A program made the position numbers and the translations under genes. A stretch of DNA of 41,160 bases from an uncultured Clostridia bacterium (GTDB lineage Bacteria > Bacillota > Clostridia > Oscillospirales > Oscillospiraceae): the NCBI GenBank assembly GCA_946625125.1, contig CAMOSU010000008.1:1-41160 (forward strand). The letters are read 5' to 3'. Shown here one piece after another: positions 1-41,160 of the stretch (positions within the stretch are counted from its first letter, which is position 1; every line of letters begins with the position of its first letter). The notes below the pieces were generated by a model. It saw only the letters and a list, made by a program, of their open reading frames with translations. It made no database searches and was not told the origin of the DNA.

Positions 1-139
1 CTATAATATATCAGAATTTTTACAGTTTGTAAATGGAAAAAAACAATCTTTTTTGTACTCTGTCGAAAAAAGTTTCCAAAGCAGAAGGTTCATCCTCCTG
101 ACACCGGGGGAACAAAAGGCGGGGAATGAGAAAAAAGGC

Positions 140-168
140 TTGATGTTTTCCGCTTCGTTTGGTATACT
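140..168 (+). promoter_or_regulatory. Sigma-A-type promoter for the WecG/TagA gene
   Basis: TTGATG (140-145), 17-bp spacer, TATACT (163-168) with an extended TGG before the -10. Confidence 0.6.
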
Positions 169-241
169 ATATGGAAGAAATCTACAGTTGGCGAGGACGG
201 GCAATGCTTGTCTCCGCGTCGCTCAGAACAGAGGTTTTACC

Positions 242-955
242 ATGAAACAGGATATTCTCGGTTTACGGTTTGACAACGTGACCATGGAGGAAGCCCTTGC
301 CTTGGGCGAAGGCTTCCTGGAGGGGGACAAGGCCGCCGTGGTGGTGACTCCCAACTCGGAGATCGGCTACGACGCCTCCAGAGACCCGGAGTTTTGCGCC
401 CTGCTGAACCGGGCGGATCTGATGCTCCCCGACGGCGCCGGGGTGGTGCTGGCGGCAAAGCTCCGTAAGACTCCCCTGAAGGGGAAGGTAGCGGGCATCG
501 ACTTTGCCCGGAACATGCTTCATGTCTTTGCCCGCCGGGGTACGAAGCTGTATCTTCTGGGCTCCAAGCCCGGCGTGGCGGAGCAGGCCGCGGAGAAGAT
601 GAAGGAGCTCGCCCCGGGTCTGGTGATCTGCGGCACAGCGGACGGCTACTTCAAGGACGAGGCCCCGGTGGTTGAAAAGATCAACGCCGCGGGGGCGGAG
701 GCCCTTTTCGTCTGTCTCGGCGCGCCCAAGCAGGAAAAATTCATGTTTGCCCACCGGGATGAAATGCCCACCGTACGGCTGATGGCCGGTTTGGGAGGAA
801 GTCTGGACGGCTTCGCGGGGAACGTACAGCGGGCTCCGGACTGGATGATCAAGGCCAATCTGGAATGGTTCTATCGGCTCTGCAAGGAGCCTAAGCGGAT
901 CGGACGGATGATGCGGCTGCCCAAGTATGTCATAAAGGCCGTTGGGAATAAGTAA
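242..955 (+). CDS. WecG/TagA/CpsF family glycosyltransferase
   Basis: MKQDILGLRFDNVTMEEAL...PDGAGVVLAAK...GLGGSLDGFAGNVQRAPDWMIKANLEWFYRL; start moved inward from ORF 53 to the ATG at 242. Confidence 0.9.
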   Translation: MKQDILGLRFDNVTMEEALALGEGFLEGDKAAVVVTPNSEIGYDASRDPEFCALLNRADLMLPDGAGVVLAAKLRKTPLKGKVAGIDFARNMLHVFARRGTKLYLLGSKPGVAEQAAEKMKELAPGLVICGTADGYFKDEAPVVEKINAAGAEALFVCLGAPKQEKFMFAHRDEMPTVRLMAGLGGSLDGFAGNVQRAPDWMIKANLEWFYRLCKEPKRIGRMMRLPKYVIKAVGNK

Positions 956-974
956 TAGGGAACAGGTGATTGTT

Positions 975-1535
975 ATGGTTTGCGTTTTATTGGGAACAGG
1001 CTTTGAGGAGATCGAGGCCCTGACGCCCTGTGACCTGCTGCGGCGGGCCGGGCTTGAAGTTGCCCTGGTGGGCGTCAGCGGCAGAGAGGTGACTGGGTCC
1101 CACGGCATTGCGGTAAAGGCGGACCTGCTCCTGGAGGAGCTGGATTTTGACAGCATGGAAATGCTGGTGCTGCCCGGCGGTCTTCGGGGCGTGGCGTCCC
1201 TGCTGGACTCCGAAGCGGCCATGGAGCTGGTGAAAAAAGCCTGGGCCGCGGAAAAATACCTGGCAGCCATCTGCGCCGCTCCCACCATCCTGGCGAAGCT
1301 TGGAATTCTGGCAGACAGTCCCGCTGTCTGCTATCCCGGCAAGGAGCCGGAGATGGGTAAGGCTCAGATTATTGACTCCAATGTGGTTCAGCATAACCGC
1401 CTGATTACCGGCCGGGCTGCCGGAGCCGCCGTGGACTTCGCCCTCTGTCTCATCAGCGAACTCAAAAGCCCGGAAGAGGCCGCGCGGATCGCGCGGCAGA
1501 TTGTGTATCAGCAGACAGCGAACAGACGGAGGTAA
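975..1535 (+). CDS. DJ-1/PfpI family protein
   Basis: MVCVLLGTGFEEIEALTPCDLLRRAGLEV... with nucleophile-elbow Cys in AAICAAPTILA. Confidence 0.9.
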   Translation: MVCVLLGTGFEEIEALTPCDLLRRAGLEVALVGVSGREVTGSHGIAVKADLLLEELDFDSMEMLVLPGGLRGVASLLDSEAAMELVKKAWAAEKYLAAICAAPTILAKLGILADSPAVCYPGKEPEMGKAQIIDSNVVQHNRLITGRAAGAAVDFALCLISELKSPEEAARIARQIVYQQTANRRR

Positions 1536-1541
1536 TACACC

Positions 1542-2726
1542 TTGGCAAATGAACAAAAAAACAACGAGACCCGGGATTTTACCCCGGATTTCGGAAATAC
1601 CTTTGACGACTACGGGGAATACAGCGAACCGGTGGCCGAGGCCCCGGCGCGGCCGCAGAAACGGCAGCGGCATCTGAAGCGGCTGCGTTTTCCCCGGCTG
1701 TTTTGGGTCGCCCTTTTCGTGGCCATTGCCGTGGGATTGGGGCTTCTGGCGGCGAAATGGGGCTGGAAATGGGCGGACGATGTGCTGGCCCTCACCCGGC
1801 CGGATGAGAATGTGGAGGTCGTCATCAACGAGAACGACGATCTGGACGAGATCACCCGGACGCTGAAGGACGTTGGAGCCATTCAGTACGAATGGCTGTT
1901 CAAGCTCTACTGCAAGTTTTCCGGGTCCGAGGACTACTTTGATCCAGGCGTCTATACCATCAATCTCACCTATGACTATCATGCCCTGGTGAACAACCTC
2001 ATGGCCAGCGCCGGCTCCCGGGAAACGGTGAAGCTGATGATTGTGGAGGGCGCCGACAGCTTTGAGATTTTTGATCTGCTGGAGAAGAACGGCGTCTGCT
2101 CCCGGGAAAAGCTGGAGGAGGCTGCCGCCAACTACGCCTTTGACTATGAATTTCTGGAGTCGCTGCCTTATGGCGCGTCCAACCGCCTGGAGGGCTATCT
2201 CTTCCCGGATACCTACGAATTCTATCTGAAGGACGAGCCCCAAAACGTTTTGGGGCGTCTGCTGCGGAACTTCAACGCCCGTCTGGACGAGGACGATCTG
2301 GAGGCCCTGGAAAACAGCGGCTATACCATGCACCAGGTTTTGACCCTGGCCTCCATCGTGGAGGCGGAGGCCGCCAACGACGAGGAGCGTCCCCGGGTGG
2401 CTTCCGTCATGTTCAACCGTCTCGCGGACTGGGAAACTCCGCTGCTGGGCATGGACTCTACGGTGTTCTACGGGGCGAAGCTCCTGGGAACCAGCTTCTC
2501 CACAGAGCTGGATAGTCCCTACAACACCTATCTCTACCCCGGCCTTCCGGCGGGACCCATCTGCAATCCCGGCCTGAACTCCATCCGGGCCATTCTCTAT
2601 CCGGAGGATACGGACTACTACTACTTTGCCACCGGCGTGGACGGGGTGAACCATTTCTTCACCAATTCCTCGGACTTCGAGGCCTTTGTAAACTCGGATC
2701 AGTACGCCCCCATCATCGCGGATTAA
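1542..2726 (+). CDS. mltG: Endolytic transglycosylase MltG (YceG-like)
   Basis: TTG start; single N-terminal TM; LASIVEAEAANDEERPRVASVMFNRL and YNTYLYPGLPAGPICNPG motifs. Confidence 0.93.
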   Translation: MANEQKNNETRDFTPDFGNTFDDYGEYSEPVAEAPARPQKRQRHLKRLRFPRLFWVALFVAIAVGLGLLAAKWGWKWADDVLALTRPDENVEVVINENDDLDEITRTLKDVGAIQYEWLFKLYCKFSGSEDYFDPGVYTINLTYDYHALVNNLMASAGSRETVKLMIVEGADSFEIFDLLEKNGVCSREKLEEAAANYAFDYEFLESLPYGASNRLEGYLFPDTYEFYLKDEPQNVLGRLLRNFNARLDEDDLEALENSGYTMHQVLTLASIVEAEAANDEERPRVASVMFNRLADWETPLLGMDSTVFYGAKLLGTSFSTELDSPYNTYLYPGLPAGPICNPGLNSIRAILYPEDTDYYYFATGVDGVNHFFTNSSDFEAFVNSDQYAPIIAD

Positions 2727-2781
2727 GGTCCAAGGAACCCTGAAACAGCGCTCCGCCCTCCCCACAGCGGGGCAGAAGGAC

Positions 2782-4008
2782 ATGATCAAATTGCTAAAAA
2801 AACCGGAATTGCTTTCCCCCGCGGGGGATATGGAAAAACTGAATATGGCGGTGCGCTATGGGGCGGACGCGGTGTATCTGGCAGGGACCAGCTTCGGTAT
2901 GCGGTCCTTTGCCGGGAACTTCACCCCCGAGGAGCTGCCCCGGGCGGTGAAGCTGGCCCATTCCTTTGGGGTGAAGGTCCACTGCACCGTGAACACCATG
3001 GCCCGGGAGCCGGAGCTGGAAGCGCTGCCCGCCCATCTGGAGCGCCTGAATGACTGCGGGGTGGACGCCCTCATCGTCGCGGATCTGGGAGCCTTCCGTA
3101 TGGCCCAGAAATACGCGCCCCGCTGCCAGCTCCATGTTTCCACCCAGGTCAGCGTGGCCAACCATGCCTCTGCCAGAGCCTGGTATGAGCTGGGAGCCAG
3201 CCGGGTGGTGCTGGCCCGGGAGCTCTCTCTGGAGGAGATTGCCTCCATTCGGGCCAAGGTTCCGGCAGCCCTGGAGCTGGAGGCCTTTGCCCATGGAGCC
3301 ATGTGCGTGTCCTACTCCGGCCGCTGCCTGCTGTCCAACTACATGACGGGCCGGGACTCCAACCGGGGCGCCTGCGCCCAGCCCTGCCGCTATCAATACT
3401 ATCTCATGGAGGAAAAACGTCCCGGGGAGTACTTTCCCGTCTTCGAGGATGAGAAGGGAACTTACATCATGAATTCCCGGGACATGTGCATGATTGACCA
3501 CCTGGGGGACCTGATGGCCGCCGGGGTGGACTGTCTGAAAATCGAAGGTCGGGCCAAGTCCGCCTATTACGCCGCCATAGTTACGGGAGCCTACCGGCAC
3601 GTACTGGACGACGTGGCCGCCGGACGGCCCGTGGACCAGGTTTGGCGCGACGAGGTGGAGCACATCTCTCACCGTCACTATTCCACGGGCTTTTTCTACG
3701 GTGAGCCCGGACAGTACTATGAAGATTCCCGCTACGTTCGGGAGTATCAGGTGGTGGCCATTGTCACCGACTGCGACGAGACGGGCCTTGCCGTCCTGTC
3801 CCTGCGGAACAAGTTTGCCGCCGGAGACGAGATCGAGGCCGTGGGTCCCGATCTGCGGCCCTTCGCCTTCCAATCCGGGCCCTTTGAATCCCTGGAAGGG
3901 GAGAAGTTAGATGAGGTCCGCACCCCGCAGATGATGTTTACCATGCGGCTTCCCAAGCCTGTCCCTCCCTATACGATACTGCGCAGGCAGGCGCGGCACC
4001 CTCTTTGA
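2782..4008 (+). CDS. Peptidase U32 family protein
   Basis: ELLSPAGDMEKLNMAVRYGADAVYLAG...EAFAHGAMCVSYSGRCLLSNYMTGRDSNRGACAQPCR signature. Confidence 0.93.
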   Translation: MIKLLKKPELLSPAGDMEKLNMAVRYGADAVYLAGTSFGMRSFAGNFTPEELPRAVKLAHSFGVKVHCTVNTMAREPELEALPAHLERLNDCGVDALIVADLGAFRMAQKYAPRCQLHVSTQVSVANHASARAWYELGASRVVLARELSLEEIASIRAKVPAALELEAFAHGAMCVSYSGRCLLSNYMTGRDSNRGACAQPCRYQYYLMEEKRPGEYFPVFEDEKGTYIMNSRDMCMIDHLGDLMAAGVDCLKIEGRAKSAYYAAIVTGAYRHVLDDVAAGRPVDQVWRDEVEHISHRHYSTGFFYGEPGQYYEDSRYVREYQVVAIVTDCDETGLAVLSLRNKFAAGDEIEAVGPDLRPFAFQSGPFESLEGEKLDEVRTPQMMFTMRLPKPVPPYTILRRQARHPL

Positions 4009-4113
4009 TCGGGGCAGACAATCCAGACGCCGGACGCAAGCCGCAGAGCGGGCGGGTACGGAATATCACTCCGGTCTTTTGTATGGAGACCTTGTGAACG
4101 AGTTTTGAATTGT

Positions 4114-4142
4114 TTGACTTTTCGGAAAAAATATTGTATTAT
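4114..4142 (+). promoter_or_regulatory. Probable promoter of the polysaccharide locus
   Basis: TTGACT (4114-4119), 17-bp spacer, TATTAT (4137-4142), 52 bp upstream of the first ATG. Confidence 0.65.
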
Positions 4143-4194
4143 ATTCGCGTATTTCCTGAATGATAGCAGCAAGATTGGAGGGGATGATTGCATT

Positions 4195-4869
4195 ATGAAC
4201 ATTCTGTTTGTTGTCGCGCATCCGGACGATGAAGTGCTCGGCGCGGGCGGTACAATCTTTAAGCTCAGCCGGGAAGGACACCGCGTCGCAGTCGCGGTGA
4301 TGTCATCCAGAGCCGGAGCGAGGAAGGATTTATCCGTTTCCCTGGAGGAGGACCAAAAGAAAGCGCTTTCCATTCTCGGTGTGGAAACCTTCTACAACGC
4401 GGATTTTCCCAACATCAGAATGAATACTGTTCCCCACCTGGAGCTGGTGCAGTTCATTGAAGACTGCATTGAACGTTTTCAGGCTGAGGCCATCTTTACC
4501 CATCATCCCTCCGATACCAACATCGACCATCAGGAGACCAGCCGCGCGGCGCAGGCGGCCTCTCGGCTGTTTCAGCGGCGCTCCGGCGTTCCGCAGCTTC
4601 GGGAGTTCATCTATATGGAGGTACCCTCCAGCACGGAGTGGTCATTTAATTCTTCCGCCGTCCGGTTTAGCCCGAATTTTTTTGTTCAGGTCGGAGAAAT
4701 CGGTCTGGACAAAAAGCTGGAGGCCCTGCGAGCCTATTCCGGCGTGATGCGCCCCTTTCCCCATCCCAGGAGCGACGAAGCGCTCCGGGGGCTGGCTGCC
4801 TACCGCGGGGTACAGGCAGGCTGCGGCTACGCAGAGGCCTTTGAATGCGTGTTTCGTTCCATGAATTAG
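4195..4869 (+). CDS. PIG-L family deacetylase
   Basis: MNILFVVAHPDDEVLGAGGTI... AHPDDE motif and THHPSDTNIDHQ; ATG at 4195 preceded by GGAGGGG. Confidence 0.92.
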   Translation: MNILFVVAHPDDEVLGAGGTIFKLSREGHRVAVAVMSSRAGARKDLSVSLEEDQKKALSILGVETFYNADFPNIRMNTVPHLELVQFIEDCIERFQAEAIFTHHPSDTNIDHQETSRAAQAASRLFQRRSGVPQLREFIYMEVPSSTEWSFNSSAVRFSPNFFVQVGEIGLDKKLEALRAYSGVMRPFPHPRSDEALRGLAAYRGVQAGCGYAEAFECVFRSMN

Positions 4870-4887
4870 AGAGTAGACGGTTCCTTT

Positions 4888-5550
4888 ATGCTGTACACTT
4901 TTTTAAAACGACTCTTCGATATTCTGTTCTCACTGATAGGTCTTGTACTTACGTTTCCCGTCTGGCTGCTTGCGGCTGTCGGCATTCTGATTTCCGACCC
5001 CGGACCGATTTTTTATCTTGCCAAGAGGACCGGAAAGAACAATCTGGAATTTACGATGCTGAAATTCCGGACCATGCGGCAGGGAAAGGCCAATGAGTCC
5101 GTATTCCGGGGGGAGGAAAGCAGAATTTTCCCCTTCGGCGGCTTCCTGCGGCGGACGAAAATCGACGAGCTTCCCCAGCTTGTCAACGTCCTGATTGGGG
5201 ATATGAGCGTGGTAGGTCCCAGACCGGCGGCCCCGAGTCAGTTTGAGACGGTGCGCGGAGGTAAATACGCGCGGCTTGCGGAGGTTCCCTGCGGGCTGAC
5301 GTCACCCTCCGCGCTCTACGACTATATCTACGGCGACAGCATCACGGACGGCGAGGCCTACAACGAGCTGGTCCTGCCCACAAGGCTGAAGCTGGACCTG
5401 GTCTATCTGAAAAAACGCGGCGTCTTCTTTGATCTGAAGATGATCTGTTGGACCGTCTTGTGCATTTTGGCCTCTGTATTCCGAAAAAGCCCCGACAGAA
5501 TCTACCGTCGGTTGATTGCCTGGTCGGAGGAAGCTATGGAGCAGCCATGA
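4888..5550 (+). CDS. Initiating sugar transferase (bacterial sugar transferase family, PglC/WbaP C-terminal type)
   Basis: LKRLFDILFSLIGLVLTFPVWLLAAVGILISDPGPIFYLAKRTGKN...KFRTMR...LRRTKIDELPQLVNVLIGDMSVVGPRP. Confidence 0.93.
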   Translation: MLYTFLKRLFDILFSLIGLVLTFPVWLLAAVGILISDPGPIFYLAKRTGKNNLEFTMLKFRTMRQGKANESVFRGEESRIFPFGGFLRRTKIDELPQLVNVLIGDMSVVGPRPAAPSQFETVRGGKYARLAEVPCGLTSPSALYDYIYGDSITDGEAYNELVLPTRLKLDLVYLKKRGVFFDLKMICWTVLCILASVFRKSPDRIYRRLIAWSEEAMEQP

Positions 5551-6335
5551 AAACAAAACTTCGTGTAATCATTATGACGCAGAGCGACCGCTTTTTTATT
5601 CCGAACAACATTCGGCAGGCGGCCGCGATTTGTGATGTGATCGAGGTGGTTCAGGTGGACTGCAAGTCGTCGCTGGACCATAAGCTTCGGCAGTATCTGT
5701 CCTGGTTCGGCCCGTGGCAGTGCGCCAAGATGGGCGCCCTTACTGTCTCCAGAGCCCTGCTGGACAAGCTGGACCGTCTGCTGGGCTATCGGCTTACGCA
5801 CGGCGCCTGCTCGGTGCAGAGCGCGGCCGGCGCCTGCGGGCTGCCCTTCCGGGTGATTCAGGACAGTAACGACCCGGACTTTGTGAATCATGTACGGGAG
5901 CTTTCGCCGGATCTGATCGCGTCCTACTCCGCGCCCCAGGTTCTGCGGGAAGAATTGCTTTCCGTCCCGAAGCATGGCGCAATCAACGTGCACGGCTCTT
6001 TGCTGCCGGATTTCCGGGGCTGTCTGCCTTCCTTCTGGTATCTTCGCTGGGGGGAAAGCTTGGGCGGCGCGACGGTCCACTATATGAGCCGGAAGATCGA
6101 CGACGGAGATATTCTCCTGCAGGACTCCGTAGATATTTCCGATTGTAAAAGCATGTATCGCCTGATCCGGAAGACAAAACAGCTTGGAGGAAGGCTGATG
6201 GCCCAGGCGATTCAGGAGATTGCCGAGGGAAGGGTTCAGCCCAGACCCAACAATACCGGCGAAGGCAGGTATTTTACCTGGCCCGGCAAGGAAGACGCCA
6301 AAGCCTTCCGCAAGCGGGGCTGCCGCCTGATCTGA
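5547..6335 (+). CDS. Formyltransferase family protein (candidate amino-sugar N-formyltransferase)
   Basis: AINVHGSLLPDFRGCLPSFWYLRWGESLGGATVHYMSRKIDDGDIL: N/H/D catalytic residues of the formyltransferase fold; ATGA overlap with the upstream gene; inner start at 5547. Confidence 0.85.
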   Translation: MKTKLRVIIMTQSDRFFIPNNIRQAAAICDVIEVVQVDCKSSLDHKLRQYLSWFGPWQCAKMGALTVSRALLDKLDRLLGYRLTHGACSVQSAAGACGLPFRVIQDSNDPDFVNHVRELSPDLIASYSAPQVLREELLSVPKHGAINVHGSLLPDFRGCLPSFWYLRWGESLGGATVHYMSRKIDDGDILLQDSVDISDCKSMYRLIRKTKQLGGRLMAQAIQEIAEGRVQPRPNNTGEGRYFTWPGKEDAKAFRKRGCRLI

Positions 6336-6383
6336 CCCGCGCCGCGGGGATATTTCCAGTTTGAAAGAAGGGGGCTTGACCGT

Positions 6384-7328
6384 ATGGGAAACGCGCTGGC
6401 TGTTACCGGATTGACCGGAAAAAAATCCGGCGGCGCCTTTGCCTCAAAGCTGCAGGCGCATTGGGATACCGTGCGGACGATGTTTCCGGAGGGCGTGCGG
6501 GCGCTGGTCCGTCAAAGCTCCGATACCACGCGTCTGCGCCGTCTTTTGCCGGAGCTCAGGATCTGCTCCGGCAGTTTTGACGACGCCGACTTTTTGCGCC
6601 GGGCGCTGTCCGGCGTCGATACCCTGGTCCATATTGCCGGGATCCATCTGTCCCTCCCCTTGGTGCAGGCTGCTGTGGACTGCGGTGTGCGCCGCCTGAT
6701 TTTGGTGCATACCACGGGGATTTACTCAAAATACAAGCAGGCAGGGGAGGAGTATCGCAGGATCGACGGCGAGATTCAGGCCCTTTGCGGCGCCTCCGGA
6801 ACGGTCCTGACAATTTTGCGGCCCACGATGATCTACGGAGACCTCTCGGACAACAACGTTGTCCGCTTTATTCTTATGGTGGATCGACTGCCTTTTATGC
6901 CGGTGGTCCGGGGCGCCCGTTATTGGCTTCAGCCGGTGTGGTTCGAGGATCTGGCTGAGGCCTATTACCGGGTCCTGGTCCGGGAGAGCGAAACCGGCAA
7001 CAGAGACTACGACCTCTCCGGCGGCGCGCCGATTCTGCTGCGGGATATGCTCTCAGAAATTGGCGCGCAGTTGGGAAAACCCCGGGTTCGATTTCTCAGC
7101 TTCCCCTTTTGGTTTGCCTATTCCGGCGCGGCAGCCCTTTACGGGCTGAGCCTGGGGAAAATTGACTACCGTGAGAAGGTTCAGCGCCTGTGCGAGGATC
7201 GGGCCTATCCGCATGACGCCGCCGCCGCGGACTTCGGCTACGCGCCCGTTTGCTTTGCCGAAGGCGTCCGCGGCGAGATCCGGGACTATCTGGCCCTGAG
7301 ATCTGACGAAGGTTCTGAACAGCCATGA
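6384..7328 (+). CDS. NAD-dependent epimerase/dehydratase-like (atypical SDR)
   Basis: LAVTGLTGKKSGG N-terminal nucleotide-binding-like motif, SGVDTLVHIAG, ILRPTMIYGD; ATGA overlap with the next gene. Confidence 0.78.
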   Translation: MGNALAVTGLTGKKSGGAFASKLQAHWDTVRTMFPEGVRALVRQSSDTTRLRRLLPELRICSGSFDDADFLRRALSGVDTLVHIAGIHLSLPLVQAAVDCGVRRLILVHTTGIYSKYKQAGEEYRRIDGEIQALCGASGTVLTILRPTMIYGDLSDNNVVRFILMVDRLPFMPVVRGARYWLQPVWFEDLAEAYYRVLVRESETGNRDYDLSGGAPILLRDMLSEIGAQLGKPRVRFLSFPFWFAYSGAAALYGLSLGKIDYREKVQRLCEDRAYPHDAAAADFGYAPVCFAEGVRGEIRDYLALRSDEGSEQP

Positions 7329-8527
7329 AGATTTTACTGATTTGTCAATACTGCGAGCCGGAGCCCTTTCGCGTTCACGCGCTCTGCAGGGAACTGGCGC
7401 GGCGGGGACACGAGGTCCACGTTGTCACCGGAATGCCCAACTATCCCAAGGGAGAACGTTATCCGGGCTATGAGGAGAATCGAATCCTGGAGGAGAAGCT
7501 GGACGGGGTTTTCATCACGCGTCTTCCGATCCACCCCCGAAAAACCGGCGCGGTTCACCGCTTTTGGAATTACTACTCCTACGTGCATCAGTCGAAGCAA
7601 TACGTCCGGCGCAAATCGCTGGCGAAGGCGGAGCCGCCCTTCGATCTGGTGTTTGTGTATCAGCTCAGCCCTGTCATGATGGCCTGGGCCGGGCTTCGCT
7701 ATGCCAAGGCCCACGGGCTCCCTGTGTTGATGTACACCCTGGACCTTTGGCCGGAAAGCCTTCTGGCCGGGGGCGTGGCCCGCGGCTCCCTTGTTTACCG
7801 GCTCTATCACGGGATTTCCGGGCGAATCTACCGGGCCTGTGATCGCATTTTGGTGTCCAGCGGCCAGTTTTCTCCCTATCTGCGAAAGGAATTCGGCATT
7901 TCGGAGCAAAAGCTGCGCTGTCTGCCCCAGTTTGCGGAGGCGCTGTTCCGGCCCCTGCCTGTAAAGCCCCGGGAAGAGATTCTCAGGCTGAGCTTTGCCG
8001 GAAACGTCGGGCTGTATCAGAATCTTGACACCGTTCTGGACGCCGCGGAGCTTCTGCGGGAGGAGCCTGTGGAGTTTCAAATCGTCGGAGACGGCAGCGA
8101 GCTGGAGCATCTTCGGAATTCCGCCAGGGAGCGCGGTCTGGAGAACGTGGTTTTTCTTGGGCGCAGACCCGTGGAGGAAATGCCTGAGATCTACGCCCAG
8201 TCGGACGCCATGCTGGTGACAATGCTTCGGGATCCCTTGATCAGCCTGACCCTGCCCGGGAAGGTCCAGTCGTATCTCGCCGCCGGGAAACCCGTGATCG
8301 GGGCCATCGACGGTGAAACCGCCCGGGTGATCCGGGAAGCGGACTGTGGGTTCTGCGGTCCGGCGGAGGACGCCGCGGCGCTGGCGGAGAACGTCAGAAG
8401 GCTGCTGGCCTGTACCGACACAGAGCGCTTGTGCCGCAACGCCGCGGCTTATTCTGAATCGCATTTTTCCCTGGACCGCTTTATGGAGTCTCTGGAGCAG
8501 GAGCTTCTGACACTGAAAAAGGAGTGA
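7325..8527 (+). CDS. Glycosyltransferase family 4 (WbuB-like)
   Basis: MKILLICQYCEPEPFRVHALCRELARRGHEVHVVTGMPNYPKGERYPGY N-terminus and LSLTLPGKVQSYLAAGKPVIGAIDGE. Confidence 0.88.
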   Translation: MKILLICQYCEPEPFRVHALCRELARRGHEVHVVTGMPNYPKGERYPGYEENRILEEKLDGVFITRLPIHPRKTGAVHRFWNYYSYVHQSKQYVRRKSLAKAEPPFDLVFVYQLSPVMMAWAGLRYAKAHGLPVLMYTLDLWPESLLAGGVARGSLVYRLYHGISGRIYRACDRILVSSGQFSPYLRKEFGISEQKLRCLPQFAEALFRPLPVKPREEILRLSFAGNVGLYQNLDTVLDAAELLREEPVEFQIVGDGSELEHLRNSARERGLENVVFLGRRPVEEMPEIYAQSDAMLVTMLRDPLISLTLPGKVQSYLAAGKPVIGAIDGETARVIREADCGFCGPAEDAAALAENVRRLLACTDTERLCRNAAAYSESHFSLDRFMESLEQELLTLKKE

Positions 8528-8531
8528 GGCA

Positions 8532-9725
8532 ATGCGGATTCTAATGATCAACTGCGTCTGCGGCATTCGCAGCACCGGCAGAATCTGCACTGACCTGGCC
8601 CGGGCTCTGGAGGAGAAGGGACATGAGGTTCGCATCGCCTACGGCAGAGAGGGCGTCCCCCCGCAGTTTGAAGCCTATGCCCACAGAATTGGAAGCCCCC
8701 TGGGGGTTTGCCTCCACGGACTGAAGGCGCGCGCGCTGGACGCTTCCGGTTTTGGCAGCCGCTTTGCCACGAAACGCTTTTTGGATTGGGTGCGGGACTA
8801 TGACCCCGACGTGATCCATCTGCACAACATCCACGGGTATTATCTCCATGTGGGGCTGCTCTTCGACTATCTTCGGAGCTGCGGCAAACGGGTCATCTGG
8901 ACCCTCCACGACAGTTGGGCCTTTACCGGCCACAGCCCTCTTTGCTCTCTGAAGCTGTGCCGCCGTTTTGAGAAGGGCTGTGGAAGCTGCCCGCTGCTGA
9001 AAACCTACCCTGCCGCGATTCTTGACCGCTCCAAGAGCAATTGGAAGCGGAAACGCAAGGCTTTCACCGGCATTCCCGGCCTGATCCTTGTGACGCCCTC
9101 TCAATGGCTGGCCGATGAGCTTCGGAAGTCCTTTTTAAGAGACACCCCCTGTCGGGTCATTCCAAACGGCATTGACCTGGAGCTGTTTCATCCGGTAAAA
9201 AGTAATCCGCGTCCAAAGCTCGGGCTGGAGGGGAAGCGGATTCTGCTCTGTGTCTCCACAGTGTGGGACGACACAAAGGGTCTTTCGGATTATATTGCCC
9301 TGGCCAAACGCCTTCCGGAGCCCTGGCGGGTGGTATTGGTGGGTATGACAGAGCAGGAGCTGAAGCGCCTGCCGGACTGTGTTACGGGTCTTCCTAAGAC
9401 TGCCAATGCCGCCGCTCTGGCGGAGCTCTATTCCGCGGCAGATCTGCTTTTGAATTTTTCCTACTGTGAAACCTATCCCACCGTGGATCTGGAGGCGGAG
9501 GCCTGCGGAACCCCGGTGCTCAACTATGATGTGGGCGGCGGTCCCGAAGCGGTGTTCCCCGGCTGCGGTTGGACGGTTCCCAGAGGGGACCTGAAGGCGG
9601 CTGAAGCACTGATCCGGTCTGTCTGGGAGGAAGGCCGGGGACCCGGCAGGGTCTCTCCGCCCCTGGAGAAGCTGGATCGTCAGACCATGCTGAACGCCTA
9701 TTTGTCCCTATACACCCGGTCCTGA
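8532..9725 (+). CDS. Glycosyltransferase family 4
   Basis: MRILMINCVCGIRSTGRICTDLARALEEKGHEV; DVIHLHNIHGYYLH; IPNGIDLELFHP; SYCETYPTVDLEAEACGTPVLNYDVGG. Confidence 0.9.
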   Translation: MRILMINCVCGIRSTGRICTDLARALEEKGHEVRIAYGREGVPPQFEAYAHRIGSPLGVCLHGLKARALDASGFGSRFATKRFLDWVRDYDPDVIHLHNIHGYYLHVGLLFDYLRSCGKRVIWTLHDSWAFTGHSPLCSLKLCRRFEKGCGSCPLLKTYPAAILDRSKSNWKRKRKAFTGIPGLILVTPSQWLADELRKSFLRDTPCRVIPNGIDLELFHPVKSNPRPKLGLEGKRILLCVSTVWDDTKGLSDYIALAKRLPEPWRVVLVGMTEQELKRLPDCVTGLPKTANAAALAELYSAADLLLNFSYCETYPTVDLEAEACGTPVLNYDVGGGPEAVFPGCGWTVPRGDLKAAEALIRSVWEEGRGPGRVSPPLEKLDRQTMLNAYLSLYTRS

Positions 9726-9750
9726 ACCGGACCTGAGAAGGAGAAGCGAA

Positions 9751-10851
9751 TTGAAGTCTGTTCTCTATGTAACCAACATTCCCACGCCCTATCGCTCGGC
9801 GTTTTTTGAGATGTTTTCCCGGGATGTAAAGCTGACGGTGGCCTTTGAACGCCGCAGCGCCTCAAACCGGGACCGGAGCTGGGCCGCCTCCGATGAGATC
9901 AGACCCTACAAGGTGTTGTGGCTCAATGGGCGGAGCATCGGAGAGGAATTCAGCGTTTCCCTGGATCTGGTGCGCCATCTTCGGAAGCATCGCTACGATC
10001 ATGTGATCTTCGGGGGCTACAACTCTCCCACGGTGATTTTCGCTATGCTGTGGATGCGGCTGCACCGCCTGCCCTACGGAATCACCTGCGACGGTATGCT
10101 GCCGAAGCAGGAGCCTGCCCGGGGGCCGAAGGAAGGACTGAAGCGTTCTTTGATTTCCCATGGGGATTTCTGGATCAGCAGCGGAGCCACCACCACCCGG
10201 GAGCTGCTGCGCTACGGCGCCCGGAAGGGGAGGGTATACGAAGTCCCCTTCAGCTCTGTGCGGGAGGCGGATCTGCCCTTGACTCCGCCGGATCGGGACC
10301 CCAGCCGGGCCAGGCTTGGCTGCGGGGAGAAGACGGTTTTTCTCTATGTGGGTCAGTTTATCCAGCGGAAGGGCCTGGATCTGCTGATTCCGGCCTTTGC
10401 GTCCTATTGTCGGGGGAGGCCGGACGGGGAGGCGCTGTTGTATCTGGTGGGGGGAGAGCCCCGGCAGCTTGAGGCAATGGGCTTCTCCCAATTACCGGAG
10501 GGAGTGCGCTGCGTTCCCTTCCTGTCCAAGCAGGAGCTGGCGGACTACTACCGGGCGGCGGATCTTTTGGTGCTGCCCACCCGGGAGGATGTCTGGGGTC
10601 TGGTGATCAATGAGGCCATGTCCTATGGACTTCCGGTGCTCTCCACGGACCGCTGTGTGGCGGCTCTGGAGCTTGTAAAGCCCGGGAAGACCGGCATTCT
10701 GGTTCCTGCCGGGGATTCCAAGGCCCTGGCCCGGGGTATGGCCCAGGGGCTGGAGCTGAAAGACCGGCAGGCGGTTCTCGACGGAATCCGCCGCTATACC
10801 ATAGAGGAAATGACGCGACGCACCCTGGAAGCTCTCGGCAAACTCCGGTAG
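9751..10851 (+). CDS. Glycosyltransferase family 4
   Basis: MKSVLYVTNIPTPYRSAFFEMF; VGQFIQRKGLDLLIPAF; LPTREDVWGLVINEAMSYGLPVLSTD; TTG start. Confidence 0.9.
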   Translation: MKSVLYVTNIPTPYRSAFFEMFSRDVKLTVAFERRSASNRDRSWAASDEIRPYKVLWLNGRSIGEEFSVSLDLVRHLRKHRYDHVIFGGYNSPTVIFAMLWMRLHRLPYGITCDGMLPKQEPARGPKEGLKRSLISHGDFWISSGATTTRELLRYGARKGRVYEVPFSSVREADLPLTPPDRDPSRARLGCGEKTVFLYVGQFIQRKGLDLLIPAFASYCRGRPDGEALLYLVGGEPRQLEAMGFSQLPEGVRCVPFLSKQELADYYRAADLLVLPTREDVWGLVINEAMSYGLPVLSTDRCVAALELVKPGKTGILVPAGDSKALARGMAQGLELKDRQAVLDGIRRYTIEEMTRRTLEALGKLR

Positions 10852-10870
10852 CCCGATGAAGGGATTGTCT

Positions 10871-12259
10871 ATGAATAAAACCATTTCTGCTGTCTATAAG
10901 CTTTATATCCTTTTACTGCCTTTTCAGCTTTTGCCTGTTTTCCGGGCCGTCAAGCAGTCCCTTTCCGCTTTTGCCGCCCTTGATAACTGCATGTTTATCA
11001 TGCTGTTCGGGCTGTTGCTGCTGATTTTGTATTCCCGGGGGACCCTGTATTTTCAGAATGAGCTTCTGAAAAAATCCGTGGTGCTGGTGTTCAGCCTGAT
11101 TCTGATTTCGCTGATCACCAGCGTGATTCTGCTGCCCTCCTTCGGAACTCTCTACGGAGAAAACACGCTGAAGGCAAGCTTTTCCACCAATATCTACTAT
11201 TTGCTGATTGCGGTCACGTTTTACTACAACGCCAATCTCTTTGACTTTGTGGAAAAGAAAACATTCCAAAAATTGATGGATCTGCTGTGTGTCATCAACA
11301 TTGTCATCGGCGCCATCCAGATTGCCATCGTGATGCACGTTCCGGGTCTGGCGAAGCTTTATGATTCTCTGGATGTGCTTGACATCCTGGAGGACAGCCG
11401 GAAGCTGCTTCTTATGGGGAGAGTCTGCTCCACTCGGGTGGAGCCCGCCAATATGGGCATCAGCATCTGCGTGTTTCTGCTGCCCTATGCCATGTCTCAG
11501 TTTTTGCACAACAAGCATAACCAGAAGTATCTCTTCTTCATCATCGGCCTCACCCTGCTGTGCTTCTACGCTCTGAGCAGCGCCGTTGCCGTGGTATTGA
11601 TGGCAAACTATATGATGTTCGTCTTTTTCAGCGCAAGAAAAACCGGAGTAGGGAAGTTCATTGTACTGCTGATTTTGATTCTCATTGTATTTGTGACCTT
11701 CGTGGGCAGCGGCGCCCTGGACAATACAGAGTTTGGCAGGCAGTTGTCCTTCCTGCTGCTGGAGAAAACCACCGATACCAGCAATCTCTCCTCGGGGTAT
11801 CGCTATACCACCGTGGTGAATGATTTTATATGCTTCATCAAGTATCCTGTCTCGGGAGTTGGCAACGGAAATCAGGGCTTCCTGTACAACAGTACCATGA
11901 ACTTGGAATGGGTACCGGAATCTATGCGGACCAACTACCAGACGGTCAATGCCATGAACGGAAACTATGGGGTCCTCAGCGGCGGAGCCTTTGTGCCGGG
12001 TTTCATCTCCGGCTATGGCATCCTGGGGATCACTCTGCTGGCAGCTTATTTTGGCGCGGTGCGGAAAAAACTCCGGCAGAAGCGGGAGGAGCTGGACTAC
12101 TTGTATGAGTGGTTCTACATCGGGTCCATTTCCTTTGCCGTGGTCAGCACAGTGGCAGGGGCCATTGAGGGCAATTTTATCGTCATGTTTGTACTGAGCC
12201 TGCCCTTTGCGGCAGAGCACAATTTCAAGCAGAAGGGAGCGCTGAAACCCAATGGCTGA
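10871..12259 (+). CDS. Polytopic membrane protein, probable polysaccharide polymerase (Wzy/O-antigen-ligase-like)
   Basis: About ten hydrophobic segments, a polar region (NLSSGYRYTTVVNDFICFIKYPVSGVGNGN) typical of Wzy-type polymerases, position inside the GT cluster. Confidence 0.75.
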   Translation: MNKTISAVYKLYILLLPFQLLPVFRAVKQSLSAFAALDNCMFIMLFGLLLLILYSRGTLYFQNELLKKSVVLVFSLILISLITSVILLPSFGTLYGENTLKASFSTNIYYLLIAVTFYYNANLFDFVEKKTFQKLMDLLCVINIVIGAIQIAIVMHVPGLAKLYDSLDVLDILEDSRKLLLMGRVCSTRVEPANMGISICVFLLPYAMSQFLHNKHNQKYLFFIIGLTLLCFYALSSAVAVVLMANYMMFVFFSARKTGVGKFIVLLILILIVFVTFVGSGALDNTEFGRQLSFLLLEKTTDTSNLSSGYRYTTVVNDFICFIKYPVSGVGNGNQGFLYNSTMNLEWVPESMRTNYQTVNAMNGNYGVLSGGAFVPGFISGYGILGITLLAAYFGAVRKKLRQKREELDYLYEWFYIGSISFAVVSTVAGAIEGNFIVMFVLSLPFAAEHNFKQKGALKPNG

Positions 12260-13094
12260 GGAGTACTATTCCCCGCAGGAGCTGAAGGAGATTCAGCAGT
12301 TGGAAAAGAAGGCCCTGGAGGTGCTGCTGGACGTCTGCGCCCAGGCGAATATCTGCTGCTTTCTCATAGGCGGCTCCGCCCTGGGGGTGGTCCGCCACGG
12401 GGGCTTCATCCCATGGGACGACGACGTGGACGTTGGCATGCTGCGGGAGGACTATCAACGCTTCCTGGAGGCGGCCCCCAGGCTGCTTCCCAAGGGCTAC
12501 AGCCTGCAAACTCCCTATAACAGCCCCTACAATCCCTACCCCTACACCAAGCTGCGGGTTGACGGAACCCGCTTCGTGGAGTACTGCAACCACAGCAACC
12601 GCCGCATGCACCACGGGGTATACGTTGACATATTTCCCTATGACGAGGTGCCGGACGACGAGGCGGAGAACCTGCGGCATTTTGAGCAATGTCAGAAGCT
12701 GATATTGCGCTTTGTCCATCGTCAGTCCCGGGATGTGAGCCGACCGCCCCATACGGCAGGGGAACGCCTCATCGCTCTGCTCCGGATCGGCGTGTATCTG
12801 GGCAGCAGACTCTGTTTTCCCCGGGAAAAGCTTCTGAAAAAACTGGACCGTACCGTCACCGCCTACAATGGCACCGGACAGCAGGGGCTCGCCTGTCTGA
12901 ACTTCCCGAAGCGGAAGTGTGAATATGCCCTGCGAAAGGATCTGTTCCCTCTGGCAGAGGCCCAATTTGAGGGGATTCCGGTGAAGATCCCCGGCAATTA
13001 CGACGCCTATCTCACCACGCACTACGGGGACTATCGAAAGCTGCCTCCAGAACAGGACCGGCTTGGCCACCGTCCTTACGAGGTCCGGCTCTGA
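12252..13094 (+). CDS. LicD family phosphotransferase
   Basis: FLIGGSALGVVRHGGFIPWDDDVDVGMLREDYQRF: LicD/nucleotidyltransferase-like signature; overlaps upstream stop. Confidence 0.92.
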   Translation: MAEEYYSPQELKEIQQLEKKALEVLLDVCAQANICCFLIGGSALGVVRHGGFIPWDDDVDVGMLREDYQRFLEAAPRLLPKGYSLQTPYNSPYNPYPYTKLRVDGTRFVEYCNHSNRRMHHGVYVDIFPYDEVPDDEAENLRHFEQCQKLILRFVHRQSRDVSRPPHTAGERLIALLRIGVYLGSRLCFPREKLLKKLDRTVTAYNGTGQQGLACLNFPKRKCEYALRKDLFPLAEAQFEGIPVKIPGNYDAYLTTHYGDYRKLPPEQDRLGHRPYEVRL

Positions 13095-13122
13095 GCCCCT
13101 GAAATTGAAACGGAACACTGTT

Positions 13123-14250
13123 ATGAAACTATTCGTCGTCTGCACCCGGTTTCTGGATCTGGAAACCGGGCAGGACCCCATCGGTGGGATCCATACCTAT
13201 CTGGAAATGCTCACCCAGCTTGCGGAGAAACGGGGCTGGTACATGACTGTGCTCCAGCGTGCCCAGCGTCCGCAGGAGCGAATTCTGGACGAAGCCGGAA
13301 GGGTTCGGGTCCTGGGAGTCCCAACAGAAAAAAAACAGATCATCCGGGACCTGATTCGCAGGGCGGCGGAGTTGGGGGACCCGGAGCGGGATATTTTGCT
13401 CTTTGCCACCTCCCCGCAGATCCGGAAGCACCCCTTCCGGCGTTCCGCCGCCATTCAGCACGGCATCTACTGGGACATTCCCACGGTTCACGGCATGCGG
13501 CCCCCTTATCCGGCGGATCTGGCCCTTCGGGCCATCCAGGCCCGGCAGATTATATCACAGCACCGACGGGTGAGCTGTATGATCTGCGTGGATTACAACT
13601 ATGTGAATTGGCTCCGGGCCATGACAGTAGACCGGAGCTTGCGATATCGGGTGATCCCCAACGCCTCCGCGCTGCCTCCCATGAATGACCGGAGGGAGGA
13701 GGGACCGCTTCGGATGATATTTGCCCGCCGCTTCGAAACCATCCGGGGGGTCTCCATCGTGGAGGAGCTGCTGCCCCGGCTGCTGGAGCGCTATTCAGAG
13801 CTGCGGGTCACTCTGGCGGGAGGCGGAAGTCTGGAGCAGGAGCTGCGAAACTGCTTCCGGGGGGAGGAACGGGTGGAATTTGTCTGCTATCCGCCCTCTG
13901 AGAGTCTGGCTCTCCACCGGCGGCACCACATCGCCATTGTTCCCACCATCGGCTCCGAGGGCAGCTCCCTGTCCCTGCTGGAGGCTATGGCCGCAGGCTG
14001 CGCTGTGGTATGCTCCGATGTGGGAGGAATGTCCAACCTGGTTTTGGACGGCTTCAACGGCAGGATCCTGCCCCCCAGCGCGGAGGCCTTTTACGCGGCG
14101 CTTTGTCAGCTCATTGAAGACGAGCCCCTGCGGAACCGGCTGGCGGAAAACGGCAGACTGACCGTGGAACGCGCTTTCTCCCGGGAACGCTGGGAAGAGC
14201 GCTGGACCGAAGCCATGGAGGCACTTTCCGGCGAAACTGAGTCAATGTGA
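13123..14250 (+). CDS. Glycosyltransferase family 4
   Basis: MKLFVVCTRFLDLETGQDPIGGIHTYLEMLTQL; VIPNASALPP; PTIGSEGSSLSLLEAMAAGCAVVCSDVGGMSNLV. Confidence 0.9.
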   Translation: MKLFVVCTRFLDLETGQDPIGGIHTYLEMLTQLAEKRGWYMTVLQRAQRPQERILDEAGRVRVLGVPTEKKQIIRDLIRRAAELGDPERDILLFATSPQIRKHPFRRSAAIQHGIYWDIPTVHGMRPPYPADLALRAIQARQIISQHRRVSCMICVDYNYVNWLRAMTVDRSLRYRVIPNASALPPMNDRREEGPLRMIFARRFETIRGVSIVEELLPRLLERYSELRVTLAGGGSLEQELRNCFRGEERVEFVCYPPSESLALHRRHHIAIVPTIGSEGSSLSLLEAMAAGCAVVCSDVGGMSNLVLDGFNGRILPPSAEAFYAALCQLIEDEPLRNRLAENGRLTVERAFSRERWEERWTEAMEALSGETESM

Positions 14251-14260
14251 GGTTGAAACT

Positions 14261-15706
14261 ATGAACGTGTCCAGAAAGCGCGTAATTATCTCGCTGATCT
14301 GGAAATTCCTGGAGCGCATGGGCAGCCAGCTCTCCACCTTCCTGCTGGGAATCATTCTGGCACGGATTCTCAGCCCCTCGGAGTACGGCACGGTCTCCTT
14401 GATTACGGTGTTTATCAGCATCGCGACGGTCTTTGTCCAGGGGGGCTTCAACACGGCGCTGATCCAGCGGGCGGACGCCTCGGAGGAGGACTATTCCAGC
14501 GTTCTGTATTTCTCCTTGGGCGTGGCCGGGCTGCTCTACGGGCTGCTCTTCCTCTGCGCTCCGCTGATTGCCCGTTTCTACGGCATCCCCAGTCTGAGTC
14601 CCATTGTGCGGGTTCTGGCTCTGGTGCTGATTCCAGGCGCCTTCAATTCCATTCAGGTGGCCTACGTCACCAAGCGAATGGAATTTCACAAGCTCTTTAT
14701 CAGCAATTTGGCGGCGGTGATCATCAGCGGCGGCCTTGGCATTCTGCTGGCTTCCCTGGGCTTTGGCCCCTGGGCCATCGTGGCCCAGCAGCTTGGTACG
14801 CAGCTTGTGGTCTGTTTGGTCCTGCTGTTTATTTCGGAGTGGAAACCCAAGCTCTATTTTTCCATGACCTCCATCCGTCGCTTGATTCCCTTCGGAAGCC
14901 GGGTGCTGATGTCCAATCTGCTGGTGACGGTCTTTCTCAATGTCCGCACCCTGATCATCGGCCGGGTGTACAGCCCGGAGGAGCTGGCCTTCTTCAACCG
15001 GGGCAAAACCTTCCCCGCCACGGTGATGGACGCGGTGAATGGCACCATCCAATCCGTGATGCTTCCGGCCTATTCCTCGGTGCAGGACCAGAAGCAGCAA
15101 CTTTTGTCCATGCTGCGCCGCTCCGTTCGTGTGAGCTGTTATGTGATTTTTCCCTGCCTGTTGGGACTGGCGGCGGTGGCGGAGCCCTTCATTCGTTTTG
15201 TGCTGACGGAAAAATGGATCGCTGCCGTCCCGTTTCTTCAGGTCTTCGCGGTGGGCTACCTCACCCAACCGATTCAAATGGCCACAAACCAGGCGCTGAA
15301 GGCTTCGGGCCGCAGCGATCTCAGCCTGCGAATTGAGATCTACCGCAAGATCTCAGAGGCGGTGCTGCTGGCTGCTGCCATTGCCTTCGGACCGATTATG
15401 ATCGCCTGGAGCACAGTCGCCGCTTCCCTCACCGCCTGCGTAGTCAGCGCTCCCATTGTTCGGCGGTATCTGGGCTACGGCTATCGGGCGCAGCTTGCGG
15501 ATATTCTGCCTCCCCTGCTGCTGTCAGCGGCTATGTTCGGGGCGGTGTATGCGCTGACGCGCTTTTCCGGCCTGGGAAGCCTGCTTTGCCTGTTGGTGAG
15601 CATTCCTCTGGGCGCAATGCTCTACGTTGGCCTGTCCCTGCTGAGCCGCAACAGGGAGCTTCGCTATCTCATGGCCATGATCCGAAAGAAAAAAAGGAAT
15701 GAATGA
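14261..15706 (+). CDS. Lipopolysaccharide/polysaccharide flippase (Wzx-like, MOP superfamily)
   Basis: MNVSRKRVIISLIWKFLERMGSQLSTFLLGIILARILSPSEYGTVSLITVF... polytopic; GLFPFGSR-type region and TEKWIAAVPFLQV typical of the family. Confidence 0.92.
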   Translation: MNVSRKRVIISLIWKFLERMGSQLSTFLLGIILARILSPSEYGTVSLITVFISIATVFVQGGFNTALIQRADASEEDYSSVLYFSLGVAGLLYGLLFLCAPLIARFYGIPSLSPIVRVLALVLIPGAFNSIQVAYVTKRMEFHKLFISNLAAVIISGGLGILLASLGFGPWAIVAQQLGTQLVVCLVLLFISEWKPKLYFSMTSIRRLIPFGSRVLMSNLLVTVFLNVRTLIIGRVYSPEELAFFNRGKTFPATVMDAVNGTIQSVMLPAYSSVQDQKQQLLSMLRRSVRVSCYVIFPCLLGLAAVAEPFIRFVLTEKWIAAVPFLQVFAVGYLTQPIQMATNQALKASGRSDLSLRIEIYRKISEAVLLAAAIAFGPIMIAWSTVAASLTACVVSAPIVRRYLGYGYRAQLADILPPLLLSAAMFGAVYALTRFSGLGSLLCLLVSIPLGAMLYVGLSLLSRNRELRYLMAMIRKKKRNE

Positions 15707-15712
15707 TCTTCT

Positions 15713-16936
15713 ATGAGTATCCTTCGTCAAAGCATTTATCAACTCGTCTTCGGCGATTTGCTGTTCCGTGTGCTTCCGGTGAAGCGGAACCGTTTTCTGT
15801 TCAGCAGCTTTCTGGGTCAGCATTACTCCGACGGCCCCCGGGCCATTTCCCAACGGCTTCACGCCCTGCACCCGGAGGCGGAGATCTGGTGGGATTTCCG
15901 GGAGGGAAGCGCCCGTGATCTGCCGGAGTATGTTCATGTGGCGGAGCGGAGCAGTCTGCGTTATTTCAGGATTAAGAGCACCGCGGCCTTTCATGTGACC
16001 AATGTCTACCAGCAGGGAGCTTATCTGACGGGAAAGCGGAGCAGAGACCTGCTGATCCGGCTGCATCTTCTCCTGGAAAACCGCAAAAAGCAGGGGGTGC
16101 TTACCACCTGGCACGGTACTCCCTTCAAGAAAATGAGCAGCGACCAGGTGGGAGGCAGGAAGCAGATCTTCCTCTGCAATCGACCTTGCTATTACGCCGT
16201 GGGAAACGCCTTCGAGGAGGAGGTCATGACCCGGATCACCCAGGGAAAAATGATTCCTCTGCGCTTTGGAAGTCCCAGAAGCGTGGCGGCTGCTCCCGTG
16301 ACAGAGCAAACGCTTCTTGCCCGGAAAAAGGCCCTTGGGATTGACCCAAAGGCCCATGTGCTGCTCTACGCCCCCACCTTTCGCAGCGGACCGGGCGGGC
16401 AGGGGAGAGATCCGGAGGCCTCCGGCCTTTCTCAGCTTCGGGCTTTGGATTTTAACGCGCTGACTCGCGATTTGAAGCAGCGCTTCGGCTGGGACAAGAT
16501 CCTGCTGATCTGCCGTTTCCACAATCAGGTGGAACTGGCCGTGGACTGGAGGACCCTGAAGACCCAGGGCAATATCCTGCCGGGAAACGAGCTGGAGGAT
16601 ATTCTGGACTACTATCAGATTGCGGATCTGTTAATTACCGACTACAGCTCCGCGATGTTTGACTTTATGCCCACTGGGAAGCCGGTGCTGCTGCTCTGCC
16701 CGGACTATGAAAACTATCGGGACCGGGAACGGGGCCTCTATTTCCGCCCCGAGGAGCTGCCCTTCCCCTTCTCCCGGAGTTGGGAGGAGCTGGGGGAGAA
16801 TCTGCGGCGCTTTGACGCAGAGGCCTATCAGAGCCGGGTCCGGGCCTTCATGGACCGGCTGGGATACTACGGCGAGGAAGGGGTGCTGGACCGCCTGGCG
16901 GAGTTTCTCTGGCAGGGAGGCGGCGCTCCGCGCTGA
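15713..16936 (+). CDS. CDP-glycerol:polyglycerophosphate glycerophosphotransferase-like (TagB/TagF family)
   Basis: LTTWHGTPFKKM; VLLYAPTFR; IADLLITDYSSAMFDFMPTGKPVLLLCPD. Confidence 0.9.
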   Translation: MSILRQSIYQLVFGDLLFRVLPVKRNRFLFSSFLGQHYSDGPRAISQRLHALHPEAEIWWDFREGSARDLPEYVHVAERSSLRYFRIKSTAAFHVTNVYQQGAYLTGKRSRDLLIRLHLLLENRKKQGVLTTWHGTPFKKMSSDQVGGRKQIFLCNRPCYYAVGNAFEEEVMTRITQGKMIPLRFGSPRSVAAAPVTEQTLLARKKALGIDPKAHVLLYAPTFRSGPGGQGRDPEASGLSQLRALDFNALTRDLKQRFGWDKILLICRFHNQVELAVDWRTLKTQGNILPGNELEDILDYYQIADLLITDYSSAMFDFMPTGKPVLLLCPDYENYRDRERGLYFRPEELPFPFSRSWEELGENLRRFDAEAYQSRVRAFMDRLGYYGEEGVLDRLAEFLWQGGGAPR

Positions 16937-16974
16937 GGGCCATTCACACAAACGATTACACAGGAGGGATTTCC

Positions 16975-18009
16975 ATGTCTGCCTTTGACAGCGCTACCTT
17001 AATGATCACCGGAGGAACCGGCTCCTTCGGCAACACGGTTTTGAAGCATTTTCTCAGCACGGACATCGGGGAGATTCGTATTTTCTCCCGGGATGAGAAA
17101 AAGCAGGACGATATGCGGCATGAGCTCCAGGCCAAATACCCGGACCATGCCAGAAAGGTAAAATTCTATGTGGGTGACGTGCGGGACCCCCGCTCCGTGG
17201 CGGACGCCATGCCCGGGGTGGACTACATCTTTCACGCCGCGGCCCTGAAGCAGGTGCCTTCCTGCGAGTTTTTCCCCATGCAGGCGGTGAAGACCAACGT
17301 GGAGGGAACGGACAATGTGCTCCACGCTGCCATTGACGCCGGGGTGAAGCGGGTGGTCTGCCTGTCCACCGACAAGGCCGCCTATCCCATCAACGCCATG
17401 GGGATCTCCAAGGCCATGATGGAGCACGTCATTTTCGCCAACGCCCGGGTGGCGGCGGAGCGGGGAGGCACCGTCATCTGCTGTACCCGCTATGGCAACG
17501 TCATGTGCTCCCGGGGCTCCGTCATCCCCCTGTTTATCGACCAGATCCGGGCGGGGAATCCCATCACCATCACCAATCCGGACATGACCCGCTTTCTCAT
17601 GAATCTGGACGAGGCCGTGGAGCTGGTGCGCTTTGCCTTCCAGCACGCGGAGCCGGGAGACCTCTTTGTCCAGAAGGCGGACGCCTCCACCATCGGAAAC
17701 CTGGCCAAAGCGGTGCAGCAGCTCTTCGGGGACAGCGGGACCCGGATCATCGGCACCCGCCACGGGGAAAAGCTCTATGAGACCTTAGTAACCCGGGAGG
17801 AACGGCTGCGGGCTGTGGATATGGGGAACTATTTCCGCGTCGCGGCGGACAACCGGGATCTGAACTACGACAAGTTCTTTGTCCAGGGCAAGGTAGAGAC
17901 CCAGTCCGACGAGAGCTATACCTCCTCCAACACCCGTCTTCTGGACGTGGAGGGCGTGGTGAAAAAGCTCCTCACCACCGATTACGTCAAGGAGTGCCTG
18001 GGCCGCTGA
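16975..18009 (+). CDS. capE: UDP-GlcNAc 4,6-dehydratase/5-epimerase (CapE/FnlA/WbjB type)
   Basis: LMITGGTGSFGNTVLKHFLSTDIGEIRIFSRDEKKQDDMRHEL...AALKQVPSCEFFPMQAVKTNVEGTDNV; followed by CapG- and CapF-like genes. Confidence 0.9.
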   Translation: MSAFDSATLMITGGTGSFGNTVLKHFLSTDIGEIRIFSRDEKKQDDMRHELQAKYPDHARKVKFYVGDVRDPRSVADAMPGVDYIFHAAALKQVPSCEFFPMQAVKTNVEGTDNVLHAAIDAGVKRVVCLSTDKAAYPINAMGISKAMMEHVIFANARVAAERGGTVICCTRYGNVMCSRGSVIPLFIDQIRAGNPITITNPDMTRFLMNLDEAVELVRFAFQHAEPGDLFVQKADASTIGNLAKAVQQLFGDSGTRIIGTRHGEKLYETLVTREERLRAVDMGNYFRVAADNRDLNYDKFFVQGKVETQSDESYTSSNTRLLDVEGVVKKLLTTDYVKECLGR

Positions 18010-18030
18010 GCCGGGAGAAAGGAGCAAGCT

Positions 18031-19197
18031 ATGACAGGCTTTCAGAACAACGGGAAGCTGAAGCTTCTGATCATCGTGGGGACCCGGCCGGAGATCATTC
18101 GGCTCTCCACCGTCATCAAGAAATGCCGGATTTACTTCGACACCCTCCTGGCCCACACCGGGCAGAATTACGACTACAACCTCAACGGAGTCTTTTTCAA
18201 GGATCTGGCCCTGGACCCGCCGGAACTCTATCTGGACGCGGTGGGGGAGAACCTGGGGCAGACCATGGGAAACATCATCGCCCGGTCCTATGAGCTGATG
18301 GTTGACATAAAGCCTGACGCTGTGCTGGTGCTGGGGGATACCAACTCCTGTCTCTCCGTCATTGGCGCCAAGCGCCTGCACATTCCCATTTTCCATATGG
18401 AGGCTGGGAACCGCTGCAAGGACGAATGTCTGCCGGAGGAGACCAACCGACGCATTGTGGACATCATTTCCGACGTGAATATGGCCTATTCCGAGCATGC
18501 CCGGCGCTACCTGGCGGACTGCGGCCTGCCCAGGGAGCGGACCTATGTGACGGGCTCTCCCATGGCGGAGGTGCTGCGGGCCAACCTGCCCCAGATTGAA
18601 GCCAGCGACATTCACGCCCGGCTGGGACTGGAAAAGGGCCGCTATATCCTGCTCTCCGCCCATCGGGAGGAGAACATCGACACAGAGAAGAACTTCCAAT
18701 CCCTGTTCACCGCCATCAATACGCTGGCGGAGACCTACGACATGCCGGTGCTCTATTCCTGCCACCCCCGCTCCGCCAAGCGGCTGGAGGCCAGCGGCTT
18801 CCGGCTGGACCCCCGGGTGATCCGCCATGAGCCTCTGGGCTTCCATGACTACAACTGCCTGCAAATGAACGCCTTCGCGGTGGTCAGCGACTCCGGCACT
18901 TTGCCGGAGGAGAGCAGCTTCTTTACCTCCCTGGGCAAGCCCTTTCCCGCGGTTTGCGTCCGTACCAGCACCGAGCGCCCAGAGGCCCTGGATAAGGGCT
19001 GCTTCGTCCTGGCGGGCATCGACAGCAGGGGACTGCTTCAGGCGGTGCGTACCGCCGTGGATATGGTGCGGAACGGAGACAACGGCATTCCCGTGCCGGA
19101 CTATGTGGACGAAAACGTCTCCGACAAGGTGGTAAAGCTGATTCAGAGCTACACCGGCGTGGTAAACAAGATGGTCTGGCGGAAGGAGAGCCTATGA
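18031..19197 (+). CDS. capG: UDP-N-acetylglucosamine 2-epimerase-family protein (CapG/FnlC/WbjD type)
   Basis: LLIIVGTRPEIIRLSTVIKKC...LLAHTGQNYDYNLNGVFF...LGDTNSCLSVIGAKRLHIPIFHMEAGNRCKDECLPEETNRRIVD...SDSGTLPEES. Confidence 0.92.
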   Translation: MTGFQNNGKLKLLIIVGTRPEIIRLSTVIKKCRIYFDTLLAHTGQNYDYNLNGVFFKDLALDPPELYLDAVGENLGQTMGNIIARSYELMVDIKPDAVLVLGDTNSCLSVIGAKRLHIPIFHMEAGNRCKDECLPEETNRRIVDIISDVNMAYSEHARRYLADCGLPRERTYVTGSPMAEVLRANLPQIEASDIHARLGLEKGRYILLSAHREENIDTEKNFQSLFTAINTLAETYDMPVLYSCHPRSAKRLEASGFRLDPRVIRHEPLGFHDYNCLQMNAFAVVSDSGTLPEESSFFTSLGKPFPAVCVRTSTERPEALDKGCFVLAGIDSRGLLQAVRTAVDMVRNGDNGIPVPDYVDENVSDKVVKLIQSYTGVVNKMVWRKESL

Positions 19198-20393
19198 ATA
19201 TTCTCATCACCGGCGCCAAGGGCTTTGTGGGCCGGAATCTCGTTGAAAATCTCAAGGCCATCCGGGACGGCAAGAACCGGACCCGGCCGGGCATTCAGAT
19301 TGACCGGATCTGGGAATACGATCTGGACAGCCCCAGAGCCATGCTGGAGGAGGGCTGCCGGGAAGCGGACTTTGTCTTCCACCTGGCGGGAGTGAACCGT
19401 CCCCAGGACCCGGCGGAGTTTCAGCGGGGGAACTTTGGCTTCTCTTCGGAGCTGCTGGAGCTTCTGAGGGCGGCGGGGAATCCCTGTCCCGTGATGCTCA
19501 GCTCCTCGGTACAGGCCAGTCTGGCGGGGCGCTTCGGGGACTCCCCCTACGGCCGCTCCAAGCGGGCGGGGGAGGAGCTGTTTTTTCAATACGCCCGGGA
19601 AACCGGAGCAAGGGTGCTGGTTTACCGCTTCCCCAATCTGGCGGGAAAGTGGGTCCGGCCCAACTATAACTCCGCCGTGGGAACCTTCTGTCACAACATT
19701 GCCCGGGATCTGCCCATCACCGTCAACGATCCCAGCGTGGAGCTGGAGCTGCTGTTCATCGACGATCTGCTGGAGGCCCTGCTGGACGCCCTGGAGGGAA
19801 GGGAGCAGCGCTGTGACTACGAGGGCCTGGAGCCCATTGTCAACGAGGACGGACCTTACTGTCTGGCCCCCGTCACCCACAGAGCCACTCTTGGCCGGAT
19901 TGTGGAGCTGCTGCGCAGCTTCCATGACCAGCCGGACACGCTGCTCATGCCTGCCATCCCGGCGGGTTCCCTGGAGAAGAAGCTCTACTCCATGTACCTG
20001 TCCTATCTGCCCAGGGAGAAGGTGGCCTTTCCGCTGAAGCAGAACACGGACGTTCGGGGCAGCTTTACCGAGCTGCTGAAGACCGCCGATCACGGCCAGT
20101 TCTCCGTGAATATCTCCAAGCCCGGCATTACCAAGGGGCAGCACTGGCACAACTCCAAGTGGGAGTTCTTCATCGTGGTCTCCGGTCACGGCCTGATCCA
20201 GGAGCGAAAGCTGGGGACGGAGGATATTCTGGAATTTGAGGTCAGCGGAGAACAGCCCCAGGCGGTGCACATGCTCCCGGGTTACACCCACAATATCATC
20301 AATCTCAGCGAAAAAGAAAACCTCGTCACCCTGATGTGGGCCAACGAGATCTTTGACCCGGCAAAGCCGGACACCTTTTTTGAACCCGTATAA
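19194..20393 (+). CDS. capF: CapF/FnlB/WbjC bifunctional UDP-sugar reductase with C-terminal cupin
   Basis: N-terminal NILITGAKGFVGRNLVENL; C-terminal cupin ...KQNTDVRGSFTELLKTADHGQFSVNISKPGITKGQHWHNSKWEFFIVVSGHG; ATGA overlap with the upstream gene. Confidence 0.93.
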   Translation: MNILITGAKGFVGRNLVENLKAIRDGKNRTRPGIQIDRIWEYDLDSPRAMLEEGCREADFVFHLAGVNRPQDPAEFQRGNFGFSSELLELLRAAGNPCPVMLSSSVQASLAGRFGDSPYGRSKRAGEELFFQYARETGARVLVYRFPNLAGKWVRPNYNSAVGTFCHNIARDLPITVNDPSVELELLFIDDLLEALLDALEGREQRCDYEGLEPIVNEDGPYCLAPVTHRATLGRIVELLRSFHDQPDTLLMPAIPAGSLEKKLYSMYLSYLPREKVAFPLKQNTDVRGSFTELLKTADHGQFSVNISKPGITKGQHWHNSKWEFFIVVSGHGLIQERKLGTEDILEFEVSGEQPQAVHMLPGYTHNIINLSEKENLVTLMWANEIFDPAKPDTFFEPV

Positions 20394-20429
20394 AGAAACA
20401 ACTTCCGGCAAAAACGGAGGCATCAAGAC

Positions 20430-21401
20430 ATGGAAAGCAAAAAGACAATTGACCCCTCGGACATTCTCGTTACAGAGCAGCTCACGGCCTTGGTGGCGGA
20501 AACCAACGCCATGAAGGAGGACGGCTTCTGCTTTATTCTGGGCGCCGGGGCCTCCCGGGAGTCGGAGATTCCCACGGGCAACGAGCTGGAACGCCGCTGG
20601 ATGGACTGTCTCATGGGGGAGAAGGACGACCTCTATACGAAAAGAATGGACCCGGAGGCCACCCGGAGGCTGGCGGAGCAGCTTCTTCAAGAGGGAACGG
20701 AGGAGAATCGAAAGCTGTTTCACGAGTTTGAGGAGATCCACTCCGCCTGGGAAAGCGCAAAGGCCGCCAACAGCCCCATTCCCAGCAAATACTACTCGGA
20801 CATCTACCGGCTTCGCTTCCACCCGGATTTCAAACGGGGCCACCGCTATCTAGAGCAGAGCATGAAGGGCAAGGAGCCCAGCATCGGCTACCACATCCTT
20901 GCCATGATTCTGAGTCAGGTTGAGCGGATCAATTTAGTGATCACCACCAACTTCGACAGTCTCCTGGAGGACACCCTGTTCCTTTACGGCGAGCAAAGGT
21001 CCATGGTGGCCGGGCATGAATCCCTGGCCCCCTTTATCAACCTGAACCGCTCCCTGCCCATCGTGGCGAAGATCCATCGGAGCCTGTACTATGAGCCTGT
21101 GAACACCCCGGACGCCAGGCTGCCCCGGGCGTGGATTGATCTGCTCAACGACGCCTTCAACCGTTACATTCCCATTGTGGTGGGCTACGGCGGGGGAGAC
21201 CAGAGCCTTATGGCCTTCCTCACCGACGAGCACACCAGCTTTCCCAGGGGCTTCTACTGGTGTTATGTGGAAGCGGAGCACCCCGGAGGAGACATCGAAG
21301 CCCTGGTACTGGAAAAAGGCGGCCATTTCGTATCCATCCAGGGCTTCGACAGCCTGATGGTGGAGCTGGGAAAGGAGCTGCTAGGAGTAAAGAAGATTTA
21401 A
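20430..21401 (+). CDS. SIR2-like domain protein (candidate NADase)
   Basis: GFCFILGAGASRESEIPTGNELERRW (GAGAS), NLVITTNFDSLLEDTLFL (TTNxD), PIVAKIHRSLYYE (catalytic-His region), IVVGYGGGDQSLMAFL; same frame as the downstream TPR ORF. Confidence 0.85.
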   Translation: MESKKTIDPSDILVTEQLTALVAETNAMKEDGFCFILGAGASRESEIPTGNELERRWMDCLMGEKDDLYTKRMDPEATRRLAEQLLQEGTEENRKLFHEFEEIHSAWESAKAANSPIPSKYYSDIYRLRFHPDFKRGHRYLEQSMKGKEPSIGYHILAMILSQVERINLVITTNFDSLLEDTLFLYGEQRSMVAGHESLAPFINLNRSLPIVAKIHRSLYYEPVNTPDARLPRAWIDLLNDAFNRYIPIVVGYGGGDQSLMAFLTDEHTSFPRGFYWCYVEAEHPGGDIEALVLEKGGHFVSIQGFDSLMVELGKELLGVKKI

Positions 21402-21410
21402 CCCAACGCT

Positions 21411-22085
21411 GTGGCAGAACTCCTCAGAGGACGAACCGAATCCAGGCTGGGCGCCTACGCGGATCGCTGGAGCAGCTTCGATCTGGATCGCCCGGGGCCG
21501 CGGAAGGAGACTGAGCCCCTGCGAGAAGCGGAGGAGGCAGAGACCGGAAAGCGGAAGAAAAAGCTGACGCCGTGGGATTACTATGACCGTGGTTTCAGCA
21601 AGAAAAAAACCGGGGACATAAAAGCCGCGATTGAGGATTACACGAAGGCCATCGAGCTGAATCCCTCCTTCGCCGAGGCCTACAGCAGAAGAGGGAATGC
21701 CTATAAAGTGTCCAAAAAACCGGAAGAAGCCATTCAGGATTACAACAAGGCCATCGAATTGAAACGGGATTACGCGCCTGCCTACAACAATCGGGGAGCC
21801 GCTTACATTGATCTACATAACTACAAGCTGGCAATTCAGGATTGCAGCAAGTCCATTGAGTTGAATCCGGATTATGCCATAGCCTATCAAAACCGAGGTG
21901 TTGCTAATTATTGGCTCGGCAGATACTTTGACGCAAATCAAGACTACAACAAAGCGATCGAATTAGAGCCGGATTATACCCTTGCCTATGAAAGCCGGGC
22001 GATTCTTTACCGGAAGATGGGAAAAAAACAGTTAGCGGAGATAGACGAAGCAAAAGCGGCGGAGCTTAAAAGTCAACAAGACTGA
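21411..22085 (+). CDS. Tetratricopeptide repeat protein (possible C-terminal half of a SIR2-TPR protein)
   Basis: Roughly five 34-aa TPR units (e.g. YNKAIELKRDYAPAYNNRGAAYIDLHNYKLAIQDCSKSIELNPDYAIAYQNRG); GTG at 21411 with no close Shine-Dalgarno; in frame with 20430-21401. Confidence 0.8.
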   Translation: MAELLRGRTESRLGAYADRWSSFDLDRPGPRKETEPLREAEEAETGKRKKKLTPWDYYDRGFSKKKTGDIKAAIEDYTKAIELNPSFAEAYSRRGNAYKVSKKPEEAIQDYNKAIELKRDYAPAYNNRGAAYIDLHNYKLAIQDCSKSIELNPDYAIAYQNRGVANYWLGRYFDANQDYNKAIELEPDYTLAYESRAILYRKMGKKQLAEIDEAKAAELKSQQD

Positions 22086-22103
22086 CGATCCAATCCGAGC
22101 TTG

Positions 22104-22289
22104 ATACTATTATCCGATAAAACGCTTTAAAAAGATTTGCGAGGCAGATTTGTGCCAGACGAGGCGGAGGACGCAGGCGGGCTTGGCGCCCGGCAAGGAT
22201 GACAACGAAGTATGGCACAATTCCTGCCGGAACAGATTAAAGGTTTCTATGGGATTTCAGTATTAAATGGTTTTATTGGATAATAGTAT
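22104..22289. mobile_element. MITE-like element with 27-bp terminal inverted repeats and internal self-complementarity
   Basis: Left ATACTATTATCCGATAAAACGCTTTAA (22104-22130) versus reverse complement of right end ATACTATTATCCAATAAAACCATTTAA (22263-22289): 24/27 identical; nested TTGTGCCA/TGGCACAA (22150-22157/22213-22220) and apex CGGGC-TTGGC-GCCCG (22178-22192); no ORF. Confidence 0.65.
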
Positions 22290-22299
22290 GAGCCAGGAC

Positions 22300-22337
22300 A
22301 ACACGAAAGCCCCGACGGCCGTCGGGGCTTTCGTGTT
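22300..22337. terminator. 38-bp perfect palindrome, probable bidirectional terminator between convergent genes
   Basis: AACACGAAAGCCCCGACGGCCGTCGGGGCTTTCGTGTT, GC-rich core with no mismatches, 25 bp from the 3' end of the minus-strand CDS at 22362. Confidence 0.75.
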
Positions 22338-22361
22338 TGCGGATTGCGGATTCCAGGCGGC

Positions 22362-23552
22362 CTACAGGCCCAGCTCCTGCATCTGGCGGGTCCGGGCGTC
22401 CACCTCTGAGCGGGTGGAGCGCAGCACGGCGCTGAGATCCCGGGCGCCGCCGCTGTTGCGGCCTCGGAAGGCCCGGCGGATCCAGGCATAGGGCAGCAGG
22501 TAGGGTCTGCCCCGGAGATAGTCGTACTTTTTGGAGGTGGTAAGAGCCCGGTAGGAGGGGAAGGCCAGCCGCAGGGCGGTTTTGCATTTCAGCAGGGGCA
22601 GCGGCAGCTTGGATTCCTGCGCGGCCTTTTCCACGGCGTGAATCCGGTTGGCCTCGTTCTCAAAGCCAAAGACGCCGTCGGCAAAAATCTTGTCGGTGAG
22701 GTCCTGAAACAGCTCCTCGGAGAGGCAGTCCGTCCCGTAGGGGGAGGGTACCCCGAACCAGCGCTCCACCATGGCCAGGGCGCAGGCGGTAAAGCGGAAG
22801 AAGTCAATCTGCTCCGCCTGCTGCCGAATCCAGTCCCAGTCATAGCGCTCCGGGCAATCGCTCATAAGCACCGCCAGATCGTAGAACTGACGGAAGCCCA
22901 CCCCCACCCAGCGCAGATGCTTGGCGATGTGAGCAATGAGATAGAAAAAGTGGAAGCTGGGCTCCAACAGCAGGGAAGACCCCTCGCCGGGATGGGCGTA
23001 TTCCCAGAAGCGGTTGAAGTAGCGGTTGACAGCTCCCTCGTCGGGGCGGTCCTTGCCGATGATCTTGGCCTGGAGCTCAAATTCGGTATAATTCAGGGTG
23101 TAATCCCACTCGTTGATATACCAGTTCTCGTTTTCAAAGCCCAGGGGCAGCAGCAGATCCCGGATTCTCTCACAGTCCTCCTGCCGTACCAGGACGTCAA
23201 TATCTCCCATGGTGCGCAGCTCCGGGTCGGGGTAGTGCTCGGCAATGAGAATGCCCTTGATGGGGATATAGGGGATTCCGGCCTGGTCAAAGGCATCCCG
23301 GAGGGTCTTGTAATCCTCCCCCAGATTTGCCCCGCGGCTGACCGCGGCCAGAAAGCCCGTGTTCATCCGGGACAGAAGCCCGGGCTGGGAACGCAGACCG
23401 GAAGCGCACTGCACGTAAAAAATCCCGCCCAGCTTGTGAGCGTCCGCCCATTGACAGACCCTGGCCCAGTCCAGCTCCTGGGGCGGGGTGGTTTTGTCCC
23501 GGTGTAGATAGTCCCGGAGGACCTGGAAGAAGAAGCTCTGCTCCTTTGTCAA
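22362..23552 (-). CDS. Nucleotidyltransferase family protein (NTP_transf_5-like)
   Basis: GIPYIPIKGILIAEHYPDPELRTMGDIDVLVRQEDCERIRDLL; probable TTG start at 23552 (LTKEQSFFFQVL) preceded by GGCGGAGG on the minus strand. Confidence 0.8.
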   Translation of the reverse strand: MTKEQSFFFQVLRDYLHRDKTTPPQELDWARVCQWADAHKLGGIFYVQCASGLRSQPGLLSRMNTGFLAAVSRGANLGEDYKTLRDAFDQAGIPYIPIKGILIAEHYPDPELRTMGDIDVLVRQEDCERIRDLLLPLGFENENWYINEWDYTLNYTEFELQAKIIGKDRPDEGAVNRYFNRFWEYAHPGEGSSLLLEPSFHFFYLIAHIAKHLRWVGVGFRQFYDLAVLMSDCPERYDWDWIRQQAEQIDFFRFTACALAMVERWFGVPSPYGTDCLSEELFQDLTDKIFADGVFGFENEANRIHAVEKAAQESKLPLPLLKCKTALRLAFPSYRALTTSKKYDYLRGRPYLLPYAWIRRAFRGRNSGGARDLSAVLRSTRSEVDARTRQMQELGL

Positions 23553-23585
23553 ACCTCCGCCTTCTTTCTGTTGATTTCTACGGGA

Positions 23586-23614
23586 ACTATACCATATTTT
23601 CAAAAAAAACGCAA
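23586..23614 (-). promoter_or_regulatory. Promoter for the minus-strand nucleotidyltransferase gene
   Basis: Minus-strand TTGCGT (23609-23614), 17-bp spacer, TATAGT (23586-23591) with extended TGG. Confidence 0.6.
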
Positions 23615-23632
23615 CCGTTTTTGCTTTTCCCA

Positions 23633-23661
23633 TGGACTTTTTTCTCAGGATATGATAAAAT
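23633..23661 (+). promoter_or_regulatory. Possible promoter for pepD
   Basis: TGGACT (23633-23638), 17-bp spacer, TAAAAT (23656-23661). Confidence 0.4.
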
Positions 23662-23692
23662 GAATAAAACTATGTCTTTAGGAGGGTTTCCT

Positions 23693-25141
23693 ATGGAAAA
23701 TCGTGTATTGCAGGGCTTGAAACCGGAACGGCCCCTTTATTATTTTGAGGAGATCTGCAAGATCCCCCACGGCTCCAGGAACACCAGGCAGATCAGCGAT
23801 TATCTGGTGGGCTTCGCAAAGGAGCACGGGCTGCGCTGGGTCCAGGACGAGGTCAACAACGTGGTGATTTACAAGGACGGCACCCCCGGCTATGAGCATC
23901 ATCCCACGGTGATCCTCCAGGGTCACATGGATATGGTAGCGGAGAAAACCAAGGACAGCCCCATCGACTTTCTCACCGATGGGCTGGAGCTGCGCACCGA
24001 CGGGGAGCTGATCTGGGCCGAGGGCACCACCCTGGGCGGGGACGACGGAATTGCCGTGGCCTATGCCCTGGCCATTCTGGAGGACGACAGGATTCCCCAT
24101 CCCCCCCTGGAGTGCGTCTTCACCGTGGACGAGGAAATCGGCATGGACGGGGCCGCCGCCCTGGACCCCGCCCTGCTCCAGGGCCGGGTGTTCATCAACT
24201 GCGACTCCGAGGCCGAGGGCATTCTTACGGTGAGCTGCGCCGGAGGCGCCACCTCCGGTCTGCACCTGCCGGTGAAGATCGACAGGGCCGAGGGCAAGGG
24301 CATTCACATTTATGTGGACGGCCTGCTGGGAGGCCACAGCGGCGCGGAGATTCACAAGGGCAGAGCCAACTCCAACAAGCTCATGGGTGAGCTCTTGGCC
24401 GCCCTGCTGAAAAAGCTGCCCTACCGTCTGGTCTACGTCCGGGGCGGCCAGAAGGACAACGCCATTCCCCGCTACACCATGGCAAAGATCATCGTGGCGG
24501 AGAATCGGCTCCAGGACGCCCTGGGGGAGATTGACGAGATTTCCGCCCAGCTCATGCGGACCCTTCCCAAAGAGGAAACCAAGGCCAAAATCACCCGGGA
24601 GGCTTGTGTCTGCCGGGGCCGGGCCATGAGCATCGCCTCCACCCGGAAAACCGTGGGGCTGCTCAGCGAGGTTCCCAACGGCATCCAGTCCATGAGCCAG
24701 GACATTCCCGGTCTGGTGCAGACCTCCCTGAACCTGGGCATTCTGAAAACCGAGGGGGAAACCGTCTCCATGACCTTCTCCGTGCGGTCCAGCGTCAACG
24801 AAGAGAAGCTGGCGCTCATTGAACGGCTGAAGCAGGCAGGGGAGAAGTACGGGGCCGCCTACACGGAAAACGGCGCCTATCCCGCCTGGGAATACCGGAA
24901 GGATTCTCCTCTGCGGGATCTCATGGTCCGGGTCTTTGAGGAGCTCTACGGCCGGAAGCCCGTGGTGGAGGCCATTCACGCGGGTCTGGAATGCGGCCTG
25001 TTCTCCGGCAAGCTTCCCGGCCTGGATTGCGTCTCCTTCGGCCCGGACATGCAGGATATTCACACCACCCGAGAGCGGCTGAGCATTGCCTCCACCGCCC
25101 GGACCTGGAAATACCTGCTGGCTGTGCTGGCAAGGCTCTGA
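23693..25141 (+). CDS. pepD: Aminoacyl-histidine dipeptidase (PepD, M20 family)
   Basis: LYYFEEICKIPHGSRNTRQISDYL; VILQGHMDMVAEK; GTTLGGDDGIAVAYALAIL; VDEEIGMDGA. Confidence 0.93.
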   Translation: MENRVLQGLKPERPLYYFEEICKIPHGSRNTRQISDYLVGFAKEHGLRWVQDEVNNVVIYKDGTPGYEHHPTVILQGHMDMVAEKTKDSPIDFLTDGLELRTDGELIWAEGTTLGGDDGIAVAYALAILEDDRIPHPPLECVFTVDEEIGMDGAAALDPALLQGRVFINCDSEAEGILTVSCAGGATSGLHLPVKIDRAEGKGIHIYVDGLLGGHSGAEIHKGRANSNKLMGELLAALLKKLPYRLVYVRGGQKDNAIPRYTMAKIIVAENRLQDALGEIDEISAQLMRTLPKEETKAKITREACVCRGRAMSIASTRKTVGLLSEVPNGIQSMSQDIPGLVQTSLNLGILKTEGETVSMTFSVRSSVNEEKLALIERLKQAGEKYGAAYTENGAYPAWEYRKDSPLRDLMVRVFEELYGRKPVVEAIHAGLECGLFSGKLPGLDCVSFGPDMQDIHTTRERLSIASTARTWKYLLAVLARL

Positions 25142-25143
25142 GA

Positions 25144-26535
25144 ATGGGCCTGCAGCGATACTTCGGAGACCGCCGCTTCTACAAGACAGCTCTTTCCGTC
25201 GCCCTGCCCATCATGATCCAAAACGGCATTACCAACTTTGTGGGCATGCTGGACAATATCATGGTGGGCCGGGTGGGGACGGTGGAAATGACCGGCGTCT
25301 CCATTGCCAATACCCTTTTGTTCGTCTTCAACCTCGCCGTGTTCGGCGCGGTATCGGGCGCCGGAATCTTCGGCGCTCAATTCTTCGGAAAGGGCGACCA
25401 CGCCGGGGTTTGCCACGCCTTCCGCTTTAAGCTGTTGGAATGCGCGGTCCTGCTGGGGCTGGGAGTCCTGATCTTCCTGGGCTTCGGGAAGGAGCTTCTG
25501 CTGCTCTACCTCCGGGGAGAGGGGGACCAGGCCCACATCCAGGAGAGCCTTCGCTTCGGCCAGAGCTATCTGCGGATCATGCTTCTGGGGCTGCCGCCCT
25601 TTGTGCTGGCCCAGTGCTACGCCGGAACCCTCCGGGAGACCGGCAAGACCCTGCCGCCCATGACGGCGGGCCTGATTGCCGTGGGAGTCAACTTTGTCTG
25701 CAACTGGCTGCTGATCTTCGGCAAGCTGGGCCTGCCCAGACTGGGCTCCGACGGCGCGGCCATTGCCACGGTGATCTCCCGCTATGTGGAAGCCGGGATC
25801 GTCATGCTCTGGACCCATCTCCGGGCAGGAGACAACCCCTTCATCCGGGGCGCCTGGCGGAGCTTCCGCATTCCGGGGCGTCTGGCGGGGCAGATCGCCC
25901 GCCGGGGAACCCCTCTGATTCTCAACGAAACCCTTTGGGCGCTGGGACAGGCCCTGCTTCTGCAGTCCTATTCCATTCGCTCCTACACCGTGGTGTCCGC
26001 CACCAACATCGCCTTTACCCTGGGGAACGTCTGCAACGTGGCTTTTATGGCCATGGGAGCGGCCATTGGAATCCTTGTGGGCCAGCTTCTGGGGGCGGGG
26101 AAGACCCGGGAGGCTGTGGATACGGACCGCAAGCTGATTGTTTTCACAGAGCTGAGCTGCCTGGTTTTCGGAGGTCTGATGGCCGCCCTGTCCGGCGTTT
26201 TCCCCAATATCTATAACACGGAGCCGGAAATACGAGGGCTGGCTTCCAAATTTATCTTGATCAACGCAGCCCTGATGCCGGTACATGCCTACGCCAACGC
26301 CGCCTATTTCACCCTGCGCTCCGGCGGAAAGACCTTTGTGACCTTCCTCTTCGATTCCGTCTTTTCCTGCGTGGTGGTGGCTCCCACGGCCTATGTCCTG
26401 TCCCGATTTACAGCAATGCCCATTGTGCCGCTCTTTTTCTGCTGTCAGAGTCTGGAGCTGATCAAATGCGCGGTGGGCTTCCTCATGATCCGCAGCGGCG
26501 TATGGATTCAAAATATCGTAAAGGATGAATACTGA
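25144..26535 (+). CDS. MATE family efflux transporter
   Basis: ALPIMIQNGITNFVGMLDNIMVGRVGTVEMTGVSIANTLLFVFN... about 12 TM; LLGLPPFVLAQCYAGTLRETG. Confidence 0.92.
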   Translation: MGLQRYFGDRRFYKTALSVALPIMIQNGITNFVGMLDNIMVGRVGTVEMTGVSIANTLLFVFNLAVFGAVSGAGIFGAQFFGKGDHAGVCHAFRFKLLECAVLLGLGVLIFLGFGKELLLLYLRGEGDQAHIQESLRFGQSYLRIMLLGLPPFVLAQCYAGTLRETGKTLPPMTAGLIAVGVNFVCNWLLIFGKLGLPRLGSDGAAIATVISRYVEAGIVMLWTHLRAGDNPFIRGAWRSFRIPGRLAGQIARRGTPLILNETLWALGQALLLQSYSIRSYTVVSATNIAFTLGNVCNVAFMAMGAAIGILVGQLLGAGKTREAVDTDRKLIVFTELSCLVFGGLMAALSGVFPNIYNTEPEIRGLASKFILINAALMPVHAYANAAYFTLRSGGKTFVTFLFDSVFSCVVVAPTAYVLSRFTAMPIVPLFFCCQSLELIKCAVGFLMIRSGVWIQNIVKDEY

Positions 26536-26536
26536 T

Positions 26537-28294
26537 ATGCAGACCAAGGACTATCAAAAACGCTCCCTGTTGGGGATTTTCCTGGGCTATTTCCGTCCCC
26601 ATCTGCGGCTGTTTCTGCTGGATATGGGCTGCGCCTTTACAGTCTCCATGATTGATCTGGCCTTTCCTCTTGTGACCCGCAGCGCCCTGTATCAATTGCT
26701 GCCGGACAAGCGCTATGAGACCTTTTTCCTGGTTATGGGGATTATGGTGCTCTGCTACGTGCTGCGCTCGTTTTTGCAGTTTGTCATCGCCTACTGGGGC
26801 CACACCTTCGGCATCCGGGTGGAGGCGGACATCCGACGGGATCTGTTCAGCCACCTCCAATCCCTCAGCTTCAGCTACTACGACAACAACCGAACCGGCC
26901 AGCTTATGAGCCGTTTGACCACGGATCTGTTTGAAATCACGGAGTTGGCCCACCACGGGCCGGAGGACCTGTTTACCTCCATCCTTACCGTCATCGGAGC
27001 CATCATCATTATGTTCACAGTCCAGTGGAAGCTGGCTCTGGTGGTCTGTCTCATGTTCCCGGTGTGCATGTCCCTGATTATCTTCCGGCGGCGCAAAATG
27101 AGTCGGGTTTCCAAAATGGTGAAGCAGCGCACCGCCGGAATCAACGCCGACATTGAATCCTCCCTGTCCGGCTTCCGCACCTCCAAGGCCTTTGCCAACG
27201 AGGCGGCGGAGTACGACAAATTCCTCCACTCCAACGAGCGCTTCAAAACCTCCAAGCGGGAATTCCACAAGGAAATGGGAATCTTCCACGCCACCATGGA
27301 GTTTTTTACCTCGATCCTGCATGTGGTGGTCATCGCCCTGGGGGGCTATCTCATTATGAAGGATCAGATGGACTACCGGGACATCATCACCTTCTCCTTG
27401 TACATCGGCACCTTTGTCAATCCCATCCGAAAAATGGCAACCCTATCGGAAATGCTGGCCAACGGCTTCGCCGGATTGAACCGCTTTGCGGAGATCATGC
27501 GTACCGAACCCACTGTCCAGGACCTGCCGGACGCCCAAGAGCTGGGACCTGTCCGGGGAGATCTGAGTCTGGAGCATGTGAACTTCTCCTACAAGGAGGA
27601 GCTGCCGGTGCTGAAGGACCTGAGTCTGGAGGTTCGGGCCGGGGAGACCATCGCCATTGTCGGCCCCTCCGGGGGCGGCAAAACCACCCTCTGCCAGTTG
27701 ATTCCCCGTTTCTATGAGGCCACAGGCGGCGTCATCCGGGTGGACGGCCAGGACATTCGCCATGTGACCCAGCGTTCTCTGCGGGAGCAGATCGGCATTG
27801 TTCAGCAGGAGGTCTTTCTCTTTGCGGACACCGTGCTGGAGAACATTCGCTACGGCAAGCCGGAGGCCACCATGGAAGAGGTGGTGGAGGCGGCAAAGCG
27901 GGCGGAGATCTATGAGGACATTATGGAAATGCCCGAGGGCTTCGACACCTACGTGGGGGAGCGGGGAACTCTGCTCTCCGGCGGTCAGAAGCAGCGCATT
28001 TCCATTGCCCGCATTTTCCTGAAGAATCCCCCCATTCTGATTCTGGACGAGGCAACCTCCGCCCTGGACAGCATCACCGAGGCCAAAATCCAGCGGGCCT
28101 TCGACGAGCTGGCCAAGGGTCGGACCACCCTGATCATTGCCCACCGTCTGTCCACCATCCACGCGGCCAACCGGGTGGTGGTGATTGCCGACGGAGTGAT
28201 CCGGGAACAGGGGACCCGGGAGGAGCTGTTGGCGAGAAATGGCGTTTTCGCCCAGCTTTATCACACGCAAAATCTGGTGGAAGGCCGATTTTGA
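26537..28294 (+). CDS. ABC transporter, fused permease/ATP-binding (multidrug exporter-like)
   Basis: TM domain plus Walker A GPSGGGKTTL, signature LLSGGQKQRISIARIFL, Walker B ILILDEATSALDS. Confidence 0.95.
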   Translation: MQTKDYQKRSLLGIFLGYFRPHLRLFLLDMGCAFTVSMIDLAFPLVTRSALYQLLPDKRYETFFLVMGIMVLCYVLRSFLQFVIAYWGHTFGIRVEADIRRDLFSHLQSLSFSYYDNNRTGQLMSRLTTDLFEITELAHHGPEDLFTSILTVIGAIIIMFTVQWKLALVVCLMFPVCMSLIIFRRRKMSRVSKMVKQRTAGINADIESSLSGFRTSKAFANEAAEYDKFLHSNERFKTSKREFHKEMGIFHATMEFFTSILHVVVIALGGYLIMKDQMDYRDIITFSLYIGTFVNPIRKMATLSEMLANGFAGLNRFAEIMRTEPTVQDLPDAQELGPVRGDLSLEHVNFSYKEELPVLKDLSLEVRAGETIAIVGPSGGGKTTLCQLIPRFYEATGGVIRVDGQDIRHVTQRSLREQIGIVQQEVFLFADTVLENIRYGKPEATMEEVVEAAKRAEIYEDIMEMPEGFDTYVGERGTLLSGGQKQRISIARIFLKNPPILILDEATSALDSITEAKIQRAFDELAKGRTTLIIAHRLSTIHAANRVVVIADGVIREQGTREELLARNGVFAQLYHTQNLVEGRF

Positions 28295-28304
28295 TAGAAT
28301 TTGA

Positions 28305-28333
28305 TTGCTTTTTGCCATTCATTCTGGTATAAT
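28305..28333 (+). promoter_or_regulatory. Promoter for the amino-sugar operon
   Basis: TTGCTT (28305-28310), 17-bp spacer, TATAAT (28328-28333) with extended -10 TGG. Confidence 0.7.
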
Positions 28334-28360
28334 TCAAATATTAATCCTTTGGAGGTGCCT

Positions 28361-29422
28361 ATGCAGCAGGCGATTCATCATTTTCAGATTATGAGCCAGC
28401 CGGTTCATTGCCGGTCCTTCGGCCACGGCAATATCAACTATACCTTCCAGATCACCACCGACAACGGCAAGCAGTACATTCTGCAAAGAATCAACACCCA
28501 TGTTTTCAAAAACCCGGTGCAGCTCATGCAGAACGTCATCGCCGTGACCCAGCATATCCGCCGCAAGGTGGACGATCCCAACAGGGTACTGAATTTCGTC
28601 CCCGCTCTGGACGGAAGCTACTACTACCGGGACGAGCGGCGGCGTTACTGGCGCTGCTACGAATTTGTGGGGGGCTTCTGCCTGGAGGCTCCGGAGTCCG
28701 ACGCGGATTTCTACGAGAGCGCCGTGGCCTTCGGCCGCTTCCAGGAGCAGCTCTCGGATTTCCCCGCGGAGACTCTGTTTGAAACCATCCCCAACTTCCA
28801 CAATACCCCGGATCGCTACCGCCAGCTCCACATCGCCATGGACGAGGACGCCTGCGACAGACTGCAGTACGTCCAGCGGGAAATCGACTTCATCATGGAA
28901 CGGGAGCAGGAGGCCGGGACCATCCAGCGGATGCTGGAGAGCGGCGAGCTGCCCCTGCGCGTGACCCACAACGACACCAAGCTCAACAACGTCCTGCTGG
29001 ACATGAAGACCCGAAAGGCGCTCTGCGTCCTGGACCTGGACACCGTCATGCCCGGCTCCAGCCTCTTTGACTTTGGCGATTCCATCCGCTTCGGAGCGGC
29101 CACGGCCCCCGAGGACGTGCAGGAGCTCAGCCGCATGAGTCTGGATCTGCACCGCTTCGAGGTCTATACCAAGGGCTATCTGGACGGCTGCCACTCCCTC
29201 ACCAAGCGGGAGATCGAGCTACTGCCCCTGGGCGCCAAGATCATCACTCTGGAGCTTGCCGTGCGCTTCCTGACGGATTATCTGGAATCCGACCACTATT
29301 TCAAGACCCAGTATTCCGACCACAATCTGGTCCGTACCCGGGCGCAGCTTCGTCTGGTGCAGGATATGGAGGCCAAGTGGAATCAAATGCAGAAAATCAT
29401 CGAAAACTATGTGGAGAATTAA
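28361..29422 (+). CDS. nahK: N-acetylhexosamine 1-kinase-like phosphotransferase (APH fold)
   Basis: GHGNINYTFQITTDNGKQYILQRINTHVFKNPVQLMQNV; LPLRVTHNDTKLNNVLLDMKTRKALCVLDLDTVMPGSSLFDFGDSIRFGAATAPED; resembles bifidobacterial NahK as remembered. Confidence 0.82.
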   Translation: MQQAIHHFQIMSQPVHCRSFGHGNINYTFQITTDNGKQYILQRINTHVFKNPVQLMQNVIAVTQHIRRKVDDPNRVLNFVPALDGSYYYRDERRRYWRCYEFVGGFCLEAPESDADFYESAVAFGRFQEQLSDFPAETLFETIPNFHNTPDRYRQLHIAMDEDACDRLQYVQREIDFIMEREQEAGTIQRMLESGELPLRVTHNDTKLNNVLLDMKTRKALCVLDLDTVMPGSSLFDFGDSIRFGAATAPEDVQELSRMSLDLHRFEVYTKGYLDGCHSLTKREIELLPLGAKIITLELAVRFLTDYLESDHYFKTQYSDHNLVRTRAQLRLVQDMEAKWNQMQKIIENYVEN

Positions 29423-29425
29423 GCT

Positions 29426-30832
29426 ATGAAGTATCTTGGTATCGAATTCCCCGTGAAGAATCTGCCCGAGCTGGACCCGGGCTACATTCCCCTGGGACCC
29501 TGGATGGAGTCCTACCTGGCGGGAGCGACAAAGCCCATCTCCATTGCTGTGGAGCGGGACAAGGGTAAGATCACCGTCCGCCACGGCAGAATCTACGGCA
29601 GCCCTGAAATGGCCGAGGCGGATTACCGCTTTGTGGAGCGCTATGTGAAGTTCCTGCTCTGGTCCATCGGCGGCTTCCGGGTCTACATCCTGGGGGCTTC
29701 CGACATTGCCCGGCGGTTGGCGGAGGAGTATGTGTACTTCGAGAACGGCGAGGGGGAAAACGGCAAGCGCTGGTTTGACGTGCAATTCATGTCCGACGTG
29801 TTTGAAAACGGCTTTGAGATCGTGGACTGCCCTGACGCCGCCTCCTTCCCGGCGGAGAACGACGCCTCCGTGTCCGTGGGCGGACACATGGAGGGCTGCC
29901 GCATCGGCTTTGACGCCGGCGGCTCCGACCGCAAGGTTTCCGCTGTGATCGACGGGAAGACCGTGTACTCCGAGGAGGTGGTTTGGTACCCCAAGACCCA
30001 CGCCGATCCCCAGTATCACTATGACGAGATCGTCAAGGCCTTCCAGACCGCCGCTTCCAAAATGCCCAGGGTGGACGGCATCGGCGTTTCCTCCGCCGGC
30101 GTCTTCATCGGCAACGCCCCCATGGTGAGCTCTCTGTTCATCAAGGTTCCCAGAGAGAAGGAGGTCCGCAAGCTGGTGCACACGGTCTTTGACCGGGCTG
30201 CCGCCGCCATCGGTGACGGGACAGTTCCCATTGTGGTGGCCAATGACGGCGACGTGACGGCGCTGGCCGGGGCCATGGGTCTGGGAACCACCGCTGTCAT
30301 GGGAATGGCCATGGGGACCTCCGAGGCCGTGGGCTATGTGGATAAGAAGGGTAATGTCCTGGGCTGGTTCAATGAGCTGGCCTTCGCCCCGGTGGATCTG
30401 TCTGAAAACGCCATGATGGACGAGTGGTCCTATGACATCGGCGTGGGCTGTAAGTACTTCTCTCAGGATGCGGTGATCAAGCTGGCCCCCGCCGCCGGAA
30501 TTGCGCTGGACCAGGGCCTGACTCCCGCGGAAAAGCTGAAGGCAGTCCAGGCCCTTATGGAACAGGACGATCCCCGGGCCGTGAAGATTTACGAGTCCAT
30601 CGGCGTCTACCTGGGCCACACCATGCAGCTCTACTCCATGTTCTACGACGTGGAGCACATGATTGTCCTGGGGCGGGTCATGTCCGGCAAGGGCGGCGAC
30701 ACCATCCTGGCGGAATGCAAGCGGGTCATGGCGGAGGAGTATCCCGCTCTGGCACGGAAGATGACCGTCATGCTCCCGGACGAGAAGACCCGCCGGGTAG
30801 GTCAGGCTGTGGCGGCGGCGTCTTTGCCCTAA
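29426..30832 (+). CDS. ROK-like / actin-fold sugar kinase-like protein with N-terminal extension
   Basis: IGFDAGGSDRKVSAVIDGKTVYSEEVVW (phosphate-1-like) after ~155 N-terminal residues; IVVANDGDVTALAGAMGLG; no CXCGXXGC motif. Confidence 0.7.
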   Translation: MKYLGIEFPVKNLPELDPGYIPLGPWMESYLAGATKPISIAVERDKGKITVRHGRIYGSPEMAEADYRFVERYVKFLLWSIGGFRVYILGASDIARRLAEEYVYFENGEGENGKRWFDVQFMSDVFENGFEIVDCPDAASFPAENDASVSVGGHMEGCRIGFDAGGSDRKVSAVIDGKTVYSEEVVWYPKTHADPQYHYDEIVKAFQTAASKMPRVDGIGVSSAGVFIGNAPMVSSLFIKVPREKEVRKLVHTVFDRAAAAIGDGTVPIVVANDGDVTALAGAMGLGTTAVMGMAMGTSEAVGYVDKKGNVLGWFNELAFAPVDLSENAMMDEWSYDIGVGCKYFSQDAVIKLAPAAGIALDQGLTPAEKLKAVQALMEQDDPRAVKIYESIGVYLGHTMQLYSMFYDVEHMIVLGRVMSGKGGDTILAECKRVMAEEYPALARKMTVMLPDEKTRRVGQAVAAASLP

Positions 30833-30854
30833 ATGACTGGCTTTGGAGGTTACT

Positions 30855-31976
30855 ATGAACTTTAAGAACGCTTATCTCTATACGGAGAATTTTCAATTCG
30901 TCAAGGGCGGCTTTTCCGTGGCGGAGGGCAAATTCTTCGACGTGGGCAAGGAAAAGGCGGACGCCCTGGACCTGGAGGGAGCTTACGTGATCCCCGGTCT
31001 CATTGACGTACACAACCATGGCAATTCCAACGCGGACTTTTCCGACGGCTCCTATGAGGGCGACCTGAAAATGGCCCGTTACCTGGCCAGCGTCGGCGTG
31101 ACGAGCTTTGCGCCTGCCACCATGACTCTGCCCTACGAGACCATTGCCAGAGCACTGGAGGCCGGCCTGCGGCTGCGCAAGCAGCCCGTGGAGGGCGCCG
31201 CCCGGCTGCTGGGCGTCCAGATGGAGGGGCCCTTCTTCTCCGAAAAGAAAAAGGGCGCCCAGAACGGGGAATACCTGCGGCTTCCGGACTTTGCGGCTTT
31301 CCGGAAGCTCTATGAGGACAGCGAGGGGCTGATTTCCATTGTGGACCTGGCCCCGGAGCTGGAAGGTTCTGTGGAATTTGTAAAGCAGGCAAAGGAGCTT
31401 TGCACCGTCTCCATTGCCCACACGGATTCCGACTACGAACATGCCAAGGCGGCCATTGACGCGGGCGTCACCCATCTGACCCATTTGTACAACGCCATGC
31501 CCCCCATTCATCACCGGAAGCCCGGCGTCATCGGCGCCGCCTCGGAAAACGAAGGGGTTTCGGCGGAAATCATCTGCGACGGAATCCACGTCCATCCCGC
31601 TTCCATCCGAATGGCCTTCCGGCTCTTTGGGGCGGAGCGCATGGTGCTGATTTCCGACGCTCTGCGCTGCTGCGGCATGCCGGAGGGCGAATACGAGCTG
31701 GGCGGTCAGCAGGTCTTCCTGGCGGAAAATGTTGCCCGTCTGGCGGACGGTACCATCGCCGGCTCCGCCACCAATCTCTTCGACTGCATGCGCAACGCAG
31801 TTCGTTTTGGCATCCCCAAGGAGGACGCCGTTCGGGCCGCCACCTGGAATCCTGCCCGTCAGATCCACGCTTTGGATCGGGTGGGCTCCATTGCCGACGG
31901 CAAGCTGGCAGATTTCGTGGTCTGCAACGAGGCGCTGACGCCCAGCGCTGTTTACCTGGGCGGCAAGCGGCTTTGA
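30855..31976 (+). CDS. nagA: N-acetylglucosamine-6-phosphate deacetylase
   Basis: YVIPGLIDVHNHGNSNADFSDGSYEGD; LLGVQMEGPFFS; THLYNAMPPIHHRKPGVIG; AEIICDGIHVHP; LISDALRCCGMPEGEYELGG. Confidence 0.93.
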   Translation: MNFKNAYLYTENFQFVKGGFSVAEGKFFDVGKEKADALDLEGAYVIPGLIDVHNHGNSNADFSDGSYEGDLKMARYLASVGVTSFAPATMTLPYETIARALEAGLRLRKQPVEGAARLLGVQMEGPFFSEKKKGAQNGEYLRLPDFAAFRKLYEDSEGLISIVDLAPELEGSVEFVKQAKELCTVSIAHTDSDYEHAKAAIDAGVTHLTHLYNAMPPIHHRKPGVIGAASENEGVSAEIICDGIHVHPASIRMAFRLFGAERMVLISDALRCCGMPEGEYELGGQQVFLAENVARLADGTIAGSATNLFDCMRNAVRFGIPKEDAVRAATWNPARQIHALDRVGSIADGKLADFVVCNEALTPSAVYLGGKRL

Positions 31977-32005
31977 TTATCATTTTTATTGGAGGATTTG
32001 AACCG

Positions 32006-33112
32006 ATGAAACGTTTGTTTGCGATTATTCTGACTCTGTGCCTGATGCTGGCTCTTTGCGCCTGTACCGCGGACGAAAAGAACCCCACCGAGACCGGCTC
32101 CGGGCTTCCCACCGCGGAAGAACCCGTCAACGCCGGTACTGAAACCGGCTCCGGTCCCAACGATACCGGTACTCCCGTGGAGAGCCGTTCCGCCTCCGGC
32201 CGGGAAAACGACCCCAGCGGGGAGGTTCCCAGCTTCCGGATCTACTCTCTGAAGGGTCCCACCTCCATGGGACTTGTCATGCTCCTGAAGGAAAGCATTC
32301 AGGGCCAAAGCTACAACAATTATCAGCCCACCATGTGCACCGGCGCGGACGAAGTGACTGCCGCCCTCATGAGTGGGGACGCCGACATCGCTCTGCTGCC
32401 CGCCAACGCTGCCGCGACGCTTTACAACAAGGCGGGAGGCTTCTCTGTAGTTGCCATCAACACCCTGGGGGTGCTCTATGTGGTGGAAAACGGAGAAAGC
32501 GTTCAGTCCATCGAGGATCTGGCGGGAAAGACGGTCTACCTTACCGGCAAGGGGACTACCCCCGAATATGCCCTGCGTTATCTGCTTTCCGCTCACGGGA
32601 TTGAGGACCAGGTGACTTTGGAATTCAAATCCGAGGCCCAGGAGGTAGTTTCCGCCATGGCGGAGAACACTGCCGGCATCGGTGTGCTGCCCCAGCCCTT
32701 TGTCACCGCTGCCATGGCGCAGAATGAGAAGCTGCGGATTGCCCTGGACTTCAACGAGGAATGGGCCGCTGTGACCCAGGACAGCGTTTTGGTCACTGGC
32801 GTCACCGTGGTCCGCAATGAGGTCCTGGAACAGCAGAAGGGTGCCATTGATACCTTCTTGAAGGAAGCCGCCGACGGGGTGCAGAAGGTTCTGAGCAATC
32901 CCGATCAGGCCGCGCAGATCATTGAGGAGATGGGAATTGTGGCCAAGGCCGCCATTGCCCAGAAAGCCCTGCCCTTCTGCGGCCTGACCTGCATCACCGG
33001 TCCTGAGATGAAATCCATGCTCTCCGGCTATCTGCAGACCCTTTACGACCAGAATCCTCAGGCCATTGGCGAAGCAATGCCCGACGAGGCCTTCTACTAC
33101 ACGGGAGAATGA
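32006..33112 (+). CDS. ABC transporter substrate-binding lipoprotein (NMT1/SsuA-like)
   Basis: MKRLFAIILTLCLMLALCACTADEKN lipobox; MSGDADIALLPANAAATLYNKAGGFSVVAINTLG periplasmic-binding motif. Confidence 0.87.
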   Translation: MKRLFAIILTLCLMLALCACTADEKNPTETGSGLPTAEEPVNAGTETGSGPNDTGTPVESRSASGRENDPSGEVPSFRIYSLKGPTSMGLVMLLKESIQGQSYNNYQPTMCTGADEVTAALMSGDADIALLPANAAATLYNKAGGFSVVAINTLGVLYVVENGESVQSIEDLAGKTVYLTGKGTTPEYALRYLLSAHGIEDQVTLEFKSEAQEVVSAMAENTAGIGVLPQPFVTAAMAQNEKLRIALDFNEEWAAVTQDSVLVTGVTVVRNEVLEQQKGAIDTFLKEAADGVQKVLSNPDQAAQIIEEMGIVAKAAIAQKALPFCGLTCITGPEMKSMLSGYLQTLYDQNPQAIGEAMPDEAFYYTGE

Positions 33113-33115
33113 TCC

Positions 33116-33862
33116 ATGAAGCCTGCCAAATCAACGAAACCATTGTATCGGGGACTGCTTGTGGCCCTGTTTTGGATCGGGGTTTGGCAGGCTGCCTCTA
33201 TGCTGGTGGGGAAGCCTGTGCTCTTTGCCTCCCCTCTGGACACTCTGAAGGCTCTCCTGGCCCTGGTTCCAAGAGGAGATTACTGGCTGGCGGTGGCGGG
33301 CTCTCTGGGCCGGATTGCCCTGGGCTTTGGTCTGGCGCTGCTTTTGGGACTTCTCACCGGGGTGGCGGCCTATCGTTCCTCTCTGATGAAAACTCTGCTC
33401 TCTCCGCTTTTGACCTTGATGAAGACCGTTCCCGTGGCCTCCTTCATCATTCTGGTGCTGGTCTGGTTCGGCTCAAAGCAGTTGGCAGTCATTGTTGCCC
33501 TGCTGGTGGTCTTCCCCCAGATCTATTTTTCCACCCTGTCCGGTCTGAGCAGTCGGGATTCGGAACTGCTGGAGCTTTCCCGGGTCTTTCGGGTTCCCGC
33601 CCGTCGGGTAGCCTGGCAGGTCTACCGTCCGGCGCTGATGCCCTACCTGAAGGGGGCCTGCGCCTCCGCTCTGGGCATGAGCTGGAAGGCCGGCATTGCC
33701 GCGGAGGTCATCGGCACCCCCCTGCATTCCATTGGGGAGCAGATGTATCTGTCCAAGGTCTACATGGCCACGGCGGAGCTCTTTGCCTGGACCCTGACGG
33801 TGATTCTTTTGAGCCTGCTGTTTGAAAAAGCGGTACTCTGGTTGATGGGAAGGGTAGGGTAG
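33116..33862 (+). CDS. ABC transporter permease (SsuC/TauC-like)
   Basis: Six TM; LLLTLMKTVPVASFIILVLVWFGSKQLAVIVALLVVFPQIYFSTLSGL; EVIGTPLHSIGEQMYLSKVYM. Confidence 0.88.
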   Translation: MKPAKSTKPLYRGLLVALFWIGVWQAASMLVGKPVLFASPLDTLKALLALVPRGDYWLAVAGSLGRIALGFGLALLLGLLTGVAAYRSSLMKTLLSPLLTLMKTVPVASFIILVLVWFGSKQLAVIVALLVVFPQIYFSTLSGLSSRDSELLELSRVFRVPARRVAWQVYRPALMPYLKGACASALGMSWKAGIAAEVIGTPLHSIGEQMYLSKVYMATAELFAWTLTVILLSLLFEKAVLWLMGRVG

Positions 33863-33864
33863 CT

Positions 33865-34431
33865 ATGGATATACAGATTGTGGGACTTTCCCATCGCTTT
33901 GGGGACAAGGTGATATTTCAGGATTTCTCCCTTTGCCTGAGGGAAGGCGGGCTCTACGGACTCACAGCTCCCTCCGGCCGGGGGAAAACCACCCTGCTGC
34001 GGATTCTTCTGGGACTGCAAAAGCCGGACAGTGCTGAGATCAGCGGAGGCCTGCGATACAGCGCGGTGTTTCAAAGAGACTGCCTGCTTCCGGGTCAAAC
34101 TCCCGTGGAACAGCTTCTCTACGTCCGAGGTGGGAAACGGAACCGGAGGGAATGCCGGGAATTTCTGGCGGAGCTTCTGCCGGGGGACAGTCTGGAGCAG
34201 CCTGTGGAGGAGCTTTCCGGAGGGATGCAGCGCAGAACCGCCATTGCCAGAGCTCTGTGGGCGGAGAGCGACTGCGTGTTGATGGACGAGCCCTTTATCG
34301 GGCTGGACCCGGAGACCCTGCGGCATACCATGGACTTTATTCTGGCCCACCGAAGAAGCAGGACCCTTCTGCTCTCCACCCACCAAAAGGAGCTGCTTCA
34401 GGATTACGGTTTGGAATGGATTACAATATAG
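33865..34431 (+). CDS. ABC transporter ATP-binding protein (short, 188 aa)
   Basis: Walker A APSGRGKTTLLRILLG; signature ELSGGMQRRTAIARALW; Walker B DCVLMDEPFIGLDP. Confidence 0.9.
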   Translation: MDIQIVGLSHRFGDKVIFQDFSLCLREGGLYGLTAPSGRGKTTLLRILLGLQKPDSAEISGGLRYSAVFQRDCLLPGQTPVEQLLYVRGGKRNRRECREFLAELLPGDSLEQPVEELSGGMQRRTAIARALWAESDCVLMDEPFIGLDPETLRHTMDFILAHRRSRTLLLSTHQKELLQDYGLEWITI

Positions 34432-34437
34432 AAAACA

Positions 34438-34472
34438 CAGCCCCTTCGGAGACCTTTTCTCCGAGGGGGCTG
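34438..34472 (+). terminator. Rho-independent-like hairpin terminator between convergent transcription units
   Basis: CAGCCCCTTCGGAG-ACCTTTT-CTCCGAGGGGGCTG, 14-bp stem with one G-T wobble. Confidence 0.75.
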
Positions 34473-34485
34473 CTGTTATGACGGA

Positions 34486-35880
<1,395 letters not shown>

Positions 35881-35919
35881 AAATCATTCCCGCTTTCTGT
35901 TTTATGCTAAGTGCCACAT

Positions 35920-35948
35920 ATTATAACACAGGTTTTTCTGTTTCGCAA
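35920..35948 (-). promoter_or_regulatory. asnS promoter
   Basis: Minus-strand TTGCGA (35943-35948), 17-bp spacer, TATAAT (35920-35925). Confidence 0.7.
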
Positions 35949-36016
35949 GAGCTTGTAATTCTTTTTCTTCGCTTTTCCTGTCTGACGGGATATTTCTGTT
36001 TCTTCTTCACAGCTTA

Positions 36017-36045
36017 TTGACTTTTTGTGGGAAGAGAATTAGAAT
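36017..36045 (+). promoter_or_regulatory. Promoter for the pullulanase-amylase gene
   Basis: TTGACT (36017-36022), 17-bp spacer, TAGAAT (36040-36045); AAAGGAG ribosome-binding site before ATG 36108. Confidence 0.7.
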
Positions 36046-36107
36046 ATTTATGCGGATACACAGGAATCTGTGCGTCAAAGATAAGGCATTCAGAAAGGAG
36101 AATGAGT

Positions 36108-39100
36108 ATGAAGCTGAAAAGAAGTATTGCGCTGTTCCTTTGTCTGCTGCTGGTGATTTCCCTGCTCCCGACGGTGACTGCCGCCGACGTCAACGGGTAC
36201 TACAACGCGGACTATCTGGAAGACAGCGCGGCCATGGCCTGGGACGAGGAGGGACTCGGGGTGGTTTACAGTCCCCAGGCGAGCACCTGGAAGGTCTGGT
36301 CCCCCACGGCCAAGCATGTTCAGCTCCGCCTGTATGCCACCGGCTCCGACGAGGAGGCCGGCGCGGCGGTGCTGGGAACCTATACCATGGAGCAAGACCC
36401 CCAGACAGGAGTCTGGTCTTTGACCCTGGATGGAGATTACAAAAACGTCTATTACAGCTATCTCGTCACGGTCCGGGGGCAGACCCATGAAACCCGGGAT
36501 ATCTACGCCAAGGCCGCGGGCGTCAACGGCTACCGCTCCATGGTGGTGGATCTGGACGCCACGGACCCGGCGGGCTGGGACAGCGATCAGCACGTTCTGC
36601 CCGAGTCGGGAAGCGACGCGGTGATCTGGGAGGTCCACGTCCGGGACTTCTCCATCTCCGAAAGCTCCGGCGTCAGTGCCGGACACCGGGGCAAGTATCT
36701 GGCCTTTACCGAGGCGAATACCACGGTGGACGGAGACAGCAGCCGCCCCTCCACCTGCGTCAGCTATCTCAAGGAAATGGGCGTCAACACGGTGCATCTG
36801 CTGCCGGTTTATGATTTCGGTTCCGTGGATGAGACCGTCACCGACGATCCCGCCAACCGGAACTGGGGCTACGATCCCATCAACTACAATGTACCCGAGG
36901 GCTCCTATTCCACGGACCCCTACCACGGCAGCGCCAGAATCACCGAATTTAAGCAGATGGTTCAGGCACTGCACGAGGCAGGAATCTCCGTGGTGATGGA
37001 CGTGGTTTACAACCACACCTTCGACATCGACACCCACCAGTACGGCCATCCTCTGCTGTACAACAACGCCTTCAACGAGACGGTGCCGGGCTACTATTTC
37101 CGCATGTCCGGTCCCACCAGCTTCTATGACGGCTCCGGCTGCGGCAACGTCACCGCCTCGGACAAGCTGATGTTCCGGAAGTACATGGTGGAATCCGTGC
37201 TCTACTGGGCCACGGAGTACCACATCGACGGCTTCCGCTTCGATCTCATGGGCTGTCACGACGTGGACACCATGAATCTCATCCGGGCCAGGCTGGATGA
37301 GCTGGATCAGGGAGAGGGAAGCAAGATTCTCATGTACGGCGAGCCCTGGACAGGCGGAAGCACCGGAATCGCCAACGGCTGCACCCAGGACAATGTGAAG
37401 CTCTACGGGCTCAACGCGCGCATCGCTCTCTTCTGCGACTGGATGCGGGACGCCATCAAGGGCGACCCCAACGGAACAAGCTGGGGCTGGGTCCAGGGAG
37501 ACAGCACCAAGGCCGGGGCCGTCCTGGGAGGCCTGAATGCCAACGACAGCCGACTCTACGCCCCCTCTCAGACAGTAACATACGCCGACGCCCACGACAA
37601 TCTGATCCTATGGGACAAGCTTCTCAACTCCAACGGCAGTCAGGCCTGGAACGTCTACACCGGCTCCGACGCGGAGACCTGGCTCAAGCAGCTCAATCTG
37701 GCAAAGACCATTGTGCTCATGTCCCAGGGCATGGCCTTCAATGTGGCCGGTACGGAGTTTGCCAGGAGCAAGCAGGGCAGCGCCGACAGCTACAATGCTC
37801 CGGACTCCGTCAACGCCATTGACTGGAGCCTTCGGGAGACCAACGCTGCCTACGCGGATTATTACAAGGGCTTGATTCAGATTCGGCAGCGCTTCTCTCC
37901 CATTACGAACCCGACCCAGGCGTACCCCAAGTACAACCTGGAGGGCAGCAGCAATAGCTGCATCGCCCTTCGCATTCCCAACAGCACGGAAGGGGAGTGG
38001 CGAAATCTGATTCTGATTCTCAACGACGCCGCTTCTCCCGCTTCTGTAACCCTGCCCGAGGGCACCTGGGTCCAGATCTCCGACGGCCAACAAGTGGACC
38101 TGGAGGGCCTTGCCCAGTGCAGCGGAAGCTATACCGTACCCGGCTATGGCTCCGCCATTCTGGTAAACGACGCGGAAATCCAGCAGCCGGAGCCGGAGCC
38201 CGACGACGACTACTATCTGGTGGGCTACATCAACGGCGCCGATTACGGCTGCGAGGCTGACGCCGGCAACAAGGGCGTTTACCGCTTTGAAAACGGCAGT
38301 CTTACCGCCTGCTTCAGCTCCGACAGCTATGTTTATGTCAAGACCGGAGACAACAGCCGCTGGTATATGACAGACGGCTGGCTGGGAACCGAGATCAGCT
38401 CCGCCCAGCTCTATCTCACGGAGAGTCTGGAGGGCAGAGGCAACAAGCTCTTTGTTCCCGGCAATACGGAGATTCAGTTTACTCTGACGGAAAACAGCGA
38501 CGGGAGCCTGACGCTCTCCTACGTCACAGTGGGCGGCTCCGATTCCGGAGAGGACCCGGAGGACCCGGGCTATTATCTCATCGGCTACATCAACGGAGCC
38601 AATTACGGCTGCGAGGAGGATTATCTGAACCTGGGGGACTACCGCTTTGAGAACGGCAGCCTGACAGCCAGCTTCAATCAGGACAGCTATGTCTTTGTCA
38701 AAACCGGCGACAACGCAAGCTGGTATATGACCGACGGCTGGCTGGGAACGGAAACCAGCTCCGCCGTTTTGTACGACACCGCCAAGTATCCCAGCATCTC
38801 CGCCAACAAGCTCTATGTTCCCGGCGGGGTGAGCCTGCGCTTTAGCCTGACGGACAATGGCAATGATACCCTGAGCCTGTCCTACAGCCCACTGCGGGAG
38901 GGGCAGGAGGCTTCTGTTAACCGCAAGCTTCGGAACGAAAAGGGAAGCCCCTCCGGGGCGGAGAGCGGGCAGAACGCCGTTGCCGGAGAGAGCAAGGACG
39001 CCTTGATTCTCCACTGCTGGAACTGGAGCTATGACACCATCCGGCAGCAGCTTCCCGCCATCCAGGCCGCGGGCTATACCGCGGTCCAGACCTCTCCCGC

Positions 39101-41160
39101 CCAGCCTCACTCCGGCTATCGCACAGGGGAGATCGGCACCGGGGACTGGTGGATGCTGTATCAGCCTGTGGGCCTGCACATCGCCCAGGAGGGCCAGTCC
39201 TGGCTGGGCAGTGAAAGCGAGCTGCGGGCGCTCTGCCAGGAGGCCCACCAGCTTGGCATCGAGGTGATTGTAGACGTGGTGTCCAACCACATCTGCAACG
39301 CCTACAACGACATCGCCGCAACGGGAACAGACCCCAAGGGCAGCGACCAGATCGTTGCCAGCAGCGGCGACCGGGTGGGCTATCGCTTTGAGACTCTGCC
39401 TTCCTCCCAGGTGGCGGACTTCAACCCGGAGCTGGCGGACAGCCAATACTACCGGGATTACGTATTCTGCGACGACAACAGCACCGAGGCGGTGGTACAC
39501 GGCAACATCGGCATGCCGGATTTCCGCACCGAGGACCCTGTGGTACAGAACGCGGTGAAAACCTATCTGTGCGAGCTCATTGACGCCGGGGTGGACGGCT
39601 TCCGCTTTGACGCCGCCAAGCACATTGAAACCCCCGCCGACGGAGCCTATGCCTCGGAGTTCTGGCCCAATGTTCTGGGAGGCGCGGAGCAATACGCCGC
39701 TGATCAGGGAAAGAGTATCTGGGCTTATGGCGAGGTGCTTTCCACTGCGGGCCGCACCAGAAGGATGAATGACTACGCCCCCTACATGGACATGACGGAG
39801 ATCAGCTACGCCTATACCATAACCCAGGGCTTTGGGGATCACCGGGGCGCCGAGACCGTCGCCAACCAGCTCTTCAAGGACTGGCTGTCAGCGGATCAGG
39901 AAACCCTGGCTGCCGACGATCTGGTACTGATGGCGGAATCCCACGATATGTACGCTGACGCCCACAATTCCTTCTCCCGCTACGGCACTGAGGTCATTCA
40001 CAAGGCTTGGGCCGTGGCCGCGGCCAGAGCGGACGCCTCCGCCCTGTACTTTGCCCGTCCGGCGGGCTACGCCGTGGGCATCAACCAGGAGGACCCCAGC
40101 GCGGGATATCCCACGGGAACCCTGGGCGCCTGCGAAAGCTTCGACTGGAAGGCCCCGGAGGTAGCGGCGGTCAATCGCTTCCACAATGATTTCATTGGAG
40201 CCCAGGAGCAGGTCTACGCCGCCGGGAATTTTGTGGTGGTGGAGCGTTATGACAGCGAGGATTCCGGCGCTGTGGTGGTGAATGCCCAGGACAGCATCGC
40301 GTCTGCCTCCTTCCAGGTCCGCGCTCTTACGGAGGGCAGCTACTACGACCAATTGACCGGCAACGAGTTCCAACTGGTCAACGGCGTCCTCACGGGCAAT
40401 GTGGGAGCCACCGGCATCGCCGTGCTGCGGACAGCGCCTCCCGCCGTCTGCGAGCATCCCGCCCAGGAGCTCTACACCGTCAGCAGAGAAGCAAGCTGCA
40501 CCGAGGATGGCTATGAAGCCGTCTACTGCGGTCTCTGCGGGCGCATGGTGGAGCAGCTCAGCTATACCCCGGCTCTGGGCCACGTCGACCTGGACGCGGA
40601 CCTGCGCTGTGACCGCTGCGGCAGCTATCTCGGCGTTGTCAGCGTGTATTACGTGGACGCCCTGGACTGGGTGGTAAAGAATGATTATTACCGCAGCGTC
40701 AACGCCTACGCCTACGGCGAAGGCGGAGAGAATGAAGCCTGGCCCGGAGTTCCCATGGAATACATCGGCCACAGCGTGGATGGCCACGGCATCTGGAAGA
40801 TTGAGCTGAATCCTGAGCGGTATCAGACTCTGAAGCTGGTGGGCTTCCCCGGGGAAAGCGACGAGGTGAAAACCGTGAATCTTCCCTTTGCCGCCGACGG
40901 TGAAACACGAAACAACCGGGTGGTTTACCGGGGGCAGGATGAGCTTCAGAGCTCCGATTATGGCCCGGAATATCAAGCCGGAATTGTGGAGGATCTGGAA
41001 GCAGTTTGCGCCCACAGCGGCTATCTCATCGTCAATGTCCCAGGGAGCGGGGAATGCCGGATCTGCGACTGCTGCGGAAAGAATCTGGATCAAAACGCAG
41101 CGCCTGAGCCCATTGAGACCACGGATCTCAAGCTCTTCGAGTCCGTCACCGTGGGGACCA
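36108..41160 (+). CDS. Secreted multidomain pullulanase-alpha-amylase (two GH13 domains), truncated by the window edge
   Basis: Signal peptide MKLKRSIALFLCLLLVISLLPTVTAAD. GH13 #1: NWGYDPINYNVPEGSYS, VVMDVVYNHTFD, DGFRFDLMG, LMYGEPW, YADAHDN. GH13 #2: EVIVDVVSNHI, VDGFRFDAAKHIE, IWAYGEVL, LMAESHDMY. Frame checked at 36108, 38997 and 40644 (all the same phase). Confidence 0.9.
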   Translation, partial: MKLKRSIALFLCLLLVISLLPTVTAADVNGYYNADYLEDSAAMAWDEEGLGVVYSPQASTWKVWSPTAKHVQLRLYATGSDEEAGAAVLGTYTMEQDPQTGVWSLTLDGDYKNVYYSYLVTVRGQTHETRDIYAKAAGVNGYRSMVVDLDATDPAGWDSDQHVLPESGSDAVIWEVHVRDFSISESSGVSAGHRGKYLAFTEANTTVDGDSSRPSTCVSYLKEMGVNTVHLLPVYDFGSVDETVTDDPANRNWGYDPINYNVPEGSYSTDPYHGSARITEFKQMVQALHEAGISVVMDVVYNHTFDIDTHQYGHPLLYNNAFNETVPGYYFRMSGPTSFYDGSGCGNVTASDKLMFRKYMVESVLYWATEYHIDGFRFDLMGCHDVDTMNLIRARLDELDQGEGSKILMYGEPWTGGSTGIANGCTQDNVKLYGLNARIALFCDWMRDAIKGDPNGTSWGWVQGDSTKAGAVLGGLNANDSRLYAPSQTVTYADAHDNLILWDKLLNSNGSQAWNVYTGSDAETWLKQLNLAKTIVLMSQGMAFNVAGTEFARSKQGSADSYNAPDSVNAIDWSLRETNAAYADYYKGLIQIRQRFSPITNPTQAYPKYNLEGSSNSCIALRIPNSTEGEWRNLILILNDAASPASVTLPEGTWVQISDGQQVDLEGLAQCSGSYTVPGYGSAILVNDAEIQQPEPEPDDDYYLVGYINGADYGCEADAGNKGVYRFENGSLTACFSSDSYVYVKTGDNSRWYMTDGWLGTEISSAQLYLTESLEGRGNKLFVPGNTEIQFTLTENSDGSLTLSYVTVGGSDSGEDPEDPGYYLIGYINGANYGCEEDYLNLGDYRFENGSLTASFNQDSYVFVKTGDNASWYMTDGWLGTETSSAVLYDTAKYPSISANKLYVPGGVSLRFSLTDNGNDTLSLSYSPLREGQEASVNRKLRNEKGSPSGAESGQNAVAGESKDALILHCWNWSYDTIRQQLPAIQAAGYTAVQTSPAQPHSGYRTGEIGTGDWWMLYQPVGLHIAQEGQSWLGSESELRALCQEAHQLGIEVIVDVVSNHICNAYNDIAATGTDPKGSDQIVASSGDRVGYRFETLPSSQVADFNPELADSQYYRDYVFCDDNSTEAVVHGNIGMPDFRTEDPVVQNAVKTYLCELIDAGVDGFRFDAAKHIETPADGAYASEFWPNVLGGAEQYAADQGKSIWAYGEVLSTAGRTRRMNDYAPYMDMTEISYAYTITQGFGDHRGAETVANQLFKDWLSADQETLAADDLVLMAESHDMYADAHNSFSRYGTEVIHKAWAVAAARADASALYFARPAGYAVGINQEDPSAGYPTGTLGACESFDWKAPEVAAVNRFHNDFIGAQEQVYAAGNFVVVERYDSEDSGAVVVNAQDSIASASFQVRALTEGSYYDQLTGNEFQLVNGVLTGNVGATGIAVLRTAPPAVCEHPAQELYTVSREASCTEDGYEAVYCGLCGRMVEQLSYTPALGHVDLDADLRCDRCGSYLGVVSVYYVDALDWVVKNDYYRSVNAYAYGEGGENEAWPGVPMEYIGHSVDGHGIWKIELNPERYQTLKLVGFPGESDEVKTVNLPFAADGETRNNRVVYRGQDELQSSDYGPEYQAGIVEDLEAVCAHSGYLIVNVPGSGECRICDCCGKNLDQNAAPEPIETTDLKLFESVTVGT
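38211..38535 (+). repeat. First copy of a duplicated ~108-aa module inside the amylase protein
   Basis: YYLVGYINGADYGCEADAGNKGVYRFENGSLTACFSSDSYVYVKTGDNSRWYMTDGWLGTEISSAQLY... Confidence 0.85.
38571..38890 (+). repeat. Second copy of the duplicated ~108-aa module
   Basis: YYLIGYINGANYGCEEDYLNLGDYRFENGSLTASFNQDSYVFVKTGDNASWYMTDGWLGTETSSAVLY... Confidence 0.85.

Follow-up and report, generated by a model that had tools for sequence, protein, structure and literature searches.

SIR2_2-type NADase domains occur at the N-terminus of several antiphage proteins, such as DSR1, DSR2, ThsA and other SIR2_2 antiphage sirtuins, where they are followed by a C-terminal regulatory part (PMC12700824, PMC11087589). 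In the SPARSA system, a Sir2 protein with a C-terminal APAZ region works together with a short Argonaute, and N142 and H186 of its representative GsSir2 form the catalytic dyad needed for NAD+ hydrolysis (PMC10781750). Avs5 is a SIR2-STAND protein whose C-terminal TPR/Sel1 repeats are thought to sense a phage protein and to keep the SIR2 inactive (PMC12931631). The window analyzed here, a stretch of 41,160 nucleotides from an uncultured Clostridia bacterium (contig CAMOSU010000008.1 of assembly GCA_946625125.1), encodes a SIR2_2-type domain and a TPR array in a single reading frame that is interrupted by one TAA codon (Table 1). It resembles DSR1/DSR2 and ThsA in having an N-terminal SIR2_2 domain and a C-terminal, putatively regulatory part, but the C-terminal parts of those proteins are of other kinds (SLOG in ThsA), and we know of no TPR array of the kind seen here in DSR1, DSR2 or ThsA.

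The SIR2 half is matched by Pfam SIR2_2 (1.4e-06) and carries the motifs GAGAS, TTNFD (with N174) and KIHR (with H216). Its nearest solved relative by sequence profile is the SPARSA Sir2 (PDB 8jkz/8in8, 1.4e-21), which is also the one relevant SIR2 match in a fold search that otherwise returned mostly TPR matches. N174 and H216 align with N142 and H186 of GsSir2, i.e., the same Asn-His dyad is present and intact at this locus, and the domain is full length, with 39-51% identity to its relatives across the domain. Judged by the dyad and by the GAG and TTNFD motifs, the SIR2 half belongs with the SIR2_2 antiphage NADases, and we predict that it is an NADase with a role in protection against phage. 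SPARSA proteins have a C-terminal APAZ and act with a short Argonaute, whereas the C-terminal part here consists of TPR repeats with no fused Argonaute, and the flanks encode sugar-nucleotide enzymes and a nucleotidyltransferase; the locus is therefore not a SPARSA system. The likeness to Avs5 is that of a SIR2 effector probably under the control of C-terminal helical repeats (PMC12931631). However, Avs5 is a far longer protein with a STAND NTPase between the SIR2 and the repeats, whereas the locus has no STAND, and with a linker of only about 60 residues and no NTPase match it does not group with Avs5. The PADLOC models PDC-S65 and Aga_SIR2 match the SIR2 region with E-values of 1e-14 to 4e-31, covering essentially the SIR2 part only, and no model covering the SIR2-TPR architecture was found in PADLOC or NCBIfam.

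An in-frame stop between two conserved domains

Translation of the frame at 20430-22085 gives 323 residues, a single TAA and a further 227 residues that end with a TGA at 22085, in agreement with the preliminary description of the SIR2 and TPR ORFs as one frame broken by a single stop. Neighboring genes are in equal phase by chance in one case out of three, and the equal phase of the two ORFs is thus weak evidence when taken alone. The 227-codon open run was obtained in none of 2000 composition shuffles of that stretch and is matched by Pfam TPR_1 (3.5e-37), and hence we consider it to be real coding sequence. There is no good start for a second protein: no in-frame ATG follows the TAA before 22017, and the only plausible candidate, a GTG, has no Shine-Dalgarno sequence nearby. 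The AGGAG upstream of it lies inside the SIR2 ORF, as had been noted earlier, and is too distant at 23 nt to serve as its Shine-Dalgarno.

Table 1. Features of the SIR2-TPR locus and its surroundings (window coordinates)
Feature	Coordinates	Strand	Basis
Three-gene cassette for UDP-sugar (FucNAc-type) biosynthesis, conserved	16975..20393	+	
Shine-Dalgarno GGAGG, 9 nt 5' of the SIR2 ATG	20416..20420	+	sequence
SIR2 ORF, 323 aa, with SIR2_2-type (putative NADase) domain	20430..21401	+	translation, Pfam
AGGAG within the SIR2 ORF, 23 nt from the GTG at 21411	21383..21387	+	sequence
In-frame TAA where SIR2 meets the linker, position 324 of the read-through protein	21399..21401	+	alignment, AlphaFold2 model
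Conserved linker; helix 325-349 retains R339 and Y343	21402..21566	+	alignment, model
GTG, sole plausible start for TPR as a protein of its own, 9 nt beyond the stop, no Shine-Dalgarno	21411..21413	+	
Five TPR repeats (four strong, the C-terminal one weaker); C-terminal end normal for the family	21567..22082	+	
MITE-like repeat, 186 bp, with 27-nt terminal inverted repeats (89% complementary), just 3' of the TPR half	22104..22289	.	
Perfect 19-nt inverted repeat, possible transcription terminator	22300..22337	+	

When the locus is aligned with ten intact relatives (11 proteins), the alignment passes through the stop undisrupted. The near-invariant I323, one residue before the stop, and L332, R339 and Y343 after it are all kept, R339 and Y343 being invariant in the 11 proteins, and where this gene has its stop the relatives encode Arg, Ile, Thr, Ser or Gly. 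An AlphaFold2 model (mean pLDDT 82, pTM 0.57) places the stop in a short loop that connects the last SIR2 helix (residues 306-318) to the linker helix (residues 325-349), and the truncated product would accordingly comprise the whole SIR2 domain with nothing attached.

Single-chain relatives and genomic surroundings

In searches that covered the genus (23 genomes), the family (401) and the order (394), each matched SIR2 relative occupies a single open frame, 399-1054 codons long, as against open frames of 335 and 227 codons at the locus described here. The close relatives that we translated are SIR2-linker-TPR chains, and the read-through protein is 43-48% identical to the relatives over its whole length. 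A scan of genome contigs with the single sequence gave no matches, and it was an alignment-based profile scan with the SIR2 half that identified 80 named genome loci and five viral contigs, i.e., 85 loci in all. Past the SIR2 domain, 82 of these stay in frame for 128 residues or more. Of the three others, L103 is truncated where its contig ends, and L137 and L158 are broken. The C-terminal continuation scores as TPR at 62 loci. SIR2 and TPR as separate genes were found at none of the 85 loci and in none of the genus, family and order searches, and a stop at the position of the TAA occurs in no relative among the 85 loci and the aligned proteins. The preliminary description had proposed asking whether the homologues are single chains, and had reasoned that homologues consistently encoded as two genes would speak against a fused ancestor; no such arrangement was encountered among the 85 loci.

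The family architecture that emerges from these relatives is an N-terminal SIR2_2-type domain followed by a linker helix and then by 2-15 TPR repeats at the C-terminus. With a homologous SIR2_2 domain directly followed by a linker and a TPR array, the locus can be assigned to this family by sequence comparison, and it is a broken (split) copy rather than an intact member because its frame is interrupted by the TAA. In a set of SIR2 relatives from Nannocystis (L145, L146, L151-L153 and L155; 783-1015 codons), the C-terminal region gives no TPR score, and thus the SIR2 head is also joined to other tails. Two contigs of one genome (C15 and C60 of G009; loci L006 and L008) carry the same SIR2-TPR relative with identical scores, perhaps as an assembly duplicate.

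Other broken copies exist in the family. In L137 (about 99-956), from Clostridiales bacterium VE202-01, which bears no MAG label, a TGA interrupts the frame at a conserved Trp of the SIR2 domain, and L158 (5001-5675), from an uncultured Clostridia MAG, has an in-frame internal deletion that joins the middle of the SIR2 to the C-terminal end and leaves about 225 aa. Thus, loss by point mutation or deletion recurs in the family. Recurrent loss is as expected of a costly self-toxic effector, and three broken copies are too few to speak of an excess.

The gene begins 37 nt past the sugar-nucleotide cassette, which is conserved in part of the genus. Among the four genomes compared, DNA similarity stops at the last codons of the cassette, and the SIR2-TPR gene is therefore best described as a variable insertion behind it. 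The MITE-like repeat downstream has 18 matches in its own genome including itself, the best of the others being 77-93% identical over most of its length, and a promoter scan found none in the region. In Pseudoflavonifractor sp. 60 (L095, 2182-6728), an intact SIR2-TPR gene is preceded by the PADLOC candidates PDC-S39 and PDC-S02 (DUF1016), a setting that is a small defense island of candidate genes; in the genomes of two other relatives that were inspected, the neighbors are unrelated. The surroundings fit a mobile single-gene defense protein, and by analogy with its SIR2_2 relatives and Avs5 a role in defense appears probable.

Origin of the stop codon

We hypothesize, with a probability of roughly 0.63, that the locus is one single-chain SIR2-TPR gene, probably an anti-phage gene of the abortive-infection type carried as variable cargo, which has been split by one nonsense codon. 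An ancestral SIR2-TPR protein split in this manner was among the options put forward in the preliminary description, and it is strongly supported by the relatives, which form single chains whose alignment runs through the stop. In the intact protein, the TPR part would sense a phage-made or phage-altered protein, or drive oligomerization, and either event would switch on the SIR2 NADase, which in turn would drain NAD+ and halt the infected cell. The stop would leave a complete but uncoupled SIR2 domain that has lost its sensor or scaffold, little or no TPR protein would be made, and defense would be lost.

The TPR half shows no sign of decay. Its five repeats score 33.7 bits each on average, a value inside the range of the family, its mean identity to relatives (0.47) is typical for that region, and neither a further stop nor a frameshift is present. 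About 5.5% of random substitutions in this half would introduce a stop. Given this undecayed state, either the stop arose recently, or the TPR half remains in use, or the living population does not carry the TAA. No closely related strain carrying the SIR2-TPR locus was found. GC3 is 0.78 in the SIR2 half and drops to 0.55 in the TPR part (21567-22082), as compared with 0.74 in the same-genus relative L002, and such a drop could reflect recombination, decay or relaxed selection; however, the relatives L014 and L025 have values similar to the low figure, and hence it is at best an equivocal sign of decay or recombination. Some observations count against a simple split. In the model the stop lies exactly at the domain boundary, where a split would be least damaging; the two halves could in principle reassociate; and the absence of further lesions in the TPR half means that the loss must be recent or the half still in use.

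The genomic background of the stop was assessed with a screen of stretches of the same genome totaling 811 kb, using a coding model trained on Pfam-supported genes, which yielded 44 same-frame coding neighbors parted by one stop. A Shine-Dalgarno start lies within 15 codons in 35 of these, and the SIR2/TPR pair is among the nine that have none; several of the other eight resemble ordinary gene ends, with a terminator-type hairpin or an ATG just past the stop. Interrupted genes like this one are thus rare in the genome, and there is no sign that TAA is recoded more generally. An error of sequencing or assembly, or a MAG consensus that reflects a minority strain, would leave an intact gene in the population, and we regard this as unlikely. 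It is in keeping with a draft, evidently metagenome-assembled genome (79% complete, 170 contigs) and with a gene that is intact on either side of the TAA and undecayed in its TPR half, but an in-frame substitution to TAA is less usual as an assembly error than an indel, the screen did not return a crowd of similar split genes, and L137 provides a real nonsense allele in the same family, from the genome of an isolate.

A functional two-piece system, in which the SIR2 protein ends at the TAA and reinitiation at the GTG yields a separate TPR partner that binds it, would profit from the short distance between stop and GTG, from a stop placed in a loop such that both pieces could fold according to the model, and from the open and well-conserved TPR half. 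Against it, the two parts are separate genes in none of the relatives at the 85 loci or in the genus, family and order searches, the GTG lacks the Shine-Dalgarno that most same-frame neighbors have, and a start at this codon would cut into the conserved linker. Reinitiation this near a stop is possible in bacteria, and for that reason we grant the two-piece system a small but real share of the probability. The two-protein option of the preliminary description is therefore not supported as the natural arrangement of the family, with none of the relatives searched showing it and a poor start, while coupled translation at this particular locus keeps that same small share. It is rather doubtful that this lineage has turned the single chain into a termination-reinitiation pair, with a SIR2 effector and a TPR sensor made at different levels from one mRNA.

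Programmed readthrough of the stop, yielding a short product (SIR2) alongside a long one (SIR2-TPR), is very improbable. The shared frame, the lack of any other stop and the C that follows the TAA are compatible with it, but TAA, generally the least leaky stop codon, is a poor choice for readthrough, and the local RNA folds no better than its shuffles (z 0.64), with no unusual structure near the stop. Neither an ochre nor any other suppressor was present among the 30 tRNAs found in this incomplete genome, no known RNA element was detected at the site (Rfam gave sub-threshold matches only), and, as none of the relatives examined has a stop here, the conserved stop followed by coding continuation that marks programmed readthrough is not seen. 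This option of the preliminary description thus gained no positive support. The two-state output that it had envisaged likewise has nothing in its favor beyond the stop itself, since readthrough is unsupported, none of the relatives searched has a two-gene arrangement and the start available downstream is poor. The likeliest origin of the stop is a recent inactivating mutation of the ordinary kind, not a specialized switch with two outputs.

Thus, the two ORFs are to be annotated as one disrupted SIR2-TPR protein and not as a two-gene system. The case is ordinary in kind, apart from the small chance of a functional split two-piece form. A side result that may be more useful is the intact SIR2-TPR family itself, for which we found no dedicated PADLOC or NCBIfam model and whose members have been broken more than once. 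This family is broad and its intact members come mostly from Clostridia; SIR2 relatives also occur in other phyla, on a few plasmids and on viral contigs.
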